This document shows, in pieces, positions 1 through 62,676 of a stretch of 62,676 bases of DNA; positions within the stretch are counted from its first letter, which is position 1, and the number at the start of each line of letters is the position of its first letter. The stretch is from a virus, in IMG/VR virus record IMGVR_UViG_3300030020_000016, positions 1 through 62,676 of that record; one strand, 5' to 3'. The notes below the pieces were generated by a model. That model did not search any database, was not told the DNA's origin, and saw only the letters and a list, made by a program, of their open reading frames with translations. The position numbers were made by a program, and so were the translations under genes.

Positions 1-136
1 TATTTGTAATAGAAGGTGTAGCAGGTTTCAAGATTTCCCTTGTCGCCTACATATTCAGACGGTTTATCCATCCCACCGCCCAAGGAAAGTTGATCCAGCC
101 CTCAACTTCTAAAAGAAATAATAGCCACCAACCGTC
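1..136. repeat. terminal direct repeat, left copy
   Basis: The first 136 bases recur at the right end of the window with one difference (position 10 is t here, g at 62550). This is the signature of a circular assembly or of terminal redundancy, so the true unit is about 62,540 bp and features at the two ends are contiguous. Confidence 0.95.
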
Positions 137-314
137 ACTATTATTAGTCACAGCCCAACCTTTGTAGCTTTGTACTTTAGCTATCTGCCATGTCCTGCTT
201 ATTTTACGTGACTTGATGTCCACTCACGGGTTTTAATGTCTTTTCCTTGACATAATGTCTATAAACTAATCAACGGTGTAATCATTCCGTTTTTTATTTT
301 TTCTTGTGATTAGC

Positions 315-445
315 ATATATCCATTGTAAAAAGAGCGAGTTAGCCGTTTTTATTCTGCCACTCTTCGGGATTCGTTTTTTGCTTTTACGCAACGCAGTTT
401 CGACTATAGTTTTTCATTACCCGTCGCTCTTTACAATAGATATAT
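315..445. repeat. long imperfect inverted repeat
   Basis: Arms 315-338 and 424-445 pair over about 22 bp with a 2-nt bulge and one U-G on the minus strand. The intervening 85 nt contains smaller helices (a TTGC/GCAA hairpin and CGGG/CCCG). It looks like a peripheral domain of a structured RNA; a hairpin origin is an alternative. Confidence 0.6.
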
Positions 446-712
446 ATAAACTGGCTGTTAGTTGCTTACAATCATTTAACTCATATGGACTTACAATCAT
501 ATATAAATGTATGCCAGATCCACTCTCCATGGAGCACCAGTTATTTTATAGGAGGACAGGAAATACAGTAACCCATCCTCACCATTATTTAAGCGTCTTC
601 GCTCGTGCAGTTTATCCTATACCCCTGCAAGGTTTTAGCAATGCCCCAACCATCGCATCACCAAGTAACGACCAGTAAATTTGTTTCCAATTCTTCGTAA
701 TTTGTCGCTTCC

Positions 713-880
713 TTACTTTTCTTCACCGATATACGCCATATACTGGCTGTGCGTGTAAAACCTCCGATTTGTTGGCGTTCGGTGTGCTACTAAAATTCCT
801 TTATTGTCCCACCGTTGCAGGGTTAAGATCGAAACGTTTATCATTTTTGCGAATTCATTAATTTTATATTGCTTGTCCAT
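713..880 (-). CDS. orphan IS607-resolvase-type / MerR-like HTH protein (55 aa)
   Basis: The 55-residue product begins MDKQYKINEFAKMINVS and contains LQRWDNKG and HRTPTNRRFYTHSQYM. These are the hallmarks of the N-terminal DNA-binding domain of IS607-family serine resolvases (TnpA). The stop follows directly after that domain; no frame downstream encodes a resolvase catalytic domain and no TnpB is nearby. It is either a remnant or a stand-alone regulator or excisionase-like protein. No Shine-Dalgarno precedes the ATG, which lies at about the +1 position expected from the promoter at 887-915, so it would be read as a leaderless mRNA. Confidence 0.7.
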   Translation of the reverse strand: MDKQYKINEFAKMINVSILTLQRWDNKGILVAHRTPTNRRFYTHSQYMAYIGEEK

Positions 881-886
881 GTATCT

Positions 887-915
887 AATATATCACAATT
901 GATAGCACTTGTCTA
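887..915 (-). promoter_or_regulatory. sigma-A-type promoter
   Basis: Minus strand: -35 TAGACA (910-915), a 17-nt spacer and -10 TATATT (887-892). It points at the HTH gene and at the gene-free structured region beyond it. Each hexamer has five of six consensus bases. Confidence 0.65.
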
Positions 916-928
916 TAATTTTATTAAA

Positions 929-1420
929 TTATTTTAACGGAAATTGGCTAACAATAATTCGCTGTTCCACATAAACTGGCTTAACTTCTTTTGAATTAGC
1001 AGGGTTAACAAGTAATACCCATGTTCCTTCTGCTGAAGCCGGGCTGTATAATCCATTTGGATCGGCTTGCGGTAATGTTACTGTATTATTATGACCAGTT
1101 GCAATTTGTTCGGGGTTATTAAATTGTGTTGAAGCCGGTATGCCATAACCAATGCTTTTGCCAAGAAGAACTACTTGCCCTGTTTGCTGTGCCACAATGT
1201 AAGTATAAGTTGACAAGTTCGCTTGATCTCGTAGCTCATAAATTTCTTTCAGTATGCGTTTTTCTTGAAAATTGGTTATTGCCGGAACGCCAACCTGAGA
1301 AATTGATTCGTTTTGCATTTGCTCTTGTTGGTGCTGTTCTTTATCAATAGAATCCTGTGTGCAGCCTGCCATTATAACCGCCATAATGCCAATAACAAGT
1401 AAACATATTATTTTTTTCAT
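929..1420 (-). CDS. phage lipoprotein
   Basis: A 163-aa protein with a lipoprotein signal: MKK, a hydrophobic core, then lipobox IMAGC with the acylated Cys at residue 20. The body contains AITNFQEKRILKEIYELRD and YSPASAEGTWVLLVNP, features I recognise from a family of small lipoproteins in phages of Gram-negative bacteria; function unknown. It is coupled to the membrane-protein gene upstream (1 nt between stop and start) with Shine-Dalgarno AGGAG. Its presence is my main hint of a host with an outer membrane. It could act in superinfection exclusion or late in the cycle; that is inference. Confidence 0.8.
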   Translation of the reverse strand: MKKIICLLVIGIMAVIMAGCTQDSIDKEQHQQEQMQNESISQVGVPAITNFQEKRILKEIYELRDQANLSTYTYIVAQQTGQVVLLGKSIGYGIPASTQFNNPEQIATGHNNTVTLPQADPNGLYSPASAEGTWVLLVNPANSKEVKPVYVEQRIIVSQFPLK

Positions 1421-1421
1421 T

Positions 1422-1760
1422 TTATCTTTCTCCTCTGCGCAATTTTTCTATGAAGGTACGCTGATATGGCTGAAATTCTGTTAAATCATAATCAGCGTAT
1501 TCATGAACAATAATAGTTGCCAACGAATCTTTGCTTTCCTGTGTAGCCTGTTCATATTCTTGCATTTGGTTGGACAGCTGTTGCGCCATCCCTTGATTGT
1601 ACGCCTTGGACTGCTCAAACGTCGTCCTGCGTACATTTTCGTATTTAGGTGCAAAGTATTGATAAATGAAAAAACTATTGCCCTGCACGATCCACACAAT
1701 TCCTAAACCAGCCATAATAAAAAATATCCACGCCATAGCATTAATTAAAAAGTTCTTCAT
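1422..1760 (-). CDS. single-pass membrane protein, partner of lipoprotein
   Basis: A 112-aa protein with one N-terminal membrane helix (about residues 5-26), a YFAPKYENVRR segment, a Gln/Glu-rich likely coiled coil (55-85) and a charged C-terminus. Its stop lies one base before the lipoprotein start, so the two are probably made together and may form an envelope complex. I do not recognise an enzymatic function. Confidence 0.7.
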   Translation of the reverse strand: MKNFLINAMAWIFFIMAGLGIVWIVQGNSFFIYQYFAPKYENVRRTTFEQSKAYNQGMAQQLSNQMQEYEQATQESKDSLATIIVHEYADYDLTEFQPYQRTFIEKLRRGER

Positions 1761-1782
1761 AATTCAGCTCCTAAAATTTATT

Positions 1783-2103
1783 TTATAACATATTTGGCAA
1801 CAACCTGCGATCCTTATTTCTTTGAGGTGCTTGAGATTCATCCGCACTAAAAAACTTATCACAATGCAAACTTTCAAGATGTCCATACGCTCGGCAAATT
1901 TCCGGTCTAACTTCATGGATTGCACAACGTTTTCTTGTATCATCACGGTAACAGCACGACAGCATGCCTTTCTTTTGCCGCTTTAATATTTGCCGGTACT
2001 TATTTGGCATCTTGCTAATATAATGCTTAATGGTTACTATTTCTGCGTTTGTGGCAAGAATTACGCCGCAACATTCACCGCAATTTTGGCATTCATTATT
2101 CAT
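1783..2103 (-). CDS. YkgJ-like Cys-cluster protein
   Basis: A 106-aa protein starting with a CQNCGECC cluster, then a CCYRD segment and CAIHEVRPEICRAYG. This is the pattern of the YkgJ-type family annotated as zinc- or iron-chelating (CxxCxxCC followed by C..y..RP..CR). Its biochemical role is not established. It overlaps the next upstream stop by one base. Confidence 0.75.
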   Translation of the reverse strand: MNNECQNCGECCGVILATNAEIVTIKHYISKMPNKYRQILKRQKKGMLSCCYRDDTRKRCAIHEVRPEICRAYGHLESLHCDKFFSADESQAPQRNKDRRLLPNML

Positions 2104-2285
2104 TAATCAACCTTTCCCAAGTTTATTTCGCCAAACACTTCATCTACCGCTTCCATAACGATGTCATACGCTATTGATACGTCTTTTGCACAGACGTCAC
2201 CGCTTGCCACTTCATCACCATTAGCATCAACCAGCGAATAGTGGTAGCCGTTGTGTGATTGCGTAAAGTTTAATGTGTGACTCAT
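2103..2285 (-). CDS. small hypothetical protein
   Basis: A 60-aa acidic protein (MSHTLNFTQSHNGYHYS...) overlapping both neighbours (ATGA with the gene upstream). It looks like a small beta-strand/helix domain with no recognised motif. The operon position is the main support. Confidence 0.6.
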   Translation of the reverse strand: MSHTLNFTQSHNGYHYSLVDANGDEVASGDVCAKDVSIAYDIVMEAVDEVFGEINLGKVD

Positions 2286-2890
2286 ATCTCGTCAACCGCC
2301 TTTTCCCAACAAGCAGCTCTTAACCTAGGATCACAATTATAACGAGGCGGCAACAAACATGCATCAATATTATTTAAGCCATATTCAGACGAGCAATCAA
2401 AACGAACAGCATTAAAAACTTCATCAGAAATAGTTCCAATCTTGATAACTTCTTCTTTTATATTATCCGGTAATGGTTTATATGATCCCATCAGATTCAC
2501 TCTTTTCATAAAGTGACTGTTTAAATTCTTTTTTTGCCATTCGGGTATTTGCTGATCTAAATAAAAGCAATTTCCTAGTTTTCTATTTTGCAAATCAAAT
2601 AATGTTCCAGTAAATAATGTATCCGATATTTTGCAATTGTCTGTATTTATATATTTGTACTTCATCCCATAGCCTGGCTTAAATGGTTTAACTGCCGGTA
2701 ATCGCGGCATTAAATTTTCAGTAACAAGTCCCCACCATCCAATATTTGATTCTGCCCAAACGCCCGAAGCTCCTTTTGACCAAAACCTTCCATCGCTTGT
2801 TATTTTGAAAAATAATATATTGTTTTCACACTGAAACGGTGTATTAACTTTAACTTTTAGCACTTTCAAAATTTCGTTTAATTTGTCCAT
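2282..2890 (-). CDS. hypothetical protein (202 aa)
   Basis: No recognised family. It is rich in aromatic residues, with GRFWSKGASGVWAES and CDPRLRAACWEKAVDEI near its two ends. The start has an AGGAG site, and the 3' end overlaps the next gene by 4 bases. Confidence 0.6.
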   Translation of the reverse strand: MDKLNEILKVLKVKVNTPFQCENNILFFKITSDGRFWSKGASGVWAESNIGWWGLVTENLMPRLPAVKPFKPGYGMKYKYINTDNCKISDTLFTGTLFDLQNRKLGNCFYLDQQIPEWQKKNLNSHFMKRVNLMGSYKPLPDNIKEEVIKIGTISDEVFNAVRFDCSSEYGLNNIDACLLPPRYNCDPRLRAACWEKAVDEI

Positions 2891-2902
2891 TAGTATCCTC
2901 TC

Positions 2903-3223
2903 CTAATCCATTTTATCAAAATGCAATACATCGTATCCTTTCGATTCTAAATAACTAGCAAAAGCGTTTCTCGCCCTTACTCTGTCGTCGCCTTGACCAC
3001 CACCAACGCCAATTAAATAGCCGTTGCCGATCCAATGTACTTTACTACCGCAATGTAGCCCTGCGTCGCTCACAGCTTTAATTACTTTCTTTTCATTCCA
3101 TCGCGGCAATGTTAAAAATGTACTATCAAGATTGGCTGAACCACCATCGTCACCAGTTACAGCTTTTTTAGAAAACTGATACGCTTCTTTCAAATCTTCG
3201 GTTAATTTTTCGTATTTGTCCAT
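2903..3223 (-). CDS. hypothetical protein, Gly-rich segment
   Basis: A 106-aa protein from ATG 3223 (site AAGGAGG; start overlaps the DUF1064 stop as TGATG). It contains a YLIGVGGGQGDDRVRAR turn and a C-terminal ESKGYDVLHFDK. No family recognised. Confidence 0.6.
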   Translation of the reverse strand: MDKYEKLTEDLKEAYQFSKKAVTGDDGGSANLDSTFLTLPRWNEKKVIKAVSDAGLHCGSKVHWIGNGYLIGVGGGQGDDRVRARNAFASYLESKGYDVLHFDKMD

Positions 3224-3621
3224 CAATACTCCTCCTTAAAAATAATATCTGGATATTTATACAGCAACATTTTCTTTTTCAGTTTGTAAACATCAGTCTT
3301 AAATTTATCCGACGACTTAACGTCAATAATAACCACCCTGCCGTCTGCATACGTTACCCTAAAATCAGCCCTGTATTTAATAGACTGAACGTTTTTACCA
3401 TCCCTAACATATCCGTCTTGTAAAATAAATTCTGGCTGCAGCTCAAAGTTTGTAATGATGTGAGCCTTTTTCATTAGCTTTAATTCAGCGTATCGGTTTG
3501 CTTCTTTCTTTGAGTCAAATGTGATGCCATCAATTTCTATTTTTTGGTTGTGGTATTTGGATTGTTTCGGGGCTTTAATGCCAAATCGTTTAAGATCAGC
3601 TTTTGTTAATTCAATCGCCAT
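3223..3621 (-). CDS. DUF1064 phage nuclease-like protein
   Basis: A 132-aa protein. KYHNQKIEIDGITFDSKKEANRY.ELKLM, then ADFRVTYADGRVVIIDVKS and LKKKMLLYKYPDI, fit DUF1064, a PD-(D/E)XK-like phage family with visible E, D and D-x-K positions. Members are thought to act as phage endonucleases or junction resolvases during recombination; the exact substrate is unproven. I chose ATG 3621 over an upstream TTG because GGAAG sits 9 nt before it. Confidence 0.75.
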   Translation of the reverse strand: MAIELTKADLKRFGIKAPKQSKYHNQKIEIDGITFDSKKEANRYAELKLMKKAHIITNFELQPEFILQDGYVRDGKNVQSIKYRADFRVTYADGRVVIIDVKSSDKFKTDVYKLKKKMLLYKYPDIIFKEEY

Positions 3622-4360
3622 TGTTAGCAACTTCCTGTTTCATTTCGGCAACAATTTGATCTATTTGCGCTTGTGGTAACTTTTCGTCATCAGTACATTT
3701 AAACATGTTGCCGTGAGCACGGCGATAATAAGCATAATCAGAATTAATAAACATTGCAGAATGAACGCTGCCATTTGCGTCTACAAATTTATAAACATCA
3801 CCGTTATTTTTACACCATATCGGCTTTGCAAATTCAACAATGGGTTTAATCGTAAGAGCACCAGTTAAAATTTGTGGTAGTAATGTTTTGCTCCAAATAT
3901 TACTACCATCGCAAGTATTCATTTTCTTAGGGTATGCTGTACCTTTCATAAATTGCCATTTCCCCTCAACCCCAACATCAAATCCTTGGCTTAATCCTTT
4001 TTCATTATCCCATTTCAGCCCAAACATTTTGCATAGTTCCGGCATGTAATTTTTGTTTTCCACTTTTGATTCAGCTCCTTTATACTCCCATCTATCATAA
4101 GCTTTAGTGCATTTAACATTTTTGCTGCAACCATTTCCATTCCATTTGCATGTTGCACACATTACATCAATAAACAATTCAACCGCTTTTGGTTCCATGA
4201 ATCTAACACCATTTATAGTGTATATCGTATCAGCACCATTAGTAACTGTATATTCCCAATCATATTGCTCGCCTTTTTTAAATTCAGCTACATCAAATTT
4301 AAAGGTGTTTGTGGCTATTGTAACTTTAAAACTGCTCAATGCCATAACTTTGTTTTTCAT
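3611..4360 (-). CDS. hypothetical Cys-containing protein (249 aa)
   Basis: Starts after a perfect AGGAGG site. It has a central Cys cluster (CATCKWNGNGCSKNVKCTKAY, about residues 69-88) that could bind a metal. No recognised family. It overlaps the DUF1064 gene downstream by 11 bases, in the early/replication operon. Confidence 0.6.
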   Translation of the reverse strand: MKNKVMALSSFKVTIATNTFKFDVAEFKKGEQYDWEYTVTNGADTIYTINGVRFMEPKAVELFIDVMCATCKWNGNGCSKNVKCTKAYDRWEYKGAESKVENKNYMPELCKMFGLKWDNEKGLSQGFDVGVEGKWQFMKGTAYPKKMNTCDGSNIWSKTLLPQILTGALTIKPIVEFAKPIWCKNNGDVYKFVDANGSVHSAMFINSDYAYYRRAHGNMFKCTDDEKLPQAQIDQIVAEMKQEVANNGD

Positions 4361-4370
4361 TTCAAACCTC

Positions 4371-4568
4371 CTATAATCGTTTTTCTAATTCGGTTACCAT
4401 GTTAGCTATTTTCCTAGCAACCGGCTCAAAAACTTCTTTTACAATTTCTTGCACATTAACCATGATCTGGCAGTTTCGGCAAATCATTATGTTTAAATCA
4501 GCTTTTCTGTCTGGCTTTAGTCTGCAAGTTTTGCACTTTTCAATATAGTCTATATCTGAATTAAACAT
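4371..4568 (-). CDS. small zinc-ribbon-like protein
   Basis: A 65-aa protein with CKTC (12-15) and CRNC (30-33), a four-Cys zinc ribbon, followed by an amphipathic helix. It has an AGGGGG-type site. Possibly a DNA- or protein-binding accessory of replication, by position only. The 149 bp between it and ssb holds nothing I can support. Confidence 0.55.
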   Translation of the reverse strand: MFNSDIDYIEKCKTCRLKPDRKADLNIMICRNCQIMVNVQEIVKEVFEPVARKIANMVTELEKRL

Positions 4569-4717
4569 GTAACCCCCTACAATCGTTTCTAATTAATTTA
4601 TTTTATCCATGCTTATACTTTTACGTTTAACGATATTAAATATCCACCAACAAAGCGTGGTGAAGTTTGGCGGCTATTGTGGTGAGTAAATTCATGTGTA
4701 TTAATTATATCAATTGG

Positions 4718-5113
4718 TCAAAATGGGATTGTTTCAGAATCATCAAGTTGCGATCCAAACGAATCGGCACCAGTTTTTGTGGCTGCAATTGGCGGTTCTT
4801 GTGCGAATCTGCTAATCTCAGTACCAATCGAATCAGCAATCAATACCAACCTGCGAACCGTCTGACCATCCTTTTCCCATTTTTCCTCTGTTAATCTGCC
4901 ACTAACAACAACATTATCACCTTTACGAATAATATTACCAGCGTTTTCAGCTAGCTCTTTAAACATCTTAACTTTTACACTGAAATACTTTGCTTTCCCC
5001 TCTTTATCTTTTCCGTCATATACTGAAACGCTAATTTCCGTAATGCACATGCCACTATCCAAATATTTACACGCCGGCTCCCACGCCTTGCCTGAAATTG
5101 TCGTGCTGTTCAT
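4718..5113 (-). CDS. ssb: single-stranded DNA-binding protein
   Basis: A 131-aa OB-fold SSB. The N-terminal half shows the strand pattern ISVSVYDGK, YFSVKVKMFKELAENAG and KGDNVVVSGRLTEEKWE, and the tail ends in the acidic DDSETIPF tip that recruits partner proteins. It would coat ssDNA in replication and RecT-mediated annealing. It is coupled to the zinc-ribbon gene upstream by an ATGA overlap. Confidence 0.92.
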   Translation of the reverse strand: MNSTTISGKAWEPACKYLDSGMCITEISVSVYDGKDKEGKAKYFSVKVKMFKELAENAGNIIRKGDNVVVSGRLTEEKWEKDGQTVRRLVLIADSIGTEISRFAQEPPIAATKTGADSFGSQLDDSETIPF

Positions 5114-5271
5114 ATATTGTCCTCCAATTTATCGATTAATTTCCCTGCGCACACGTTGCACAGATTTACTTCCACCAGCCCTAATGTGCAGATCACGGCT
5201 GCATGACGCTTTTCACGACAGGTGTCGCAATGCTCGTTATTTTCTGCCGGTCTAACTTTGATGTCTTCCAT
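5110..5271 (-). CDS. small four-Cys zinc-ribbon protein (53 aa)
   Basis: Starts MEDIKVRPAENNEHC and carries CDTC and CNVC pairs 25 residues apart, a zinc ribbon. Its stop overlaps the ssb start (ATGA) and its start directly follows the upstream stop, so the compact coupling supports it as real. Function unknown. Confidence 0.65.
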   Translation of the reverse strand: MEDIKVRPAENNEHCDTCREKRHAAVICTLGLVEVNLCNVCAGKLIDKLEDNI

Positions 5272-5586
5272 TTATTTGCCGCCCTCTTCATATTCTCTTT
5301 TCAGTTTAAAAGCACTCTGAAAATCATCATTTGCAAAGCACGCTTGATATTCTCCAATGTCTTCTTCCCCGTCATCATCAAATATTAAATCAAGCATAAC
5401 ACATGCGCTAAATTCTTGTAATTCAGCCATTGGGTAATGTTCATATTGTGGCTGGATAATTTTCAAAAAATCCTCAAGATCAGAATACGGCACATGCACC
5501 CATGATTTTATTTCATGTTTTACGGGATGAAAATTTATGCCTGTTTCATGTGTCATTAAGAAATGATATAACGCTTTATCGTTCAT
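5272..5586 (-). CDS. hypothetical protein (104 aa)
   Basis: An acidic, mostly helical protein (MNDKALYHFLMTHETG...). No recognised family. It overlaps the upstream gene by 4 bases. Confidence 0.55.
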   Translation of the reverse strand: MNDKALYHFLMTHETGINFHPVKHEIKSWVHVPYSDLEDFLKIIQPQYEHYPMAELQEFSACVMLDLIFDDDGEEDIGEYQACFANDDFQSAFKLKREYEEGGK

Positions 5587-6038
5587 TTTTCTTTGTCCTC
5601 CTCGTAATAGTGCCGTGCTGCATTTTTAGCAATAACCCTCTTGCGAATTTCCCTGCGTTGCTGTTTATCAAACTCTAGGATGGCAAGCATGGTCTCGCAA
5701 GTGGACTGGAGGTCGACTATCTCCTCGGCGGCGTGGCTTAATTTGTCAGCATAGTCGGGTTTATTATCCAACACCATGGTTTCCATTAAATCAGTAACCG
5801 CCTCACGGGTTTCATCAAATTCGCTTTCAATATGTTCAATTTGTCTGTAATAGCTATTTGTCAAAAACTTCGTCGCAACCCGTAAATCTGATTGGCGGCG
5901 GTCTTGCAATTCTTTAAAAGCATCAAGTATATTTTTCGATCCATCGGTACCATACGAAACTTTATAATTTCCGTTTTTGCCGCTAAAAGCATTGTCCATC
6001 ATTTCGGTGTATTCGTTTAAAACTTCATCGGTTATCAT
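5583..6038 (-). CDS. hypothetical coiled-coil protein (151 aa)
   Basis: A predominantly helical, charged protein; residues about 65-135 look like a coiled coil. It carries no metal or nucleotide motif. Its start lies inside the tail of the small membrane ORF upstream. Confidence 0.55.
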   Translation of the reverse strand: MITDEVLNEYTEMMDNAFSGKNGNYKVSYGTDGSKNILDAFKELQDRRQSDLRVATKFLTNSYYRQIEHIESEFDETREAVTDLMETMVLDNKPDYADKLSHAAEEIVDLQSTCETMLAILEFDKQQRREIRKRVIAKNAARHYYEEDKEK

Positions 6039-6150
6039 CTTTCTTATCCCCTTTCGCCGCTACACATAATGCGGTCGCTGTTAATCCAATAAAGCCGCCA
6101 GCCAATAAACTAGCCACAATCGCCACTATGAGTTGTGTTAAGCTATACAT
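6025..6150 (-). CDS. small membrane protein (41 aa)
   Basis: MYSLTQLIVAIVASLLAGG, then one hydrophobic helix and a charged tail AAKGDKKDDNR. GGTGG lies just before the ATG. It overlaps both neighbours (6143 stop, 6038 start). Several such mini membrane genes occur in this genome. Confidence 0.55.
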   Translation of the reverse strand: MYSLTQLIVAIVASLLAGGFIGLTATALCVAAKGDKKDDNR

Positions 6151-6502
6151 TTGTGCCACCATCCAATCCAACTTTATTTTTGTAATAAACTATAGCCGCA
6201 CGTCCGCACTCGTTTGTGTATATTACGCCTTTTCTACCTTCATGCCGCTGGCACACGCGTCCTTCGTATGGACTTCTAGTCGGATCTTCGTTGATGCATG
6301 CAAAGCAAAACTGGTAAGAATTATCCGGTATATTTTCAGCTGCCATTAGTTTTAAAGCCGCCTCATATTTTGGCTGGTCTTCTAGTGCCTTTATCGCTTC
6401 GCCAAGTGCATTTATTTCATCAATTTCTATTGATTTTATTTTCCCATCAGCTATTTTTCTATGCCAATCGTTCAGTCTTTCGACAGTTGTCATTCTATGC
6501 AT
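6143..6502 (-). CDS. hypothetical protein with Cys/His pairs
   Basis: A 119-aa protein: helical N-terminal half, then CFACINEDP...CQRHEGRKGVIYTNECG, possibly metal-binding. A site AAGG lies before ATG 6502; an in-frame ATG at 6493 is an alternative. No family recognised. Confidence 0.55.
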   Translation of the reverse strand: MHRMTTVERLNDWHRKIADGKIKSIEIDEINALGEAIKALEDQPKYEAALKLMAAENIPDNSYQFCFACINEDPTRSPYEGRVCQRHEGRKGVIYTNECGRAAIVYYKNKVGLDGGTNV

Positions 6503-6650
6503 TCAAATCAACCTTCATCGTGCCATAAAGCACATTTTTAAACGCAACACCAGCTTGTTTACGCTGCTTCTTTTCGCGGTGTTCGCGTTTGTGGCGATCA
6601 AATCTAAGATAGCTTTTTCCTGTGTTTGTGATAGGTGATACGTTTCCCAT
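6495..6650 (-). CDS. small basic protein (51 aa)
   Basis: Highly basic around RFDRHKREHREKKQRKQ, with a strong AAGGGGCG site 7 nt before the ATG, and it overlaps the next gene by 8 bases. Probably nucleic-acid binding, from charge alone. Confidence 0.5.
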   Translation of the reverse strand: MGNVSPITNTGKSYLRFDRHKREHREKKQRKQAGVAFKNVLYGTMKVDLNA

Positions 6651-6669
6651 ATCAGTTCGCCCCTTTTCG

Positions 6670-7287
6670 TTAAATAATTTGCTTCTTATCGAAAAATTTT
6701 AAATTGTCATCCCATCCGATAATTTTGTTATTTTCTATATAAACAAATTCAGCTATTTGACCATCCATTTCAATTAACGGTACGGCTTCGGCTTCTCCGG
6801 TTTCTTCGTTGTATTTCTTAAACCAAAATTCAACGTTATCATCAACGCTTGTATTTTTGAAAATAAAATATGGATGTTTTTCTTCATCAAGGCTTAATAT
6901 GTCATCTGCTATTTTGTTAAATCTATTAATAACCGGCTGTGATCCCATATTATCCAAGTAATTAACATTTAGCTTAAGAAACTTCTTAACGCAACCAGCG
7001 ACAAAATCTTTATCTTTTGTAAAAAATATTTGCTGCATTGACATTTCCCATGCGATACGGTCGACTTGTTCAGTGCAATTGTTTATTTTATTATTAATTT
7101 TGCTTGAAAACGATTTATCAAACATATCTCTTGTTAAAAAATTATTAGGTTCTCCATCTGGCATTGGCATATACTTTTTGCATAATACATCACATATGAC
7201 TATTGTAAATAACCATGAGTTTCTGTATTCCTTTAATTCTTCACCATTAAAATTCTTATCCATTACCCATAAACTGCTATAACTCAT
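6670..7287 (-). CDS. hypothetical protein (205 aa)
   Basis: The ATG at 7287 follows a GGGGGCG site and sits next to the previous stop. The product is acidic with no recognised domain (WVMDKNFNGEELKEYRNSW near the start). An upstream in-frame start at 7323 would overlap the previous gene more and lacks a good site. Confidence 0.55.
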   Translation of the reverse strand: MSYSSLWVMDKNFNGEELKEYRNSWLFTIVICDVLCKKYMPMPDGEPNNFLTRDMFDKSFSSKINNKINNCTEQVDRIAWEMSMQQIFFTKDKDFVAGCVKKFLKLNVNYLDNMGSQPVINRFNKIADDILSLDEEKHPYFIFKNTSVDDNVEFWFKKYNEETGEAEAVPLIEMDGQIAEFVYIENNKIIGWDDNLKFFDKKQII

Positions 7288-7288
7288 A

Positions 7289-7528
7289 TCAGTTCGCCCC
7301 CATATCGTAAGTTTTCTGCACATATTCCTGCAAGGTCACCACTGGTACTTCAATCTTTTCAACTGCCACCGGATAAATTATCATGTCAGCGTATTTCTTC
7401 TCAGCCATTTCGCGCGGCATTGTTTGGTATCCTCCATTCGGAACAGCCAGTACGACGGTTGGGTGTCCTAGTTCGGTGCGGTCTCTAGCCGACTTAATCC
7501 AGTTGTTACGGATTTCTAAATCAGTCAC
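7289..7528 (-). CDS. hypothetical protein (79 aa)
   Basis: Contains WIKSARDRTELGHPTVVLAV and a C-terminal PVVTLQEYVQKTY. No recognised family. It overlaps the upstream gene by 8 bases. Confidence 0.5.
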   Translation of the reverse strand: MTDLEIRNNWIKSARDRTELGHPTVVLAVPNGGYQTMPREMAEKKYADMIIYPVAVEKIEVPVVTLQEYVQKTYDMGAN

Positions 7529-7790
7529 GGCTCACAACTCCTTTTATCGGATCACACCATTGCAGCATATCCTCACAAATTTCGATTGGTTCCGTTTCAT
7601 GGCGCACCATTCGCGTAAACAGCTGAAATTCATCACAGCCGCTGGTCTTAATACTGGTAACTCCTTTTAATTTGCAGCGTGTCGATAAGCATGTTTTTCC
7701 GCCACGTGTGAAGTAACCTATTTCCTTAAGGTAGTAGCAGGACGTGCATTGGTTATTCTGTCTGCGCCACTCGTCGTTATTCTGATCCAT
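7521..7790 (-). CDS. Cys-rich protein, probable metal site
   Basis: An 89-aa protein with CTSCYYL, CLSTRC, CDEF and CEDMLQWC spacings; the first four cysteines resemble phage zinc-ribbon proteins. Function unknown. Confidence 0.5.
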   Translation of the reverse strand: MDQNNDEWRRQNNQCTSCYYLKEIGYFTRGGKTCLSTRCKLKGVTSIKTSGCDEFQLFTRMVRHETEPIEICEDMLQWCDPIKGVVSRD

Positions 7791-7968
7791 CTATGATAGC
7801 CTTCTTTCTCATTCTCCAATTATATAAAATTTTAATTTGACAATTAGCTAACGCCACGGACCTTTGAGCCATCGGCTTACTAATTTTGTCGTTTAAAAAC
7901 ATCGTTAAAGCTTTTTCTCTAATCTCTTGCCAACGCAAAACCCATGAATAATATTCAAGATTCGTCAA
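7777..7968 (-). CDS. small helical protein next to DnaB
   Basis: A 63-aa basic, helical protein (WRMRKKAIIDGSE tail) directly downstream of the helicase gene. Could be a helicase-loading accessory by position; no motif supports this. Confidence 0.5.
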   Translation of the reverse strand: MTNLEYYSWVLRWQEIREKALTMFLNDKISKPMAQRSVALANCQIKILYNWRMRKKAIIDGSE

Positions 7969-7977
7969 TTAGTCCAC

Positions 7978-9363
7978 CTACTTTCTTTTATACGTACTTT
8001 TCTTCTTCGGTTCGGGCTGCCCTGGCTGTGATACGATAGCACCAAATTGTGCTGCAGGTTCGCCCTGCTCGTCAGAATACCAATCCAAAGCAATCGTCTT
8101 ATCATCCGTAAACGTCAATATGTCACCGTTAAACCGCATTGAAATAGCATGTGACTTGTCCGCATTACGAGCCTTTCTAATCTCAGCTAAAATATTCCAC
8201 GGTGCAAAAGCGGGCTGGTCGTCCTTCTCAATCTCTTTAAGATTTAGCCACAAGTCAGCTTCCTGTTTCATTTGAGATGACTGCGCCAGCGTTTCACCAT
8301 CAGTAAGCTGTGCTAACATAATTACCACCATGTTAAGCGACTGAGCCATTGTCTTTAGCCTCATGGCTGCCGATTTAAGAATCTTCCAATCGTCTTTTTT
8401 AGCAACATTCGAACAATCCATACGCCCGATATAATCTACGATACAAACCTCTATTCCATATTGCGACTTAGCCCGCCTTACCTCGGCTGTAACATTTGAA
8501 ATTTGTAAATCTGGAATTGTAAGAGTGTGCACTTGACCGGATGATATTTGGCTAAGAATGTCATTTATTTGTTGCATTTCTTCATCCGTTGCGGTTCCGT
8601 TTCTTAACTTCTTATGAGACACTTTCGCCATGTACGAATCCCAGCGTAAAGCCATCTGAGAAGCACCCATTTCAGAATTAAGATAAAATATCGGTCTTTT
8701 CTGAACTATGCCTATTTCTTTAGCTATGTTCATTGCAAACGCTGACTTACCAACGCCAGTTTGTGCCGACAATATGATTAGATCACCCTTACTAAATCCA
8801 CCGCTTATTTCGTTAAGCTTCTTAAACGAGGTATAAAGCATCTGTTTGTTACGCTTTTCTTCATTCCGCATATCGGTTGCAACGTTTAAACAATTGTCTG
8901 CTAATTGAATTGGTGAGGTATAAACTCTTTCAATTCCAGTAGAATCCAGTTCAGATAATGAGGTTTCAGTGCTTTGCAATATCTGTTCACTTTTGGCGTC
9001 ATCATTTGCCAACTCTCGAATGTCATCCGATATTCTGAGAAGCTTACGTATTTTTGTCGTTTCATGCAGCCGATCTATTCGCGATTTAATACCGCCTGAG
9101 ATTAGCTGTGTCGTTAGCATAATGTAAGACATACCAAAGTCTATTTTTTTAACTTCTTCGCGGTTCTCGGTCAACACGGACTGCACAGTGACCTTTCTAT
9201 TAGCGTTGTACATATCGGTTATGATTAAGAATAGCTGTCTCAGGCTATCCTGCGTAAAATCTTCTGGCGTTACCTCTGAAATTATCTCGAGTAGGTATTT
9301 TTCCTTTTGAAGCATGGCGGCTATTAACTCTCTTTCACAATCTATATCGAATCCTGCTGCCAC
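7978..9363 (-). CDS. dnaB: replicative DNA helicase, DnaB family
   Basis: A 461-aa hexameric replicative helicase. The N-terminal DnaB domain (ERELIAAMLQKEKYL) is followed by a RecA-like core with Walker A LSAQTGVGKSAFA (about residues 193-205), YLNSEM, Walker B CIVDYIGRM and the C-terminal AEIRKARNADKS arginine-finger region. It would unwind the fork after loading by the DnaD-like initiator at 9960-10733. The C-terminal PEPKKKSTYKRK tail is phage-specific. Confidence 0.92.
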   Translation of the reverse strand: MAAGFDIDCERELIAAMLQKEKYLLEIISEVTPEDFTQDSLRQLFLIITDMYNANRKVTVQSVLTENREEVKKIDFGMSYIMLTTQLISGGIKSRIDRLHETTKIRKLLRISDDIRELANDDAKSEQILQSTETSLSELDSTGIERVYTSPIQLADNCLNVATDMRNEEKRNKQMLYTSFKKLNEISGGFSKGDLIILSAQTGVGKSAFAMNIAKEIGIVQKRPIFYLNSEMGASQMALRWDSYMAKVSHKKLRNGTATDEEMQQINDILSQISSGQVHTLTIPDLQISNVTAEVRRAKSQYGIEVCIVDYIGRMDCSNVAKKDDWKILKSAAMRLKTMAQSLNMVVIMLAQLTDGETLAQSSQMKQEADLWLNLKEIEKDDQPAFAPWNILAEIRKARNADKSHAISMRFNGDILTFTDDKTIALDWYSDEQGEPAAQFGAIVSQPGQPEPKKKSTYKRK

Positions 9364-9378
9364 TAGTATTCCCCCATT

Positions 9379-9936
9379 TTACATTTTGTCTAGTTTTAAC
9401 AAATCAATTAAATTTTTACCAACTTTTTCTTCAAGCTGTTTTTGCATGTGTTCTTCTAGTTTGCTTCTAATTTCAGAAGCTGCCTTATCAATGCGGCGTT
9501 CCATTTCATGCGTTATATTTTTCTGAATAACATACTCAAGTCGAGGATATTTAGCATCATAGTTACCAGACCTTCCACTACTATCAACCTTTTCAGTCAT
9601 AAACTTGTCTAGCTTTTCCTTAACAAGGTCAATAATTGGAATTCCTTCTTTTACAACTTCTCCCCACTTGTCGTAAGTATTTATCTTACGTTCGAGAAAG
9701 CCATCAAGAATACCAGCCATTTTTTCATCTATCTGGTTATTTATTTTTTCTGCCGTATCAGTGTCTATTTTTTTAATCTTAGCTTCGGCTTCAGCTATAA
9801 TATTTTTATCAATGTTTTTCGTGTAATAAGAAACAACACCACTTATAATTTCACTTCTAAGAATCTCGTCAAAACTTTCAGAACCTTCTTCGTCTCCAAG
9901 ACAATCAAGATCAACTGTAATATTTATTTTTGCCAT
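9379..9936 (-). CDS. hypothetical coiled-coil protein (185 aa)
   Basis: Acidic N-terminus (LDCLGDEEGSESFDEIL), then long charged helices to the end (HMQKQLEEKVGKNLIDLLK). It lies between initiator and helicase genes. No known family; a replication or structural accessory is possible. Confidence 0.55.
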   Translation of the reverse strand: MAKINITVDLDCLGDEEGSESFDEILRSEIISGVVSYYTKNIDKNIIAEAEAKIKKIDTDTAEKINNQIDEKMAGILDGFLERKINTYDKWGEVVKEGIPIIDLVKEKLDKFMTEKVDSSGRSGNYDAKYPRLEYVIQKNITHEMERRIDKAASEIRSKLEEHMQKQLEEKVGKNLIDLLKLDKM

Positions 9937-9959
9937 TTTTCATACACTCTCCTTTTATT

Positions 9960-10733
9960 TTATACGGTTGGTAAATATTTTTTACGTATTGCTTCATTTG
10001 ACTGAAAAGATGGGGTACTTTCTTGATACCTATTGTCGTAGTTACCCTCCAATATTTTAGGAAAGTTAGATGCTTTCATTATCCAGTCAAAGCTTGCAGT
10101 CCAGTCTTTTGCTCTACCAGATAAAAAGTCACTATCTTCTACTCTCTGAAAGAATTCTATAAAAGATTCTTTATTATCACCTAGTTCTTTCCATCTTGAC
10201 TTTACTATACGTTTTCTTGAATCAGTTAATTTTAAAATTTGAGGAAGAGATGTGCATAATTCGTTAAATTTATCAACGATGAATTTATAAGGTACTTCTT
10301 TACTTAAATTAACCTTACCTAACTTACCTTGCGTCCCCGTTTGGTTGTCACTTGGTTGCGGTATGGTTGCCACTTGGTTGTCACTTGGTATACCAATAAC
10401 ATACTCATTCCCTTGATTTAACTGCAAAAATTTCTTCTCTTCTAAGCAGTTTGTTTCTTTGTATCGATCCGCTCTAATGTAATTGTGGATTTTCCAATGC
10501 TTTATAACAACTACACCAGATTCAAAAGGAATGATAAATTTCTTAGCAATCAAAAGCTTTAAATCATCATCATTACATCGAACATTCCGCATTATGCTCT
10601 TTGGATTATTTATAAACCCGTCATCATCGGCGCGCATTGAAAGATGAAAGTAAAGCAGTTGGCTTGATAGTGGCATATCTAAAAAAGTATCACTATCAAT
10701 TATTGTCTTTGAAAACATCCTGCGTTCGCCCAT
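9960..10733 (-). CDS. DnaD-like phage replication initiator
   Basis: A 257-aa protein. The N-terminal winged helix (MFSKTIIDSDTFLDMPLSS, LYFHLSMRADDDGF) is the standard start of Firmicutes phage replisome-organizer proteins. The C-terminal domain (KFIVDKFNELCTSLPQI..., RAKDWTASFDWIMKASNF) is the DnaD/DnaT-like end. It should bind the origin and help load DnaB. It starts one base after the XRE repressor stop, so both share the promoter at 10953-10981. Confidence 0.85.
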   Translation of the reverse strand: MGERRMFSKTIIDSDTFLDMPLSSQLLYFHLSMRADDDGFINNPKSIMRNVRCNDDDLKLLIAKKFIIPFESGVVVIKHWKIHNYIRADRYKETNCLEEKKFLQLNQGNEYVIGIPSDNQVATIPQPSDNQTGTQGKLGKVNLSKEVPYKFIVDKFNELCTSLPQILKLTDSRKRIVKSRWKELGDNKESFIEFFQRVEDSDFLSGRAKDWTASFDWIMKASNFPKILEGNYDNRYQESTPSFQSNEAIRKKYLPTV

Positions 10734-10734
10734 T

Positions 10735-10929
10735 CTATTTGTCAGTCCTTCCTAGTAAATAATCCACGCTTACTCCTAAAACGTCAGCCAACTTTGAAAT
10801 GCTCTTGACTGAAGGTTGTACTCTTCCTGCCTCGACTTCGCCAATCATGTTACCAGTTAACCCGACTTTTTCGCCTAATTCCTTTTGAGTAAGCTTGTTT
10901 CTCATTCGTTCGATCTTTAAATTAAACAC
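10735..10929 (-). CDS. XRE-family repressor (64 aa)
   Basis: A single helix-turn-helix domain: MRNKLTQKELGEKVGLTG, EVEAGRVQPSVKSISKLA, VLGVSVDYLLGRTDK. Minimal Cro/CI-like regulator at the head of the replication genes, behind a consensus promoter. It probably autoregulates that promoter; the absence of a peptidase domain rules out LexA-type cleavage. Confidence 0.88.
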   Translation of the reverse strand: MFNLKIERMRNKLTQKELGEKVGLTGNMIGEVEAGRVQPSVKSISKLADVLGVSVDYLLGRTDK

Positions 10930-10952
10930 GCTGTATCACTTCCTTTAAAACC

Positions 10953-10981
10953 ATTATATATCCGCTATAACTAATTGTCAA
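10953..10981 (-). promoter_or_regulatory. consensus sigma-A promoter for repressor/replication operon
   Basis: Minus strand TTGACA (10976-10981), 17-nt spacer, TATAAT (10953-10958): a perfect match to the vegetative consensus, 24 bp upstream of the XRE gene. It should be read by host polymerase without a phage factor. Confidence 0.85.
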
Positions 10982-11038
10982 TGGTATATTTAGATATTTT
11001 TTATGGTGCAGATTTTACCCCGCACCACATTGTTACTA

Positions 11039-11398
11039 TCAATCCGTGCCACTCTTTCTAAACGGCACCACGTTCGATCTGCCGCCCTTAATTTTAATCT
11101 CCACATCTTCGTCCACGTAATACCGATAAGTGGCAATGCACTCAAGTTTGCGACCACTTACCCATTGCATAGGTGTCATAATGTCAACGAATATCCGTTT
11201 TAGCTGCCCGTTAATTGCAAATAGATTTTTGGACCATTCGCCAACTGGTGGCAGCGGTTCGCCAACTTCGAATAAAAATGATGATGTTTTTAATTCAGTT
11301 TCGCCGTTCGGATCAAGCACGTATTTGCTGCACGCCGAATGCATGGCGGTTTTACATTTGCGGTCGTTGTAATTTTGACAAGTTAAGCAATTAATCAT
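11039..11398 (-). CDS. hypothetical Cys-motif protein (119 aa)
   Basis: Starts MINCLTCQNYNDRKC (ATG 11398, AGGAG 8 nt upstream, ATGA overlap with DUF4406). N-terminal CLTC/C/C spacing suggests a small metal site; the rest is beta-rich. A GGTGC/GCACC hairpin follows the stop without a T-run. Confidence 0.55.
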   Translation of the reverse strand: MINCLTCQNYNDRKCKTAMHSACSKYVLDPNGETELKTSSFLFEVGEPLPPVGEWSKNLFAINGQLKRIFVDIMTPMQWVSGRKLECIATYRYYVDEDVEIKIKGGRSNVVPFRKSGTD

Positions 11399-11679
11399 TC
11401 CGTCCACTCCTCTACTGGTATTCCTAGTTTCTTGGCAAACGCTATTTCGGTATCAACGCCATTGCTGTGACCGTAATAAATTAACTTGTCGCATTTCTCT
11501 AGCATGTCCAAACACATTTTCATAACCTGACCATAAGTAAAATCGCTATTGATGAATGTAAAATTATTAAGTGGCGAAAACACCGTGTATTGATATGAAA
11601 GTTGCAACGCGATAGTTGATGCATGTTCGATGTTTTTCACTTCATCGCCAGTGTACGGATGGCTTAAATAAACAATCAT
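11395..11679 (-). CDS. DUF4406 / nucleoside deoxyribosyltransferase-like protein
   Basis: A 94-aa protein: MIVYLSHPYTG, YTVFSPLNNF, CDKLIYYGHSNGVDTEIAFAK. This is the Rossmann-like pattern of DUF4406, related to nucleoside 2-deoxyribosyltransferases (base exchange on deoxynucleosides). In phages it is presumed to work on nucleotides; no activity is shown. Confidence 0.8.
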   Translation of the reverse strand: MIVYLSHPYTGDEVKNIEHASTIALQLSYQYTVFSPLNNFTFINSDFTYGQVMKMCLDMLEKCDKLIYYGHSNGVDTEIAFAKKLGIPVEEWTE

Positions 11680-12011
11680 TTATATTCCTCCAGTACCTTT
11701 TCAATACTTTTGCAAAGATGCAACATTTCGCAATCATCACCAGTTGTGGGTGGATAGCAAATTGTGGAATGGCTTTGTCTATTTTTAAATGTTTTGCAAA
11801 AATCAATCATTGCAGTTTTTATTTTTAGAGAAATATCATTGCTGTCGTTTCTATTGTTCCATTTTTCAATATAAGAATTAAACTCAGCCGCATTATTAAA
11901 ATAAAAAGGGAAATTTAAACCACAACTGCATATAATTTTAGCTAAATTCTTGTCAAAAAGCATGGCTACTCTTCCACCACAGATAGGACAATCTTTTAAA
12001 GATTTATTCAT
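11676..12011 (-). CDS. Lar-like zinc-ribbon protein
   Basis: A 111-aa protein. DCPICGGRVAML...CSCGL...YIEKWNNR is the CPxCG...C.C....WN.R layout of the Lar (restriction alleviation) family. Lar in E. coli lessens type I restriction; in most phages the role is assumed. ATGA-coupled to the gene upstream. Confidence 0.7.
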   Translation of the reverse strand: MNKSLKDCPICGGRVAMLFDKNLAKIICSCGLNFPFYFNNAAEFNSYIEKWNNRNDSNDISLKIKTAMIDFCKTFKNRQSHSTICYPPTTGDDCEMLHLCKSIEKVLEEYK

Positions 12012-12178
12012 AAAGCCACCACCAATCTATAATTTAACGCTTGATATGCTTTTCTCATTTCAGATAAATTAATGTCAGAATAATCGGTTTTAGGTACACA
12101 CGCCATCATAATAAATAATCGCATTAAGTCAAGACGCTCATCATGCGATACCTGTATATTTATACGTAATCTACTCAT
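12008..12178 (-). CDS. small hypothetical protein (56 aa)
   Basis: Begins MSRLRINIQVSHDERL behind GGAGG spaced 6 nt from the ATG; its stop overlaps the Lar-like start (ATGA). Helical, no known motif. Translational coupling and the strong ribosome site support it. Confidence 0.65.
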   Translation of the reverse strand: MSRLRINIQVSHDERLDLMRLFIMMACVPKTDYSDINLSEMRKAYQALNYRLVVAL

Positions 12179-12202
12179 ATTATACCTCCTGATTTTATGA
12201 GA

Positions 12203-12222
12203 GCCACACCCGAAGATGTAGC
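12203..12222 (-). promoter_or_regulatory. UUCG-tetraloop hairpin in operon gap
   Basis: On the minus strand GCTACATC, loop TTCG, GGTGTGGC: an 8-bp stem with the very stable UUCG loop and two G-U pairs that work only on this strand. It lies between the exonuclease stop and the 56-aa gene. With no T-run it is more likely an mRNA stabiliser or processing site than a terminator. Confidence 0.55.
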
Positions 12223-12231
12223 CCCATAGTT

Positions 12232-13101
12232 TTAAATTTTAAAATCTAAATAGTGAATCGGCGTGGTAATTTTTTTGATGCTTCGGCAGTAATCGCACTT
12301 GCCACAATGCTCCGGTTCAATTTCGCCATTTCGTACAGCCATGATATGTGGCAATTTGGCTTTGATTTCTTCCAACCGTTCATCAGCATAAGAATCAAGA
12401 TCCATAAAGATAATATTATGGTCTGGGACTTCCTGCTTATCTACTGCCAAGATGTAACATTCCAAGAATGAATTTGATTCCATAATGTCGATAAACTTTT
12501 TAAGTTGTTTGCGCGTATAAGTTTTAAGAGCTTCTTCTAAAATCTTAGCGTAATTCTGCCGTAAGACCTCTCCATAAATGGTGAATTGCAACGGATAATC
12601 ATACTTTTGAATAAAGCTTTCATATTCTCTGCTGTCCGGATTCCAATACTTTTCATACATAGATTTAGTGGTTTTAATATCGCAAAAACGGGCTTTCAAG
12701 ATGTTGAGAATATCAACTTGAATCTTAAACCATACACCGCCTATTTGTCCTACAAAAATATTTTCCTTGAGACCTTCACGCATTTCAACCATTGCCGGAT
12801 CATTTTTAAATATTTCTATCATGGTATCGCCAAGTGCATATTTTGCTAATAAAGTTCCATCTTTTTTAAATAATTCTGGCGTACTTGCGATAAATTCTTG
12901 AAGATCATTTGAAGACCAGCTGTGAATCATGCTACCCAGCAAAAAAGCAGGATTTGACTTTTCTATATATTCTCCAGAACGTTTTGCTATTTGTTTTGCT
13001 TCACATCCACCGTGCTCAGTATCCCACGCTTTAAAAGAAGACGATCCTAGGTATTTCGCTTCAGCTTCAGGGCTAAAATAATTTTTACGTGTTAATTCCA
13101 T
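12232..13101 (-). CDS. PD-(D/E)XK exonuclease (RecE/Exo-VIII-like)
   Basis: A 289-aa protein. NPAFLLGSMIHSW (conserved His helix), VDILNI...CDIKTTKS (D...D-x-K catalytic strand) and YDYPLQFTIYGEVL are the motifs of PD-(D/E)XK exonucleases paired with RecT; C-terminal HCGKCDYC is a probable metal site. It would resect dsDNA ends for RecT to anneal. The two partners are separated by an inserted HNH endonuclease gene. Confidence 0.85.
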   Translation of the reverse strand: MELTRKNYFSPEAEAKYLGSSSFKAWDTEHGGCEAKQIAKRSGEYIEKSNPAFLLGSMIHSWSSNDLQEFIASTPELFKKDGTLLAKYALGDTMIEIFKNDPAMVEMREGLKENIFVGQIGGVWFKIQVDILNILKARFCDIKTTKSMYEKYWNPDSREYESFIQKYDYPLQFTIYGEVLRQNYAKILEEALKTYTRKQLKKFIDIMESNSFLECYILAVDKQEVPDHNIIFMDLDSYADERLEEIKAKLPHIMAVRNGEIEPEHCGKCDYCRSIKKITTPIHYLDFKI

Positions 13102-13752
13102 TTATTTTCTCCTTTTTCTCATCGGTTTTATTAAATCTGGTAACTTCCATTTTCTACTTAATCTGTGTGTTATTGATGAATATGTTAAATTATATTTTTC
13201 CGCTATTTGAATTGGGCTAAGATATATTCCTTTAATTAAAATTTTAACGCTTGATGATCTGTTTGCACATTGTTCCTTATTTGTAGACCATTTACAATTT
13301 TCTAAATAGTATCCTTTATCATTGTCAATTCTATCTATTTTTGTTTCTTTTTCTGAAAAATCGTTACTATGTTTTAAATAACTTTCATACATATCTTTTA
13401 CAAAGTTTTCAAAGACAAGCCAATCCTTACATACTTTTATTCCTCTGCCGCCATACCTTTTATATGCATGATTTTTTAAGTTTGTTGTTCTTTCTAGCAT
13501 ATCTCTCCATGTTTGATAAAATCTTGTTTTGCTTAATCCGTGAGTAGTATTTGTTTCAATCGCTCTTTCTCTTGTAAAGCAACCACAGCTTTTCGTGTCT
13601 CCATTTAATAATTCATACTGGTATCCTACAGTTTCATTTCCGCAATCACACTTACATATATAACAATAACTTCGTTTTACGTGTTTGCCAATCAGCCGGT
13701 AGGTAACAATTAACCTACCGAACCTTTCTCCTGTTAAATCTCTTGCCAACAT
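13102..13752 (-). CDS. free-standing HNH homing endonuclease (zinc-ribbon type)
   Basis: A 216-aa protein. An N-terminal zinc ribbon (CYICKCDCGN...SCGC) is followed by RFYQTWRDMLERT, YGGRGIKVC, KIDRIDNDKGYYLENCKWS and EQCANR. This is the phage HNH/AP2-linked endonuclease pattern; the C-terminal YLSPIQIAEKYNLTYSSI repeat probably binds DNA. It butts exactly against recT and the exonuclease gene, as expected of a mobile intergenic endonuclease. Homologous to 28980-29729. Confidence 0.85.
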   Translation of the reverse strand: MLARDLTGERFGRLIVTYRLIGKHVKRSYCYICKCDCGNETVGYQYELLNGDTKSCGCFTRERAIETNTTHGLSKTRFYQTWRDMLERTTNLKNHAYKRYGGRGIKVCKDWLVFENFVKDMYESYLKHSNDFSEKETKIDRIDNDKGYYLENCKWSTNKEQCANRSSSVKILIKGIYLSPIQIAEKYNLTYSSITHRLSRKWKLPDLIKPMRKRRK

Positions 13753-14571
13753 TTATTTTTCTTCCTTTGCATCAAAAGGTGATTCTTCTTCTTTTGGTAC
13801 CTCCTTAAATTCAGCTTCAATCGGTTCTTCCTGCTTGTAAAGAATGTTTGGAACTTCATGTTTTTCAGCTTTCTGTTTATCTTTGAATTCCATATCGGAA
13901 CTTTCTTCATATGTTTTTGCCTGTTCGATACTAGCAAAATCTTTTTCGATCTTTTTGGTTAAGCGACGCAGCACGGTTTTTTTGTACATTTCGCCAGTTG
14001 AAACAACCCACGCTTTTGAAAACTCGCCTGTTTTATGACTTTTTTTGCTGTAGTTTTCTTTTACTTTTTCTATTTCATCGGTAGACATTGTTTCATATTC
14101 CATGCCGCCATCTTGGTATAAAACTATTGCAAATGCGCCAATTATTTTACCATCATTAAATGATAATGGTTTAAAGTTTACTACCTGCTGACCATCTTTT
14201 ATTTCTTCTTCAAAGAAGTCGCCCTCCCGAACAACTTTTGCGTAAATATCTTTTATTGGTCGAATGCTGTACTTTTTAGCCATTTTTGTTTCGCCTTTGT
14301 AATCTGTTTGGAATTGCAAACCATCCCCATAAGGGATGGCATAGCATTCTTTTTGGAAAAAGTCTAATCCAAGAAAAGCACCTTTTAAAAGCGTTCTGGC
14401 TATAGAAATAGGCTGGCATTTTTCAATATTGTAAGTATCTTGCAAGACAGTCATACAATTTTGAAGGAACCTTGTCTGGTTAAAATCTTTTGGCATTGCT
14501 TCTTGCTTGCTTGTTAAAAGTGCCATTAAGCTTTTGTGTGTTTCAGTTAATACTAATTCTTTTGTAGCCAT
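13753..14571 (-). CDS. recT: RecT-family single-strand annealing protein
   Basis: A 272-aa protein. LLKGAFLGLDFFQKECYAIPYG, LQFQTDYKGETKMAKKY and AWVVSTGEMYKKTVLRRL are diagnostic of RecT. It anneals complementary ssDNA and works with the exonuclease at 12232-13101. The acidic C-terminal tail is usual for the family. Confidence 0.92.
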   Translation of the reverse strand: MATKELVLTETHKSLMALLTSKQEAMPKDFNQTRFLQNCMTVLQDTYNIEKCQPISIARTLLKGAFLGLDFFQKECYAIPYGDGLQFQTDYKGETKMAKKYSIRPIKDIYAKVVREGDFFEEEIKDGQQVVNFKPLSFNDGKIIGAFAIVLYQDGGMEYETMSTDEIEKVKENYSKKSHKTGEFSKAWVVSTGEMYKKTVLRRLTKKIEKDFASIEQAKTYEESSDMEFKDKQKAEKHEVPNILYKQEEPIEAEFKEVPKEEESPFDAKEEK

Positions 14572-14573
14572 TA

Positions 14574-16217
14574 TTATAACGCCCCTTTAATTTCAAATTC
14601 ACCGTTTTTAGTATCCTTGGTGATGGTAACAAATGCCTGAATGTCGTTATTTTCGCAAAGCTTAACAATCTTCTTTTGTTCTGACTCATTGAGCTTTTCT
14701 AAACCATCGAGGCAGATCACCTTTAATTCCCCCATACGCTGCAGCGCAATTTTAAAAGCAGCTTCAAGTTTTTCACCATCGGATAGACCATCGAGCAAAA
14801 CATCATTAATGCGGATCATTGAATTTTCGTCAACTGAAATACCATCAATTGGCAATTTATGCTGTTTAAGAAGTTCGGCAGGTTTGTTTCTGGCAGTTGT
14901 AATAACGCCTGTTAATTCGTCAGAGTATGCTTTTTTGATTGCCAACTTGCCATTACGAATATCAATCATACGGTCCCATTCGCGCAGATAGCTTTGCATG
15001 TCGGCTATTTTGTCGGCTTCGGTTTGGAGTGGTTCTGTTTCAATCTTTTCATGTTCTTTTAAATATTCGGTGGCTTTACCGGCACGAAGTTTTTCTTTTT
15101 CAATGGAAGCTTTGAGAGCAGCATCTTCGCTTTTAATTTCTTGCTTTTCAAGGTCAGTTAGCGATGCGGATTCTTGTTGCTTTACCGCAATCTTTTGTTT
15201 TTGTTGTGCAATTAATTCTTTTTGAGAATGGACTTCACTGTCAATATGAACTTTTGCGCCTATAGTTAAATTTTTATATTTTAACTTAATAGCATCAATT
15301 TCTTTACCCATTTTTTTTTCAAGATCAGCATATTCAAGATTTAATTTATCGTGTGCCGTATCAATAACATTTTGGGAGGTAACAATTCTACCGTTTGCTA
15401 GATCAATAATGTCTTTAATGTCCTGCCGTTGGCTAACAAACTTAGCTTTTATATGAGACTTAGCGCCGTCTGAAACCGCTGTAAGAGCGTCAATCTTTTC
15501 AGAAATTCCAGCTGTTAGCCGTTCAGCTTCATCAATATAGTTGTTTGCTTTTTGAGCATCGGAAACTTTATTGTAGAAGTCCTGTACTTTCTTAGTTTTC
15601 CATTCTTCGCCATCATAATTAGCCGGCAATTCAGATTCGATTCCTTTAACTTGACCTTTAAGGAGATTAATTTCGCGGTTTACTTCTTCACGCTGTTTAA
15701 AATTAGCTACTTCAATATCTTTTAGAACCTGCAACAAATGTTTATCCGTATTGATGCCACTGAGAATATCATCTCTGCCAAACCATGCGATAATTTCTTC
15801 ATCTGAATACTGCATTTTAATCATTCCAAGAATGATTTCAGTTTGTTTTTTTGCATCAAGATTGATAAAGTCAAGCGGTCTGAAAATGTCACCGTTAATG
15901 AATTTTCTTAATTCAGCTTCGGTTGATTTAACGCCCTGACCTTGCTGCCGTAATTTTAAATAGTCGGCTTTACCTGTACGGATCTTACGATCAACTTCAA
16001 GCCCTGTATCGGTTTGGATGAAAAGTGTTGCTTCATCATTGCCATGCTTGATTACTTCTGTTCTGCGGCGAGTATTTGTAATGGCGGTTTCAATACCTTC
16101 TAAGATGCTTGATTTTCCGCTGCCTTTTTCACCTTCGATAACTGTAAGGTTGCCAGGATTATAATTTAATTCGTCAATTCCTAGGAAATTGGTAATTTTA
16201 ATCGTTTTTATTTTCAA
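14574..16217 (-). CDS. SMC/RecN-like AAA ATPase
   Basis: A 547-aa protein. Walker A GEKGSGKSS (about 30-38), a long central coiled coil (about 170-420), ABC-type signature LLDGLSDGEKLEAAF and Walker B LKVICLDGLEKL near the end: the layout of small RecF/RecN/SbcC-like ATPases in phage recombination cassettes. It probably helps process or hold DNA ends with RecT and the exonuclease. It ends 2 bp before recT starts. Confidence 0.85.
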   Translation of the reverse strand: MKIKTIKITNFLGIDELNYNPGNLTVIEGEKGSGKSSILEGIETAITNTRRRTEVIKHGNDEATLFIQTDTGLEVDRKIRTGKADYLKLRQQGQGVKSTEAELRKFINGDIFRPLDFINLDAKKQTEIILGMIKMQYSDEEIIAWFGRDDILSGINTDKHLLQVLKDIEVANFKQREEVNREINLLKGQVKGIESELPANYDGEEWKTKKVQDFYNKVSDAQKANNYIDEAERLTAGISEKIDALTAVSDGAKSHIKAKFVSQRQDIKDIIDLANGRIVTSQNVIDTAHDKLNLEYADLEKKMGKEIDAIKLKYKNLTIGAKVHIDSEVHSQKELIAQQKQKIAVKQQESASLTDLEKQEIKSEDAALKASIEKEKLRAGKATEYLKEHEKIETEPLQTEADKIADMQSYLREWDRMIDIRNGKLAIKKAYSDELTGVITTARNKPAELLKQHKLPIDGISVDENSMIRINDVLLDGLSDGEKLEAAFKIALQRMGELKVICLDGLEKLNESEQKKIVKLCENNDIQAFVTITKDTKNGEFEIKGAL

Positions 16218-16238
16218 TTTAATTTCTCCTTTTTAATT

Positions 16239-16619
16239 TTAATCTTGAATTTCTTTTTCCGGTATTACTTTTCTTTCAAAATATGAAAGGCTTGCCAGCC
16301 CGATTGCTTTCTTGCGATTCTTGAGTGGTTCGGTAATTGGCTGTAATCTTTCACCGAACGGCTTTAAAAACGCTTCTAATTGCTCGCTGGTTGCTTTGTA
16401 CTCAACGCATTTGGTCGGCTTGACTTCGTGTATCAATTCCGACTTATCTACGTTTAAAACGATTGCTATGCGGTTTTGTAAATCTTCTTGTAGGTGTTTG
16501 AAGTATGCAAGCCCTGTTTCGAGGTTGTACCACGACGATCTGCTCATATGCAGATAACTGGATATTGAATTTATTGTCGGGAAACCTGCTTCAATTCTTA
16601 ACTGCTTGAGAGTTTTCAT
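16239..16619 (-). CDS. helix-turn-helix regulator (126 aa)
   Basis: MKTLKQLRIEAGFPTINSIS, YLHMSRSSWYNLETGL, RIAIVLNVDKSELI: XRE-like HTH in the first 70 residues, then a unique C-terminal half. I take ATG 16619 (GGAG about 10 nt upstream) over an upstream TTG. Confidence 0.7.
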   Translation of the reverse strand: MKTLKQLRIEAGFPTINSISSYLHMSRSSWYNLETGLAYFKHLQEDLQNRIAIVLNVDKSELIHEVKPTKCVEYKATSEQLEAFLKPFGERLQPITEPLKNRKKAIGLASLSYFERKVIPEKEIQD

Positions 16620-16621
16620 CG

Positions 16622-16708
16622 CTACCAACTCCAAACCGTAAAGATTATGGCGAATGCTAAGGCGATGATAAGCAAAACGTTAATTCCGTGTGGCGTTAAA
16701 TATTTCAT
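16622..16708 (-). CDS. mini membrane protein (28 aa)
   Basis: MKYLTPHGINVLLIIALAFA continues as one transmembrane helix ending in WSW. GGAGGG lies 8 nt before the ATG, and the start overlaps the previous stop (ATGA). Too short for homology; translation signals are the support. Confidence 0.5.
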   Translation of the reverse strand: MKYLTPHGINVLLIIALAFAIIFTVWSW

Positions 16709-16932
16709 GAAGTTACCCTCCCATTCCATTTTTCAACTAATCCGTAATATTCTTTTCCTCCCTGATCGTCTTTTGGGAATAAATTGCTTTCCATAAATAC
16801 GCGGCAATGACATTCGTTTTTACCACGACCACCATGAACTCCATAATAATTAAAACCGTCTGTACTTATTTTAGCAATACTTACCGTTTTACCACAGAAA
16901 GGACAATTGCTTAACTTGGCTTTATTAATCAT
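16705..16932 (-). CDS. Lar-like zinc-ribbon protein (75 aa)
   Basis: LSNCPFCGKTVSIAK...CHC...GLVEKWNGR matches the CPFCG...C.C...WN.R architecture of Lar-type restriction-alleviation proteins. It is the second such gene here (see 11676-12011). Confidence 0.7.
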   Translation of the reverse strand: MINKAKLSNCPFCGKTVSIAKISTDGFNYYGVHGGRGKNECHCRVFMESNLFPKDDQGGKEYYGLVEKWNGRVTS

Positions 16933-17027
16933 GAGCCGATCACCGCTAGAAAAACCAATACTGCTGCGATTATGCCACTTTCAATGTTTCCGTTGTGCTG
17001 TTGGTCGTACCGTTCGCGCAATGTCAT
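16929..17027 (-). CDS. mini membrane protein (32 aa)
   Basis: MTLRERYDQQHNGNIESG followed by one hydrophobic helix. Its start overlaps the upstream stop as TAATG and its stop overlaps the next start as ATGA, so ribosomes would re-initiate through it. Confidence 0.5.
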   Translation of the reverse strand: MTLRERYDQQHNGNIESGIIAAVLVFLAVIGS

Positions 17028-17248
17028 TATAATTCGCTCCCATTTGTAAATTCAAATTCGTGTTCGATTATTGAAGTATGAATATCAGTAATTTCGGATG
17101 TTGGTTTGCAGTAGCTATTTAATGCAGCTTTAATTTCTTCTGATATTGTTTGAATCTGTAAAGGTGTGTGAACTAATTTAGTTGTAACTGTTTCAGATTT
17201 ACCAGCTACTATTGTAATTTTTATTTTCCATATCTTAAATTTTTCCAT
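17027..17248 (-). CDS. hypothetical protein (73 aa)
   Basis: A beta-rich small protein (MEKFKIWKIKITIVAGKSE...). A GGGGTG site precedes the ATG. Two DnaA-box-like sequences lie just upstream. No family recognised. Confidence 0.55.
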   Translation of the reverse strand: MEKFKIWKIKITIVAGKSETVTTKLVHTPLQIQTISEEIKAALNSYCKPTSEITDIHTSIIEHEFEFTNGSEL

Positions 17249-17262
17249 AAGTTATTCACCCC

Positions 17263-17283
17263 TGTTGATAATTTTGTGGATAA
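17263..17283 (-). promoter_or_regulatory. two DnaA-box-like sites
   Basis: On the minus strand TTATCCACA (17275-17283, exact consensus) and TTATCAACA (17263-17271, one mismatch), 12 bp apart. They overlap the 3' end of the Rha gene, so they may be partly coding-constrained. Possible host DnaA binding near early replication genes. Confidence 0.4.
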
Positions 17284-17284
17284 T

Positions 17285-17983
17285 TTATTTCTTTTCAATC
17301 CATGATCTGATATAATTAAGGCAGGAATTAAAATCTTTTTGCTTAACATCTGTATAAGACGAAACAGCAAACCTATCTTTGATTTCACGGTGAAGTGCTG
17401 AAAAATATTGACGCTTACGTTTTGAATAAACAATACCACGAATAAAATCGTCGTTTTTTTCATCATATGAATTTTCATCTAGTCGTGTGTACACTCGCAC
17501 GGCTATTTCTTTTTGCAGTTTTCGTTGTGCCGCGTGATCGATTGTGAGTTGGTTGTCAAGCTTTTCACTGATTACTTTAATTTCCGTATCATGAGTATCG
17601 ACGCGCTCAGTAATTTTGCTTTGAAGTCTAAGGGTTTCAATTAAAATTTCTTGCTGTGTCATTTTGGGAAGGTTGCTAGAAGCTTGCTCTTCTATTTCGT
17701 TAAATGCGTTAATATATTTTACTTTCCATTCTAGCGCATCTTTTCCAGTAAACCCCATTGCTAAAAGTGAAAATCCATCACGATTCATTAAATATATTTT
17801 TTGGTTTCTGCCGTACATATCAGGTGCATATGTTTCTGAAAACATCGGCTCAATATTGAGCACATCTTTTTTGATAGATTCTATATCTCTTAAAACGTTT
17901 TTATGTTCTTTGCCAAATTTAGCGGCTACGTTTCTACTTGACACTATAACTTTCCCATTTAATATTTCTACTAAGTTTCCCAT
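17285..17983 (-). CDS. rha: Rha-family antirepressor with ORF6C-type C-terminus
   Basis: A 232-aa protein. Rha domain: VSSRNVAAKFGKEHKNVLRD, YLMNRDGFSLLAMGFTG, WKVKYINAFNEIE. A helical linker and a C-terminal DNA-binding region typical of antirepressors (AVRVYTRLDENSYDEKNDD...) follow. Rha proteins interfere with infection unless regulated; fusions to such C-termini act as antirepressors. Start ATG 17983 follows AGGAG; the longer frame to 18016 overlaps the upstream gene. Confidence 0.85.
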   Translation of the reverse strand: MGNLVEILNGKVIVSSRNVAAKFGKEHKNVLRDIESIKKDVLNIEPMFSETYAPDMYGRNQKIYLMNRDGFSLLAMGFTGKDALEWKVKYINAFNEIEEQASSNLPKMTQQEILIETLRLQSKITERVDTHDTEIKVISEKLDNQLTIDHAAQRKLQKEIAVRVYTRLDENSYDEKNDDFIRGIVYSKRKRQYFSALHREIKDRFAVSSYTDVKQKDFNSCLNYIRSWIEKK

Positions 17984-17985
17984 AA

Positions 17986-18342
17986 TCATTCTCCTTTTTT
18001 TAAATAATCGCACCATTGAATAAAACTATCCACAATTGGTTTTTGATTTGTGCTATCAGCCCATCCGCAAAACCCGATAAACCCTTCCGCGTTAAACGAT
18101 ATACATTCACGATTAGTAAAATAGCTACCATTTACACGTAAAAAGCATGTAATTAAATCACCATTTGTTTTGTATTTACTTTTTATTTTTTCCGACATTC
18201 GCAATGATATTTCTGTACTTTTGCGAAGCTTTTTTAATGTTTTGTTAAGCATCATAATCAATATGCAAATGTCACCACTATCTATATCGTCGTAAGATAA
18301 CTTACAGTCTTTAAAATATTGTCTGGCTTTTTCGCTTGTCAT
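17986..18342 (-). CDS. hypothetical protein (118 aa)
   Basis: MTSEKARQYFKDCKLSYDDI..., helical N-terminus then a beta-rich end with FNAEGFIGFCGWAD. It abuts the Rha gene. No recognised family. Confidence 0.6.
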   Translation of the reverse strand: MTSEKARQYFKDCKLSYDDIDSGDICILIMMLNKTLKKLRKSTEISLRMSEKIKSKYKTNGDLITCFLRVNGSYFTNRECISFNAEGFIGFCGWADSTNQKPIVDSFIQWCDYLKKGE

Positions 18343-18363
18343 GCTGTGCCTCCATTATTTTTA

Positions 18364-18519
18364 TTAAATAAATTCTTTCATGACTGTTCCTTTTTTTAGC
18401 TGTTTGAGAAGCATAATTCGCAAAACCTGTACCATCGGGATACCTTCTCGTTTACATAACTCCTTAAACTGTTTTTTTTCTGCCGGTGCTGCGTAAAATG
18501 TTATTCTTTCTAATTCCAT
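18364..18519 (-). CDS. ribbon-helix-helix-like protein (51 aa)
   Basis: MELERITFYAAPAEKKQFKE, then KREGIPMVQVLRIMLLKQLK: a beta-strand plus two helices, the layout of Arc/MetJ-type DNA-binding proteins. AAGGGGGTG precedes the ATG. It is the first gene of the leftward early operon, behind an AT-rich promoter-like region (18520-18610), so it may be its regulator. Confidence 0.65.
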   Translation of the reverse strand: MELERITFYAAPAEKKQFKELCKREGIPMVQVLRIMLLKQLKKGTVMKEFI

Positions 18520-18612
18520 TTGTTTACACCCCCTTTCTATATTTATATACTATCACTATTGTTTTAAAATTGCAATACTTATTTTTACAAAATTAATTAA
18601 AAATATGCAAAC

Positions 18613-18642
18613 AAAAAAAACCCCCGCCAATTAAGACGAGGG
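18613..18642 (-). terminator. rho-independent terminator of late operon
   Basis: Minus strand: CCCTCG/CGGGGG stem (18621-18642) followed by eight T (18613-18620). It closes the structural/lysis operon and separates it from the early operon. Confidence 0.8.
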
Positions 18643-18663
18643 CTAGTAGTTTTACAGGTTTTA

Positions 18664-19317
18664 TTATTTAATTTTAGCGATTAATTTTGAGATTGCGCTT
18701 GAGTCGCCAGCACTAGCTAAAACGACCAACGTTTTAAGAACAATAACTTCAAACGGGTCGCGAACATCTTTCACGTACCAACTTTTAGAATCTCCGTTTT
18801 CTTCAGCTGTCAATCTTGTAATTTCCGTATCAGCCCAAAGAATACCTTTTTGAAGTAATGCTGAATTTTCGGTAGTCAATGTAGTCGTAACTGCTGCCAC
18901 TGCCGCCGTAGTGATTACGCTTTTTGCTGTTTCCACGGTATCTGCTGTCATAACAATATTCACCACTTCCGTTTGTGCGTCATTAGCCGTTACTGTAACC
19001 GCTGTGCCTGTGTATCCTGTAAGTGTTGGAGTGAATGTATAAGAATCTCCAGCCGTCAAGCCGCTAAGAGTAACGGTACCATCTGTGCCTGTTACTGCTG
19101 GTGTCGGTGTAACTGCACCAATTTGATAAGCTAACGAAACCCCTACTAATGGTTTTTCTGCTGAATCTTTTGCTATAATTTGAATTGTTGACATATAATT
19201 TTCCTTCTTTTCTGTTATTTTATTCATTAGGTATTCTAATAGGTTCGGCATGTATTTATCTGCCGCTTTCAGTACGTACGGTAATATCCATTTTAATATC
19301 GGCGTTAGGTATTGCAC
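18664..19317 (-). CDS. Ig-like/transthyretin-like domain protein at end of late operon
   Basis: GTG 19317 follows AGGAGG at 6 nt. Residues 1-41 form an amphipathic/hydrophobic segment (LTPILKWILPYVLKAADKYM). From an internal MSTIQIIAKDS (19194, own AAGAAGG site) comes a beta-sandwich carboxypeptidase-regulatory-like domain (GVSLAYQIG...GTDGTVTLSGLTAGDSYTF), then an Ala/Thr-rich helix. It could be made in two forms. The position next to the lytic enzymes makes a holin or surface role possible; neither is proven. Confidence 0.6.
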   Translation of the reverse strand: MQYLTPILKWILPYVLKAADKYMPNLLEYLMNKITEKKENYMSTIQIIAKDSAEKPLVGVSLAYQIGAVTPTPAVTGTDGTVTLSGLTAGDSYTFTPTLTGYTGTAVTVTANDAQTEVVNIVMTADTVETAKSVITTAAVAAVTTTLTTENSALLQKGILWADTEITRLTAEENGDSKSWYVKDVRDPFEVIVLKTLVVLASAGDSSAISKLIAKIK

Positions 19318-19368
19318 AACATTCCTCCTTACATACAAAATCCAAAAGTTTCCCTTTCTTTTATTTTT

Positions 19369-19485
19369 CTAGCAGCTATAGCATTTTTTAATATTTCTTA
19401 TTCTGCCACATTTGCATTTACATTGCGCATAAGCTTTGTCAAAAGACATTACGGTCCAATAATTAAATTTATCACCAATATGCAT
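19369..19485 (-). CDS. 38-aa zinc-ribbon peptide, HNH-endonuclease-N-terminus-like
   Basis: MHIGDKFNYWTVMSFDKAYA then CKCKCGRIRNIKKCYSC. This is the same fold and spacing as the N-terminal zinc ribbons of the two free-standing HNH genes here (CMCKCGN...SCGC). GGAGG lies 6 nt before the ATG and the gene directly follows the upstream stop. Either a decayed endonuclease or an independent mini zinc protein. Confidence 0.6.
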   Translation of the reverse strand: MHIGDKFNYWTVMSFDKAYAQCKCKCGRIRNIKKCYSC

Positions 19486-19486
19486 A

Positions 19487-20014
19487 TTATACCTCCGATA
19501 ATTTACCAATCTTGTCTATGATACCAATTAAAATATTAGGTGTAATTGAGCTTGCCGGGACTGGTTCTCCGTCCGTGCTTGTATTGTTGATATTGAATCC
19601 ATAATCTCGCAAAACGGTCGTATCATCACCAGAACAATCATTTTCAGCGTCCGGTCCTGGAATAATCATACTAAACACCGTAAATACTAAACCACATACA
19701 AGAGCCTTGACTGAGTATTTTTGTCCTAGTAACCTTGCAAATGTAGCATCGCCACGTTTAATATCATCTTCGTTGCTAATGTGAAGCGTATAAATACGCA
19801 CATCTTTAGGATCATAGTGGTGTATACTATTGCCGATAAAGCCGTCTGATAAAGCTTCTTGAAACCTGTCATCAACAATTAATCCGCAGTGAGTCGGAAC
19901 AAAGTCAACGCCATTATCACCGTTTATTTCTTCCCCTAATATTTCAACTGCTTCAATTGCCCCTGAAAATAAACCAGTTCCATGTGTAAACACTACTTTA
20001 ATATCTTTACTCAT
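19487..20014 (-). CDS. permuted papain-like (YiiX/NlpC-type) hydrolase
   Basis: A 175-aa protein. Early HGTGLFSGAIEAVE, a PTHCGLIVDD strand, EALSDGF, and a late NDCSGDDTTVLRDYG place His before Cys in the order seen in permuted NlpC/P60-like enzymes. A hydrophobic stretch (LVCGLVFTVFSMIIPG) precedes the Cys. It overlaps the amidase gene by one base, so it is probably a second lysis or peptidoglycan enzyme. Confidence 0.6.
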   Translation of the reverse strand: MSKDIKVVFTHGTGLFSGAIEAVEILGEEINGDNGVDFVPTHCGLIVDDRFQEALSDGFIGNSIHHYDPKDVRIYTLHISNEDDIKRGDATFARLLGQKYSVKALVCGLVFTVFSMIIPGPDAENDCSGDDTTVLRDYGFNINNTSTDGEPVPASSITPNILIGIIDKIGKLSEV

Positions 20015-20610
20015 TATATCACACCTTTACTTCTATACCAATTTGCTTTGCCACGAAGAACATCACCGCCCCGGCTGCCATCCGTAGCATATGGATTGTA
20101 TTTTGGTGATTCATTGGTGCCAAGAAATTCTAAATCCCATCGTTCGACTGTTGATTTAGGACCGTACGGATCGTGAAGATTCGTAATTCCGTCTTCATTG
20201 TCAGCGGCTTCTCCGTGAGTCATTACGTAATCTTTGTCAATTGTCAAGTCTAGTGCATCGGCAACAACGGTAATTGCTTTTGACATTGATTCTATTTGCT
20301 GAACGGTTGGTGGTTCACTGCCTAAATTATCACTTGTAGCCCCCACACAGCACGCTAGAGATATACCAACTGCACCACTATTGCGATGATAAGTATGCGC
20401 TAAAACGTCGCTTAAATCATCAGTTGAAGCGTATAACGTGCCGTCTTTGTCAATGTTGATATGGTAATCATCGAAAAATTGACCATAATGTCCAGCGGAC
20501 CAATGAAGATAAATTTTAGGGTCTCGTTCTAACGCCTGTGCTTTATTCCAAATATCATCGTGTGCAGACAATGCCAATTGTTTTAATTCGTCAAAGGATA
20601 TCTGTTTCAA
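20014..20610 (-). CDS. endolysin, N-acetylmuramoyl-L-alanine amidase-like
   Basis: A 198-aa protein. YLHWSAGHYGQFFDDYHI, AHTYHRNSGAVGISLAC, TVQQIESMSKAITVVADAL and YVMTHGEAAD correspond to the strand/His/helix/His pattern of type-2 amidases, which cleave the peptide from MurNAc with zinc held by His residues. There is no signal peptide, so release needs a holin; several small membrane proteins sit just upstream. Confidence 0.8.
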   Translation of the reverse strand: MKQISFDELKQLALSAHDDIWNKAQALERDPKIYLHWSAGHYGQFFDDYHINIDKDGTLYASTDDLSDVLAHTYHRNSGAVGISLACCVGATSDNLGSEPPTVQQIESMSKAITVVADALDLTIDKDYVMTHGEAADNEDGITNLHDPYGPKSTVERWDLEFLGTNESPKYNPYATDGSRGGDVLRGKANWYRSKGVI

Positions 20611-20630
20611 GATAAATCATTCCTTTCTTA

Positions 20631-20819
20631 CTACGCTTTTATTTCTACAATAGTGTTTTCTTTGACATTAAACACGTCAACTTCATTATCACTGATAATT
20701 TTTACATTATCATCTGCCAAACTACCATCGACGTATAATCTAATGTTTGTTTTACCGAAAAATAAACCATCCGGCAATCTAAAAATTCCAGTTGTTCCGA
20801 TTCTGATAAGTTGTACCAC
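20631..20819 (-). CDS. small beta-rich protein (62 aa)
   Basis: MVQLIRIGTTGIFRLPDGLF... resembles an all-beta domain, reminiscent of small structural add-ons. No recognised family. Confidence 0.5.
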   Translation of the reverse strand: MVQLIRIGTTGIFRLPDGLFFGKTNIRLYVDGSLADDNVKIISDNEVDVFNVKENTIVEIKA

Positions 20820-20841
20820 GATATCACCCCTTTATTTTTTA

Positions 20842-21324
20842 TTAAATACTAATACTTAAAAACGAACATATAAAATGCGTAACTGCTGCAATTAATAATC
20901 CAACAATAATGTGCTTAATTCCTGACTTAATGGGAGTTTTTTTGCCGCCATCAGCCACACCTATGGTAAACATGGCGCAACCACATATTACTGTGACGTT
21001 TACAATCGCGTCCTCTGAGCCTAAAAATATAAATGGGATAATTGGTATAGACGCGCCTATTACAAACGCACAGAAAGAATATAGGGCGGCTTTAACTGCA
21101 TCTATGCGTTTATCATTAACTGTACTAAGAGATAGCCACTCACCCATTGCCATAGAAAAAGCACCAGCTATAATTCCAACGACGCCAGTTATAACAATTG
21201 CGTGGCTAGAAATTCCAGTGCCAAGAACACCCATAACAAAGTTAAAATTTGAGCATAACCCATCATTGATTGCAAGGATTGATGCTCGTAAAACATTTTT
21301 ATCGTTTGAAGATCGTGTTGTCAT
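20842..21324 (-). CDS. VIT1/CCC1-family metal transporter-like membrane protein
   Basis: A 160-aa protein. ILAINDGLCSNFNFVMGVLG, GIIAGAFSMAMGEWLSLSTV and two to three more membrane helices match VIT1/CCC1 Fe/Mn transporters, including the first-helix Asp and the M..GE motif of helix 2. The cytosolic Glu-rich metal-binding loop between helices 2 and 3 is absent, and it is shorter than the usual about 230 aa. It is ATGA-coupled to a DUF1003 gene. In a phage lysis module it could be a moron affecting metal or ion balance, or a co-opted holin-like pore; both are inference. Confidence 0.8.
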   Translation of the reverse strand: MTTRSSNDKNVLRASILAINDGLCSNFNFVMGVLGTGISSHAIVITGVVGIIAGAFSMAMGEWLSLSTVNDKRIDAVKAALYSFCAFVIGASIPIIPFIFLGSEDAIVNVTVICGCAMFTIGVADGGKKTPIKSGIKHIIVGLLIAAVTHFICSFLSISI

Positions 21325-21761
21325 TTGGTCACTTCCTTTTCAATAATTATTTTAGTCAGATAAATTAATTGATCCATAATAACTTTTATTTCTTTTTCTG
21401 CTTTTTTATTGGTTTGGTAATCTAGCTCTGCGCTCAACCTATCTTTTTCGGCTTGACGGTTTTGGCTCATCATGATTATAGGTGTGCTGTAAGCCGCTTC
21501 AAGGCTCATAACTAAATTAAGCAGTATAAATGGGTATGGATCGAATTGTTCTTGCGTAGAGAGAAAATACAGGTTTGCCATAGCCCATATGAATATGACT
21601 ATTGTTTGAATGATGATAAACTTCCAACAGCCATAACACCTACCAACTACATCAGCAAGCCGTTGCCCCATTGAAAGTTGTTCTATAAATTCTTCATTTA
21701 AGTTGATTGGTTCATCACCAGCATGACTATATCGTGTCGCTGGTCCTTCGTATTTAATCAA
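21321..21761 (-). CDS. DUF1003 membrane protein
   Basis: A 146-aa protein. QRLADVVGRCYGCWKFIIIQ, FDPYPFILLNLVMSLEAAYS, IIMMSQNRQAEKDRLSAELD are signature DUF1003 segments: two membrane helices followed by a charged cytosolic helix. DUF1003 proteins occur near metal and envelope-stress genes in bacteria; no molecular function is established. Translational coupling with the VIT1-like gene argues for a joint role. Confidence 0.85.
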   Translation of the reverse strand: MIKYEGPATRYSHAGDEPINLNEEFIEQLSMGQRLADVVGRCYGCWKFIIIQTIVIFIWAMANLYFLSTQEQFDPYPFILLNLVMSLEAAYSTPIIMMSQNRQAEKDRLSAELDYQTNKKAEKEIKVIMDQLIYLTKIIIEKEVTK

Positions 21762-21773
21762 ATGTTATACCTC

Positions 21774-22193
21774 CTACCTAGTACTGCCGTCAATTCTTGA
21801 AACAGTTGTAACAACTCCGTCTATGCGGCTAGTTACTTCTTGAAATTCCTGTTTAGTTACCATGTTTCGCTGAATGTCTACTACATCGGTACGAAGCTCC
21901 CCCATGTTGTGGCTGACTGCCTGTACTTGATCTTTAATTTCGACAATCTTTTCACTTTGAGCGGAAATCTCTTTGCGCTGTTCCACTATTGAATGACCAG
22001 TTGTTACCATTGAATCTTTTGTAGATTCCGTGTTGTCAGCGATTCTAACGATTGCTTTTGTGATTACCCATGCCAAATAGCTAACCGCCCCAATTGCTGC
22101 AATAGCAAACAAGAGGATAATTACCAGGCAAATTTTTAGTTCTGGTGTATCGCTTAGAATTTGTAATAATTGTAATGCTGTTGATGTCGTCAT
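21774..22193 (-). CDS. membrane-anchored coiled-coil protein
   Basis: A 139-aa protein: one membrane helix (about residues 18-46), then a long coiled coil (SIVEQRKEISAQSEKIVEIK, VDIQRNMVTKQEF). In the lysis module this layout suggests a holin accessory or spanin-like protein; no family-level match can be claimed. Confidence 0.6.
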   Translation of the reverse strand: MTTSTALQLLQILSDTPELKICLVIILLFAIAAIGAVSYLAWVITKAIVRIADNTESTKDSMVTTGHSIVEQRKEISAQSEKIVEIKDQVQAVSHNMGELRTDVVDIQRNMVTKQEFQEVTSRIDGVVTTVSRIDGSTR

Positions 22194-22194
22194 A

Positions 22195-22398
22195 TCATCG
22201 CTCCTTGCTAAATCCCATTATTTTATGGTTCTCCTTTTCGATTTTAGATGATGTTTCTTTTGATATTAAATCGGTCGGTATTTCTTTCACAATTACGGAT
22301 ATTTTTTTCCTGCGCATAAATAAAAGGGCTACATTTAATAGCCCTGATATTGCGAGTAAAATCCAATACAAATATAATAAATTTTTAGTTACATACAT
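22195..22398 (-). CDS. small membrane protein (67 aa)
   Basis: One N-terminal membrane helix (LYLYWILLAISGLLNVALLF) then a basic RRKK and a charged tail. Candidate holin or anti-holin by position after the fibre gene. Confidence 0.55.
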   Translation of the reverse strand: MYVTKNLLYLYWILLAISGLLNVALLFMRRKKISVIVKEIPTDLISKETSSKIEKENHKIMGFSKER

Positions 22399-22412
22399 AA
22401 TTAAATCACCTA

Positions 22413-25400
22413 TTATTTTAATACTACTTGAATTATATTTGTACTAACGCGTTTAATTACGCGATACCCAGTTGTTGAGATTGTCGCAATACCACTATCA
22501 TTAGATTTACAGTACCCATTGACAACACATGTTCCGTCGTCTCTTACTAATAATTTCCCCATCATTCCAACTGGAGACCATTCAGGACGATCTTCACGAG
22601 GTGTATATATTTTTGTACTATCCCATAGTGGATTATATATTGGTTGTAATTCTGTATGCGCAGGAGTGCCTACGGTGGCTGTTACATCTATATCGCGGTA
22701 TTGAACGCGTCCGAAATCATCTAACAAATATTTATTAGACCAATCGTCTTGCTTGCTATCTCCGATAACAGATGGGGTTGCAGAGACTACCCCAAGAATA
22801 TAACTATCAGTAGACGATGCTTTTCTAATCATCTCACCGATTAAAGTCACAAAATAGCCAACCCTGTCTTCTTTGTTAGAATTTAAATCTTCCCACTCAA
22901 AATATTCAGCATAATCTGCCCCACTTGAGTTAAATGCAGATAACCCGTATGTTGCGCCTGCAAATGTTACTCTAAAAGCGTTGCCAGTAGCATCTGCACC
23001 AGTCCCATTACCAATAACAAAGGCTGTAGCCGAAGAATCATAAGCAGAATTATTTCCTAATGTTATGTTATTATAGTTACCCATTGCGTGGGAAGCAAAA
23101 GCGGTTGCCATTGTTCCGAAACCTTCCGTGTGAGATGAATTGCCCGCCGCTATTGTTGCCGTCCCCTCGGCATGAGTAACTGAATCAATCCCAACTGAAT
23201 TCCAGAAAGCATAGCGCCAGTCTATATTGGGTGTTCCTCCACTAATGGTTATAGTCCTGTATGATATGGCAGTTACAGTAACGGTTAAAGGAGTAGAAGT
23301 TGTTAACCAAATAATTAGACTAGCACCAACACTAAAACTAGGCGTAGAAAATAACGTAATAGTTGTAGTAGTATTTAAGGATCTATTTATATTGTATGCT
23401 ACACTAGGATAAGCTATAGACCAATGCCCTTCTGCATGAGAATCTATTCCTGCCAATGTAGCCTCCCCTTCTGCGTGGGCGTTTTGGTCATTGGCGTTTG
23501 TAACAGTACCTTCTGCGTGAGAATATTGCCCAGTCGCCTGATTATTATCTAAATCGTTAAATATCTCAGCTTGATATGCTAATCGCTTCACGGATTCACT
23601 GTAACTATCATAAGTTCTATAATAAGCGTCCGAAACATCTAGTAGATTAGTAGTTGCAATGATTTGAACGGTATCCGTAAGTGTTACAGACGCGCCATTT
23701 AAAATAACGGCATGACTTGTACCTGTTGTCCAAACCGCATATGTTATCATGTTCGTGTCTTTATCCATTAACTTCATAATATAGTCGTCTTTGTTCGTAT
23801 TTGGTTGTCTTCCGATAAACACACTATTAAGTTGTGCATTCATAAACGTTGATAAAGATGTAGCTATAGCTAATGCGCCACCACCATTAGCAGTTGTATC
23901 TAATATTCCAAACCAATCTTCATTTGACGTAGTATTTACTCTTGCAGTTTGAGTTGTATATATAAATACTTTTGTTGATCTAGAGGCTAACGCACATAAT
24001 ATATATCTAATAATATATTTTGCCCTAGTTGATTCACTAACGTTTGTCCCTGTGTATGCTAACCCTGGAGCAGAAGAAAATCCAAATTCCGTTATATATA
24101 TTGGAATATCAGCTGTTGTGTACCTACGAATAATTGTCCTAACTTGATGTATTGCATCAATTACGTTTTCGGGTGGTCCTTCATACAAATGTATGGAAAT
24201 GGCATCTGTATAATCAAGTAAACCCAACTCACAAACTTTCGCAAACCAATACGAAGGACCGTAAGCATCAGGCATACACACAATAGCCGTTGGGTCAGCG
24301 GCTTTAATTGCATTGTACATATCCTTAACCATATTTACATAAATTATAGGGTTAGCCCCATAGTGTTCCGAATCAACAACATCGGGCTCATTCCAAAAGC
24401 TATACATATATCCATTACCTGCATATCTTGTAGCTACAGCAGTTACGTAAGCTAAATGTGCCGCAATAGCTGTAGTTGTGATAATGGCTGTAGTGTTCGA
24501 TGATGCTCCGTATAGTGTATTATTTCCATCAAGACCTATATACAGTTTTTCTCCAAGAGACTTTGCGTTTGCTACTATGGCATCAAATCCAGTAAAATTA
24601 TAAACACCAAGTACAGACTCTACACTTGCCCAAAATGGTGATAACCTAACGTTTCTAATACCCATTGATGTAATCCAGTTTCCTACGCCACTTGATCCAC
24701 CATTGATTCCAACAAATCCATCTAGTTTTGTAAATGTAGATTTTAAGCTTGTTAATTGCGGGTCAACGATATTTTTAGAATGATCTAATAAATTATATTT
24801 TATTATTCTAATATCTGTAACAACCCCTGTTGTAGCCCCCGCAGCAACCGTAATATTGGCAATTCCCTGACCATTTGTTGGAAGCGTCGGAACAACCGGA
24901 TTAACCGAAGGTGTCCCTGCTAAATAAGTCACAACCCCAACCGATGAAATATAAATCAAATCTACCCTTGCATTAGTCGCATCTGCTGTGGGAATTGTTA
25001 ACGTACTTTGCGTAGGCGTATATCTATTACCATTCGCCATATGAATTATACCAGCCGCAACGGTAGCAGTCATACCGCTAACAGTTGTTGATAATCCGCT
25101 AATTACTCCGTATCCTGTTGATTCTTCTAACGTTACAGGGTTATTTACTGCTTGTAAATTATAATTTACACAAGTCCAAATGCCTGATCCTTCCGAAACA
25201 AATTCCATAGAATCTCCAGCCGAAACAGTTAAGCTTGTTGCGTTTGGAAGAACGATTGCACTTGTTGAATACATAATTGTCGGTGTTCCTTGAAATAATA
25301 TAATTCGTCTTGCACCTATGGGGGCTGTATCAAACGCAGTAATAGCCGTTGACCCTGTGACAATTATTTCGTTTGTATTGGCTGCACCGATATTTAATGT

Positions 25401-25682
25401 TGTGGTTGCGGCAAGAGTGGCAACCGATTGATACATAAAATATGTTCCGTCTGCCTTTATAGCCCCGATCGTTACCCATGCCGTGTTGTCGGCGGTTCGT
25501 TGCTTAAGCAAGTTGCTTCCTTCATCAGCCCATAACATATGAGGGAATGCGCTTGATGGTGAAAAAAGAGCAGGATCTGTTGCCCCACCCTCGTTGGTTG
25601 CCAATGCCACAGCCGCATCATTAAATGATGTTCTAACGGATAATCCCGACCCATTGGCTGTTGTAAGATTATATTGTGTCAT
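22413..25682 (-). CDS. tail fibre with glycosidase-like domain and autoproteolytic C-terminus
   Basis: A 1089-aa receptor-binding protein in four parts. The N-terminal about 300 residues are tail-attachment/beta. About 310-650 is a (beta/alpha)8 glycoside-hydrolase-like domain (MGIRNVRLSPFW, SFWNEPDVVD with the acid/base Glu, PIYITEFGFSS with the nucleophile Glu). About 715-880 has repeated SHAEGxxT-type turns as in trimeric adhesin heads. The C-terminal about 190 residues (GADYAEYFEW, GVVSATPSVIGD, PVGMMGKLLVRDDG) match the G2/IMC autocleaving chaperone domain. It likely trimerises, self-cleaves, binds and degrades a surface polysaccharide. Confidence 0.82.
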   Translation of the reverse strand: MTQYNLTTANGSGLSVRTSFNDAAVALATNEGGATDPALFSPSSAFPHMLWADEGSNLLKQRTADNTAWVTIGAIKADGTYFMYQSVATLAATTTLNIGAANTNEIIVTGSTAITAFDTAPIGARRIILFQGTPTIMYSTSAIVLPNATSLTVSAGDSMEFVSEGSGIWTCVNYNLQAVNNPVTLEESTGYGVISGLSTTVSGMTATVAAGIIHMANGNRYTPTQSTLTIPTADATNARVDLIYISSVGVVTYLAGTPSVNPVVPTLPTNGQGIANITVAAGATTGVVTDIRIIKYNLLDHSKNIVDPQLTSLKSTFTKLDGFVGINGGSSGVGNWITSMGIRNVRLSPFWASVESVLGVYNFTGFDAIVANAKSLGEKLYIGLDGNNTLYGASSNTTAIITTTAIAAHLAYVTAVATRYAGNGYMYSFWNEPDVVDSEHYGANPIIYVNMVKDMYNAIKAADPTAIVCMPDAYGPSYWFAKVCELGLLDYTDAISIHLYEGPPENVIDAIHQVRTIIRRYTTADIPIYITEFGFSSAPGLAYTGTNVSESTRAKYIIRYILCALASRSTKVFIYTTQTARVNTTSNEDWFGILDTTANGGGALAIATSLSTFMNAQLNSVFIGRQPNTNKDDYIMKLMDKDTNMITYAVWTTGTSHAVILNGASVTLTDTVQIIATTNLLDVSDAYYRTYDSYSESVKRLAYQAEIFNDLDNNQATGQYSHAEGTVTNANDQNAHAEGEATLAGIDSHAEGHWSIAYPSVAYNINRSLNTTTTITLFSTPSFSVGASLIIWLTTSTPLTVTVTAISYRTITISGGTPNIDWRYAFWNSVGIDSVTHAEGTATIAAGNSSHTEGFGTMATAFASHAMGNYNNITLGNNSAYDSSATAFVIGNGTGADATGNAFRVTFAGATYGLSAFNSSGADYAEYFEWEDLNSNKEDRVGYFVTLIGEMIRKASSTDSYILGVVSATPSVIGDSKQDDWSNKYLLDDFGRVQYRDIDVTATVGTPAHTELQPIYNPLWDSTKIYTPREDRPEWSPVGMMGKLLVRDDGTCVVNGYCKSNDSGIATISTTGYRVIKRVSTNIIQVVLK

Positions 25683-25695
25683 ACTTTATTACCTC

Positions 25696-28600
25696 CTAAT
25701 ATGATTGTACTAGATAACTACCACGCCTATCAACGCCTATCCCTGACGTGTTTACTATTTGCACAAAGAATCCTGTTTTTGTCATACTTATGGTTGGCAG
25801 TAAGACAGTATCTCCACTTATGCCATCCGTAATTGTTACTTGTGGAAATGGAATTGTGTGGAAATTTGAGTCATAGACAATTGTTGTCCCGGCAGCAGGT
25901 ATCGAGATGTTTTTAGATTCAATAACATCTGGAACGTCAATTGAGAATGAAAAATCTGTGACAACCGCTGTTATATTTGTATCGGTAGTGCTTAGAATAA
26001 TTCTAAAATCGAACATTCTCGCAGCATACTGACCAACGTAAAAATCTAACCAATTACTCCAAATACCGTCATCGCCAGCCGTTCGAATCTGAACATCAAA
26101 TTTGACATACGGGCTGTAATCTCCGTCCCAATTAGCTAAAGAATCAACGTCGTCAACTAAGTCAAAAGATCCGTTAATACTATCACCATATGCCGTATAG
26201 TTCACGCTGACGTTACAAAGAGAACTTACGCCAATATCGACTATATGTGATTCGGGTATTGTGTATGTTCCTGTACTTGTTGAACCTCCATAAAAATCTA
26301 CATTTGCAACAGAATCTACATCGGTAATATCATCAAAACTCCCTTGCCCTGTTAGCCATAAAGCATTATCACTTTCACGGATGCTAAGACCAGTTGTTTT
26401 ATTGCCTAACCATCCAGTATCCCTTTCGTCGGTTGTTACTATTACGTTTGCTGTATATCTTGCCCCTGTTATGCTTATTTCTGCTGGAATTGTTGAATAA
26501 ACTGTTTGATATACTGCTGATATGAAATAATTTCCATTGCCTTGTACTTGAAATTTTGTATTGTATGTTTGACCGAGTATTTCGGCTGAACTCCATGCGT
26601 CACCTTTGCGAATTTCATAAGCAATTGGCGATCTAAAATCGTTTATGGCTGTCCATGAAATATACATGTTTCCATTTTCATAGTACGTGGTTAATGCTGT
26701 TACATTTGGAAGTGGCGTTGTGAGTGAAGTTCCTTTAATTGTATATTGGTAAACTGAAACGTCCGAAAGGTTTTGTTCGCCAGCACCATAAATATTAATT
26801 GACGTATATTTAATATAAATAGTTTTTCCAATATCATCTTTTGTGAATGGATATTTAAAAACAGCATCATCCATGCGGACAAATTGAGAATTAATAGGAT
26901 GACTTGCAATCGTACTACTGTAAACGCCACGTCTTAAATATGATAGCTGGTATGTGTTTAATGCAGTCAATGTTGCAGTTTCATAAGAGATAAATTCGCC
27001 ATCGACATAACAAAGAGTATTAAAATTGTCAGCATCGTTTTGTGTGCCGCTAACAAGTGCTCCATCCGACATTGATAAATTAACAATTGGAGTATTAGCT
27101 GTGTCAGGATCAACGCCTAACTGTAATGGTGTAGCTAATATTCCTTGTCGAGCATTGCCGACTATTGAACCTATTTTCTTGTAAGTAGTCATATCTTCAG
27201 AAATCCATACGTTGGCACCGCCCCACTTATCACCGCCCGATCCATACATCCATACTTCGAAGCCTAGACCCGAAGACACTAGTATGTCAGGTGCTTCAAA
27301 TATAACTGGATAATTAATATTTTCTGGTGATTCTTCAAGGTTAATACTGCCCCTATTCATATCCTGTGTTTCGTAAGTTGGTGCTGAAGAAACGCCACTA
27401 GGATTGCTTTCGCAAGTTAGTTCAAGTGAATAATCTTTACTGTTTTCTTTTATTGATGTAACTCTGATTGATGTAATACCTAAACCAGTAAGGGCTAATG
27501 TTAGTGTTACGGGGTCCATTGGCTCCAATAATACAAATTCAGGAGTAACTGTAAACGTATAAATATTTCTGCGGTAAAGTTTTCGCTGTAAAACTGTTTG
27601 TGCAACCGTTTGAGCAAGCGATGCGGACATTATTTCGTGATGGCTTAATGTGTCTGCTTGCCGCAACCCATTTATATCAATGTCACCCTGATCTGTTGCG
27701 TAAACCATGCTTGTGTTGTACTGATTCGACCTGTCCATATATTCGAGAGGAACAACATTCCATGCATCGTCTTGGTCAGTACGCGTTATTACAAGAGTGT
27801 CATCCCCTTGATCGACAATATTATCATCCATCAAATCGTAAATTGGCGTTAATCCATCATAATATGGAATAAATTTGGCTTTACCTTGACTAAATACATA
27901 TTCAGAATTAGTTGTTTCCATTAGGCTAGTTATGATGCTATTTGCTTGTTGACTAGAATCATAAGTTGGCGAAATTAGCAATTGATTAGTTGTACAGTAG
28001 TTTGAATAAACGTCCATATTATCAATTAAAACCGCAGGAAAGTTTGCGCCAAATACCGTGCTTGTAAGTAATTGATAGATTATGTCGCGTGGGTTTGCAT
28101 CGGTCGCTGTGTAGCTAACTGACGCGGTTATAGCATTATAATTTATGCGAATATAAAGTGGATCGTCACGGTCGTTGCCATCGGTGCGGTCGTCAAAATT
28201 AAATGTGTAAACATACGTTCCTGTAATATTATTACCAAACGAATCTTTTTTTTGAGCAATATCATAATATCGGCTATTGATTGTTGTCCAGTAATTACCA
28301 CCGCTACCGCCGTATACATATTCCTGAACATTTATATTACTTGACCAGTTTGAAATTTCAATTACTTTTATATACGCTACTTGTTTGACTTTTACGATTG
28401 ATGGTGCTGATTGCTGAGATTGGCATAGCCCATATACCTCAATATTAAAGTTTGGCAAACTGGAACTATCGCCTAAATCTATAATGCCAGCCAAATAAGA
28501 AGTTCCCGAATATGTCAATGCTTTTTCGGGATGGTTGGTGAGAAGATACCCCCACGGGCTTTGAGCAATAGAACCGTTAAAGAAAGTAAGACCTAATGCT

Positions 28601-28917
28601 GATGCATCAGTTGTTTTGCTGCCTTCCCATATGTTGCCTGTGCCGGTTATGATTCCTTCCCCTAGCATTAAAAGTGCCATTACGGTGTAAGTATATGTTG
28701 TGTTAGATGATTTGACAGAACCGCCCTTTCCACCGCTACTACTGGTTGTGGTTTTTGCTATGGGGGTAAAGTCATCATAATCAATTAATATTGGAGCAAT
28801 CATAGTCGTTCCAAAAACAATTTTAATAGGAGAATTGTAAGTTGAAGTCGTTACCATAAAAGATGAAATCCTTGCTGAAGTTGACGAAACTGTTGATGTT
28901 TTAAATAAGTTTCCCAA
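25696..28917 (-). CDS. tail tip protein, phage-tail-3 / GTA-like central component
   Basis: A 1073-aa protein downstream of the DUF2460, DUF2163 and NlpC/P60 genes, the same order as in gene-transfer-agent-like tails. PWGYLLTNHPEKALTY, RDIIYQLLTSTVFGANFPAV, WNVVPLEYMDRSNQYN and LLEPMDPVTLTL are typical of the large tip proteins; the C-terminal half holds FN3-like repeats (TALTTYYENGNMYISWTAI). It should form the baseplate/tip that carries the fibre. Confidence 0.75.
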   Translation of the reverse strand: MGNLFKTSTVSSTSARISSFMVTTSTYNSPIKIVFGTTMIAPILIDYDDFTPIAKTTTSSSGGKGGSVKSSNTTYTYTVMALLMLGEGIITGTGNIWEGSKTTDASALGLTFFNGSIAQSPWGYLLTNHPEKALTYSGTSYLAGIIDLGDSSSLPNFNIEVYGLCQSQQSAPSIVKVKQVAYIKVIEISNWSSNINVQEYVYGGSGGNYWTTINSRYYDIAQKKDSFGNNITGTYVYTFNFDDRTDGNDRDDPLYIRINYNAITASVSYTATDANPRDIIYQLLTSTVFGANFPAVLIDNMDVYSNYCTTNQLLISPTYDSSQQANSIITSLMETTNSEYVFSQGKAKFIPYYDGLTPIYDLMDDNIVDQGDDTLVITRTDQDDAWNVVPLEYMDRSNQYNTSMVYATDQGDIDINGLRQADTLSHHEIMSASLAQTVAQTVLQRKLYRRNIYTFTVTPEFVLLEPMDPVTLTLALTGLGITSIRVTSIKENSKDYSLELTCESNPSGVSSAPTYETQDMNRGSINLEESPENINYPVIFEAPDILVSSGLGFEVWMYGSGGDKWGGANVWISEDMTTYKKIGSIVGNARQGILATPLQLGVDPDTANTPIVNLSMSDGALVSGTQNDADNFNTLCYVDGEFISYETATLTALNTYQLSYLRRGVYSSTIASHPINSQFVRMDDAVFKYPFTKDDIGKTIYIKYTSINIYGAGEQNLSDVSVYQYTIKGTSLTTPLPNVTALTTYYENGNMYISWTAINDFRSPIAYEIRKGDAWSSAEILGQTYNTKFQVQGNGNYFISAVYQTVYSTIPAEISITGARYTANVIVTTDERDTGWLGNKTTGLSIRESDNALWLTGQGSFDDITDVDSVANVDFYGGSTSTGTYTIPESHIVDIGVSSLCNVSVNYTAYGDSINGSFDLVDDVDSLANWDGDYSPYVKFDVQIRTAGDDGIWSNWLDFYVGQYAARMFDFRIILSTTDTNITAVVTDFSFSIDVPDVIESKNISIPAAGTTIVYDSNFHTIPFPQVTITDGISGDTVLLPTISMTKTGFFVQIVNTSGIGVDRRGSYLVQSY

Positions 28918-28939
28918 TGAGTAACCTCCTTTCAGAGTA

Positions 28940-28964
28940 ATAAAAAAGAGCCTATTAGGCTCTT
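28940..28964 (-). terminator. rho-independent terminator
   Basis: Minus strand AAGAGCC, loop TAATA, GGCTCTT followed by a T-run (28940-28945). It lies between the HNH gene and the tail-tip gene and probably arrived with the inserted endonuclease. Read-through must occur for the tail tip and fibre to be expressed. Confidence 0.8.
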
Positions 28965-28979
28965 AATGTTTGTTTTGTA

Positions 28980-29729
28980 TTAAACTTTAAGTATCATTTC
29001 AGTAGTCAAACTGTCGTTTTTAAATCTTCCAAATAAGGTTGTATATTTTATTCCTGTTATTTTTGACCACTCAAATAATGTTTTAGATTCACCATTGTAA
29101 GTTAACCTTTTAGCACCTCTAATAGGCGTCGTTAATGCCTTTTCAGTCGACCAACCCAAACGATCTATTCTTGATTTAATCGTAGACCATTTAATCCCAG
29201 TTACCAACTCCCATTCTTTTAAATTTTTAGTTATATTTTTACAAGTTAAAGGATGGTTTGACCTACGATTGTTGCACTGTTCTTTAGCTGTTGCCCATCG
29301 ACAATTTCCCTTACAATAGTTACCATCATTATCAATTCTATCAATAGACATACCTTTTGGTTTATCTCCCATGTCTTTGTAGAAATTATCAAAAATCAAC
29401 CAACTAGAACATACTGTTATCCCACGCCCACCATAGTTATTATAATTTTTAGATTTAATATTACCGCATCTTTCTATCATCCCAACCCATACATTATAAA
29501 TATTTTTTCCACTCATGCCATGAGTTATATTTGATTTTGATGCCATATATCGGCGATAACATCCACATGAATTAGTATGGCCATCGATTAGGTGGCTTTG
29601 CTCTACGTCAATTATATTACCACACTTACACATGCATTTCCAATAACGGTGAGTACCCCTATTCGGTAGTTGTTCCATGACTGTAAGCCATGTATAAGAT
29701 TTGTTTAACAAGTTAAATTTTGCTTTCAT
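28980..29729 (-). CDS. free-standing HNH homing endonuclease (zinc-ribbon type)
   Basis: A 249-aa protein: zinc ribbon YWKCMCKCGNIID...SCGC, then NYGGRGITVCSSW, MSIDRIDNDGNYCKGNCRWA and EQCNNRR, then two repeats resembling nuclease-associated DNA-binding modules (LKEWELVTGIKWSTIKSRI; LFEWSKITGIKYTTLFGRF). ATG 29729 has AAAGG upstream; the longer frame to 29804 lacks a site. It interrupts the tail operon between NlpC/P60 and tip genes and has its own terminator. Confidence 0.85.
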   Translation of the reverse strand: MKAKFNLLNKSYTWLTVMEQLPNRGTHRYWKCMCKCGNIIDVEQSHLIDGHTNSCGCYRRYMASKSNITHGMSGKNIYNVWVGMIERCGNIKSKNYNNYGGRGITVCSSWLIFDNFYKDMGDKPKGMSIDRIDNDGNYCKGNCRWATAKEQCNNRRSNHPLTCKNITKNLKEWELVTGIKWSTIKSRIDRLGWSTEKALTTPIRGAKRLTYNGESKTLFEWSKITGIKYTTLFGRFKNDSLTTEMILKV

Positions 29730-29850
29730 AATTGTCAGCCTTTCTGCTAAAGCATCTTTTTCTGCATAAATAAAAGTGAGAAAGATTGCAGAACTCTTTA
29801 TCATGGCAAGGAGCTACCAAACCACTATCTCACATATTTATTATATCATT

Positions 29851-30282
29851 TTACCAAAAGCTAAACAATCCAATTTCAAATTTTTTATATCCTCTACGGT
29901 TAGACAATACAACGCCTTGTCTGGTATACGAATGTATTAAATACTCGTCATCGATTACAATACTACAATGATGAGCCGTAAGTGCTCCGTCAAATTTGTA
30001 CATAATGATATCGCCAGGAATTATATCTCTGTTAACTTCATGGCAATATTCTTTTATTTTTTTTAAATACATAGGATTAGCGCAATTGCATGCAATATCT
30101 TGAGGATAGTGTTCTAACTCTATATGCTTTATCAACCCCACATTTTCAAATACGCCTAAAATAAAAGTACCGCAATCACATCCTGCGCCCTTAACTCGTG
30201 CTTCGGGATGGTATGGTGTTCTTAACCACGTTTTGGCTTCTTTTATTACTGCATCACGTTCTTGTTTTTCTATGTCATTCAT
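29851..30282 (-). CDS. tail-tip NlpC/P60 peptidase
   Basis: A 143-aa protein. WLRTPYHPEARVKGAGCDCG (catalytic Cys), IIPGDIIMYKFDGALTAHHC (catalytic His) and EYLIHSYTRQGVVLS match tail-associated NlpC/P60 cell-wall hydrolases of the GTA gp14 type. It probably cuts peptidoglycan stem peptides during DNA entry. Confidence 0.85.
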   Translation of the reverse strand: MNDIEKQERDAVIKEAKTWLRTPYHPEARVKGAGCDCGTFILGVFENVGLIKHIELEHYPQDIACNCANPMYLKKIKEYCHEVNRDIIPGDIIMYKFDGALTAHHCSIVIDDEYLIHSYTRQGVVLSNRRGYKKFEIGLFSFW

Positions 30283-30297
30283 AATTAAAATCCTTTC

Positions 30298-31227
30298 TTA
30301 AATTAGCGTACTGACTACTGGCAAAAAAGGAAAAAGCCTAGCGTGTGTAATATTTCCGTACGCTTCACACGCTGCAATTGTTTTAGCACATCCTCTATAG
30401 AAGGTAAAAGTATCTCCTGCTGCAACATCAAACGTCCAAGGATCTCCTGGGGTCGATATATTACTAATGTATGTTTTTATAGTTTTACTGACACCAGTAT
30501 TTTTGCCTGTTAATCCAAGCATCGATCCTTGAGAAAAATATCCATCTGCAAATGATAAGTTTGAAACGATAGCGGTTTTTGAACTGCCAGCTTGAGCAGT
30601 TATCGTATATGAGTAATTGCTTTTAGATAAACCACACATACTATCACAGAAGTTGTTCAAGCATGATGGTGCGATTAAGTTTCTAGGTAAATTCATATTT
30701 AACAATTTTGTCGGAGCTTCAAGCTTGGCTTGACAAGACGTCATCTTGACACCACTGTCCGTACTAACGTCTAGCTTGCCAAAGAATCGATCTTTTAACA
30801 CATAGTCGCTTGACATATTGGGCATTTGATAAGCCCATGGTATAGGTGAATATAGGCGGTCTAGTGATAGGTAACAATTGTCAAATAAACCTGATTGCAA
30901 TGCTGAATACCATGTAACGTTTAAATCTTGAATTTTATCGAATGGGTTATAATTAATCGTCACGGTTGTGCTAGATGTTTCAACACCGCTCTTTTCCTCT
31001 ATATCTCCATGTTCGATTGACCAATGTCGGTAAATGTTGCCGCCAATTTGTAAATCAGTGTCATGACCGGTATAAATCAAAATTCTGCCGCTGTTAAAAG
31101 TTCCTGCATTATAAGCTAGTCCGTAGTTTAACCAAAACGTATATAATTCGGCAATATACCAAGTCGTTTTTTCTTTGCGGACGTATTGCATTAATAAATT
31201 TTGAAGAGCCGTTGAGCATGTTTTCAT
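30298..31227 (-). CDS. DUF2163 tail hub protein (BR0599-like)
   Basis: A 309-aa protein. TWYIAELYTFWLNYGLAY...YTGHDTDLQIGG, SIEHGDIEEKSG, PSCLNNFCDSMCGL and FYRGCAKTIAACEAYGNITH fit the DUF2163/BR0599 family, the hub in gene-transfer-agent-like tails. The conserved cysteines of both halves are kept. It links the distal tail ring to the tip. Confidence 0.82.
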   Translation of the reverse strand: MKTCSTALQNLLMQYVRKEKTTWYIAELYTFWLNYGLAYNAGTFNSGRILIYTGHDTDLQIGGNIYRHWSIEHGDIEEKSGVETSSTTVTINYNPFDKIQDLNVTWYSALQSGLFDNCYLSLDRLYSPIPWAYQMPNMSSDYVLKDRFFGKLDVSTDSGVKMTSCQAKLEAPTKLLNMNLPRNLIAPSCLNNFCDSMCGLSKSNYSYTITAQAGSSKTAIVSNLSFADGYFSQGSMLGLTGKNTGVSKTIKTYISNISTPGDPWTFDVAAGDTFTFYRGCAKTIAACEAYGNITHARLFPFLPVVSTLI

Positions 31228-31239
31228 ATTGTAACCACC

Positions 31240-31884
31240 TTAAAGAAGCTTTATGCTTTCAAGCGTTAATTCATCAAGCGACCATCCACCGTAAAATATT
31301 TGCTGAAATTCTGACGTATCGTCTTTAAAATGACAACGGTGATACCATTCGCCATTCCAGCATAAAATTGCTCCAGACACAGGGGCGGTTGTAAATGTTA
31401 TTAATGCTTCAGTTGTCCATGTAAAGTCCGTATTGACGGTCAAGACGGTTGTAACCCCATTAATGGTAGAAGTTATAATAGGTGTCATTAAAACGCCAAA
31501 AATAGGTTCTGCAAAGTCTCCATAACTTCTTGTTAGTCTGAAATTGGTCGATACCCCATCACCGGTTCCAAATGCTTGGTTTGATACCGAATTGCTGTTA
31601 ATGGTTTGACCTGCTGGATCGGGAGGAAACGCAAACAAAAAGTCTTGACCTGCACCGCTTACTTTATTGTAAAACCCCATTAATGTTTGTATGTCACTTA
31701 ACTGACTATCTGTGTCAGATAAGTAAGAAAAAGATAATTTGATACTATGCCAAGGATAAGTATATAGGCTGATGAAGTTTTGAGTGCCTGATGCTGATCT
31801 TGTTTTTATTGTGTTCCAGTTTTCAGTTTCCGTAATAGGATACTGCAAGCCGCGTAAATTGCTTGGGAAAATATAATCGCTCAT
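31240..31884 (-). CDS. DUF2460 distal tail protein
   Basis: A 214-aa protein. IFPSNLRGLQYPITETENWN, QTLMGFYNKVSGAGQDFLF and QAFGTGDGVSTNFRL are characteristic of the DUF2460 family of distal tail proteins. The C-terminal WHRCHFKDDTSEFQQIFYGG is also typical. Confidence 0.85.
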   Translation of the reverse strand: MSDYIFPSNLRGLQYPITETENWNTIKTRSASGTQNFISLYTYPWHSIKLSFSYLSDTDSQLSDIQTLMGFYNKVSGAGQDFLFAFPPDPAGQTINSNSVSNQAFGTGDGVSTNFRLTRSYGDFAEPIFGVLMTPIITSTINGVTTVLTVNTDFTWTTEALITFTTAPVSGAILCWNGEWYHRCHFKDDTSEFQQIFYGGWSLDELTLESIKLL

Positions 31885-31962
31885 TAAAAAGCTCCTTTCT
31901 TATATTTATGTATAAAATTATGATATAGTATGATAGAATGTAAATCAAAAAGGATGATTTTA

Positions 31963-32292
31963 ATGAAACATGTATTTTATGTTATATTAATGACGGTATT
32001 TTCATTTTTGTTTGCATTAATTACTTGCACCGTTATAGATAATTCACTAATTGGTGTAGACTTTTCAACGCGAATAATGATAACAGATTCTTATTTAACG
32101 ATTCGATTTGTTTCATTTTTTGCAGGACTTATACCTGCGTTTATTGCTAAAAGCAAAGGACGCGGATTTTATAAGTGGTGGATATACGGATATATAATTT
32201 GTTTAATTGCTATCATTCACTCCGTAGCTATAAATAAGCATACCAGCCCCGTCAAAAATGACGACGTTAATATGTATTTTGGTATCGAGTAA
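31963..32292 (+). CDS. plus-strand membrane protein, probable moron
   Basis: A 109-aa protein with about four hydrophobic segments and FAGLIPAFIAKSKGRGFYKW, a motif also found in small superinfection-immunity-type membrane proteins. ATG 31963 has AAGGA at 8 nt; an upstream in-frame ATG at 31930 lacks a site. It is the only plus-strand gene inside the leftward late operon, with its own weak promoter-like TATGAT and a terminator. It could be expressed from a prophage to block superinfection; inference. Confidence 0.65.
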   Translation: MKHVFYVILMTVFSFLFALITCTVIDNSLIGVDFSTRIMITDSYLTIRFVSFFAGLIPAFIAKSKGRGFYKWWIYGYIICLIAIIHSVAINKHTSPVKNDDVNMYFGIE

Positions 32293-32299
32293 AAAGTTA

Positions 32300-32329
32300 A
32301 GCCGTCCAATTAAGGGCGGCTATTTTTAT
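32300..32329. terminator. bidirectional terminator
   Basis: Perfect 8-bp stem AGCCGTCC/GGGCGGCT (32300-32321, one G-T pair) flanked by ATTTTTAT on the plus side and AACTTTTTAC on the minus side. It ends the plus-strand moron and overlaps the tape-measure stop codon. Confidence 0.75.
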
Positions 32330-35300
32330 GTCAATCCAGTTGTGTTGAATCTTCTAATTTCACGTTTTACGGTATTTGCCAACTCTCCGCTTGATGACAT
32401 ATAAGCTTCTTTCATGCCGCGAGTATCAATTGCATTAACCGATAATGATTGTCTTAATGTCATAGCATTAGGACTGCTAGGCTGCGAATTGCTTTGGCTG
32501 CTTGAATTACTGCCTAGGTTGCTAATAGCATCAGACTGTTGAGGGGTTAAAACCATTTCACGCTTATGTGCCAGTATTAACATGTCTGAAGGTAGCTGAC
32601 CACCGATATCCATTGATGGAACCGTTATTTGCGGAACTGCTGTTGGCGTAGTGTAATAGCTTGATGCGCTTCTTCCTAAACTGACAGAGCTAGTACTTGT
32701 TGACGTAGATGAACCGCCACCGCCAAACAATGCGCTTAGTGCGTACATAATAGCCATTTCAGCCAACATTGACGTTAGCATACTTCCAATATCTCCAAGA
32801 ACATTAGTTTTTGTCTTGGATGAATCTTGCTGCTGTGCTGTCGCGGTTACTTTTGAAGATGCTTGTTTCTGCGTATCGGCTGATAATGTTGATGTTAATA
32901 TTTGAGATACATCTTGTTTTAATTTAGTTGATGTACTTTGACTATCAGATTGTTTTTCTTGATTGGTTGATTTTGTTTTGTTTAATATATCTGATAAGCT
33001 TTGTGTCCATTTTTGAGTAAAATCAGTAGATAATTGCTTTGCAAGAGCACTATATAAGCTTTTAAAAATGTTCTTGGCGTTATCCGAAAACGACCGAGTT
33101 TTATTTAATGTCGCATCAAGAGCGTCACCCCATGCATTTTGATAAGCATTGATATAAGCTTCTTGATAGCGGTTTAAATAGTCGTATGTTTCTTGGCTGT
33201 ATTGCCGCTTATTTTGCTCGTACTTATCCCACGATTCTTCCATCTTGGAAACAGCCTTTAGAGTTGCATCAGTGTCCTTGGAAAGGCTTAACATAGTTTC
33301 AATGTTTCCTTTTGATTCTTCGGCTGTTTTGGAATTTTGAAATTTGGTGTAAGCGTCAAGCATGGCTGATTCTGAACCGGTATTTGCTGTTTTAGTTAAG
33401 CCTGATTGTAATTCGGGAAGTTTCTTTTGATAGTCTGTTTCATTCACGATATTTCTTGCACTAGATGCCTGTTGTGGTGAAATTAAATGTAACTTTTCTT
33501 GATATTCAATTTCCTTGTCAACCATTGTTTTTAATGCGTTAATATGTTTTTGAATAATTTCTTGTTCATCTTTATAGGTAGCTTTGTCCCGAGCCGCTAT
33601 TTCATTATATCTTTTTTTATCTTCTTCATCTTTTGCGGCTGAACCAGCTGGTAACGAAGCAGATTTTAGCATGCTTTCGTAAATACTTTCCTGGTATTTA
33701 CCAATCGGTTGCTTGTTTGCTACCGATGCGGTTATACTTGCTTCTATTTTGTGAACGTTATCGATACCAGCTTCAGTAAGTGCTTCGGTTCTGGCATATG
33801 AAGCAGACTGCAGTTCTTGATCTTCTTTTTGCTTATCTTGTTGCAATTTAAATCGTTCAGATTCGTAAGCAGGAATATCTTTGCCAACTTGTCCGAGCAT
33901 GGTTTGAAATAAATACAAGGTATCGTTTGACTTCCAAAAACGTCCTTGTTCAAGCGCAGCAGTTTTTTCAGCTTGCAATTCTTCTTCATATGATTTTTTT
34001 AAATCATTATAAAACTTTTCACGTTGTTTTGCAGGGTCTAGGGCTTCGTACTTGCCGCCATTGCCGTTTGCATACTTATCAAATACGGTGCGAGCATTTT
34101 CTTGCCTGTCGGGATTCTCAGCCCACGCAGGACGTTCGTAATTCTTGGATACTGAATAAGCCGCTGCTTCTGGTGTTGTTGGGTTTGATGCAAGTATACT
34201 GCCAAGAGCACCGGACTCGCTATGTTTTAATTCGTAATTTACAAATGCAAGCTGTGTGTCCCTTGATGATGGATCTGAATAATTTGATGATGCAAAGTCT
34301 TGTAATCCTTGACGTCTTTCACCTAGCCATTGACCAATCCCATAAGAGCCGTCGTTTGATTCTGCTTTTGGGTTTAGCCCCGACTCAGTCATTAAATTTC
34401 CGACTATGCCAGCGGCTACCTCTTTAGAAAATCCTTGACTTATAAAGTAATCATAAGAAATTCGTTCTGGGGAGTTATCGACTTCTTTTTTACCTTTTTT
34501 CTTTTTACCACCGCTGGTATCAACTTCATCGGCGCCCGTGCTAGTCGTTTGTGGAACTACGTAACCAGCGGCTGCGGATATTTGTTGTTGCCCTAGCTTT
34601 ATTTGCAATTCGTTTTGTTTTTGCTCAAGAGCTGATATTTCTTCGGTTACGGAAGACGGCTTGTAATTAGATGCATATTGTTTTTCATTCTGCCAATACG
34701 CTAAATCTTTTTGCGCGTTAGCTTGTCCAACTGAACCGTTAGGCAATGTATTTGCTAAAGCCGTATTCCATGCTATTTTAGCATCAGCAATACCAGCATA
34801 CATATTCATAGCCGCTTGCTGTGCTCTGGCTAATAGCCCCCACGATTTTGTTTCTGATTTAAGAGCATCAATTCTATCAACTGTACTTTGCAATGCTTGC
34901 TGAGTATATTCTATTTGTTGCTTTTTAAGAGTAGCTAACTCATCCTTGATCGATGCCGTCATGTCGGTGTGAGACGCTTGTTCATCTTTAATAGCTTGTT
35001 TGACATCGCTTGATGACTTTATACGTTGTAAGCCATCTTCTCCAACAACTTTTGCAAGTTCATTTTCGGTAGCTTGTAGATCCTTTTTGGTTTTGTTTAC
35101 CTTTTCTTCGTTTCCTTGAACATCTTTAAGTTGCTGAGTTAATTTGATATAAGCTTCACCAAGAGTGCCGATAAATTCAGTCTGTTTTTGAGACATTTCA
35201 ACTTCTTGTTCTTTTATCGCAACCGCATCTTGGTTTTTTTGAGATAACTTATCTAAGGCATTGGCTTCTTCTCCAAGTGACGTTGTGTAATTTGCACTAT

Positions 35301-37083
35301 ATAAAGCTCCACCGATTAATCCAGCTATTAATAAATTAAGTCCACCAGTAGCGACCGTTATTGCTGTAGCCCATGCTCCCGTCGCAACTGTTGCTTCGGC
35401 TGTTACAGCTGTGTCAACTTCTTTAGCCGCAACTTCCGTTCCAATAGCAACCGCATTAGCTCGTGAAGATGCCGCACTTGTTACTTTTGATGTTGAATTT
35501 GACCCGGTAGCCGCTGTGTTTATAAAAGTAGCTGCCGTGTCTTCTGCTTTAGCCGCTTGTATTGAAATAAAAGCATTTCGCATGCCTGTCATTCCTGCTG
35601 CTAAAAATGCAAGTGACTTATACCCAACGTAAGCTTCAGCACCAAGTTTTGTAAGTGAACCTACTGCCTGATACGTGCTTGCGGGTATTTGTTGCAATCC
35701 TTTGATAAAATCATTAACAGAATCCAACATGCTTTTTATTTGAGCTGATAACCCAGAGTTTCCCATGCCGTTTAAAACGCCTGTAAGCGATGCTTTTACT
35801 TGTTCAGCCTTGCGACTAATAGTATCCATTTGCGCGCCAACTTGACCCTCTGAAAATCCTGTTGACGATATAGAAAGGTTGTATGCCTTAATAAAATCGG
35901 CATAATCACCAAATAGCGCAGCGGCTTTTGACCATTGAAATTTACCACCCGAGATATCTTGTAAATCTTTTGCCATGTTGGTACTTGTTTCATGGGTTTT
36001 GAGCATCAAATCAGTAATAACGCTGCTTACATCACGAAAATGCTGTGTTCCATTTTTATCAAAACTAGAAACTTCAATTCCTAGATTTTTTAAATCAGCA
36101 ACAGCTTTATCAGAATGTATACTTGAAAAGATTGACTTTAAGGCATTACCAACGTTTGCACCTTCAAGACCGGTTGTTTTGATCATTGTCGAAGCTAATG
36201 CGTTTGTAGTATCAAGAGAAACGCCAACTGCATGAGCTGCTGCGCCCGACCGCATTAATGCTTCCGCTAAGTCCGTGGCACTTGATTGAGCATTATGCGC
36301 AATGTTAGTCCATGAATCTACGACATGGCTTGCATAGCTAACAGCATCGGCTTGTCTGCCAAATGAATTTATTGTTGATTCAACTGCTCTATTGGCAAGT
36401 GTAACATCCATCATATCTGCCGTTGCTAATTTAGCGGATAGTCCAGTAAGCTGCATTATTTCGCCAACGTCTTTATATCCTCTGCCCCATAACTTGCCTG
36501 CTTCAATAATTTTATCAACTTGCATTCCATATTGTTCAGCAATAGTAATAAATTGCTGTGAAACCGTGTTGAGGGCTTGCTGGTTGCCATGAAGTTGAGG
36601 CAATACCTGTATCATTCCAGCCATTTGTTTTTCGACGTCAGCGATTGTGTGGATTGCTTCAAATGGTGCCGCAAATACCGCGCCTGTAATTCCTGCCGAT
36701 GCCATCCATAACATATGGCTACGAACTTTTGAAAGTACTGATTCGTAGGTTGATGCTGATCTTGCCGCATCCTTTAATGAATTGTCAACGGCTTTTATCC
36801 CATTTGAATTCATGCCGTTTGTTTCTTGTGTTAATTTCTGTAATGATTGATGAGCACTGTCTGATGATTGTTTAAATGAGTCCATCGCTGAAGCAGTATC
36901 GTTTATTTTATTGCCACTGATACTAGCTTTTTCGATGTTATCCGTCATTTTAGCAAAGATAGAAGAAACACCATCGGCTGAACTCTGTATACTCTTTAAT
37001 ACATCGCTTATTCCTTTAGTTAAATTGCTATAATCCGCAGCAACAATAACTTTGTATTGTCCAAGATCACCGGTATCTGCCAT
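32326..37083 (-). CDS. tail tape measure protein with tail-lysozyme domain
   Basis: A 1585-aa protein. ATG 37083 (MADTGDLGQYKVIVAADYSN) has a strong AAAGGAG site; the longer frame is less likely. The N-terminal about 450 residues are helical and TMP-like (HVVDSWTNIAHNAQSSATDLAE, KTTGLEGANVGNALKSIFSS); a hydrophobic segment follows at about 575-600 (LLIAGLIGGALYS). At about 870-1010 lies a phage tail-lysozyme domain (GFSKEVAAGIVGNLMTESGL, YGIGQWLGERRQGL, catalytic Glu in TESG). It sets tail length and helps DNA cross the wall. Confidence 0.93.
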   Translation of the reverse strand: MADTGDLGQYKVIVAADYSNLTKGISDVLKSIQSSADGVSSIFAKMTDNIEKASISGNKINDTASAMDSFKQSSDSAHQSLQKLTQETNGMNSNGIKAVDNSLKDAARSASTYESVLSKVRSHMLWMASAGITGAVFAAPFEAIHTIADVEKQMAGMIQVLPQLHGNQQALNTVSQQFITIAEQYGMQVDKIIEAGKLWGRGYKDVGEIMQLTGLSAKLATADMMDVTLANRAVESTINSFGRQADAVSYASHVVDSWTNIAHNAQSSATDLAEALMRSGAAAHAVGVSLDTTNALASTMIKTTGLEGANVGNALKSIFSSIHSDKAVADLKNLGIEVSSFDKNGTQHFRDVSSVITDLMLKTHETSTNMAKDLQDISGGKFQWSKAAALFGDYADFIKAYNLSISSTGFSEGQVGAQMDTISRKAEQVKASLTGVLNGMGNSGLSAQIKSMLDSVNDFIKGLQQIPASTYQAVGSLTKLGAEAYVGYKSLAFLAAGMTGMRNAFISIQAAKAEDTAATFINTAATGSNSTSKVTSAASSRANAVAIGTEVAAKEVDTAVTAEATVATGAWATAITVATGGLNLLIAGLIGGALYSANYTTSLGEEANALDKLSQKNQDAVAIKEQEVEMSQKQTEFIGTLGEAYIKLTQQLKDVQGNEEKVNKTKKDLQATENELAKVVGEDGLQRIKSSSDVKQAIKDEQASHTDMTASIKDELATLKKQQIEYTQQALQSTVDRIDALKSETKSWGLLARAQQAAMNMYAGIADAKIAWNTALANTLPNGSVGQANAQKDLAYWQNEKQYASNYKPSSVTEEISALEQKQNELQIKLGQQQISAAAGYVVPQTTSTGADEVDTSGGKKKKGKKEVDNSPERISYDYFISQGFSKEVAAGIVGNLMTESGLNPKAESNDGSYGIGQWLGERRQGLQDFASSNYSDPSSRDTQLAFVNYELKHSESGALGSILASNPTTPEAAAYSVSKNYERPAWAENPDRQENARTVFDKYANGNGGKYEALDPAKQREKFYNDLKKSYEEELQAEKTAALEQGRFWKSNDTLYLFQTMLGQVGKDIPAYESERFKLQQDKQKEDQELQSASYARTEALTEAGIDNVHKIEASITASVANKQPIGKYQESIYESMLKSASLPAGSAAKDEEDKKRYNEIAARDKATYKDEQEIIQKHINALKTMVDKEIEYQEKLHLISPQQASSARNIVNETDYQKKLPELQSGLTKTANTGSESAMLDAYTKFQNSKTAEESKGNIETMLSLSKDTDATLKAVSKMEESWDKYEQNKRQYSQETYDYLNRYQEAYINAYQNAWGDALDATLNKTRSFSDNAKNIFKSLYSALAKQLSTDFTQKWTQSLSDILNKTKSTNQEKQSDSQSTSTKLKQDVSQILTSTLSADTQKQASSKVTATAQQQDSSKTKTNVLGDIGSMLTSMLAEMAIMYALSALFGGGGSSTSTSTSSVSLGRSASSYYTTPTAVPQITVPSMDIGGQLPSDMLILAHKREMVLTPQQSDAISNLGSNSSSQSNSQPSSPNAMTLRQSLSVNAIDTRGMKEAYMSSSGELANTVKREIRRFNTTGLT

Positions 37084-37087
37084 AAAG

Positions 37088-37488
37088 TTATTCTCCTTTC
37101 TTTCTATCTCTAACAACGCCACCAGACATACCGAAAACAGCCATTAGATTCTTTAACTGAACTTCTTCCCATTTAAACTGTTCCTCTTTGGAAAGTTCAT
37201 CCCAGTCGTCAGGTTTAGCTTGCCCACCGTCATCATTTGATTCGTAACTACTATTATTAGAACTGTTACTACCACCTTTTTTACCTTTTGAAGCACCTTT
37301 GCAGTAAGCTTCTACTACTGCTTGAATAACGGCTCCAGCTGGTGGATTGTCAATAACGTATTTAGTAGCACAGTAAACGTCCATAAATGACATTTTCCAT
37401 TTAATATATTGATTCGTATATCCAAAAACCGCAGATATCGAAGCATAAAGTTTTGCAGCTTTTAATTGTCTTGGTTCTTCGTATCCTT
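37088..37488 (-). CDS. gpG-GT-type frameshift extension of tail chaperone
   Basis: The -1 frame is open from before 37,500 through the stop of the 137-aa chaperone gene and runs without interruption into MSFMDVYCATKYVIDNPPAG and on to 37088. After VTAQK the shifted product would read GYEEPRQLKAAKLYASISAV. Candidate slip sites are CAAAAG at 37486-37491 and GGCAAAAG about 12 nt earlier. The fused protein would match lambda gpGT, which loads tube protein on the tape measure. Confidence 0.7.
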
Positions 37489-37875
37489 TTGAGCTGTTAC
37501 TTTTGCCTTTACCTGCGGTTCTACGTTTTTTTCTTTATCAACCTTTACCATTTCTTGAACGGCTACTTCTCTATTTGCTAAAACTCCGACTGCTAAAAAA
37601 AGATCAACAACGCGTAAATCCTTGATAAAGTCTTCATCTTTTAAATCAGGATAATTTCTTTTAATTGCAAGCATTACCAGGATTCTTGCATCTTTCAACG
37701 TTTTGCCTGAGAATGGATGCAATATAGGGTTTCCTTGCATTGCATCTAATGACCGTAAAATATCAACAAGTTTAATCATTGCTTCATGGTCTTCATATGC
37801 GGTATATGGTAAATCGGGCATGATATAGGTTTTTTCGCGGAACTTTACTTCTGTTCCTTCAAATTCTACTGGCAT
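37462..37875 (-). CDS. tail assembly chaperone (gpG-like)
   Basis: A 137-aa protein between the major tail protein and the tape measure, the invariant site for gpG-type chaperones. MPVEFEGTEVKFREKTYIMP, DEDFIKDLRVVDLFLAVGVL. The C-terminal Lys/Gln-rich end contains the likely slip site for the -1 product. Confidence 0.75.
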   Translation of the reverse strand: MPVEFEGTEVKFREKTYIMPDLPYTAYEDHEAMIKLVDILRSLDAMQGNPILHPFSGKTLKDARILVMLAIKRNYPDLKDEDFIKDLRVVDLFLAVGVLANREVAVQEMVKVDKEKNVEPQVKAKVTAQKDTKNQDN

Positions 37876-37907
37876 ATATAATCAACCCTTCTTATTTTCA
37901 AAGTTAA

Positions 37908-37929
37908 AGCCCACCACAATGGATGGGCT
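37908..37929 (-). terminator. hairpin after major tail protein
   Basis: Stem AGCCCA/TGGGCT with a 10-nt loop, directly after the tail-tube stop. The T content that follows is modest (TTAACTTTG). Probably attenuates transcription after the abundant tube protein or stabilises its mRNA. Confidence 0.5.
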
Positions 37930-37936
37930 AGTTTTA

Positions 37937-39022
37937 TTATTGTGCAACGTTATCATCAAGATATAAATACCCTGTGATATCCGCAACCGTTGCCATTGCT
38001 TTTGCTTCGATAGATGGAATTGTGAAATCTTCCATTTTTGCTCCAAAGCTTGTGCCTGCTGACATTACGCGTGGGAATACAATATGAATCTGTGCTCCTG
38101 CTAATTGTGTAAACATTTCAAGCTGGTAAGGTTTCTGAGAACCCATCAAGTTGTTAGCTAATGTGATCGTCGTTCCTGTTGCAATATTGTATTTGTAGAG
38201 AACCTGAACATTGTGTCCTGTGTCTGCCGCTGCAAACGTAAATGTATTTGTTGCCAATGAAGTTGTTGGGGCTGCGCTTGTAATAACGCCTGTTCCGACG
38301 ACTGTTGCCGCAGTAGGTGTATTTCCACCGCCAGCCAATGTTTCAGCTAATGTAAAGGTTGTTGCGTTTGACGTAATAGTGTACAATGCCGCAATCGTAG
38401 AATTAACAGCCATGACAGCCGCTAAGTTTGTAATGCTGATTGCTACCGTAGAACCAACAAGGAATTCATTCCCAGTCGCACTAGAAGCAACCGCGGTAAA
38501 AGTAACTCCATTAATCGTAACTGTGTCATTCGCTACGAAATTAGTACCTACTGTATAAACTCTAGCACCAGCAACCGCAGTCGAAGCGAATGTAAACTGT
38601 CCAGACGTTGGTGTTCCGCTCATAATTAAAGTCATCGGGATGGCTAGGGCTGCGTTTGTAACGTCATAAACTACCATTAGGTTACTTAGTACGCCGCCGT
38701 TTGGAATAGTCCCTAGTGATGCCGTGTATGGGCTTGTAACTGGCACTTGTAAAACTGGTGCCGGATCGATTACTTTATTGATACCAGTGGCTTTTGTACC
38801 GCCGAGTAAAAGATTCATCGAACTAGATGTGATATCGGCAAATTCGCCTTTAATATCAATAGACCGTTTCCCAGAAGCAATGTAAATTGCATCCTGTCCA
38901 CGACCATATAAGTCTTTAAGATTTACTTTGAAATCAGCGGAGAAACTTTGTGGCTGTCTAAACTCTGTGACTAAACCATCTTGAGTCGTAGCAACAATTC
39001 TCCCTTTATCAAAACTATACAT
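37937..39022 (-). CDS. major tail tube protein with inserted domain
   Basis: A 361-aa protein. The N-terminal ATTQDGLVTEFRQPQSFSAD, KDLYGRGQDAIYIASGKRSI and C-terminal QLAGAQIHIVFPRVMSAG, SIEAKAMATVADITGYL bracket a Thr/Ala-rich insert (about 110-270, GVTFTAVASSATGNEFLVG) that resembles surface-exposed Ig-like decoration. It forms the tail tube. Confidence 0.85.
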   Translation of the reverse strand: MYSFDKGRIVATTQDGLVTEFRQPQSFSADFKVNLKDLYGRGQDAIYIASGKRSIDIKGEFADITSSSMNLLLGGTKATGINKVIDPAPVLQVPVTSPYTASLGTIPNGGVLSNLMVVYDVTNAALAIPMTLIMSGTPTSGQFTFASTAVAGARVYTVGTNFVANDTVTINGVTFTAVASSATGNEFLVGSTVAISITNLAAVMAVNSTIAALYTITSNATTFTLAETLAGGGNTPTAATVVGTGVITSAAPTTSLATNTFTFAAADTGHNVQVLYKYNIATGTTITLANNLMGSQKPYQLEMFTQLAGAQIHIVFPRVMSAGTSFGAKMEDFTIPSIEAKAMATVADITGYLYLDDNVAQ

Positions 39023-39045
39023 ATATTGTTTTCCTCCTTCTTGTG

Positions 39046-39519
39046 TTAGCTATATATTAAGTTTTTGTTTGCTTTAATGATCCATTCTGTCATAAAAAAC
39101 GTGGTTCGCGTAACATCATCATAAACCGGACATTTTGAATTAACCAGCCGGCACATTGCAAATTGTGGTACCTGCTGCCCTAAAATAGGATGAACGTCAA
39201 GAATATCCACTACTGTGTTAAGCATAAAAGCGGCATCATCAACAGCACTATCAGCAGTTGTTGAATCCTCTGACTGTTTAAACCAGCCGTGAATGTAATA
39301 CCGTAGTCCTTGATAACCAGTACGATTTTTGAACGTTTCCCCTTCTTCTCTGCAAACTGTCAATGCTGGATAATTTCCGTTTGAGATAAAAGAAATATAA
39401 GCAGGGTAGATGTCAGGACTACCAGTATTTGTCCAACCACTCCACGAGGTCAAGCCACTATTTGCAAGTAACTTACTTCTAATTATTGCTATGACCGGAT
39501 CATAATTTTTAATAGTCAC
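39046..39519 (-). CDS. tail terminator/completion protein
   Basis: A 157-aa protein located just before the tail tube gene. YPAYISFISNGNYPALTVCR, YYIHGWFKQSEDSTTADSAV and a C-terminal FFMTEWIIKANK strand fit the tail-terminator fold. Assigned mainly from position and pattern. Confidence 0.6.
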   Translation of the reverse strand: MTIKNYDPVIAIIRSKLLANSGLTSWSGWTNTGSPDIYPAYISFISNGNYPALTVCREEGETFKNRTGYQGLRYYIHGWFKQSEDSTTADSAVDDAAFMLNTVVDILDVHPILGQQVPQFAMCRLVNSKCPVYDDVTRTTFFMTEWIIKANKNLIYS

Positions 39520-39523
39520 TGAA

Positions 39524-39973
39524 TCACTTCCCTACTAATGATGCTTGCACATTTTCTTTTACTTTTCGAAATCCTTCGCCTATGAAGTTACGAGGGCGCA
39601 TTCTTGACGTACCAGTAATTAGATCACCGATATATGGTACTGCGTCCTCACTAACTCCAACCTCAACTGTTGATAATGCGGTATTTAGGTTTTCATTTTT
39701 AACAATATTTGTTTTGAGCAGTCCGGACTGAACGTGGACTTGGCTGTCATCGCCATGCGGACCGTAATTAGCTGTATACCTTGTACTGTATGGATGACCT
39801 AAATCAGCTAATTGTTTGAGTGTATGGTCAGTTAATCCAGCCTGTTCAGTTATTGCGTTTTGTGCAACAACTCCGGCAACTGAAAGCCTTGCATTCATCT
39901 TGGCGGTTTCAATTGGCAAAATGTTATTGATGTTGGCAAGAACATTATCTAAACCTTCAATTTTTACACTCAT
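39524..39973 (-). CDS. HK97 gp10-like neck/tail completion protein
   Basis: A 149-aa protein from ATG 39973 (AAGGCGG upstream; ATGA overlap with the previous stop). MSVKIEGLDNVLANINNIL, ALSTVEVGVSEDAVPYIGDL and PRNFIGEGFRKVKENV match gp10-like proteins at the head-tail joint. Confidence 0.8.
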   Translation of the reverse strand: MSVKIEGLDNVLANINNILPIETAKMNARLSVAGVVAQNAITEQAGLTDHTLKQLADLGHPYSTRYTANYGPHGDDSQVHVQSGLLKTNIVKNENLNTALSTVEVGVSEDAVPYIGDLITGTSRMRPRNFIGEGFRKVKENVQASLVGK

Positions 39974-40290
39974 TTTACCGTACCGCCTTGAAGAAATACT
40001 TCTAAATGTTTTAAGATGTTCCACGAATTCGTATTGACAACTTTGAATTTTTCACCAGTTGCCAAGTCCGTGATGATATCATTTGCTTGTATATCAACAA
40101 TATTGCAAAACATATTTTTGTAATAAATAGTAGTTTGCCCTTGAACCGGTACCACTACAACGCCTTGATGCGGCTGTAAATCACATTTTAGTGATGCAAT
40201 TAGAGTTGAAAGAATTGTTGTCGGTGATCCGCTAGGGCTTGGAGTTCCGGTAACATATCTTTGGACACTTACCTTATGTTTTAAAATCAT
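39970..40290 (-). CDS. head closure / stopper protein
   Basis: A 106-aa protein: MILKHKVSVQRYVTGTPSPS, LKCDLQPHQGVVVVPVQGQT, FCNIVDIQANDIITDLATGE, the beta-barrel pattern of head-closure proteins. It sits between connector and gp10-like genes. Confidence 0.7.
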   Translation of the reverse strand: MILKHKVSVQRYVTGTPSPSGSPTTILSTLIASLKCDLQPHQGVVVVPVQGQTTIYYKNMFCNIVDIQANDIITDLATGEKFKVVNTNSWNILKHLEVFLQGGTVK

Positions 40291-40895
40291 GATGTAGCCC
40301 TAACTCTCACATATCCAAGACCATCATTACCGCCATCAAGAATATTTAGAGCGTTTTGTGGCATCGAGTGAGTATCTTCTCTAACAATCGTAAGTTCGCC
40401 TTGCTTGATTGATTTAACCATAGATACATTACTATCCTGTGAAAGGAAGTAATCATCGAGGAGGGGCGCACATGCAAGCATGGTGGCTTTTACTAAGTCA
40501 GTAGGAAAGCTGCCAACTGCAAAGCCGAAATCATATGTTGCCTTAACGTAATATTGACCATCCGGTGCTAATGTAAAAGCCATGATATAGCCTTTGTCAT
40601 TCATGAAAGACGGGTATGTTATTTCAAATGGTACTTGATAACCCGCAATTGGCAAGAATGAAACCGATTCAATGTTTGTGATTGTCAACTTTTTAGGGAA
40701 ATATTTAAACATTCCGCATTTCACACGAACTAAACCAGTATCGTTATAACTTGTTTTAGCTGTAAATGACTGTTTGCAATAAGTGTCAACCGTCTGACTA
40801 GCCGTATCACATATTGCAGTGATATAAGCTAAGTCAGCGGTATCATCCCAAGTGTAACCAAGTTCTTTTAAATCGTCTGGTGTGCAATAAGCCAT
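40287..40895 (-). CDS. head-tail connector (gp6-like adaptor)
   Basis: A 202-aa protein: MAYCTPDDLKELGYTWDDTA, AYITAICDTASQTVDTYCKQ, VKATMLACAPLLDDYFLSQD. A helical bundle with a central beta insert, as in gp6/gp15-type adaptors that dock under the portal. Confidence 0.8.
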   Translation of the reverse strand: MAYCTPDDLKELGYTWDDTADLAYITAICDTASQTVDTYCKQSFTAKTSYNDTGLVRVKCGMFKYFPKKLTITNIESVSFLPIAGYQVPFEITYPSFMNDKGYIMAFTLAPDGQYYVKATYDFGFAVGSFPTDLVKATMLACAPLLDDYFLSQDSNVSMVKSIKQGELTIVREDTHSMPQNALNILDGGNDGLGYVRVRATS

Positions 40896-40898
40896 ACG

Positions 40899-41093
40899 TT
40901 ACACCACCATTTTGATATGAAGTCTAGCTTCTTGCAAATGTTCTGGTTTTACCGAAACTTTACCGTTTTTAATCTGGTAAGTTTCTTCGCCGATTACCAT
41001 TGAACCGTTTTGAATGGAATGGTCTAGTTCAATTAGTTCGATTGTTTCGGGTTCAGTCATTTCAGTTGTTTCAGGTTCTTTATCTTTTGCCAT
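40899..41093 (-). CDS. small protein after capsid gene (64 aa)
   Basis: MAKDKEPETTEMTEPETIEL then a small beta domain (MVIGEETYQIKNGKVSV). ATG 41093 has AGGAGG at 8 nt; an in-frame ATG at 41114 is less well placed. Such proteins are common between capsid and adaptor genes; role unknown. Confidence 0.6.
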   Translation of the reverse strand: MAKDKEPETTEMTEPETIELIELDHSIQNGSMVIGEETYQIKNGKVSVKPEHLQEARLHIKMVV

Positions 41094-41129
41094 TTTTATT
41101 ACCTCCTTTGCCACGGAATAAAGTGTTTA

Positions 41130-42707
41130 TTATCCCTGCAATCCTGGAAGGAAACCAGTAAGAACACCGCAGAATCTAGGTGCATACATTTTTAACGCGC
41201 CAAATGCGGAAATACCAAATTCCCAAGTCGGGGACTGTGGCATGTAATCTTGTGCCCAATAATCCATCGCAAGTTCCATTTCCATTGCACGAGGAATATC
41301 GGCAGAAGGATAAGGAATTGTATCAACGATAGCAATACAAGTCGAAGGCGGTAACCAAGGATGAACTTCAATTGTAATTTCTTTGGAAGGGTAAGATTTA
41401 TTGATGTACGAAGCAACACGACCACTCATGATCAAGTTGGATTTAGTACCAGCATCATTGTTAACGACCATGACGGTTTGAGCCGCTACAGCACCACTTG
41501 CAGTTGACAGGATTGCATTTGACAAATCGCGGTAGAACTGTTCACCGCATAAATAACGGCTAGGACCTAATTTAAAGTTTCTGTAAACGTAAGAATTGTA
41601 ATCATCCAATTCTTTTACGCCACCAGCAGATTTTGTAAGAGCTGCAGCGTATCCATTTTTGTAATAACCACTTGCGTTTAAAATTTGTGGAATATAACCA
41701 TCAAATACCAACGGGTCAAGAGTACCATCATTTGTAACTGTAGAAACAGCATCGCCACCAGTAACTAACTGTGTGATTGTCATGCTAGGGAAAGCTGTAA
41801 CAATCTGTAATGTTTCACTACCAGCAACGCCAACGTACCATGCATAAGCTAAAGCACCGCTTACAGGTGTAACAGTTGCACTAATTGCATTAGTAGAACC
41901 GCTAAGAGCACCAGTACTAAAGGAAGCCGAAGCCGCACCAACACCGTTTAAAGCATTTGCAACGTAATTAATAGCTCCACCAATTGATGGAGTGGTAGCA
42001 TTAGCTACGCCAGTACCATACAATGAAATATTTGTTGACTGTGTGCCAAAATTAAGAGCCGGCATTGGATTAGATGCGTTCATGTTCAAAGCTGCTACTT
42101 TAATTGAATATGTTCCAGCGGCAATTGTACCACCAGTTGGATTGGCCGTAAGCCCTGTAGGTGTCCCGATTGCAGGTAAAGCAGTAGTGCCTTGACCGCC
42201 AACAATAAGCAATTCTTCCTGAGTCATCATACGAAGTAACGCAAACGTATGCTGTTTAGCGAATAAGTCTCCTTCTGTACCTACAGCGGTTCTGCGAAGT
42301 TCTTCCGTAATAGAGTCTTGTACGCCGTAACTTTTGTAAGGGAAAGTACTCGTCGAAAGATTGTATGTGATTGAGCTGCCGCGTTTACCTTCAAGACGAC
42401 CTAAACCACCGGATAATCCGATAGAATTAATCGTACGAAAATGAGCAACACTACCGTTAGATTTAATAACACGAGGGATTCTGTTTCTTTCTGGACTTTC
42501 GAAAGGTACTAACGATTTAGCAGGTGCTTCGAGACTGTACCCACCCCAACTATCAGATACCCCTGGTAATGCTCCACCAGCACCAGTTATAGTCTGCCCT
42601 TTCATCATCGCCAACATGGACGATTTTTCACATGCGCCTTCCATTTTTTTAATAGCATCAGCGTCAATTTGATTTAAAGTGTCGCTTGTAATTTCTGTCA
42701 TTCCCAT
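41130..42707 (-). CDS. major capsid protein with Ig-like insertion
   Basis: A 525-aa protein. SLEAPAKSLVPFESPERNRI, HFRTINSIGLSGGLGRLEGK, SYGVQDSITEELRRTAVGTE and C-terminal ITIEVHPWLPPSTCIAIVDT, YWAQDYMPQSPTWEFGISAF are HK97-like major capsid features. Residues about 175-340 form a Thr/Ala/Gly-rich beta insertion (TIAAGTYSIKVAALNMN, SGALAYAWYVGVAGSETLQI) that should project from the capsid surface. Confidence 0.85.
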   Translation of the reverse strand: MGMTEITSDTLNQIDADAIKKMEGACEKSSMLAMMKGQTITGAGGALPGVSDSWGGYSLEAPAKSLVPFESPERNRIPRVIKSNGSVAHFRTINSIGLSGGLGRLEGKRGSSITYNLSTSTFPYKSYGVQDSITEELRRTAVGTEGDLFAKQHTFALLRMMTQEELLIVGGQGTTALPAIGTPTGLTANPTGGTIAAGTYSIKVAALNMNASNPMPALNFGTQSTNISLYGTGVANATTPSIGGAINYVANALNGVGAASASFSTGALSGSTNAISATVTPVSGALAYAWYVGVAGSETLQIVTAFPSMTITQLVTGGDAVSTVTNDGTLDPLVFDGYIPQILNASGYYKNGYAAALTKSAGGVKELDDYNSYVYRNFKLGPSRYLCGEQFYRDLSNAILSTASGAVAAQTVMVVNNDAGTKSNLIMSGRVASYINKSYPSKEITIEVHPWLPPSTCIAIVDTIPYPSADIPRAMEMELAMDYWAQDYMPQSPTWEFGISAFGALKMYAPRFCGVLTGFLPGLQG

Positions 42708-42731
42708 TTGCTTTTCTCCTTTTTTAAATGC

Positions 42732-44441
42732 TTATTTTTGCATCGCTTTTTTCATTAAGATATTAGACTTTTGCAGTCTTGCGTCTTGAACCATGCCCGG
42801 ATCTTTACTGTTTGCAATAATAAAGTCATAAGCAGATTCTTCGCTGTCTATTGATGCGGTTTTCTTTAAAGATTCACCAGCAATGCTTTTTTCCATTGAT
42901 AATGAACCCGATTGAAAGAGTGCGCCACCTGGCATTGGTTGGTTTTCTAAATCAGTAAACTTTTTCTGTAATACTTTGTACTCACCATTAAGACCATCAA
43001 AGGACTTCTGCAATATTGAGATACCTTCCATTAGTTTATAAAGTTGCTGATCGTTACCAATTGATTTATGCAAATCGGTATCTTGTACCGTTTTAGCCGC
43101 TTCTGTCATTGTTTCACTGTCATCTTTACCCATCATTTTTTGGCATTTATCGCATTTACATGCAGCACCAGCTTGAGTTAATTCATGATGTGCTTTTTGA
43201 AGATGATCCATTGTTGCTTTTGAATGAACTGCACCAGCTTTTTCAAGGTCTTGTGGTTCAATTGTTTTTTCTACTGGTTTTTCTGGATCTTTTTCCACTT
43301 TTTTGTCCTCCATTGCCTTTTCAGCCTTTTTGCCATCCCAGCCATCAGGCAATGAACTTTCTGCCCCAATTGCTTTGGCACGAGAAATAATATGTTCTTT
43401 GTCCGATGCCTTTGAACCAGCTCTGCCCCAATCTTTAACAGCGTTTTTTACATCTTGAGCTGTTTTAATCGGGAATGAACCGTCTGACTCAGCTTCACCT
43501 TTACCAGACATTTTTTTACGATCTTCAGTAGAATAATCTTTCTTTTCTAAATCAGTTGGTTCATCGGCTTTTGTTGTAGGAAGCCCAGCCATTGTGCTAG
43601 GATCATCTTCATCAACTGCTGGAACAAATTCCATCTTTACTTCTTGAATATCTCCAAGAGTTACAATGCCATCATCTGTCATTGTATAAGCAACTCTATA
43701 CAGGTCCTTGTCACCGTCTCCATCAATATCTCCGGCAATGATCACTGAATCTGGATAAGTTGCCTTAACCCAAAAGTAACCGCAATTGAAAGGTGTTTTA
43801 ATCTGACCATTCAGAGCACCTTGTAATCTATTCGTAATTTCTTCAAAAGAAAAAGCCTTAGCAAGATCTTTATCTGCTAAAGCTTTTGTAAAATCGTCAA
43901 GAATTGTTTTATTTATTTCTTGTTCCAAACTATTGTCCTCCTTAATTTTAAATTCTCGTTGTTCGACCATTCCGCTTGCTTTAATTACATCAAATGTTGC
44001 TGTTGGGCAGCAAGGCAAGTCAACCAACGAAAGTTCTGCCGGTCCAGCAGTAAATCTTGTACCACCCGTAGCATCACGCCAGCGTTTAGCATAACTACCG
44101 CCAATTGAAAATCCAGTAAGAACACCTTCCTTGACTTTGTTCCAGCTATCGTCATCAACAACTTTAGCACAAACTTCAATAGCTTTTGCCGCGTCATTAA
44201 ACGTTAATTGGGTTAACTTACCGGCAGCCTTGTTCGAATGCATTTCTCGCACATTTCCTAATGATTTACCACCACTGGCTTTTTCTATATCTTGCGACCA
44301 TTTTTCAAATAATGGTTTGCTTGAATCATAGTCCATCGTTTCGTCTGAACGGTCTTTTACTTCCTGCGTTGCCGTTCCGTAAACAAGTCGCTTTTCTTCA
44401 TCAATCTTTGTCATAGGAATAAACATTTTTAAATCAGACAC
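42732..44441 (-). CDS. XkdF-like prohead protease fused to scaffold
   Basis: A 569-aa protein. N-terminal RLVYGTATQEVKDRSDETMD, SLGNVREMHSNKAAGKLTQL (His) and VLTGFSIGGSYAKRWRD (Ser) mark the XkdF-type serine protease. The middle holds a DUF6582-like segment (SGKGEAESDGSFPIKTAQDV); the C-terminal half is a Lys/Glu coiled coil with CKCDKCQKM, the likely scaffold. It would cleave itself and capsid proteins during maturation. Confidence 0.82.
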   Translation of the reverse strand: MSDLKMFIPMTKIDEEKRLVYGTATQEVKDRSDETMDYDSSKPLFEKWSQDIEKASGGKSLGNVREMHSNKAAGKLTQLTFNDAAKAIEVCAKVVDDDSWNKVKEGVLTGFSIGGSYAKRWRDATGGTRFTAGPAELSLVDLPCCPTATFDVIKASGMVEQREFKIKEDNSLEQEINKTILDDFTKALADKDLAKAFSFEEITNRLQGALNGQIKTPFNCGYFWVKATYPDSVIIAGDIDGDGDKDLYRVAYTMTDDGIVTLGDIQEVKMEFVPAVDEDDPSTMAGLPTTKADEPTDLEKKDYSTEDRKKMSGKGEAESDGSFPIKTAQDVKNAVKDWGRAGSKASDKEHIISRAKAIGAESSLPDGWDGKKAEKAMEDKKVEKDPEKPVEKTIEPQDLEKAGAVHSKATMDHLQKAHHELTQAGAACKCDKCQKMMGKDDSETMTEAAKTVQDTDLHKSIGNDQQLYKLMEGISILQKSFDGLNGEYKVLQKKFTDLENQPMPGGALFQSGSLSMEKSIAGESLKKTASIDSEESAYDFIIANSKDPGMVQDARLQKSNILMKKAMQK

Positions 44442-44454
44442 TTAATCACTTCCC

Positions 44455-45558
44455 TTATCCCATCACGCTTCGTGTGGTTCCTATTGTTTTGTAAAAGTTT
44501 GTTCCGTCAAATTCTATGGCACCAGTCAAAGCACCACTAGCGACCGCTGCCGCTGGTAACAAAGTAGCTGCACGAATACGTAGCGGACCCATCATTAAAG
44601 GTGAAGCACCAATCCCACCATTTAGTGTTGCCGCACCGCCAACACCAGTCGATAAATACATAATATTAGTAAACGTAATTCCGCCCGTACCAGCAATTGC
44701 AGGTGAAGTATTTGTATTAATAGAAACCGCAGAAAGTACTGATATTCCGCTAGACGTAGTTGTAAACGTCGCAACGCCTGTTGCTGTCTGCAAAACAAGT
44801 GTTCCAATGTATGATGCTGTATTTGCCACTACCGTTTGCCCTGTAACAGAATCTTGAGTATGTGTGAATGCAATAGCCCCACCAATTGACAATGCTATAT
44901 TAGCCGCATTGTCCAACTTAAGAGTAACACGATTAGCAATCACACTACCAGCCGCGCCAGTTGTTGAATAAAAGCATCTTGCCGTTGCTCCTGACGTTGT
45001 TACACTTACATTTCCATCAACAAGTTGTAGCTTACTTGATGCATTTGTATTTGTCCATTGAATCGAATCACCTGCGCCTGAGGTAGAAAATGAATTAATA
45101 TAGCTGTTTAAAAATTGAAGGTTAATAACAGAAGATCCACTAACCGTCAATACTGTTCCTGAAGCCGCAGAGTTTGCATTTTGAAGAACAATGTTTTCGC
45201 AAATAACGGTTCCACTAAAATTTGCCGTATGATTACCAACGATATAAACCCCATATTCAACAGGACATGTAAGATTTACGCCAGCCTTGAAAGTTAAGTT
45301 TTCCGTATAAGTACCGGGGAATGTATTTACCGTTGTTCCTGCCGTTGCTATTGACATTGCTGCACCAACTGTTAAGAATGGATTACCCGCACTGCCGTCA
45401 CCACTTGCATCATTACCATTTTTGCCAACATACAAATAATTTAATGGTTTGATCGATCCGAAAACCGTTGATCCACCGATCATTTTTACAGGAAAAGGAT
45501 TTGTTGAGCTAACAGCTTCGTTTTTACCATTATTTAATATTTCATACAAATTTATCAC
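44455..45558 (-). CDS. beta-helix structural protein
   Basis: A 367-aa protein. NYLYVGKNGNDASGDGSAGN then PFLTVGAAMSIATAGTTVNT is the start of a right-handed parallel beta-helix (pectate-lyase-like repeat), and the rest is Ser/Thr/Ala-rich strands. It sits between portal and protease genes, so it may decorate the capsid or be a head fibre. No catalytic motif is evident. Confidence 0.65.
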   Translation of the reverse strand: MINLYEILNNGKNEAVSSTNPFPVKMIGGSTVFGSIKPLNYLYVGKNGNDASGDGSAGNPFLTVGAAMSIATAGTTVNTFPGTYTENLTFKAGVNLTCPVEYGVYIVGNHTANFSGTVICENIVLQNANSAASGTVLTVSGSSVINLQFLNSYINSFSTSGAGDSIQWTNTNASSKLQLVDGNVSVTTSGATARCFYSTTGAAGSVIANRVTLKLDNAANIALSIGGAIAFTHTQDSVTGQTVVANTASYIGTLVLQTATGVATFTTTSSGISVLSAVSINTNTSPAIAGTGGITFTNIMYLSTGVGGAATLNGGIGASPLMMGPLRIRAATLLPAAAVASGALTGAIEFDGTNFYKTIGTTRSVMG

Positions 45559-45655
45559 CTCGCACTTTATTTTATAGTAGGGGGGCTAGCCTACCGTAGA
45601 TATTGGATCACACTCCTTTCAACGTTTTGTAATTTTGATAATCGATTCAAGAAAC

Positions 45656-48160
45656 TTACTCAACGTCAATCCCTCCCAACTCTTCAACTTGATCTTTGGT
45701 TAGAAATGTGAATTCTCTATGGCATTTTGGATGTTGAAGAATATTTCCTTCGGCTTGAGATAAACTCCATACCTGACCGTCTGCATCGATGCATGGTCCA
45801 TCAAATTCTTGACCATCGCTAACCAATACAGCCGCAACAACATCGCTTTCTTTAGCCGTTGCGATCCGAACAGTGTTTTCTATAGTCCGCTGTTCAACGT
45901 CAGCTATAAAATCAGACCTGTCATTGCTTATTGCGTACGAATCCGTAACAGCTTGTTTAAGCGTATTTATGTCGGTAGTCTTATAAGTATCGGCAGATAT
46001 CTTTTCTTGTGTCACACGGTCAATCTCTGGCAGTATAAAATCAATCCGCTTGTTAACCACATCAGCTATAATTTCTTTTTGTTTTGCTGATGACAATTTA
46101 GAACCGCCAAGATCCTTTATTTCTTTTTCGGCTTGATTAATTGATTGAGTTGAAAAAGATTCAAGCATGTTTGTCAATGCTGGTTTCAGTTTTTCACTAA
46201 GATCAAAGTTTCCTAAAAGAAGTAAAAGTAATAACGCCTTTCTAGAATCATCATCTTTCTCTTGAAAGTCTTCATCGGTTACGTCATTCGCATTATCAAG
46301 AAGTTCCTGTTTTAATTCATCGAACACGTCGCTAATCGATTTAGCATTTTCAGAAACTAAATCTGATTGCTTCTTTATATTTTCAACTTTGTTAAAAAGT
46401 TTTTTTATTTCGGCTGGTTCTTTAATTTCTTGAAGCGTTTCGTTTAATGTCTTTACTAGTTCTTGTGGCAAAATGTTTGGTTCAAATTCTCGTTTAGTCT
46501 TTTTTTTTAATCGACTGATAGCAAACTTTTCAAACTGTTTTAATTCGTCTTGTACTGCCTTCTTAGCATCTTTTTTACTAGACGTATCCACTTTATCCTG
46601 TGTGGACGTTTTTGCTGCTTGTGGATTATCTTGTGGCTTGTTAATGACTTGCTGTTTGGCTTGCGCTTCATTGTTTTGTTTATTACCGCCTTGAGTAACA
46701 CCTAATGCCAATAACTCCAATTGTGATTTAGTTTTCGCTTTAAAGTATTCAGCAGTAAGAGGAATAATGTCATTGCCAACTTGAATTATAGCAGGAACAC
46801 CGTCCGGCATATTTGTCAGCGGTGGCATGCCGATTTTAGAACGAACCTCATCGATTGTTATGATTCCGGCTTTTGAATACTCGACATTCTTGGTAACTGA
46901 AATTGCAGCATCTTCTTGTTTTTCATCGATATACTTAAATTTAAGATGTTTGTATCCAAGTTCGTTTTGAATAATGTCCGTAAATCCATCAGCAAGGTAG
47001 CCTTCCAATGGTCCAAGCCCTATATCTGTTTGCTGTTGATCTTGTAACTGTCCTGTTGATCGATTCATCATCATGACAAACGCTTGTGGATTAACGCCAT
47101 AAGAAACAGCGACCAATCTTGCAAGCCATTCATCAAGCTTTACATCATAGGTAAATGCCTTTGTGTCAATGTATTTACCTTTTGGCAAGAATTTAAGCTT
47201 CCAACGGTCACTTGATTCGCCTGACATAATGTCATTGTATAATTCCGAAAACTGTTCTATCTGATCTGGTGTCATATCTTCCTTGTCAAATGAATACAAT
47301 CCACCGTCTGGCGTAGATCCTTTGGCATAGAAATCAAGTAAATGGTTATCACGTCTTAATGCTATATTAATCTTCATGAGTATTTGTTCTGTTGGTGCAA
47401 ATCCATAAGGCGACCATGTTCGTGGGTATCGCGGTCTATAAATAATATCATCCACGGTAAATCCTAAACACTGATTATCACTACCATATGGAACACCATA
47501 TATAATTTGCTGATATGCAGCATTAGGAGATAACGGCATACGACCATAAGCATCAATCAAGGGCTTGATTGTCTCACCGTTTACGTATTCTAGTGAATAT
47601 AGCTTGCCGCTTCTTGTCCTGCGCTTATACAACGTACCTGCATCAATCTGCAAAATGTCTGTTAGATAAGGTTTCAACCAATCATTGAATAAATGGACCT
47701 TGTCCGGTTTCCAGAAGAATTGCTTGACAGCGTCAATATCTTCTTCATGATGTTCTCTATCGTTTTTATCTACCGCAACAATATCCCATTCGTCGCCTGT
47801 TACTTGGTCGATCATCATTTTCCAGCACATGGCTGTTATATCGTGAGTTTCGGCTAATCGTCTTAAAATTTGAAAGGGGGTTAATCTAGGATCTTCTGAG
47901 CGAGGATTTACAACTAAATTACGTCCGACCCTATATTGATATTGCCAAGGTGCTTTTCCTTGATTCATCGGGACTAGTGGCGTTCCTGGAGACCACATCT
48001 GACCGTCATTATAAACAGCAGTATTAATTTCTTTAGGATTGTTGTTGTTTGCTTTTTTGCTGTTATTTAATTGAGCTGTCATTGATGCGGCTTGGTCTGC
48101 CATACTGTATGCCAATGATGCAGCTTTTGCAGCTTTCTTTAATCGAGTTACAATTCCCAT
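45656..48160 (-). CDS. portal protein with C-terminal MuF-like domain
   Basis: An 834-aa protein. The portal core (QILRRLAETHDITAMCWKMM, RPRYPRTWSPYGFAPTEQIL, VAVSYGVNPQAFVMMMNRST) takes the first about 480 residues. A Gln/Asn/Lys linker and helical region follow, and the end (DGQEFDGPCIDADGQVWS, QHPKCHREFTFL) looks like the MuF head-morphogenesis domain. Portal and MuF are often separate genes; here they are fused. Confidence 0.9.
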   Translation of the reverse strand: MGIVTRLKKAAKAASLAYSMADQAASMTAQLNNSKKANNNNPKEINTAVYNDGQMWSPGTPLVPMNQGKAPWQYQYRVGRNLVVNPRSEDPRLTPFQILRRLAETHDITAMCWKMMIDQVTGDEWDIVAVDKNDREHHEEDIDAVKQFFWKPDKVHLFNDWLKPYLTDILQIDAGTLYKRRTRSGKLYSLEYVNGETIKPLIDAYGRMPLSPNAAYQQIIYGVPYGSDNQCLGFTVDDIIYRPRYPRTWSPYGFAPTEQILMKINIALRRDNHLLDFYAKGSTPDGGLYSFDKEDMTPDQIEQFSELYNDIMSGESSDRWKLKFLPKGKYIDTKAFTYDVKLDEWLARLVAVSYGVNPQAFVMMMNRSTGQLQDQQQTDIGLGPLEGYLADGFTDIIQNELGYKHLKFKYIDEKQEDAAISVTKNVEYSKAGIITIDEVRSKIGMPPLTNMPDGVPAIIQVGNDIIPLTAEYFKAKTKSQLELLALGVTQGGNKQNNEAQAKQQVINKPQDNPQAAKTSTQDKVDTSSKKDAKKAVQDELKQFEKFAISRLKKKTKREFEPNILPQELVKTLNETLQEIKEPAEIKKLFNKVENIKKQSDLVSENAKSISDVFDELKQELLDNANDVTDEDFQEKDDDSRKALLLLLLLGNFDLSEKLKPALTNMLESFSTQSINQAEKEIKDLGGSKLSSAKQKEIIADVVNKRIDFILPEIDRVTQEKISADTYKTTDINTLKQAVTDSYAISNDRSDFIADVEQRTIENTVRIATAKESDVVAAVLVSDGQEFDGPCIDADGQVWSLSQAEGNILQHPKCHREFTFLTKDQVEELGGIDVE

Positions 48161-48194
48161 ATTTTACCCCCTTTGCTAAAAATAAGCATAAAAA

Positions 48195-48216
48195 ATAGCC
48201 ACACAAAGGCGGCTAT
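48195..48216 (-). terminator. terminator-like hairpin in portal leader
   Basis: Minus strand ATAGCC, 10-nt loop, GGCTAT followed by TTTTTTATG. It lies downstream of an extended -10 promoter (48243-48251) and upstream of the portal start, so it may be an attenuator, or simply the end of the late-regulator transcript. Confidence 0.65.
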
Positions 48217-48242
48217 GTCGTTTCATATTTTTCTATATTAGT

Positions 48243-48251
48243 ATTATACCA
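48243..48251 (-). promoter_or_regulatory. extended -10 promoter ahead of head genes
   Basis: Minus strand TGGTATAAT: a perfect -10 with the TGn extension; no good -35 is visible. Transcription would begin about 20 nt before the hairpin at 48195-48216 and enter the portal operon if the hairpin is passed. Confidence 0.55.
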
Positions 48252-48277
48252 TGTAAAATAAAGGGTTTGGGCATATG

Positions 48278-48766
48278 CTAAAAACATTTATTAAAAATTG
48301 CGATTCTTACTGTAGCATCAACCATTCCTTGCATCATCATATTCATGTATTGGCGCGATGGCACCGAGTCCCTGCCGTATCGATTATGAAACCATTCGGC
48401 GTAATGAGACTGCACATATGGAACCCACGAAGGGCGGCCACTATCTTTGTGAGTGGTAAGTTGTATTTGGTTTTCAGCATCGCGCCTAAGTTCTAAAAAT
48501 TTTCTTGTTTTTTCTGACAGCGTTTGTTCTGCCATTTCAATTGACAAAATCCAGTTCTTTTTATTTTCTAGTTCAATAAGAGAAAAAGCTTTATTCATGC
48601 ACGGATTGCCGACTGTTGTCCCGTGTGGCATACCATCTGAGTTAGCCGCACCAATCATAGAAATATTGTTTAACTGACTTGTGTATTGCCGTTGCAAATC
48701 ATAAAATCCAATAATGTATTTTAACGCTTCACGATTTTGGCGTTTAATGTCTGTAATTTGTATCAT
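48278..48766 (-). CDS. RinA/ArpU-like late transcription regulator (putative)
   Basis: A 162-aa helical protein. NISMIGAANSDGMPHGTTVG, PCMNKAFSLIELENKKNWI and LSEKTRKFLELRRDAENQ are the pattern of RinA/ArpU-type regulators, which activate late genes near the packaging module. Its position directly before the portal promoter and attenuator-like hairpin fits such a role. Confidence 0.55.
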   Translation of the reverse strand: MIQITDIKRQNREALKYIIGFYDLQRQYTSQLNNISMIGAANSDGMPHGTTVGNPCMNKAFSLIELENKKNWILSIEMAEQTLSEKTRKFLELRRDAENQIQLTTHKDSGRPSWVPYVQSHYAEWFHNRYGRDSVPSRQYMNMMMQGMVDATVRIAIFNKCF

Positions 48767-48776
48767 AGTCAGCCTC

Positions 48777-48926
48777 CTATAATTTAAATTTAAATCCGTA
48801 CGGTTTTAGCGACCGTTGTGCTCTTAGTTGTGCGCTTCTAACACCACGACCACGTTTTTCCTTGACACCAAAAATACTTAAAATTTTAACCAGCATAAGT
48901 AGCCAGACAAATCCAATGATCGCCAT
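48777..48926 (-). CDS. small membrane protein (49 aa)
   Basis: MAIIGFVWLLMLVKILSIFG is one membrane helix, then a basic tail with KEKRGRGVRSAQLRAQRSLK. AAAGGGG sits 8 nt before the ATG. Too short for a family call. Confidence 0.55.
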   Translation of the reverse strand: MAIIGFVWLLMLVKILSIFGVKEKRGRGVRSAQLRAQRSLKPYGFKFKL

Positions 48927-48940
48927 AATAAACGCCCCTT

Positions 48941-49510
48941 TCAAAGATTCATATTAATATAAGCCGCGTCTAATTCACCCTGCGTGATTCCTAAATACCT
49001 TTGAGTTACCGCAATTGACGAATGGTTAAATATTTGCATGATGTAAGCAATATTAACACCTTTTTTTAACGCCCAATAGCCAAAAGTCTTTTTAAGACCA
49101 TGAGTTCCAAAGTTTTCAGCAAATCCAATCGTTTTAGCCGCTTCGCTAAGTATTCTCCATGCAGTTTGAGAAGTAATTGGCTTGTTTTTATCTTTTTTAC
49201 CTGGGAATAAAGTTCCTCTGGTAATTCCCGAGTTTTTCAAATACGTGTCAATTGCTTCTCTACATGTTTTACAAATGATAAACTGTCTTGACTTGCCTGT
49301 TTTATGCTCGCGTATAGCTACTCTATCCGTTTTAACATCTTCAGCCGTTAATTTGAGAAGATCAGATATGCGAAGCCCTGTATTTATGCCCATTACAAAT
49401 AATAAATAATCTCGTTCGCCGTAATGCATCATCAAGTATTCTTTCATATCGTCAATTTGTTTCTTATCTTTCATTGGGCTTGTTACACATACTGAACCTT
49501 GTTTATTCAT
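48941..49510 (-). CDS. tyrosine recombinase, catalytic domain only
   Basis: A 189-aa protein. Arg I in GINTGLRISDLL, Lys in EHKTGKSRQF, then HGLKKTFGYW where Arg II is normally found (HxLRKT), His in FNHSSIAVTQ and the nucleophile Tyr in RYLGIT. The core-binding N-terminal domain is absent. A Lys at the Arg II position is unusual and could reduce activity. It lies in the late operon between TerL and the regulator, not next to an attachment-like region, so genome-multimer resolution is as likely as integration. ATG 49510 follows GAGGGTG. Confidence 0.82.
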   Translation of the reverse strand: MNKQGSVCVTSPMKDKKQIDDMKEYLMMHYGERDYLLFVMGINTGLRISDLLKLTAEDVKTDRVAIREHKTGKSRQFIICKTCREAIDTYLKNSGITRGTLFPGKKDKNKPITSQTAWRILSEAAKTIGFAENFGTHGLKKTFGYWALKKGVNIAYIMQIFNHSSIAVTQRYLGITQGELDAAYINMNL

Positions 49511-49570
49511 ATTAATCACCCTCGCTAACGTTATCTTTTAAACATATAATAACATTAGAATAGTGAGTTG

Positions 49571-52213
49571 TCAACGTTTTTCTTTCATTTTTTTCATCAT
49601 TTCTATAAATGAATTTATGCTACCATCACCTGTTATCATTTTGCCCCATTCGACGATACCTTCAGCAGCATCATCATGTTTATTTCCACCTGCTTTTTGA
49701 AAGCTCATAATTGCAAGGTAAAAATCGGGCCAGCGTTTCATCCAGTCTTTTGGCAAGTAAACATGTTTCATAACAAACGTTGCCCCAGTAAGAATACGAG
49801 CCATTTTATTTTCGGATTGGTGAAACCATGAAACGTTTATTTGTTTAGTTTTGTATTTTTCCCAGATAATCCGATCAACATTTCGAGCAAAGCCCTTACC
49901 ACCGTTATTAGATTCTATTTTGGCATGGTCAACTTTGTTTTCATAGATTCTTTTGGCTGTTTCTGGTTCCGTTATTGTCATCGGTTCTAGTGTGAAGTAA
50001 ACATCTGTTATAAATCCTTCGCCATCCTTGACGCCGCCGCAAATATTAATTAAATAATCATCGCCACTATCGGCAGTATCGCAATAAGATATACGCTTTT
50101 CAATATTATCAGGAAGTTTGTCATAGGTTAATATCTGTTCAAACAATCTTCCTTTAACGTCAACTGGTTCTTGATAATAATTTGCCCTAAAAATATTCGG
50201 GTCCATATTTTCTTTTAACGTTTCAAAATCTTTTTGCGGTAAAATCCCTGGGCAAGTAAGATTGCCGCCATATTCAACAGGTACCGCAAATTTAAACCAA
50301 TCCGGACCCATTTTACCATCCATGATACGACCGCATAAATCCTTTGTATTCCAGCGTGTATGATTGATTATATCGATTGATCCTTCCCCGCCTTTTTCAG
50401 AACGAGAGAGGAAAGTCCCTGTATACCAATTCCATATACCATCAAGCACACGCTCATTATACGATTCTTCTGCTGACTTAATTGGGTCGTCGATTATTGT
50501 GCAGTTGGACAAAAGTATTTCTCCAGCAAACATGTTGTGCGTATTTTCAACTTGGATGTCATAAACTGGCTGTTTTTCTGTACAATATCTTCTAATTTCA
50601 ACAACGGTTTCTTTTTTAATTTGTGGATTCGTTGATGGCATGCTGAACATAATGTTGCCATGTTCTCCGGGACGTTGTTTGCAGTATTTTCGTCTAGATG
50701 GTGTAGCCTTAAGTCTGTTTTCCTTGTTAGCTTCCCAACTCTCATATATTCTGTTATCGTTTCCTTTTTCCCACACGCCACGCAAGCGAAACCATCTCTT
50801 TCGAACACAACTTTTCGCATTTCTCTGTATAGTTTTGCATAACTCTTGCCATCTTTGTAACTCGGGTTCCCTGATCCAACCATGGACCTTGAGTGCACAA
50901 GATTTGAGCATTTTTTCGAGCAATAAGTCACAGAACTGTTTGCAGGATGAAACTCTGTGCCACATATCGGACATATTATGTTGTGTAATCTTCGTGGATT
51001 TACATAATTTATTTTTCGGCATTCTAACGAACAATATTTTTTTGCATGACGTTCTAATCTTTTTCCGCAAACTATACAAAAATGGCTGTTTTTGATAGCA
51101 TGATCTGCTTGAGAACATTCTAATGAGCAGTAATAGTCTACGTGTCCTCGCCTTATCGATTTGTCGTAATCGCATTTTTCTCTGACAAATTCTTTCCCGC
51201 ATCGTTTGCAAATTAATTTTACAGATTTGTTTCTTATTTTTTGATAACAGTTTCTGCACGTCAACCCTCTTCCACCTTTCGGGTTTCCACAAATAACGCA
51301 CGTTTTGTTCTTCTTGCTCTTCAATGGCATAAACTGTTTCGCCTTTTCTAAAACTGCTAACATCTCGATACGTTCCGTTTCCGGAATAAATTCGATGTTC
51401 GGGCGTGCATGTAATACTTTTTCCACCTGATGTGGTGATTTTAATAAATTCATTAGCATATGACTCCTTACTTACTTGAACTGACTCGTAAGATAGATTT
51501 TTATTTTCTATATCATATGATAACACTTTTATAGGTATGTTACAAGAACACATTAATTCTATTGGCACGTTTCCAATCTCAGTTTTTATAATGGTTCCCT
51601 CTGCTAAGCAATTTCCGCCCCTGCCAGTCAAAGTTCCTTCAAGACCTGCTCCAAGATAGTTAAAGAAACAACCGTCTAAAGCCCACTTCATAAACGAACT
51701 ATTGCCCTTTGCCACCATCGTTTTAGGAAATATGTCAGAGAAAACAATATCCGCTGGCAGGTTCTTTTTCATCATGATTCCATCACGCACAAACCGGCTC
51801 ATATCTGCTGCCAAGTCATTGTTGTATGACACGGTAATGATTTTGTTTTGGTTATCCTTGCCAAGAATCCAATCACAGAAATTTGTGAGCGTACGAGATT
51901 TACCGAAACGTGGGCTAATGTTTTGCATGAGGTTCGTATATACCCTGCCGTCAACAATTTTATCCCATTCGACTACATGATCTGGATACCATGATGGAAC
52001 GTTTGGGCTGTGGCATAAATCCCAAAACAGTTTCTTTGTTAATCTACGTTCATATAGTGCCTGTAGTGTCTCACACATCAGCCACAAGTGCCAACGGTCT
52101 GACTTGTAGAAGTCTGGCGATACCATACAGCAAAATGCCCACAAGCTTTCTCTAGCCTTGCGAATATTAATTTCACGTTGGAGTACCAGCATTCGTGCTA
52201 AATCTTGTTGCAT
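49571..52213 (-). CDS. terL: terminase large subunit interrupted by an intein
   Basis: An 880-aa precursor. N-extein: Walker A-like ISPRFGKSRT (about 99-108), IITVSYNNDLAADMSRFVRD. Intein: residues 202-570. C-extein: Walker B TIIDDPIKSAEES directly after the splice site, then nuclease motifs DTADSGDDYL, KIESNNGGKGFA and NKHDDAAEGIVEWG. After splicing the protein would be 511 aa, normal for TerL. It packages DNA with TerS (55423-56337). The intein sits exactly between the GRGGN loop and Walker B, so packaging depends on splicing. Confidence 0.92.
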   Translation of the reverse strand: MQQDLARMLVLQREINIRKARESLWAFCCMVSPDFYKSDRWHLWLMCETLQALYERRLTKKLFWDLCHSPNVPSWYPDHVVEWDKIVDGRVYTNLMQNISPRFGKSRTLTNFCDWILGKDNQNKIITVSYNNDLAADMSRFVRDGIMMKKNLPADIVFSDIFPKTMVAKGNSSFMKWALDGCFFNYLGAGLEGTLTGRGGNCLAEGTIIKTEIGNVPIELMCSCNIPIKVLSYDIENKNLSYESVQVSKESYANEFIKITTSGGKSITCTPEHRIYSGNGTYRDVSSFRKGETVYAIEEQEEQNVRYLWKPERWKRVDVQKLLSKNKKQICKINLQTMRERICQRKMRLRQIDKARTRRLLLLIRMFSSRSCYQKQPFLYSLRKKIRTSCKKILFVRMPKNKLCKSTKITQHNMSDMWHRVSSCKQFCDLLLEKMLKSCALKVHGWIREPELQRWQELCKTIQRNAKSCVRKRWFRLRGVWEKGNDNRIYESWEANKENRLKATPSRRKYCKQRPGEHGNIMFSMPSTNPQIKKETVVEIRRYCTEKQPVYDIQVENTHNMFAGEILLSNCTIIDDPIKSAEESYNERVLDGIWNWYTGTFLSRSEKGGEGSIDIINHTRWNTKDLCGRIMDGKMGPDWFKFAVPVEYGGNLTCPGILPQKDFETLKENMDPNIFRANYYQEPVDVKGRLFEQILTYDKLPDNIEKRISYCDTADSGDDYLINICGGVKDGEGFITDVYFTLEPMTITEPETAKRIYENKVDHAKIESNNGGKGFARNVDRIIWEKYKTKQINVSWFHQSENKMARILTGATFVMKHVYLPKDWMKRWPDFYLAIMSFQKAGGNKHDDAAEGIVEWGKMITGDGSINSFIEMMKKMKEKR
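50494..51330 (-). CDS. HNH homing endonuclease in +1 frame within the TerL intein
   Basis: A 278-aa product from ATG 51330 (AAAAGG about 11 nt upstream). It is read one base downstream of the TerL frame. Four treble-clef-type fingers (CVICGNPKGGRGLTCRNC; CKRCGKEF...CSLEC; CIVCGKRL...CSLEC; CPICGTEF...CSKKC) precede an HNH core: VVFERDGFACVACGKK, LRLHHLDENTANNVPENMAT, CSACHQRIH. It must be made by independent initiation or frameshifting, not by simple translation of TerL. It would cut inteinless terL and drive intein homing. The family assignment is certain from motifs; expression is inferred. Confidence 0.88.
   Translation of the reverse strand: MPLKSKKNKTCVICGNPKGGRGLTCRNCYQKIRNKSVKLICKRCGKEFVREKCDYDKSIRRGHVDYYCSLECSQADHAIKNSHFCIVCGKRLERHAKKYCSLECRKINYVNPRRLHNIICPICGTEFHPANSSVTYCSKKCSNLVHSRSMVGSGNPSYKDGKSYAKLYREMRKVVFERDGFACVACGKKETITEYMRVGKLTRKTDLRLHHLDENTANNVPENMATLCSACHQRIHKLKKKPLLKLEDIVQKNSQFMTSKLKIRTTCLLEKYFCPTAQ
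50504..51610 (-). mobile_element. intein (Hint-type) in terL, 369 codons
   Basis: It begins at Cys202 (CLAEGTIIKTEIGNVPIEL, block A), has block B TCTPEHRIYSGNGTY and ends with ETVVEIRRYC, PVYDIQVENTHNMFAGEILL and SN followed by extein Cys571. Nucleophiles Cys1 and Cys+1 and the terminal Asn are present; the penultimate residue is Ser instead of the usual His. Between the Hint halves (about residues 302-532) the in-frame translation is a Lys/Arg/Cys-rich tract of no recognisable domain, because that DNA encodes the HNH endonuclease in another frame. Confidence 0.92.
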
Positions 52214-52563
52214 TGAACTTCAAACCTTCCATCGCGCCATATTTCAGCTACGTCCTCAGTTACTTCAAATTTGTCCATATCAATTTTATGGGATATATAA
52301 AATATCTTTTCCCATTGGTCTACTCTTAAAACAGAAACCGTCAACAATCCATCTCCACGCAAGTCCGTTTTTATGTTCCAGTTTATCCAACGTATCATTT
52401 TGTCATTTGGGTGTGGAAATAATTCGCTTTCATCTTTTAAAACAGGACAATTAGACATAAGAAATCTTTTTAATGCATCGTTTAGCAGTTTTTGTTCGTC
52501 TATACGTATTTCATCGTTTAGTTGAGCCATTGTTTTACCTAAAAAGCTTTTGAGTCTAATCAT
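52198..52563 (-). CDS. hypothetical protein before TerL
   Basis: A 121-aa protein from ATG 52563 (GGAAGGTGAG site). MIRWINWNIKTDLRGDGLLT and KIFYISHKIDMDKFEVTEDV. It overlaps terL by 16 bases. No recognised family. Confidence 0.6.
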   Translation of the reverse strand: MIRLKSFLGKTMAQLNDEIRIDEQKLLNDALKRFLMSNCPVLKDESELFPHPNDKMIRWINWNIKTDLRGDGLLTVSVLRVDQWEKIFYISHKIDMDKFEVTEDVAEIWRDGRFEVQCNKI

Positions 52564-52567
52564 TTAC

Positions 52568-53107
52568 TCACCTTCCTAATAAATAATTTCGTATGTGATA
52601 GTACAAAGTTGAAAATATAAATACAGGGGCTAAAGATTTATCGGCTAAAAACGAAACGTTAATATTGAACTGAGCTTCCATGCTCTTAAGTGTAGCCATA
52701 AAACTAGCCTCACCATACTGACTGTTGTATTTGTGAGAAAGTATGTCTCCATAGCCTCCTGCGGTGTTCTCGACCATAAGAAACAGTTTGGTATCTTTCT
52801 TGCGTAGAAGTTCAGAAACAAATCTATCCCGATCGTTAGAAAGGTTGTTTGACAATTCCGTAAGCGAGTTTTTGCGTTCGATACAAACCAAATCAGTAAA
52901 ATATGTATCTCGCAATATTCCTAGTTCTAAATTCTTCGGCAACATACAAGAATAATCACCATAATCAAGTTTGTGCTGCTTATACTGGATTTTCTTTTTA
53001 ATAAAATAATCTTCAACGTGTTTCCAGCTATTTTCCCTTGAATCCACAATAATCGTCATCGACGACAGCAGTTCTTTTAATTCGGCTGGTGTGTAGTGGT
53101 AATTCAT
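52568..53107 (-). CDS. ERCC4-domain nuclease
   Basis: A 179-aa protein. TIIVDSREN, YKQHKLDYGDYSCMLP, VCIERKNSLTELSNNLSNDR form the GDY...ERK core of ERCC4/XPF-type nucleases, which cut branched DNA. It probably trims or resolves replicated DNA for packaging. ATG 53107 overlaps the previous stop (ATGA). Confidence 0.85.
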   Translation of the reverse strand: MNYHYTPAELKELLSSMTIIVDSRENSWKHVEDYFIKKKIQYKQHKLDYGDYSCMLPKNLELGILRDTYFTDLVCIERKNSLTELSNNLSNDRDRFVSELLRKKDTKLFLMVENTAGGYGDILSHKYNSQYGEASFMATLKSMEAQFNINVSFLADKSLAPVFIFSTLYYHIRNYLLGR

Positions 53108-53295
53108 TGGCACGGTTCCTTTCCGTAAAGGTCGTTGTGAGCCTTTATAGACAATTTGTTATTACAAACAGCTGCCCACCCCTTACAACCACGTTCACTG
53201 CATTGGCATGGTAGGGTTATAAAATTATCGTCGTATTCTTTTGTGGTTATATTGGAATTTTTACAGTATAGCTGTTCAAATTTATCCTTAGTCAT
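53104..53295 (-). CDS. small Cys-rich protein (63 aa)
   Basis: CQCSERGCKGWAAVCNNK suggests a metal site; the protein ends GKEPCQ in an ATGA overlap with the ERCC4 gene. Function unknown. Confidence 0.55.
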   Translation of the reverse strand: MTKDKFEQLYCKNSNITTKEYDDNFITLPCQCSERGCKGWAAVCNNKLSIKAHNDLYGKEPCQ

Positions 53296-53673
53296 TTATT
53301 TTTCACCGCTTTCATATTCAGCAACAATCTTTTTAGCTTCTTCATATTTTTTCTTGCGGTCCTGTTGTTTGCCAACTTCTAAATCGCTTTCATATTCCTT
53401 TATAAATTCATCAATATCTTTTTGCCTAAATGATGTATAGCGCAAAAATGAAGTTTTGAACGATGATTCAGCTGATAACAGATCAACCAGCATTTTTCTA
53501 TTAACAGAATAATTTGATCTCTGTCTTCCTGCAAAAAAATCATCAACCAATACATATATACCGCCATCTTTTGTAATTACAACATAAGCATCATCATATC
53601 TTGATATGGTTGCCTTATAACTGATCTTTTTATTTTCGCCATTGTAAAATCCTTCAATGCAATGCAATTTCAT
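53296..53673 (-). CDS. hypothetical protein, tandem relative of next gene
   Basis: A 125-aa protein. Beta-rich N-terminus (KISYKATISRYDDAYVVITK) and a C-terminal KYEEAKKIVAEYES helix also found, with changes, at the end of the neighbouring product (RYEEAKKIVASYES). Directly after the upstream gene with a 4-base overlap. Confidence 0.55.
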   Translation of the reverse strand: MKLHCIEGFYNGENKKISYKATISRYDDAYVVITKDGGIYVLVDDFFAGRQRSNYSVNRKMLVDLLSAESSFKTSFLRYTSFRQKDIDEFIKEYESDLEVGKQQDRKKKYEEAKKIVAEYESGEK

Positions 53674-54080
53674 TTATTCACACTTTCATAACTGGCAACA
53701 ATTTTCTTTGCTTCTTCGTATCTATCTTTTTCATAGTCGTGAGAAGTGTTGTAAATTTTTAAAAAATCATCATAACTTTTATAACGAATGCAACCTTCTT
53801 TAAAGTTTTGCATATTGTACACAATAACACTGTTATCATCAATAAATGTAAGCATTACAGGATCTTTTATTTTTAAAAGTTGTTCTTCATAATCATTATT
53901 GGTTTTAACTCTAATATGATAATCATAAATAGATATCGCTGTTACATCTTTAATATTTTTCCTAATGCTATCTCTTTTAGCAATAATAAAAATATCTTTT
54001 CCTGCAAGCCGTGACTTAAAAGACATTATACCATTTTCAATATGTGGTTCCGTAACTTCATAATATCCATGCATTTTCAT
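53670..54080 (-). CDS. hypothetical protein, tandem relative
   Basis: A 136-aa protein with the same general plan as 53296-53673: beta-rich body, then RYEEAKKIVASYES at the end. Likely a diverged duplicate or a shared docking helix. Confidence 0.55.
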   Translation of the reverse strand: MKMHGYYEVTEPHIENGIMSFKSRLAGKDIFIIAKRDSIRKNIKDVTAISIYDYHIRVKTNNDYEEQLLKIKDPVMLTFIDDNSVIVYNMQNFKEGCIRYKSYDDFLKIYNTSHDYEKDRYEEAKKIVASYESVNK

Positions 54081-54593
54081 TTATCTTGCAGCTCCCTTTT
54101 TAATAAATTTTCGTGATATAAAATAGCCATCAGCGGTATGGGTGAGAAGATTGTTTTCTCGCAAGTTTTTTAATAACTTATCAATTTTGTTATGAGTAAA
54201 TTTTGTAATTCCCATCAAATCAACTCGTGTTAACGGTTTTTTTGTCCGAGAATGTACCAATCTTCCTGTTTTAAACTCAATACGCCCACTCATTGCCGTT
54301 AAAAATCCAATTTGCTGGTAAATATCGCCTACATAATCGCCACTATCAATTAATTTCTGCACCGCTGATTCCATAACCATGATGTAAGGTGGCTTTCCTC
54401 CGGTATAATCTCCTTTTTTAGCTGGTTTTTCCTTTTCCTTGTTATTAGATACCCAAAACATCTTTTTTTCTTCACCATCAACAGAAATATGCCACAATTC
54501 GGCAGCAGGTGCAATTTCCTTTGAGATAATAACACCACCGCCAAGATCAACAACGTTTATTTCTCCTAAGAGAAATCGCCTTAACTCGTTCAC
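54081..54593 (-). CDS. winged-helix regulator/replication-type protein
   Basis: A 170-aa protein. The C-terminal half (YQQIGFLTAMSGRIEFKTGR, KPLTRVDLMGITKFTHNKID, NNLLTHTADGYFISRKFI) is a winged helix of the RepL/MarR-like type. I place the start at GTG 54593 after the long GAGGTGAT site; TTG 54602 is the alternative. Upstream lies a hairpin-rich 190-bp gap. Confidence 0.55.
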   Translation of the reverse strand: MNELRRFLLGEINVVDLGGGVIISKEIAPAAELWHISVDGEEKKMFWVSNNKEKEKPAKKGDYTGGKPPYIMVMESAVQKLIDSGDYVGDIYQQIGFLTAMSGRIEFKTGRLVHSRTKKPLTRVDLMGITKFTHNKIDKLLKNLRENNLLTHTADGYFISRKFIKKGAAR

Positions 54594-54659
54594 ATCGTTC
54601 AATCACCTCAAAACATTTTTGTTTAACTATTGACAAATTAAAATCATTTGTTCTTTACT

Positions 54660-54709
54660 GCTTTTTAAAGTAGGCTTGCTTTACCCCAAACGAGGTAAAG
54701 GTAAAAAGC
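54660..54709. promoter_or_regulatory. compound hairpin in 190-bp gap
   Basis: Outer stem GCTTTTTA/TAAAAAGC (54660-54667 with 54702-54709) and inner stem CTTTACC/GGTAAAG (54679-54685 with 54694-54700). A perfect palindrome ACCATATGGT lies at 54718-54727 and a plus-strand TTGACA at 54630-54635. Possibly a regulatory site or small RNA; nothing coding was seen in the gap. Confidence 0.4.
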
Positions 54710-54791
54710 GGTTTGAGACCATATGGTATATAGGCGCACTGGCATTTCGTCTTGTAAATTCCTTAAGTACTAGTTTTGTGGCTTAACTATT

Positions 54792-54977
54792 TTATTCGTA
54801 ATATCGACCTGTTTCAATCTCCATCATCAAATTGATTCCGAGTGAATAAGAGCTCAATAAGAGAGATATTCCAGAAATTAATAATGACAAATCAAATTCA
54901 TTGTAACATAAAACAAATGCGTAAACGGCAGCAGCGATACAGCCAATAATTAAAGCAAGTAAAACCAATTTCATCAT
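54792..54977 (-). CDS. small two-helix membrane protein (61 aa)
   Basis: MMKLVLLALIIGCIAAAVYA and LLISGISLLLSSYSLGINLM are two membrane segments, with a short charged tail. An AAAGGA site precedes it. No family recognised. Confidence 0.55.
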   Translation of the reverse strand: MMKLVLLALIIGCIAAAVYAFVLCYNEFDLSLLISGISLLLSSYSLGINLMMEIETGRYYE

Positions 54978-54996
54978 AATAATTTTCCTTTCGCGT

Positions 54997-55218
54997 TTAG
55001 ATTTTTAAAAATAATTTTTCGTTTGTGAATGCCGATTTATCCATAATTAGTATTTTATCTTTTTCTAGCCATGAGTTAGCGGCATATTCATATTCTGGGA
55101 ATAATGTCTTAATTAAATCCATTGATGATTGATGAATAGAATGATACATAATTATTTTATTGCTGACAAGATTATTTTGGATAGATGTTAATTTTTCAAT
55201 TAATGAATTGTTATCCAT
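54997..55218 (-). CDS. hypothetical protein (73 aa)
   Basis: MDNNSLIEKLTSIQNNLVSN..., helical. ATG 55218 is preferred to 55239 since a GGA lies just before it. The next 204 bp up to TerS contains a G-rich tract (tattaggggtggggtgg at 55297-55313) but no gene. Confidence 0.5.
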   Translation of the reverse strand: MDNNSLIEKLTSIQNNLVSNKIIMYHSIHQSSMDLIKTLFPEYEYAANSWLEKDKILIMDKSAFTNEKLFLKI

Positions 55219-55422
55219 AAATTTCCAAACACCTTTCATTTTTAAAATATATTGAACGACTGAGCGGCTGCCTTTTTCTCCTAGATTCTGGAAATATTAG
55301 GGGTGGGGTGGACCTGATGGTCTTTTTACCGCAATACAACCCTCCATCCATGCATATCTTAACTTATACATAAAAGATGATATTAGAATGTAGCATCTAC
55401 GCACCTTCGCAGGTTTTAACTG

Positions 55423-56337
55423 TTAATCATTGTCAATGTCCTCTGCATGCGTACTACTTTGAGGCGTTATATCTATAGCTTCTGACATATTGTATTGCTT
55501 ACGCAGTTCCTTCTCAAGCTCTGCTGTGCTTAGGTTGCTGACGTCGCTAGTGTTGTGCTGTAGTATTAGCTGCCTATCAATAAACATGCCCTGATGCTTG
55601 CCTAGCATCTCTAAAGCCTTGTTCTTATCGGCGAACTTGATCTCTCGTTCAACCGTCTTGCTACCATCTTTACCATATGTGCTTTTAATCTTTATCGAGG
55701 CGATCGCTCTAAGATCATCTTCATCAGCGTCTTCCCTTATCGCCCCATCCTTGTCAACCACTCTAGCAGGATTAACAAATCCAATCCTTGCCAATTCTCT
55801 AACAGTAGTATCAACGTTAACTCCTGTTCTCTTTCTGCGCTCTGCTAATGCGACTTGTATGTGAGCGTATATCTTTGGCTTGTCATATAACTGACATCCT
55901 TTTGCGGCTGCACTGTCTATTCCATACCCTGCTCTTATGGCTGCATCAGTCTTGCTAAGATCAATCAAGAACTCCTCAACGAAGCGTGATTCCCTTGGTT
56001 CTAACTCTGGCAAATTGTTTCTTGTATAAGTGTGCATTATTTCTTTTGGATTAGTGTCAATAATTTGTTTTGTGACGATATTTTGGTACTGTTCACGCAC
56101 TTTTCCTTTATTTATATCTATCAGCTGCATACTTTCTTGTTCGATCATTGGATTGTGCATACTTTCTACAGTTGCGTCCTGCTTCCACGCTTCATCTTTA
56201 ACTACTTGATCCTTCCAATGCCGCGTATACCATGACTTTACGGTATTCTCAGTAGTTGCATACTTTTTTGCGATGGCTGCATACGATGCACCTTTTGCGT
56301 AGTCTTTATATGCTTCTTTCCATGGTTTTTCACTCAT
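55423..56337 (-). CDS. terS: terminase small subunit
   Basis: A 304-aa protein. The N-terminal HTH (YAKGASYAAIAKKYATTENT) is of the PBSX terminase type, followed by Terminase_2 signatures (ESRFVEEFLIDLSKTDAAIR, KPKIYAHIQVALAERRKRTG, MLGKHQGMF). It recognises the packaging site and recruits TerL. First gene of the late operon behind TATAAT at 56379-56384. An unusually large gap filled with small genes separates it from terL. Confidence 0.9.
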   Translation of the reverse strand: MSEKPWKEAYKDYAKGASYAAIAKKYATTENTVKSWYTRHWKDQVVKDEAWKQDATVESMHNPMIEQESMQLIDINKGKVREQYQNIVTKQIIDTNPKEIMHTYTRNNLPELEPRESRFVEEFLIDLSKTDAAIRAGYGIDSAAAKGCQLYDKPKIYAHIQVALAERRKRTGVNVDTTVRELARIGFVNPARVVDKDGAIREDADEDDLRAIASIKIKSTYGKDGSKTVEREIKFADKNKALEMLGKHQGMFIDRQLILQHNTSDVSNLSTAELEKELRKQYNMSEAIDITPQSSTHAEDIDND

Positions 56338-56378
56338 TTTGCATCCCTCTTTGCATCCCTTTTTGCGTACTTTATTAC

Positions 56379-56419
56379 ATTATATCATGAGTGTGCACTT
56401 TTGGCATAAAAAGTGTGCA
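56379..56419 (-). promoter_or_regulatory. late-operon promoter with two GTGTGCA boxes
   Basis: Minus-strand -10 TATAAT at 56379-56384. Upstream are two direct copies of GTGTGCA (plus strand 56391-56397 and 56413-56419), 22 bp apart, i.e. on the same DNA face, one overlapping the place of a -35. They look like activator or repressor boxes for the terS promoter. Confidence 0.55.
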
Positions 56420-56450
56420 AAATAATAAATAAAAACTTTTAACAAACCTA

Positions 56451-56479
56451 TTGCATAACCACGGTGTACGTGGTATAAT
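56451..56479 (+). promoter_or_regulatory. plus-strand promoter with palindromic operator
   Basis: -35 TTGCAT (56451-56456), 17 bp, -10 TATAAT (56474-56479). The spacer holds the perfect palindrome ACCACG-GTGTA-CGTGGT (56458-56474), placed to block polymerase when bound. The half-site ACGTGGTAT recurs in the 12-bp inverted repeat at 61819-61849. Confidence 0.75.
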
Positions 56480-56512
56480 AAGGTATAGATAAAAACAAAG
56501 GGGCGGTTGAAA

Positions 56513-56719
56513 ATGTTTAAAGTAGAAATTACTGATGGTAAAAATAAAGGTAAAGTAATTGATTATGATAAATATGTTACTTCGCGACTTATTGATACCA
56601 TTGTCAGTATTAATAATGTTTCTACCATAAAAGCAAAAGAATTATTATTTGAGGCTCTTTCATCTAATGTTATAGTTGATGAAATCCTTGAACAAATAAA
56701 TTTTAATTTAAATAAGTAA
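56513..56719 (+). CDS. hypothetical protein, first gene of plus-strand cluster
   Basis: A 68-aa protein. MFKVEITDGKNKGKVIDYDK then helices (TIKAKELLFEALSSNVIVDE). ATG 56513 lies about 9 nt after AAGGGG; TTG 56507 is too close. Probably the first product from the operator-controlled promoter. Confidence 0.6.
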   Translation: MFKVEITDGKNKGKVIDYDKYVTSRLIDTIVSINNVSTIKAKELLFEALSSNVIVDEILEQINFNLNK

Positions 56720-56753
56720 TGATTTATTTTATTAATAATATTTGACATTGTTG

Positions 56754-56797
56754 GAGCTTATCAACCCGATAGGCTCTATAGAGTGCCAAACACTCTA
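56754..56797 (+). promoter_or_regulatory. double-hairpin leader before DUF7666 gene
   Basis: Hairpin 1 (56754-56776): GAGCTTATC pairs with GATAGGCTC over 9 bp with one U-G that works only in plus-strand RNA. Hairpin 2 (56779-56797): TAGAGTG/CACTCTA. Then AATAAAAATTAGGGGG carries the ribosome site. Could be a termination/attenuation leader or small regulatory RNA element. Confidence 0.45.
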
Positions 56798-56820
56798 ATA
56801 AAAATTAGGGGGATTTAAAT

Positions 56821-57258
56821 ATGGTAACTGGATATAAAGGATTTGACAAAGATTTAAAGTGTAGAGGATTTCAATATAAAGTCGGTGAAGAATACGAAGA
56901 AAAAGAAGCAATAATTTGTAATAGTGGGTTTCATTTTTGTGAGTTCCCACTAGATGTTTTTAGATATTACGAACCAGCATCAAACAGATTTGCAACAGTA
57001 TCAACAAATGAAAAAGTTTATGGAGACAATAATGATAGTAAAAAATGTTCAAGAAAAATAAAAATAAATGCTGAAATTGGTCTACCTGGAATTATTAAAG
57101 CTGGGGTTGAATTTATTTTTAATAAAGTTGATTGGAAAAATAACAAAGAATCCAATACAGGAGATCGGTCAGCGGCTACCAATGTTTACCTACGCCGATG
57201 CAGTCGAATTGTGCGAGTCGTTGCATTTCAAAATAATCAATCTAAAAGGAGACGATAA
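56821..57258 (+). pseudogene. DUF7666-type protein, truncated and frame-broken
   Basis: The 145-aa frame opens with GYKGFDKDLKCRGFQYKVGE, NSGFHFCEFPLDVFRYYEPA and KIKINAEIGLPGIIKAGVEF, the conserved N-terminal domain of a phage family that normally continues into many TNTGDRSAA-like repeats. Here only one repeat unit (NTGDRSAATN) remains. The frame then reads basic nonsense, while the neighbouring frame encodes a sensible tail (MFTY ADAVELCESLHFKIINLKGD) ending in an ATGA overlap with the next gene. A deletion between repeats that broke the frame near 57180 explains this. Confidence 0.75.
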
Positions 57259-57261
57259 TTC

Positions 57262-57816
57262 ATGAGTTATACTTTTACAAAATCAACATGTGAAAAGTAC
57301 ACAATCCAGTCAAAAGAATGGTCATATGCAATATTCATCATCGATGAAAACGGTGGAATTTTTAGTTGTCAATCAGATTACGGTGATTATCAATATCGCT
57401 GGACCAATCATGGCAGAAAGTCATTTAAGCATTTTTTAATTGAAATATCCAAAGATCCAAGATATTTACTTTTCAAGGTTTCAGATGAAAACCATTTTAA
57501 CTTTGACAAAACTATTGATGACTGGCACAAAATCATTTTAAAATGGCGCAAGTCCGGTAAAATTGAAGATAAAATAAAAGCTAGGGATGCATACGATTTT
57601 ATATCAGACATTGATCGAAGCTCAGCCGATGTTGTTTACAATGATTTATATAATAGCCATGAAATGGAAAGTATTTGCGATTGCATTACTGATTGCTTTG
57701 ACGTATGTATGGAGTACCCGCATAGCGCTATTGCTTTTTCATCAGAAATAATGCCTGTATTTGCTGAAATACTTAAAAACGAAATAGATACAAAAGGAGA
57801 TGATCAAAATAAATGA
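57262..57816 (+). CDS. hypothetical protein (184 aa)
   Basis: Start MSYTFTKSTCEKYTIQSKEW, AAGGAG at 9 nt. It contains DYGDYQYRWTNHGRKSFKHF and CDCITDCFDVCMEYP. It seems familiar as a conserved phage protein of unknown function. It overlaps the HTH gene. Confidence 0.65.
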   Translation: MSYTFTKSTCEKYTIQSKEWSYAIFIIDENGGIFSCQSDYGDYQYRWTNHGRKSFKHFLIEISKDPRYLLFKVSDENHFNFDKTIDDWHKIILKWRKSGKIEDKIKARDAYDFISDIDRSSADVVYNDLYNSHEMESICDCITDCFDVCMEYPHSAIAFSSEIMPVFAEILKNEIDTKGDDQNK

Positions 57817-58108
57817 TATCAACGAAGTATGTAAAACATGCAAAGTACTAAACAGCAACTGCGCTGGTATTGCATTTAATGGCATTATAAAGACCTGTAA
57901 CGCAAAAATAGACCAATCCAATACAATCACAGCCGCCACACAAATTAAGTCAGCACGCAAAGCGTCAGGGCTATCACAGCTGGCAATGAGCAAACGTTTA
58001 GGCATACCAGCTCGCACCATCGAAGACTGGGAAGCCGGCAAATCTCATCCATCCGATTGGGTAGTTAAGCTGGTCGTCGATAAACTTAAGCACATTAAAA
58101 CCAAATAA
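57800..58108 (+). CDS. zinc-ribbon + XRE HTH regulator
   Basis: A 102-aa protein. N-terminal CKTCKVLNSNC...C (metal ribbon) and C-terminal ARKASGLSQLAMSKRLGIPA, RTIEDWEAGKSHPSDWVVKL (XRE HTH). Last gene of the operator-controlled cluster, so it is a candidate for the factor binding the ACCACG/CGTGGT palindrome. The GGAG of its ribosome site touches the ATG, which is unusual; no better in-frame start exists nearby. Confidence 0.75.
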   Translation: MIKINDINEVCKTCKVLNSNCAGIAFNGIIKTCNAKIDQSNTITAATQIKSARKASGLSQLAMSKRLGIPARTIEDWEAGKSHPSDWVVKLVVDKLKHIKTK

Positions 58109-58117
58109 GCAAAAATA

Positions 58118-58155
58118 AAACATGCTAAGGGCGATTGCCTAAAGCATGTTTTTCT
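58118..58155. terminator. bidirectional terminator between convergent genes
   Basis: AAACATGCT/AGCATGTTT (58118-58126 with 58143-58151) with inner AGG/CCT; T-rich on both exits. It separates the plus-strand cluster from the minus-strand genes beyond 58163. Confidence 0.85.
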
Positions 58156-58162
58156 ATGTCAG

Positions 58163-58450
58163 CTATTTTAATGTAAATGTCTTTTCAATTCCCTTTTGCA
58201 ACAGATCAATATATGCAGTCATTGACATGCTATCTAGTTCTTCTTTTGTTAGCCCAAATGTGCTTCGAATAAACAATGTCAAATACTTCATGTTTTCATC
58301 ACGGCTAAACCTATAATTGCATAATGATGTGTTATTGGTATCAATATGCTCTATATTTAACTCACCGCTAATCTTAACTTTCACGCTAAACTTTTCGCCC
58401 ATTACGATTATTGGTATTTCAATTGTTCCTAAATCAATTTTACTTTGCAT
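58163..58450 (-). CDS. hypothetical protein (95 aa)
   Basis: MQSKIDLGTIEIPIIVMGEK... small beta domain then a helix (STFGLTKEELDSMSMTAYID). ATG 58450 has AAGGAG at 7 nt; the longer frame to 58492 overlaps the upstream gene. No family recognised. Confidence 0.6.
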   Translation of the reverse strand: MQSKIDLGTIEIPIIVMGEKFSVKVKISGELNIEHIDTNNTSLCNYRFSRDENMKYLTLFIRSTFGLTKEELDSMSMTAYIDLLQKGIEKTFTLK

Positions 58451-58865
58451 CGTTATTCTCCTTATTGCTGTTTGAATTAAATACCGCAACATACATTTGA
58501 TTTCTATGATCCGGTTCCCATTCTATTTCTGGATGGAATTCAACTGCTTTAACTGTTACCTTTTTGTATTGAACCGGGTATCTTTTCAATAGCGGCTTAT
58601 TAAACCAACGTTCTTTAAATGACTGCCACCAATCCAATGGGTATTTTATTTCTACGCTTTTATGCCACAATGCCGGAATTTCCAACCTCATTCGTAGTTG
58701 CATTTCACCACACTCACGATTAATAATTTCAACCTTTGAATGTCTTCTAAAATAGTTAGAATCAATAATTCTACCAAATTCATACTTGTCTATGTCCAAT
58801 CGAATTTGCCGAACACTATATTCTAAATCTGTTCTGCCACCATCATTAATTAGTTCATATTCCAT
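58440..58865 (-). CDS. hypothetical protein (141 aa)
   Basis: Contains PLDWWQSFKERWFNKPLLKR and KVTVKAVEFHPEIEWEPDHR. The WWQSFKERW segment seems familiar from phage hypothetical proteins, without a known function. Confidence 0.6.
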   Translation of the reverse strand: MEYELINDGGRTDLEYSVRQIRLDIDKYEFGRIIDSNYFRRHSKVEIINRECGEMQLRMRLEIPALWHKSVEIKYPLDWWQSFKERWFNKPLLKRYPVQYKKVTVKAVEFHPEIEWEPDHRNQMYVAVFNSNSNKENNDAK

Positions 58866-58868
58866 ACT

Positions 58869-58997
58869 TTATCTCTCCCTATAATGTCCGCACGCTGAAT
58901 TGCTGCGGCTTACATCGCCCTTATGTCTACACGATCCTGTACAGCTTGATGGATACCCTTCATCACCAATATTTACGCGGCTTTTGTTCTTTAGCAC
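58869..58997 (-). CDS. small Cys/His-rich peptide (42 aa)
   Basis: GTG 58997 overlaps the end of the previous gene. It reads DEGYPSSCTGSCRHKGDVSR then ACGHYRER. Spacing C-x3-C-x-H...C-x-H could bind zinc. The alternative is chance open frame; conserved-looking composition and gap filling favour a gene. Confidence 0.4.
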   Translation of the reverse strand: MLKNKSRVNIGDEGYPSSCTGSCRHKGDVSRSNSACGHYRER

Positions 58998-59625
58998 GTT
59001 GTTCTTCTGCCCGCTTATTGCTTATAACATCCGGCACCATATTTATAACATCTAGGCTAACTTCGCCAATCATTTCAATTTTCACCGTGGCAAATTCTTC
59101 TATGTCAAAATGCACATTAACCGACTTCACGCCACTGATTTCTTTGCCATCAATTTTAATTTTATCAATATCTTTTAATAATTTTGTCGGAATTGGCATT
59201 TTGAATGCATTAATTAATGTTTTACAGCTGCAAGTATCGCCAAATTTATTTAATTGTATTTGGTCCGATAATGGATTAATGTAATCTTTATTTCCGGTTC
59301 GTTGTACCAATTCTCCTAATGGGCTTAATGGCTGTGGTATAACCTCTTCATAAGTTTTTAAAAATATGTCTGGTTTGCAAGGATAAATTTCATTATTTAC
59401 CCCTTTTATTACGTAATCTTCAACCGATACGTGCATTGATCCTTCTAATGTCTTAACGAATAATTCGCATGGTGCCAGTTTAGAATTTTCATTGGCATAA
59501 AACAAATCGCCTTTAATAAATGCTTGTGCTGCCCAATCTGGTACATAATATTTACCATGTGTGTCCATAAGATCGCCATCAAATTTAAATGCTTCAATTA
59601 CAACTGGTAATTTACGATATTTCAT
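58963..59625 (-). CDS. conserved phage protein, MKYRKxPVVIEA type
   Basis: A 220-aa protein. MKYRKLPVVIEAFKFDGDLM, VPDWAAQAFIKGDLFY, HVSVEDYVIKGVNNEIYPCK and PDIFLKTYEEV are the standard segments of a widespread phage protein family of unknown function. The second half (IDGKEISGVKSVNVHFDIEE) is a separate beta-rich domain. ATG 59625 preferred over 59670, which runs through the upstream gene's end. Confidence 0.7.
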   Translation of the reverse strand: MKYRKLPVVIEAFKFDGDLMDTHGKYYVPDWAAQAFIKGDLFYANENSKLAPCELFVKTLEGSMHVSVEDYVIKGVNNEIYPCKPDIFLKTYEEVIPQPLSPLGELVQRTGNKDYINPLSDQIQLNKFGDTCSCKTLINAFKMPIPTKLLKDIDKIKIDGKEISGVKSVNVHFDIEEFATVKIEMIGEVSLDVINMVPDVISNKRAEEQRAKEQKPRKYW

Positions 59626-59650
59626 AATCAATCTCTTCTTTCTCTTCTTT

Positions 59651-59824
59651 TTATTCTTTTGGTAAAACAATATTTTCTTCTAAATACCATAACCGTGATT
59701 TGTCGTGTAGTTCCACTAAATATTTAAGTCCTTTGTCTTTATCGATATACATTTCAATAATTGTTCCAGAACAAATAAACTGCCCGTTACTTTGAGCACA
59801 AACATGATCTCCAATTTCATAACT
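59651..59824 (-). CDS. small SH3-like protein lacking a normal start codon
   Basis: The frame reads YEIGDHVCAQSNGQFICSGT, IIEMYIDKDKGLKYLVELHD, then SRLWYLEENIVLPKE: a coherent small beta domain. There is no ATG/GTG/TTG at its head; the reading frame is the same as, and begins right after the TAA of, the 29-aa ORF upstream (59825-59914). Read-through, a non-standard start or a lost base in the assembly are all possible. Confidence 0.45.
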   Translation of the reverse strand, partial: SYEIGDHVCAQSNGQFICSGTIIEMYIDKDKGLKYLVELHDKSRLWYLEENIVLPKE

Positions 59825-59914
59825 TTACTTCCTTCCAAACAAGATCCAAATTATAAACATTGTAAAAATTAATTCAGCTATTTTGTCTACTTCCGCAATT
59901 GTTACCGAATCCAC
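59825..59914 (-). CDS. mini membrane protein (29 aa)
   Basis: GTG start with GGAGGG 6 nt upstream: VDSVTIAEVDKIAELIFTMF then a hydrophobic end and GRK. In the same frame as the downstream start-less ORF, so read-through of its TAA would give a membrane-anchored version. Confidence 0.45.
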   Translation of the reverse strand: MDSVTIAEVDKIAELIFTMFIIWILFGRK

Positions 59915-59926
59915 AATATTCCCTCC

Positions 59927-60238
59927 TCATTCCCAACACAAACATGATTTAATTATATACTCCCTGCTCGCTGTGGTTAGCGTGGTGACGTCAATCATCG
60001 GATAGTATGCAAGTATACCCTGTGGTGTTTCTAAGCCCACCTTAACGCTAATACTGCTGAACAGAATAAAAGCATCTTTGCAAATATCATCGCCCCATTC
60101 GTCGTTTAATACAATGGTAAATCTAATCGGCTCCACAACATCGTTTTTGACTAGCCGAAGATTAATCGTTTTGTGTTTGGCGTTGCATGATACAATTTTC
60201 CCAAATAACTTGATTGCATACTCGCGGTCAGCTTTCAA
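59927..60238 (-). CDS. hypothetical protein (103 aa)
   Basis: A beta-rich protein (KIVSCNAKHKTINLRLVKND). Overlaps the next upstream gene by 11 bases. No family recognised. Confidence 0.55.
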   Translation of the reverse strand: MKADREYAIKLFGKIVSCNAKHKTINLRLVKNDVVEPIRFTIVLNDEWGDDICKDAFILFSSISVKVGLETPQGILAYYPMIDVTTLTTASREYIIKSCLCWE

Positions 60239-60473
60239 TTAATCGCTTCCCTTCCCATGGCTTAATACTTCTTCGCATAATCAGCATTGCTCTCCATGCA
60301 CTACGGCGACGACATTTCATCTTTTCTACGCGTTCCCAATCTTTTAGCCAATAATATTGTTTAGGGCTGACAATCATTCGTTGTGGCGTTAAATCATAAT
60401 ATACCGGCATTGTTTTTAAGTCTTGAAGTATGTCTTGTATCGATCTTGGATCAACATCATCCCATAATGTCAT
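60228..60473 (-). CDS. small basic hypothetical protein (81 aa)
   Basis: C-terminal RRRSAWRAMLIMRRSIKPW is strongly basic. Its ATG abuts the upstream stop. Function unknown. Confidence 0.55.
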   Translation of the reverse strand: MTLWDDVDPRSIQDILQDLKTMPVYYDLTPQRMIVSPKQYYWLKDWERVEKMKCRRRSAWRAMLIMRRSIKPWEGKRLIES

Positions 60474-60632
60474 TCAATCGCCAGCTTTCTTATCATTGTC
60501 TTTTCTTTCACTAATTGCATCGGCAATACAATTTACAGTATTTACAATTGCCCACGATCCAAAGAAACCTATTGTAGAAACTATCAAAAATGCTGCCACT
60601 GGACAAGTACTAGCAAACTCCCAAAAGTTCAT
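60474..60632 (-). CDS. small membrane protein (52 aa)
   Basis: MNFWEFASTCPVAAFLIVST and one membrane helix, then a charged tail (SERKDNDKKAGD). It exactly fills the gap between its neighbours, stop to start on both sides. Confidence 0.6.
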   Translation of the reverse strand: MNFWEFASTCPVAAFLIVSTIGFFGSWAIVNTVNCIADAISERKDNDKKAGD

Positions 60633-61274
60633 TTAATCGCCATCCTTTATTTTATAATGCCGCGTGTTGCCGTTTAGCCAGTCGTCCAAGTATATGGCTA
60701 TTGGTTTATGTTCCCACTCAATTGTATGCTGAATCGGCTCACATATAAAACATGTGTTCTGCGACAATTTAACTTTTGCGTCCGGATCATCTAAATACTT
60801 TTTCATGAAATCATCAAATCCAGCCTTAGTAACTTCCTTCCAACCGTTTATCTTTGCTTCTCGGTACTTATTGAGATCACGTTCCTTTTTCTTATTCTTA
60901 TCGTCTTTGATAGCTTGTTCAATCATTTCACCATCAAGGCAGCTAGTCGCATCTTTCAGCTCTTTAAACGCCTTACCAATAGTATATGTTTCACCTTCAC
61001 CGCGGTCGTATGGATTGCAATATCTTCCGTTGCAATAATATATACCAAGTCTTAATTTAAGAGTGTTCAGCGATACGCCAAGCACCAAATAGCGGATCTC
61101 ACCATCACGGTCGTTGTAGCTTAACATCGTCACATCCGGAATAAACACTTTTTCAATATTAACCACCACAAATTCATTTATTTCGTTGGCAAACTTGACA
61201 TTTAGATAATCAATTTCATTATCATGTTCACGTTTTTTGTTATAAAACTGTTGCTTGAATTCTTCAAAGTCCAT
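60633..61274 (-). CDS. hypothetical protein (213 aa)
   Basis: ATG 61274 has AAAGGTG at 9 nt (GTG 61286 alternative). MDFEEFKQQFYNKKREHDNE; it contains a charged helix (AIKDDKNKKKERDLNKYREA) and later CFICEP. No recognised family. Confidence 0.6.
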   Translation of the reverse strand: MDFEEFKQQFYNKKREHDNEIDYLNVKFANEINEFVVVNIEKVFIPDVTMLSYNDRDGEIRYLVLGVSLNTLKLRLGIYYCNGRYCNPYDRGEGETYTIGKAFKELKDATSCLDGEMIEQAIKDDKNKKKERDLNKYREAKINGWKEVTKAGFDDFMKKYLDDPDAKVKLSQNTCFICEPIQHTIEWEHKPIAIYLDDWLNGNTRHYKIKDGD

Positions 61275-61292
61275 CTTAATAATCACCTTTCT

Positions 61293-61319
61293 GAGAAAAC
61301 ACGTCGTTTCCCAAACGAC
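61293..61319 (-). terminator. hairpin terminator-like element
   Basis: GTCGTTT, loop of three, AAACGAC (61303-61319), then GTGTTTTCTC on the minus strand. Likely ends the transcript of the RepA-like gene and the iteron region. Confidence 0.5.
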
Positions 61320-61333
61320 TATGTTATTTACTA

Positions 61334-61458
61334 AATCTTATATAGATTAAGTCTAAGTCTTAGATATGAAGTCAAAGTCTTATATAGTGGTTCTATCACG
61401 GACCTTCGCATAATAACCAATCGAACCTTCGCCAGAAAGTCCGCTGTAGAACCTTTGC
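61334..61458. repeat. two iteron sets, candidate replication origin
   Basis: Set 1: AAGTCTAAGTCTTAGATATG (61349-61368) and AAGTCAAAGTCTTATATAGT (61369-61388) in tandem with 20-bp period, plus a partial AAATCTTATATAG at 61334. Set 2: GGACCTTCGC (61400), GAACCTTCGC (61423), GAACCTTTGC (61449). They lie directly 3' of a RepA-N-like gene, the usual plasmid-type origin arrangement. Confidence 0.65.
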
Positions 61459-61782
61459 TTATTTTAATATACGGTAAGCTGTCACATTCTTCTCTGACTT
61501 CTTACCAGTTTCTTTGTTTATAAAATGCATTCTCCATACTTCTATCAAATCGGTTTTTACTAATTCAATTTTAGTCCTTTTTAATGCCGATAAACTCATA
61601 TTAGCATCGTTCGCTAAATCATCGTTTGATCTAAAGAAAAAGTCTGTATTGTCACCTGTGTATCTCTGTTCTAATTCGTTTAAAACAACAAACAGCCACT
61701 TTGCGTTTTGAGATAAATTGCAATATGGTTCGGTAAATAAACATCTTGACAATTCCATAAAGAATTCGTTTCCATTTTTCAC
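61459..61782 (-). CDS. RepA N-terminal-like replication initiator domain
   Basis: A 107-aa protein. FFMELSRCLFTEPYCNLSQN, AKWLFVVLNELEQRYTGDN, FFFRSNDDLANDANMSLSAL, KRTKIELVKTDLIEVWRM form the winged-helix N-terminal domain of RepA-type initiators; the usual C-terminal part is absent. GTG 61782 has GGGGG at 8 nt, so I prefer it to GTG 61797. Binding to the iterons just downstream is the obvious role. Confidence 0.75.
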   Translation of the reverse strand: MKNGNEFFMELSRCLFTEPYCNLSQNAKWLFVVLNELEQRYTGDNTDFFFRSNDDLANDANMSLSALKRTKIELVKTDLIEVWRMHFINKETGKKSEKNVTAYRILK

Positions 61783-61818
61783 ATTTAAAACCCCCACTAA
61801 AGGTTTATAAATAGGGAT

Positions 61819-61849
61819 AAAGACGTGGTATTAGTGGTACCACGTCTTT
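61819..61849. promoter_or_regulatory. perfect 12-bp inverted repeat, operator or terminator
   Basis: AAAGACGTGGTA, 7-nt spacer, TACCACGTCTTT, then GTTTTAC on the plus strand. It shares ACGTGGTAT with the operator at 56458-56474. Either a repressor site upstream of the RepA-like gene or a terminator for plus-strand transcription. Confidence 0.6.
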
Positions 61850-61893
61850 GTTTTACAATAGCTAATCAACCCCGATTTATGAACTTTTTATAT

Positions 61894-61959
61894 TCGCCAT
61901 TTGCAAGAATCGAACTTACACAAGTTCCAAAAATGACATGTTATGTATAAATTAGGCGA
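61894..61959 (-). ncRNA. tRNA-like element with T-arm
   Basis: On the minus strand GTAAG-TTCGATT-CTTGC (61903-61919) is a perfect T-arm with the GTTCGATTC consensus, and TCGCC/GGCGA closes the element. D- and anticodon arms do not fold normally, so it is at best a degenerate tRNA or a tRNA-mimicking part of the larger RNA. Confidence 0.35.
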
Positions 61960-62416
61960 CCTTTCGACCGCCCAATCCATCAAGGAGACATTTTATGACC
62001 CACGTCCGGCAATCACCCCGTCAGTGAGATATTGGGGATGGTTTAATCCTTCCACCATCAAAGATATATAGTTTTACAATCCACCTCTAAGCTATCAACA
62101 GCGGCTATCTAACGCATTATAGCGTTTCGACCTGCCCCATTCGCAGGATTATATATTTTCGCAATCACCTGAACAAGGTTATTAGCCACGCGGTTATTGC
62201 TAAGTACATTCTTTTTAAAAAATAGCACCTATGGCTAGTGTCTTACAGCCACCATTTAATCCTACACCAGATAAGAACCATGTTGCTATTTATACGATAC
62301 ACAGCCCCGTCCTTCTGTGTATCTTGGCTGTCCCCACAATTTACACCACATAAATTGCATACTAAGAATCAGCTTCATGACAATTTGCACTGTCAGCTGG
62401 CAGCCTCCATAATTTA

Positions 62417-62504
62417 AAAGGGTATAGGAATCGAACCTACGCCATTATTTCCACCTGATAATTATCAATCAGGAATTTGTATCTTAGCCACCATGTTACC
62501 CCAT
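62417..62504 (-). ncRNA. tRNA-like element with T-arm and acceptor-like stem
   Basis: On the minus strand ATGGGGT pairs with ACCCTTT (6 of 7), T-arm GTAGG-TTCGATT-CCTAT, and a CCTGAT/ATCAGG arm with an 8-nt loop where an anticodon arm would be. The length (88 nt) fits a long-variable-arm tRNA, but the D-arm is poor and the anticodon cannot be assigned. Confidence 0.4.
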
Positions 62505-62540
62505 ATTAATGGCGGTTTACGGTACCGCCAAACGTAATGC

Positions 62541-62676
62541 TATTTGTAAGAGAAGGTGTAGCAGGTTTCAAGATTTCCCTTGTCGCCTACATATTCAGAC
62601 GGTTTATCCATCCCACCGCCCAAGGAAAGTTGATCCAGCCCTCAACTTCTAAAAGAAATAATAGCCACCAACCGTC
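62541..62676. repeat. terminal direct repeat, right copy
   Basis: Matches bases 1-136 except position 62550. It marks the overlap that circularises the sequence. Confidence 0.95.

Follow-up and report, generated by a model that had tools for sequence, protein, structure and literature searches.

A gene-free region of a circular phage genome very probably carries a structured RNA from a modular, apparently uncatalogued family

What occupies roughly 1.4 kb of DNA without genes in a phage genome? The question is raised by the window analysed here, the whole 62,676-nucleotide stretch of IMG/VR virus record IMGVR_UViG_3300030020_000016, for which a preliminary description had proposed a large noncoding RNA spanning the contig junction. 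The phage genome is circular and 62,540 bp long (window positions 62541–62676 duplicate 1–136 with one mismatch). A contig from another metagenome sample (L083, 99.2 per cent identical) carries the gene-free region uninterrupted, and the circular junction is therefore real. The region and its surroundings are laid out as follows.

1–712, minus strand: 5' half of the gene-free RNA region; no credible coding frame; contiguous in L083; continues across the junction into 62540–61850
61850–62540, minus strand: 3' half of the gene-free RNA region; no credible coding frame; contiguous in L083
713–880, minus strand: MerR-type helix-turn-helix ORF of 55 aa (Pfam MerR_1, E 9e-10), between promoter and RNA
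887–915, minus strand: sigma-70-like promoter, TAGACA-17-TATATT with TG before the -10; consensus match, scanned on L083; predicted start at the MerR ATG
1420–929, minus strand: conserved lipoprotein-like gene, upstream of the MerR-type ORF
61819–61849, minus strand: perfect 12-bp inverted repeat at the region end; terminator-like, with a poor U tail on the minus strand
61797–61459: small winged-helix-like protein, weakly Rep-like, downstream of the inverted repeat

A conserved coding frame had been named beforehand as the finding that would speak against an RNA, and none was found. The longest frames in the gene-free region (58, 59 and 99 aa) match nothing in Pfam and nothing in PHROG at a significant level; in L083 the 58-aa one is disrupted, at window position 163, by an insertion of 14 nt. 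The promoter that had been reported at 887–915 is present, but promoter-like sites are not enriched (four found against 7.6 expected from shuffles), and a terminator scan did not call the inverted repeat at 61849–61819.

Several observations concern the neighbouring genes themselves. The MerR-type ORF at 713–880 resembles a truncated IS607-type TnpA (transposase N-terminus) and is 62 per cent identical to an ORF of L086 that overlaps a tnpB-like gene, which is followed by Transposase-1 RNA (RF03014; this L086 locus is at 1592–3065). The same lipoprotein-like gene that precedes the window RNA is directly followed on its 3' side by Polynucleobacter-1 RNA in L042 (7070–7214) and by tRNA genes at the corresponding place in L019.

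Joined across the junction, the 1,403 nt of the region fold with an MFE of −394.9 on the minus strand (z −4.2, 40 dinucleotide shuffles) and of −312.3 kcal/mol on the plus strand (z −3.1, dinucleotide shuffles), and a repeat fold over 1,395 nt gave z-scores of −4.9 and −3.9, respectively. Three coding controls of the same size ranged from −0.7 to +0.8 on the minus strand and from −0.3 to +1.2 on the plus strand. Local 150-nt windows of the region are only mildly unusual in their folding, and the signal must therefore be mostly long-range; in the global fold, predicted 5'–3' closing helices total 36 bp and involve the MerR-type ORF. Three features of the fold are of particular use here.

315–447, minus strand: long-range helix of the predicted fold, arms 447–424 and 338–315
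61947–61980, minus strand: 15-bp hairpin with a GAAA tetraloop; five G-U pairs possible in the minus transcript only
117–272, minus strand: strain-variable part, from comparison with L083 and the predicted fold

The first corresponds to a long-range helix described earlier as 22 bp, and is recovered at 445–426/336–315 as about 20 bp with one bulge; it has no homologues. In the second, the five G-U pairs of hairpin 61980–61947 need a minus-strand transcript, which gives the minus strand as the RNA direction and agrees with the minus-only G-U pairing noted previously for the helix at 61955–61972. In the third, strain substitutions at positions 270, 265 and 137 lie within predicted helices, where pairing is preserved (A-U to G-U, G-U to G-C and U-G to C-G), and the 14-nt insertion in L083 reads as an extra short stem-loop. 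The folding scores and the minus-only G-U pairs together support the earlier proposal that the minus strand encodes a long noncoding RNA with structure.

A path to relatives of this RNA was opened by a 41-nt blastn match (E 0.4) in Lactococcus phage P008, where it falls in unannotated sequence at the right end; neither half of the region had matched phages at E 1e-5, and the P008 match surfaced at E 10. The element that emerges from the comparison is a compact core motif, in which an outer helix P1 ending in GG/CC is followed by UGC, a hairpin P2, GUUAAAUGA(G), a variable joint, which may include an additional hairpin, and AACUAACAG. In the window it lies in the 5' half of the RNA region.

449–542, minus strand: core motif, matched by covariance model R1; P1 at 542–537/454–449 (AACUGG/CCAGUU)
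534–536, minus strand: UGC of the core
481–533, minus strand: extended P2 region of the core
472–480, minus strand: GUUAAAUGA of the core
464–471, minus strand: joint of the core
455–463, minus strand: AACUAACAG of the core
552–580, minus strand: P0-like hairpin GAGGAUGGG-UUACUGUAUUU-CCUGUCCUC, preceding the core; helix p 0.99

Window positions 542–449 contain, in order, a P1 closed by GG/CC, UGC, GUUAAAUGA and ACUAACAG, the elements by which the core family is defined. The window P2 is diverged and enlarged, with about three regular pairs at its base and then a long irregular insertion. Model R1 was built from alignment A2 (MAFFT, 19 sequences) with the window left out, and it matches 548–443 on the minus strand at 40.5 bits (E 6.7e-7 in 625 kb).

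Covariation of the core is strong. In A2 the covariation score is 0.652 against 0.197 ± 0.032 for shuffled alignments, slid structures score at most 0.16, and both sides change in 11 of the 13 core pairs. With arms taken by position alone, P1 beyond the fixed GG/CC gives 100 pairs in 34 distinct arm pairs, where 28.7 are expected (maximum 53 in 5,000 shuffles), and P2, allowed four registers, gives 118 pairs against 56.6 expected from shuffled arms (maximum 83). The covariation that had been sought in other phages is thereby borne out for the 94-nt core.

These results also bear on other accounts of the locus, namely that it is a decayed tRNA cluster, the remnant of dead genes, or a replication origin in which the inverted repeats work at the DNA level. 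The tRNA-like pieces described below are degenerate, and a weakly Rep-like winged-helix gene lies next to the region, both of which would suit such an origin or decay. Nevertheless, the G-U pairs favour one strand, strain changes preserve pairs, the core shows covariation and has been retained in unrelated phages, and GC-skew shows no clear turn at the gene-free region, so that accounts of this kind are very improbable. There is far better reason to think that the region is a real structured RNA belonging to an uncatalogued modular family, which we regard as very probable.

How widely the core occurs was assessed by pattern. The blocks GUUAAAUGA and AACUAACAGCC are also found, on the reverse strand, in a large gene-free stretch of the L107 phage, and a two-block scan of 2.9 million viral contigs returned 41 stretches, including the window phage's own near-identical contig; with GGUGC added to the pattern there were 44 viral stretches. 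Because many of the viral matches are Skunavirus, independent lineages are fewer, perhaps fifteen to twenty. Bacterial genomes gave 10 pattern matches, the credible ones being four loci in Clostridia MAGs (L169, L171, L173 and L174). Matches in L160, L163, L177 and L178 were judged to be chance, as was L172 despite 31.5 bits with R1 (E 1e-4), and L170 (a Clostridia MAG), L175 (Staphylococcus caeli) and L176 (Oceanibaculum) were set aside as hosts since the matching DNA in these reference bacterial assemblies appears to be Lactococcus Skunavirus and is probably contamination.

When 398 genomes belonging to one phylum were surveyed, the motif turned up in the seed genome and in one weak place only. 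A DNA search of 50 records gave short matches to the RNA region only, and in relatives sharing the lipoprotein gene (L004–L082) nothing at their loci matches the RNA region; a 1.5-kb gap in L004 consists of small genes and not of RNA. The nearest phage, 3300031577 (portal 57–58 per cent identical), shows nothing comparable in its two contigs. When the window RNA was aligned with other gaps of one compared phage, the result did not exceed shuffled, and the blocks shared with one of those gaps were noticed by eye.

The preliminary description had pointed to GOLLD and ROOL. Both are large phage RNAs near tRNA islands, and GOLLD forms a homo-oligomeric RNA nanocage (PMC12286853). The likeness in size, phage setting and tRNA neighbourhood is genuine (PMC12286853): GOLLD (RF02032) is a large phage noncoding RNA with tRNA islands nearby and sometimes internal tRNAs, and ROOL (RF03087) lies by tRNA islands and has a complex secondary structure. 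However, in an Rfam 15 scan of the window no family reaches gathering, and a scan of the contiguous copy in L083 to E 10 gave sub-threshold noise only, including tRNA-type matches of 16–17 bits. The GOLLD model (gathering 150 bits) and the ROOL model (gathering 99.1 bits) have no match in the window phage and none at the motif in relatives; since control genomes in the RF03087 search were also blank, the ROOL negative rests on cmscan of the window and L083. A divergent GOLLD or ROOL RNA is accordingly a most improbable reading, and the proposed kinship is not upheld.

The pistol ribozyme (RF02679) was considered because the strings GGUGC and GUUAAAU, which we take it to share with the core motif, recur there in permuted order; its model (gathering 34.5 bits) is unmatched at the motif. 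No description of the core motif was found in the open-access literature, and it is apparently uncatalogued. Since the GOLLD, ROOL and pistol models are unmatched and no paper was found, the core is best placed in a new family among structured phage noncoding RNAs, and its covariation in other phages supports the new class that had been suggested as a possibility. Large structured phage RNAs are among the least understood RNAs known, and the new family brings with it strong covariation and a working covariance model.

The core is also carried by named phages. In Bacillus phage Eldridge (KU253712, 32019–32075) it lies where no genes are annotated, with tRNAs alongside and ahead of the portal gene; phage f2b1 has two copies, and in Vibrio phage ZQ26 the core sits within 1.1 kb lacking annotated genes. 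Eldridge, f2b1 and L145 share a wider arrangement, with a UUACUGGUGUU-loop hairpin before the core and, after it, a second hairpin, which has GGUUAAA at the end of its loop and CCAAU behind it. The P0-like hairpin at 552–580 of the window weakly resembles the UUACUGGUGUU hairpin of these three phages, a likeness in sequence that is only suggestive of homology. The second hairpin has a counterpart as well.

62031–62077, minus strand: 3' element, GUAAAACUAUAUAUCUUU with hairpin GAUGGU-GGAAGGAUUAA-ACCAUC (62059–62037) and CCCAAU; common to Eldridge, f2b1, L145 and L199

Where the window 3' element has GUAAAACUAUAUAUCUUU, f2b1 has ACAAAAUAUAUCCUUU. The 3' hairpin occurs in six members, and by inspection its stems differ in sequence and stay paired, which extends the covariation to one further hairpin; MFE folding of the hairpin alone picks another register. 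In 3.46 Mb the hairpin pattern was found in the window, Eldridge, f2b1, L145 and two unrelated places. The distance from core to 3' hairpin is about 900 nt in the window versus about 45 in Eldridge, and these 900 nt have no homologue beyond near-identical strains; similarly, the roughly 400 nt from the core to the first tRNA-like element have homologues in near-identical strains only. L199 has both outer hairpins with a different module in place of the core, and in L200 the outer hairpins are adjacent, from which it follows that the RNA is modular.

A UUACUGGUGUUCUAG...AAGACGAAGA hairpin lacking the core is present in L189, L191, L193, L198–L201 and L203, with tRNAs near several of them, and is probably a separate phage RNA motif. 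At L115 1420–1476, L136 and other Skunavirus loci there is a shorter motif-like copy lacking P2 (GGUGC-UUAAAUG-...-UUGACAGCC), in tandem before the core.

The remaining recognisable modules of the window RNA resemble parts of tRNAs.

62417–62504, minus strand: tRNA-like element 1; acceptor AUGGGGU/ACCCUUU (6 of 7 pairs), T arm GUAGG-UUCGAUU-CCUAU
61896–61937, minus strand: tRNA-like element 2; 7-bp acceptor GUCAUUU/AAAUGGC, 11-nt connector, T arm GUAAG-UUCGAUU-CUUGC

Element 1 has no recognisable D or anticodon arm and reaches 16.9 bits with the Rfam tRNA-Sec model, below threshold. Element 2 lacks both arms, given that its connector is only 11 nt, and reaches a sub-threshold 16.2 bits with the Rfam tRNA model, the best score of that model, against the 29 bits of the RF00005 gathering for a full cloverleaf with anticodon. 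Like tmRNA and tRNA (RF00023 and RF00005), the elements have an acceptor helix and a T arm with a UUCRANN loop; they differ in the missing arms of element 2 and in their sub-threshold scores of 16–17 bits, and no tmRNA was found in the window. It is unlikely that these matches are due to chance. The whole genome has three instances of a 5-bp stem capped by a UUCRANN loop, and two of the three are inside the region, on the minus strand, both with UUCGAUU and then a fitting acceptor strand. The earlier suggestion of tRNA-like neighbours thus holds in that tRNA-like elements exist, but they lie inside the region rather than beside it, and ARAGORN calls no tRNA in the window.

Such elements co-occur with the core. 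A scan for a 7-bp acceptor and a 5-bp T arm with a connector of 6–36 nt, over 3.43 Mb of redundant sequence on both strands, gave 16 distinct cases, 15 of them in motif-bearing phages. Fourteen lie near a core and on its strand, at −60 to +1435 nt; another belongs to the window phage itself and comes from a fragment, L089, in which the core is not included, and the last (L029) is elsewhere. Most of the fourteen are Skunavirus and independent lineages are therefore few, comprising Skunavirus, the 120–130 kb phages L130 and L144, L162 and the window phage. Complete tRNAs and tmRNA genes, too, are frequent near the core. That the core is repeatedly paired with tRNA-like elements without a decoding arm is in itself unusual, and this pairing may explain the cutting and stability of long noncoding phage RNAs. 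In L144, a phage tmRNA gene with tag VKTKLNIIANTQLAVA lies at 7517–7862, beside tRNAs and the motif.

Two readings of this arrangement can be set side by side. The first, to which we give an even chance and which is the best explanation overall, is a minus-strand modular phage noncoding RNA that would be cut at its tRNA-like elements and protected by its core. The transcript would probably start at the promoter at 915–887, pass through the MerR-type ORF and end near the hairpin at 61849–61819, with the compact core being combined, phage by phage, with the GGUUAAA hairpin, tRNAs and acceptor/T-arm elements. An acceptor stem and T arm form the minimal shape recognised by RNase P (and RNase Z), and it is on this account that host RNase P and RNase Z might cut the precursor at the tRNA-like elements into stable RNA pieces; processing of this kind, argued by analogy, is a tentative proposal that falls somewhat short of probable. 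The global fold counts against this explanation, giving part of both elements other partners: the 3' strand of element 1 can alternatively pair with 626–615, and GUCAUUUUUG of element 2 is predicted to pair with 849–839 instead.

The second reading, which has not quite an even chance, is an array of separate small RNAs (core, tRNA-like elements and 3' hairpin) that are co-transcribed and then cut, like a phage tRNA operon. The motif does lie among tRNAs or tRNA-like pieces in Skunavirus, Eldridge, f2b1, L126, L145 and L162, and the modules occur separately: L199 and L200 lack the core, and in L138 and L140 the core is accompanied by nothing but a terminator-like hairpin. Several related regions resemble a row of motif, tRNAs and tRNA-like pieces whose global folding energy is ordinary, and some fold like shuffled sequence (P008, z −1.0; L126, −0.9; L107A, −1.5). 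The folding signal of the window, in contrast, is dominated by long-range pairing, and modules are bridged both by the predicted closing helices (36 bp in all) and by the 445/315 helix; the closing helices, for their part, involve the MerR-type ORF and have no support from covariation.

On the modular-RNA explanation the core would bind a protein or polymerase, and the untranslated transcript would thereby stay intact or keep elongating. The core often begins a few nucleotides past a stop codon, at the front of a noncoding stretch, and precedes terminator-like hairpins (L138, L140) or ribosome-binding sites (L119, L141, L155), a placement that fits a role in protecting or prolonging the transcript; a protective or antitermination role is itself a doubtful proposition. 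HK022 put and the Bacillus EAR are compact processive antitermination RNAs in phage or operon leaders. They are likened to the core by possible mechanism alone. The same placement, just past stop codons and ahead of terminator-like hairpins, ribosome-binding sites or extended untranslated sequence whose transcription would call for antitermination, also suits a core that is a cis-acting regulator, either of this processive kind or as a riboswitch-like leader. There is, however, no consistent gene downstream of the core, and a cis-acting regulator is hard to reconcile with the four Clostridia loci, which look like stand-alone RNAs with their own terminator; the latter also favour a role in trans or in stability over antitermination. 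We consider the cis-acting reading unlikely.

A more ambitious proposal, possible but on the unlikely side, is that the members form a widespread modular phage RNA family in which a protein- or polymerase-binding core and tRNA mimics act as a single large machine or scaffold during infection, which would add a third kind to GOLLD and ROOL, or serve as decoys against tRNA-cutting host defences. Transcription, processing and function should be testable at the bench, as phages in culture carry members, namely Lactococcus P008 and bIL170 (motif at about 27475–27527 of PP906165.1), Bacillus Eldridge and Vibrio ZQ26.

Some further observations were made on individual loci. In the Clostridia MAGs L169, L171, L173 and L174 the core opens an apparent small RNA gene of about 250–300 nt that includes a long helix as well as a terminator-like hairpin; in L169, L171 and L173 it is flanked by a PHP-domain-like gene on one side and a prs-like gene on the other. 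The L107 phage (94 kb, 3300031521_000033) carries its core on 740 nt of the minus strand (8010–7270) and has two more gene-poor stretches, at 8080–8620 and 17820–19035, that are possibly structured RNAs. In the window itself, the terminase large subunit gene (49571–52213) contains an intein-like insertion (Pfam Intein_splicing, residues 229–568).

What the first reader, a model, noticed from the sequence alone, without database searches (positions are those of the whole stretch)
50494..51610. Intein whose homing endonuclease is encoded in a different reading frame of the same DNA
Seen: the TerL frame contains intact Hint N- and C-terminal blocks joined by an in-frame Lys/Arg-rich tract with no domain. 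Read one base later, the same DNA encodes an HNH endonuclease with four zinc fingers and all HNH residues, with its own ATG at 51330. Known: inteins usually carry the endonuclease in frame; fractured loci have a free-standing endonuclease between split intein halves. Here the intein is unsplit and the endonuclease is nested out of frame. This lets splicing and endonuclease production evolve and be dosed separately.
Basis: partly seen in the sequence, partly recalled or inferred. Interest (0 to 1): 0.92.

Follow-up and report, generated by a model that had tools for sequence, protein, structure and literature searches.

The report
Intein with endonuclease in second frame
A phage DNA-packaging gene carries a self-removing protein insert whose DNA, read one base over, also encodes the DNA-cutting enzyme that probably spreads the insert, and dozens of distant phages turn out to use the same double coding, so far annotated only as 'terminase' or 'helicase'.

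Summary
The minus-strand TerL gene (52213..49571) contains a 369-aa Hint intein (51610..50504). Its middle 227 codons are open but disordered in the TerL frame. One base over, the same DNA encodes a four-zinc-finger HNH endonuclease (51459..50494). The likely start is ATG 51459/51453 behind a TAAGGAG Shine-Dalgarno, not the proposed 51330.
This is no artefact. The same layout occurs in isolate phages Clown (Gordonia) and S-EIVl (Synechococcus) and, with an unrelated EDxHD/Vsr-like endonuclease, in helicase and clamp-loader inteins of Vibrio, Pseudomonas and Corynebacterium phages and many IMG/VR contigs. I count 46 nested loci distinct at 90%, all host +1; one LAGLIDADG case is +2. In the 41 loci of the main test, shuffling synonymous endonuclease codons predicts 492 host-frame stops; none is seen. 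In-frame, fractured and most free-standing endonucleases show no such depletion. Substitutions concentrate at the endonuclease wobble position. Nested starts are enriched for Shine-Dalgarno sequences.
Best reading: a mobile intein that splices in one frame and independently translates its homing endonuclease from the other. Splicing and cutting are inferred. The nearest published case (ShiLan domain, 2025) lacks a splicing domain. I found no report of this layout in an intein.

The parts
49571..52213 (-). terminase large subunit (TerL) precursor gene, 880 aa, one open frame through the intein
   Evidence: PHROG 30251 E=1.7e-103, TIGR01630 E=9.7e-19
51611..52213 (-). N-extein (ATPase domain up to GRGGN)
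   Evidence: alignment to intein-free TerL of Geobacillus phage GBK2
51314..51610 (-). Hint N-terminal part (intein residues 1-99; Cys1, TPEH block B)
   Evidence: AF2 pLDDT about 80-95; Foldseek to Mtu RecA intein 2in0 E=3.9e-7, 1.4 A over 99 columns
50633..51313 (-). in-frame Lys/Arg-rich linker tract (intein residues 100-326), disordered; the same DNA carries the zinc-finger/HNH coding region in the other frame
   Evidence: no Pfam match, 26% K/R, AF2 pLDDT <50 at 100-326
50504..50632 (-). Hint C-terminal part (intein residues 327-369; block F, terminal Asn; penultimate residue Ser, not His)
   Evidence: TIGR01443 E=1.5e-4; AF2 pLDDT 84-94
49571..50503 (-). C-extein beginning C-TIIDDP (Walker B) plus nuclease domain
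50494..51459 (-). nested HNH endonuclease gene in TerL +1 frame, 321 aa (319 aa from ATG 51453; 278 aa from ATG 51330); TAG stop 7 nt past the intein end
51464..51470 (-). Shine-Dalgarno-like TAAGGAG, 4 nt before ATG 51459 and 10 nt before ATG 51453
50908..51300 (-). four zinc-finger (CxxC...CxxC/CxxxC) pairs of the nested endonuclease
50620..50784 (-). HNH core of the nested endonuclease (H253 H254 ... N266 ... H275)
   Evidence: PF01844 residues 226-280; catalytic His and Cys invariant in A1 and A3
50462..50462 (.). sharp recombination edge against contig IMGVR_UViG_3300050034_000142, 42 bp from the intein's C-side boundary
   Evidence: 40 mismatches in the C-extein up to 50462, none from there to 54096

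Best explanation
This is a mobile intein that is 'overprinted'. In the TerL frame the DNA encodes a full-length cis-splicing Hint intein at the Walker B motif of TerL, with a long disordered linker in the usual endonuclease position. In the +1 frame of the linker, and overlapping both Hint parts, lies a separately translated zinc-finger HNH homing endonuclease with its own Shine-Dalgarno and start. The endonuclease would cut intein-free terL alleles and drive homing; Hint would excise the intein so that TerL works. Selection acts on the endonuclease amino acids in one frame and mainly on absence of stops in the other. Shown: the layout, its conservation, stop avoidance, selection on the endonuclease frame, Shine-Dalgarno enrichment. 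Inferred: internal initiation, splicing, cutting, homing.
For: Layout in isolates Clown and S-EIVl and IMG/VR contigs, always host +1; the same layout with EDxHD endonucleases in helicase and clamp-loader inteins, including isolates MR14, CP-T1, phi673 and Vibrio phages; 46 non-redundant loci. Host-frame stops 0 against 492 expected in 41 loci; no depletion in in-frame, fractured and most free-standing controls. Substitutions fall on the endonuclease wobble position: 19/8/56, 21/21/64, 10/12/42 for positions 1/2/3. SD >=5 nt before the nearest nested ATG in 13/41 loci against 23/678 control ATGs, p=9e-9. AF2: Hint at residues 1-99 and 327-369, disorder between, matching solved inteins. Excising the insert gives a gapless fit to intein-free GBK2 TerL across the site. 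Intein DNA 100% identical in two contigs with diverged flanks, one with a recombination edge 42 bp away.
Against: No experiment on translation, splicing or cutting. The penultimate intein residue is Ser instead of His. The Shine-Dalgarno is clear in only about a third to a half of loci. The HNH model is of moderate confidence (pLDDT 69.6) with no significant PDB fold match. No intein-free close relative was found to show homing directly.
Confidence: 0.85

Rival explanations
1. The endonuclease is not independently initiated but made by +1 ribosomal frameshifting out of the TerL/Hint-N frame, giving a TerL-HintN-endonuclease fusion.
For: The endonuclease is host +1 in all HNH and EDxHD nested loci, and its open frame often starts inside Hint N.
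Against: SD plus ATG at the nested start is enriched about 13-fold over control ATGs, with consensus SDs such as AAGGAGGT-6-ATG in L052 and TAAGGAG in the window; FoX3 has the other phase, +2; in fractured loci the same kind of endonuclease is a separate gene. Slippery sequences were not systematically searched.
Confidence: 0.08
2. Artefact: a pair of sequencing or assembly indels, or a very recent double frameshift, displaced an ordinary in-frame Hint-HNH-Hint intein.
For: Ordinary in-frame inteins exist, e.g. Gaia TerL with LAGLIDADG and L093/L096/L097 with EDxHD.
Against: Two further contigs have the identical intein; isolate phages of Actinobacteria, Cyanobacteria and Proteobacteria share the layout; 0 of 492 expected stops requires long-standing selection.
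Confidence: 0.01
3. A ShiLan-like non-splicing insertion: the in-frame peptide stays in TerL and only the HNH matters.
For: ShiLan elements hide an HNH out of frame in an in-frame insertion (PMC11855218); L031 and L049 here look like that.
Against: The window has complete Hint N and C parts by sequence, profile and fold; ShiLan insertions have none and use another phase. The insert sits directly at Walker B of an essential ATPase, where retention would be expected to abolish function.
Confidence: 0.02
4. The endonuclease frame is a decaying passenger: a dead HEG whose open frame is fortuitous, leaving a mini-intein with a long linker.
For: Homing endonucleases commonly decay after fixation.
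Against: Cys pairs and HNH residues kept; substitutions spare endonuclease positions 1 and 2 in close pairs of relatives; identical intein in diverged flanks suggests recent mobility. Decay in this particular phage cannot be excluded without an assay.
Confidence: 0.04

Closest known systems
ShiLan domain and Pacc40 gp60 insertion (mycobacteriophage methylases; Arsenault, Gosselin and Gogarten 2025, PMC11855218)
   Same: HNH endonuclease hidden out of frame inside an insertion that is open in the host frame
   Different: No Hint/splicing domain, thought to remain in the protein, proposed leaderless GTG start, third frame (+2). The window element has a complete Hint, is host +1 and has an SD-preceded ATG.
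Inteins with an in-frame homing endonuclease (e.g. mycobacteriophage Gaia TerL1-e, PMC5050341; checked here, in-frame LAGLIDADG)
   Same: Hint halves around an endonuclease at the Walker B site of TerL, one open precursor frame
   Different: Endonuclease is in frame and released as part of the intein; here it is a separate reading frame.
Fractured genes with split inteins and free-standing EDxHD endonucleases (Dassa et al. 2009, cited in PMC3229294; paper not held, content from own knowledge)
   Same: Endonuclease gene lies between the two intein halves with its own start; the EDxHD family is shared by many loci found here
   Different: Fractured loci have two host genes and trans-splicing; here the host frame stays open and splicing is in cis. 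L086, L089 and L056 look like the transition.
Phage HNH homing endonucleases of group I introns
   Same: HNH family endonuclease nested in a self-removing element
   Different: No intron found by Rfam; removal is at protein level.

Membership tests
Intein (Hint protein-splicing element) | Hint blocks with N-terminal nucleophile Cys1, block B TxxH, C-terminal Asn and +1 nucleophile | tested here: met
   T69, H72, N369 invariant, Cys +1
Intein (Hint protein-splicing element) | penultimate His before the terminal Asn (common, not universal) | tested here: not met
   LLSN|C: Ser at that place; S-EIVl and L018 have Leu
Intein (Hint protein-splicing element) | Hint fold | tested here: met
   AF2 pLDDT 80-95 in residues 1-99 and 327-369; Foldseek 2in0 E=3.9e-7, rmsd 1.4 A
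Intein (Hint protein-splicing element) | precise in-frame insertion into a conserved host protein | tested here: met
   Excised TerL aligns to GBK2 TerL without a gap at the junction
Intein (Hint protein-splicing element) | actual protein splicing | not testable with these tools
   needs expression of the precursor
HNH homing endonuclease | HNH motif with Zn ligands | tested here: met
   PF01844 E=3e-4 (bits 21.2, just under the curated 21.4), PHROG 1271 E=2e-33, HH/N/H and Cys conserved
HNH homing endonuclease | cuts the empty host site and promotes homing | not testable with these tools
   only indirect: identical intein in diverged flanks, breakpoint 42 bp from the intein
ShiLan-type hidden-HNH insertion | no splicing domain in the host frame | tested here: not met
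   Hint present
Fractured gene / split intein | host gene and intein broken into two ORFs around a free-standing endonuclease | tested here: not met
   TerL frame unbroken in the window; met in L086, L089 and, by one stop, L056
Group I intron | intron RNA core | tested here: not met
   no Rfam match at E<=1 in 49400-52400

The most novel reading that the evidence does not exclude
Overprinted inteins are a general, previously unrecognised class in phages: unrelated endonuclease families (HNH, EDxHD, once LAGLIDADG) independently occupy a second frame of a cis-splicing intein, mostly in the one phase where every host-frame stop can be removed by a synonymous T-to-C change. They are the evolutionary bridge from a mini-intein invaded by an autonomous endonuclease gene to fractured genes with split inteins: one stop in the linker turns the one into the other.
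Probability: 0.6. Interest if true: 0.92.

Novelty: new variant of a known kind. Interest (0 to 1): 0.88.

Why it matters
The textbook intein carries its homing endonuclease as a domain of the same polypeptide. Here more than 40 distinct phage inteins instead carry it as a separate gene in another frame, hidden under annotations such as 'helicase' or 'terminase'. Endonuclease dose and splicing can then be controlled and evolve apart, inteins scored as lacking an endonuclease may be active mobile elements, and intein surveys that read only the host frame miss them. The set gives a strong natural example of long dual coding with one frame constrained in amino acids and the other mainly in stops, explains the phase preference, and offers a route to split inteins and fractured genes, whose origin can be tested on loci such as L056 (one stop) against L086/L089.

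Tried and rejected
(1) Single-frame ancestor disturbed by indels: rejected by relatives. (2) Group I intron: no Rfam match. (3) ATG 51330 as the only start: an upstream SD-led pair of ATGs is better. (4) 'Always +1': rejected by FoX3, a LAGLIDADG_2 nested at +2. (5) Gaia TerL1-e, with known splicing, as an experimental proxy: it is an ordinary in-frame LAGLIDADG intein. (6) An intein-free close relative to show homing directly: none found; only distant GBK2. (7) PDB fold search with the HNH model: no significant match, as expected for a string of small zinc fingers. (8) FoX3 LAGLIDADG scan for more cases: only FoX3 itself. (9) Sidste head-morphogenesis intein: its 140-aa alternate ORF has no domain, not counted. 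(10) Literature for an out-of-frame endonuclease in a Hint intein: nine searches of the held PMC library, no report; subscription papers and bioRxiv are not covered, and Dassa 2009 was not held. Caveats: the EDxHD loci come mostly from one scan with one query and are related by descent; the count of 46 is of loci, not independent origins; three of the 46 (L062, L068, L072) are cut by contig ends, so only one intein half was seen; the SD test used the nearest ATG without selecting on SD.

Full report
OBSERVATION. The window is a 62,676-bp virus record. On the minus strand the TerL gene (52213..49571) is open for 880 codons. It contains a Hint intein from Cys1 (51610) to Asn369 (50504), followed by Cys of the C-extein; profiles PF14890, TIGR01445 and TIGR01443 match. 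The next frame is open from ATG 51459 to a TAG at 50494 and encodes four zinc-finger pairs and an HNH core. No Rfam intron is present. Cutting the 369 codons out gives a protein that aligns with the intein-free TerL of Geobacillus phage GBK2 without a gap at the junction, directly before the Walker B motif.

THE TWO PRODUCTS. AlphaFold2 on the intein with seven homologues gives high confidence for residues 1-99 and 327-369 and none (pLDDT <50) for residues 100-326. The confident part matches the Mtu RecA intein splicing domain (2in0, E=3.9e-7, 1.4 A over 99 columns). So the in-frame product looks like a mini-intein with a disordered linker. The linker DNA is where the other frame encodes the zinc fingers and HNH. 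The nested protein is modelled with moderate confidence (69.6), ordered from about residue 48 counted from ATG 51453.

NOT UNIQUE AND NOT AN ARTEFACT. A tblastn of the nested HNH found the TerL genes of Gordonia phage Clown and Synechococcus phage S-EIVl. In both, an annotated single CDS holds the Hint parts and the HNH lies in the +1 frame. A profile scan of IMG/VR gave more TerL or TerL-like inteins with the same layout: L016, L018, L019, L022, L023, L026/L027. One weak match, L005, was a clamp-loader intein with a different endonuclease, of the EDxHD/Vsr-like (PF04480) type, also at +1. A scan with its relative from L014 returned 48 loci, nearly all Hint inteins in SF2 helicases or DnaX-like clamp loaders, with the endonuclease at +1. 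The isolates Pseudomonas MR14, Vibrio CP-T1, 1.088.O, 1.194.O, 159E43-1b and K391, and Corynebacterium phi673 are the same. Collapsed at 90% identity there are 46 nested loci, 9 HNH and 37 EDxHD. Where the junction could be read, the EDxHD inteins sit at Walker B, DE|C...HN|CH(H) in helicases and clamp loaders, and the TerL inteins closest to the window's sit before IIDDP.

SELECTION. Shuffling synonymous codons of the endonuclease frame predicts 492 host-frame stops over 41 loci; none is present (window intein: 0 against 15.2 +/- 2.6). The third frame is as expected. Among controls, the EDxHD endonucleases that are in frame (36 against 35.9; 37 against 34.6; 32 against 32.7) or in fractured genes (13 against 16.0; 24 against 22.1) show no depletion, nor do most free-standing ones (51 against 51.4, 45 against 42.1); a few are mildly low (L038 4 against 8.0, L045 20 against 26.3, L020 2 against 4.9). 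In close pairs, substitutions fall on the endonuclease wobble position, which is the first codon position of the host frame: 19/8/56 (L009/L018), 21/21/64 (L065/L069), 10/12/42 (L077/L080); host-tract identity is correspondingly lower than endonuclease identity (0.67 against 0.90 for L009/L018). The endonuclease is therefore the conserved protein, and the host frame is held mainly to be open.

WHY +1. This is my inference from the genetic code. In this phase a host-frame stop needs an endonuclease codon ending in T before AA, AG or GA; every NNT codon has a synonymous NNC, so all such stops are removable. In the +2 phase, Met followed by Ile, Met, Thr, Asn or Lys forces a stop; the endonucleases here have on average 4.3 such pairs, and 62 of 63 have at least one. 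The three +2 elements seen have none: FoX3 LAGLIDADG and the two ShiLan-like methylase insertions L031 and L049.

EXPRESSION. The nearest ATG before the first zinc finger has a >=5-nt Shine-Dalgarno at 4-11 nt in 13 of 41 loci, against 23 of 678 control ATGs (p=9e-9), for example AAGGAGGT-6-ATG in L052. In the window TAAGGAG lies 4 and 10 nt before ATGs 51459 and 51453. Independent internal initiation is the simplest reading. Frameshifting is not excluded by sequence alone.

MOBILITY. The intein DNA is identical in two other contigs (0 of 1107). In IMGVR_UViG_3300050034_000142 the C-extein carries 40 mismatches that stop at 50462, 42 bp from the intein, with none from there to 54096. In IMGVR_UViG_3300028909_000371 the whole TerL gene is identical while a downstream segment is diverged. 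This fits recent recombination at or near the intein, as homing would give, but one breakpoint is suggestive only.

EVOLUTION. L056, a clamp loader, has a single stop in the linker (1 against 16.6 expected), splitting the host frame. In L086 and L089, helicase-like genes, the two intein halves are separate ORFs in one register, with the endonuclease still at +1 and stop avoidance gone. In the EDxHD tree the fractured pair groups with a nested locus (91/89 support) and L056 groups among nested, mostly clamp-loader loci; the in-frame EDxHD inteins are far outside. So fractured genes, at least these, probably arose from overprinted inteins. The tree is poorly resolved in places.

COMPARISON. The ShiLan domain (PMC11855218) is the nearest published phenomenon: an out-of-frame HNH in an open insertion, but with no Hint and no splicing. 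In-frame intein endonucleases and fractured genes are the other neighbours. I found no paper describing an endonuclease in a second frame of a Hint intein in the held PMC library, which is incomplete. I therefore call it a new variant of a known kind, with a widespread and testable signature.

Noticed in passing
L106 1680-4046 (Xanthomonas phage FoX3 helicase): Helicase intein with a LAGLIDADG_2 endonuclease ORF (2069-2866) nested at host +2; annotated only as putative DNA helicase.
   Followed up: yes
L031 1646-4228 and L049 2216-3793: DNA methylases of a phage contig and of a Woesearchaeota MAG contig with a non-Hint insertion hiding an HNH at host +2: ShiLan-like elements outside mycobacteriophages.
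   Followed up: partly
L056, L086, L089/L090: Split or fractured versions of the nested EDxHD inteins, host halves in one register with the endonuclease at +1.
   Followed up: partly
L082 1245-4880: One helicase gene with two inteins, an in-frame LAGLIDADG one and a nested out-of-frame EDxHD one.
   Followed up: no
L014 3-2495: A DNA polymerase A-like gene that appears to carry an in-frame intein, directly upstream of the clamp-loader gene with the nested one.
   Followed up: no
L107 1871-4503 (Bacillus phage G gp221-gp223): Helicase gene split at the Walker B intein site, with small ORF gp222 between the halves: looks like a fractured gene.
   Followed up: no
window 13102-13752 and 28980-29804, minus strand: Two ORFs that by eye look like free-standing HNH-type endonucleases; not searched against families.
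   Followed up: no
L046 2824-3471 (SAR202 MAG contig): Free-standing relative of the nested HNH a short way upstream of an intein-free TerL gene; possible picture of the ancestral, non-nested state.
   Followed up: partly
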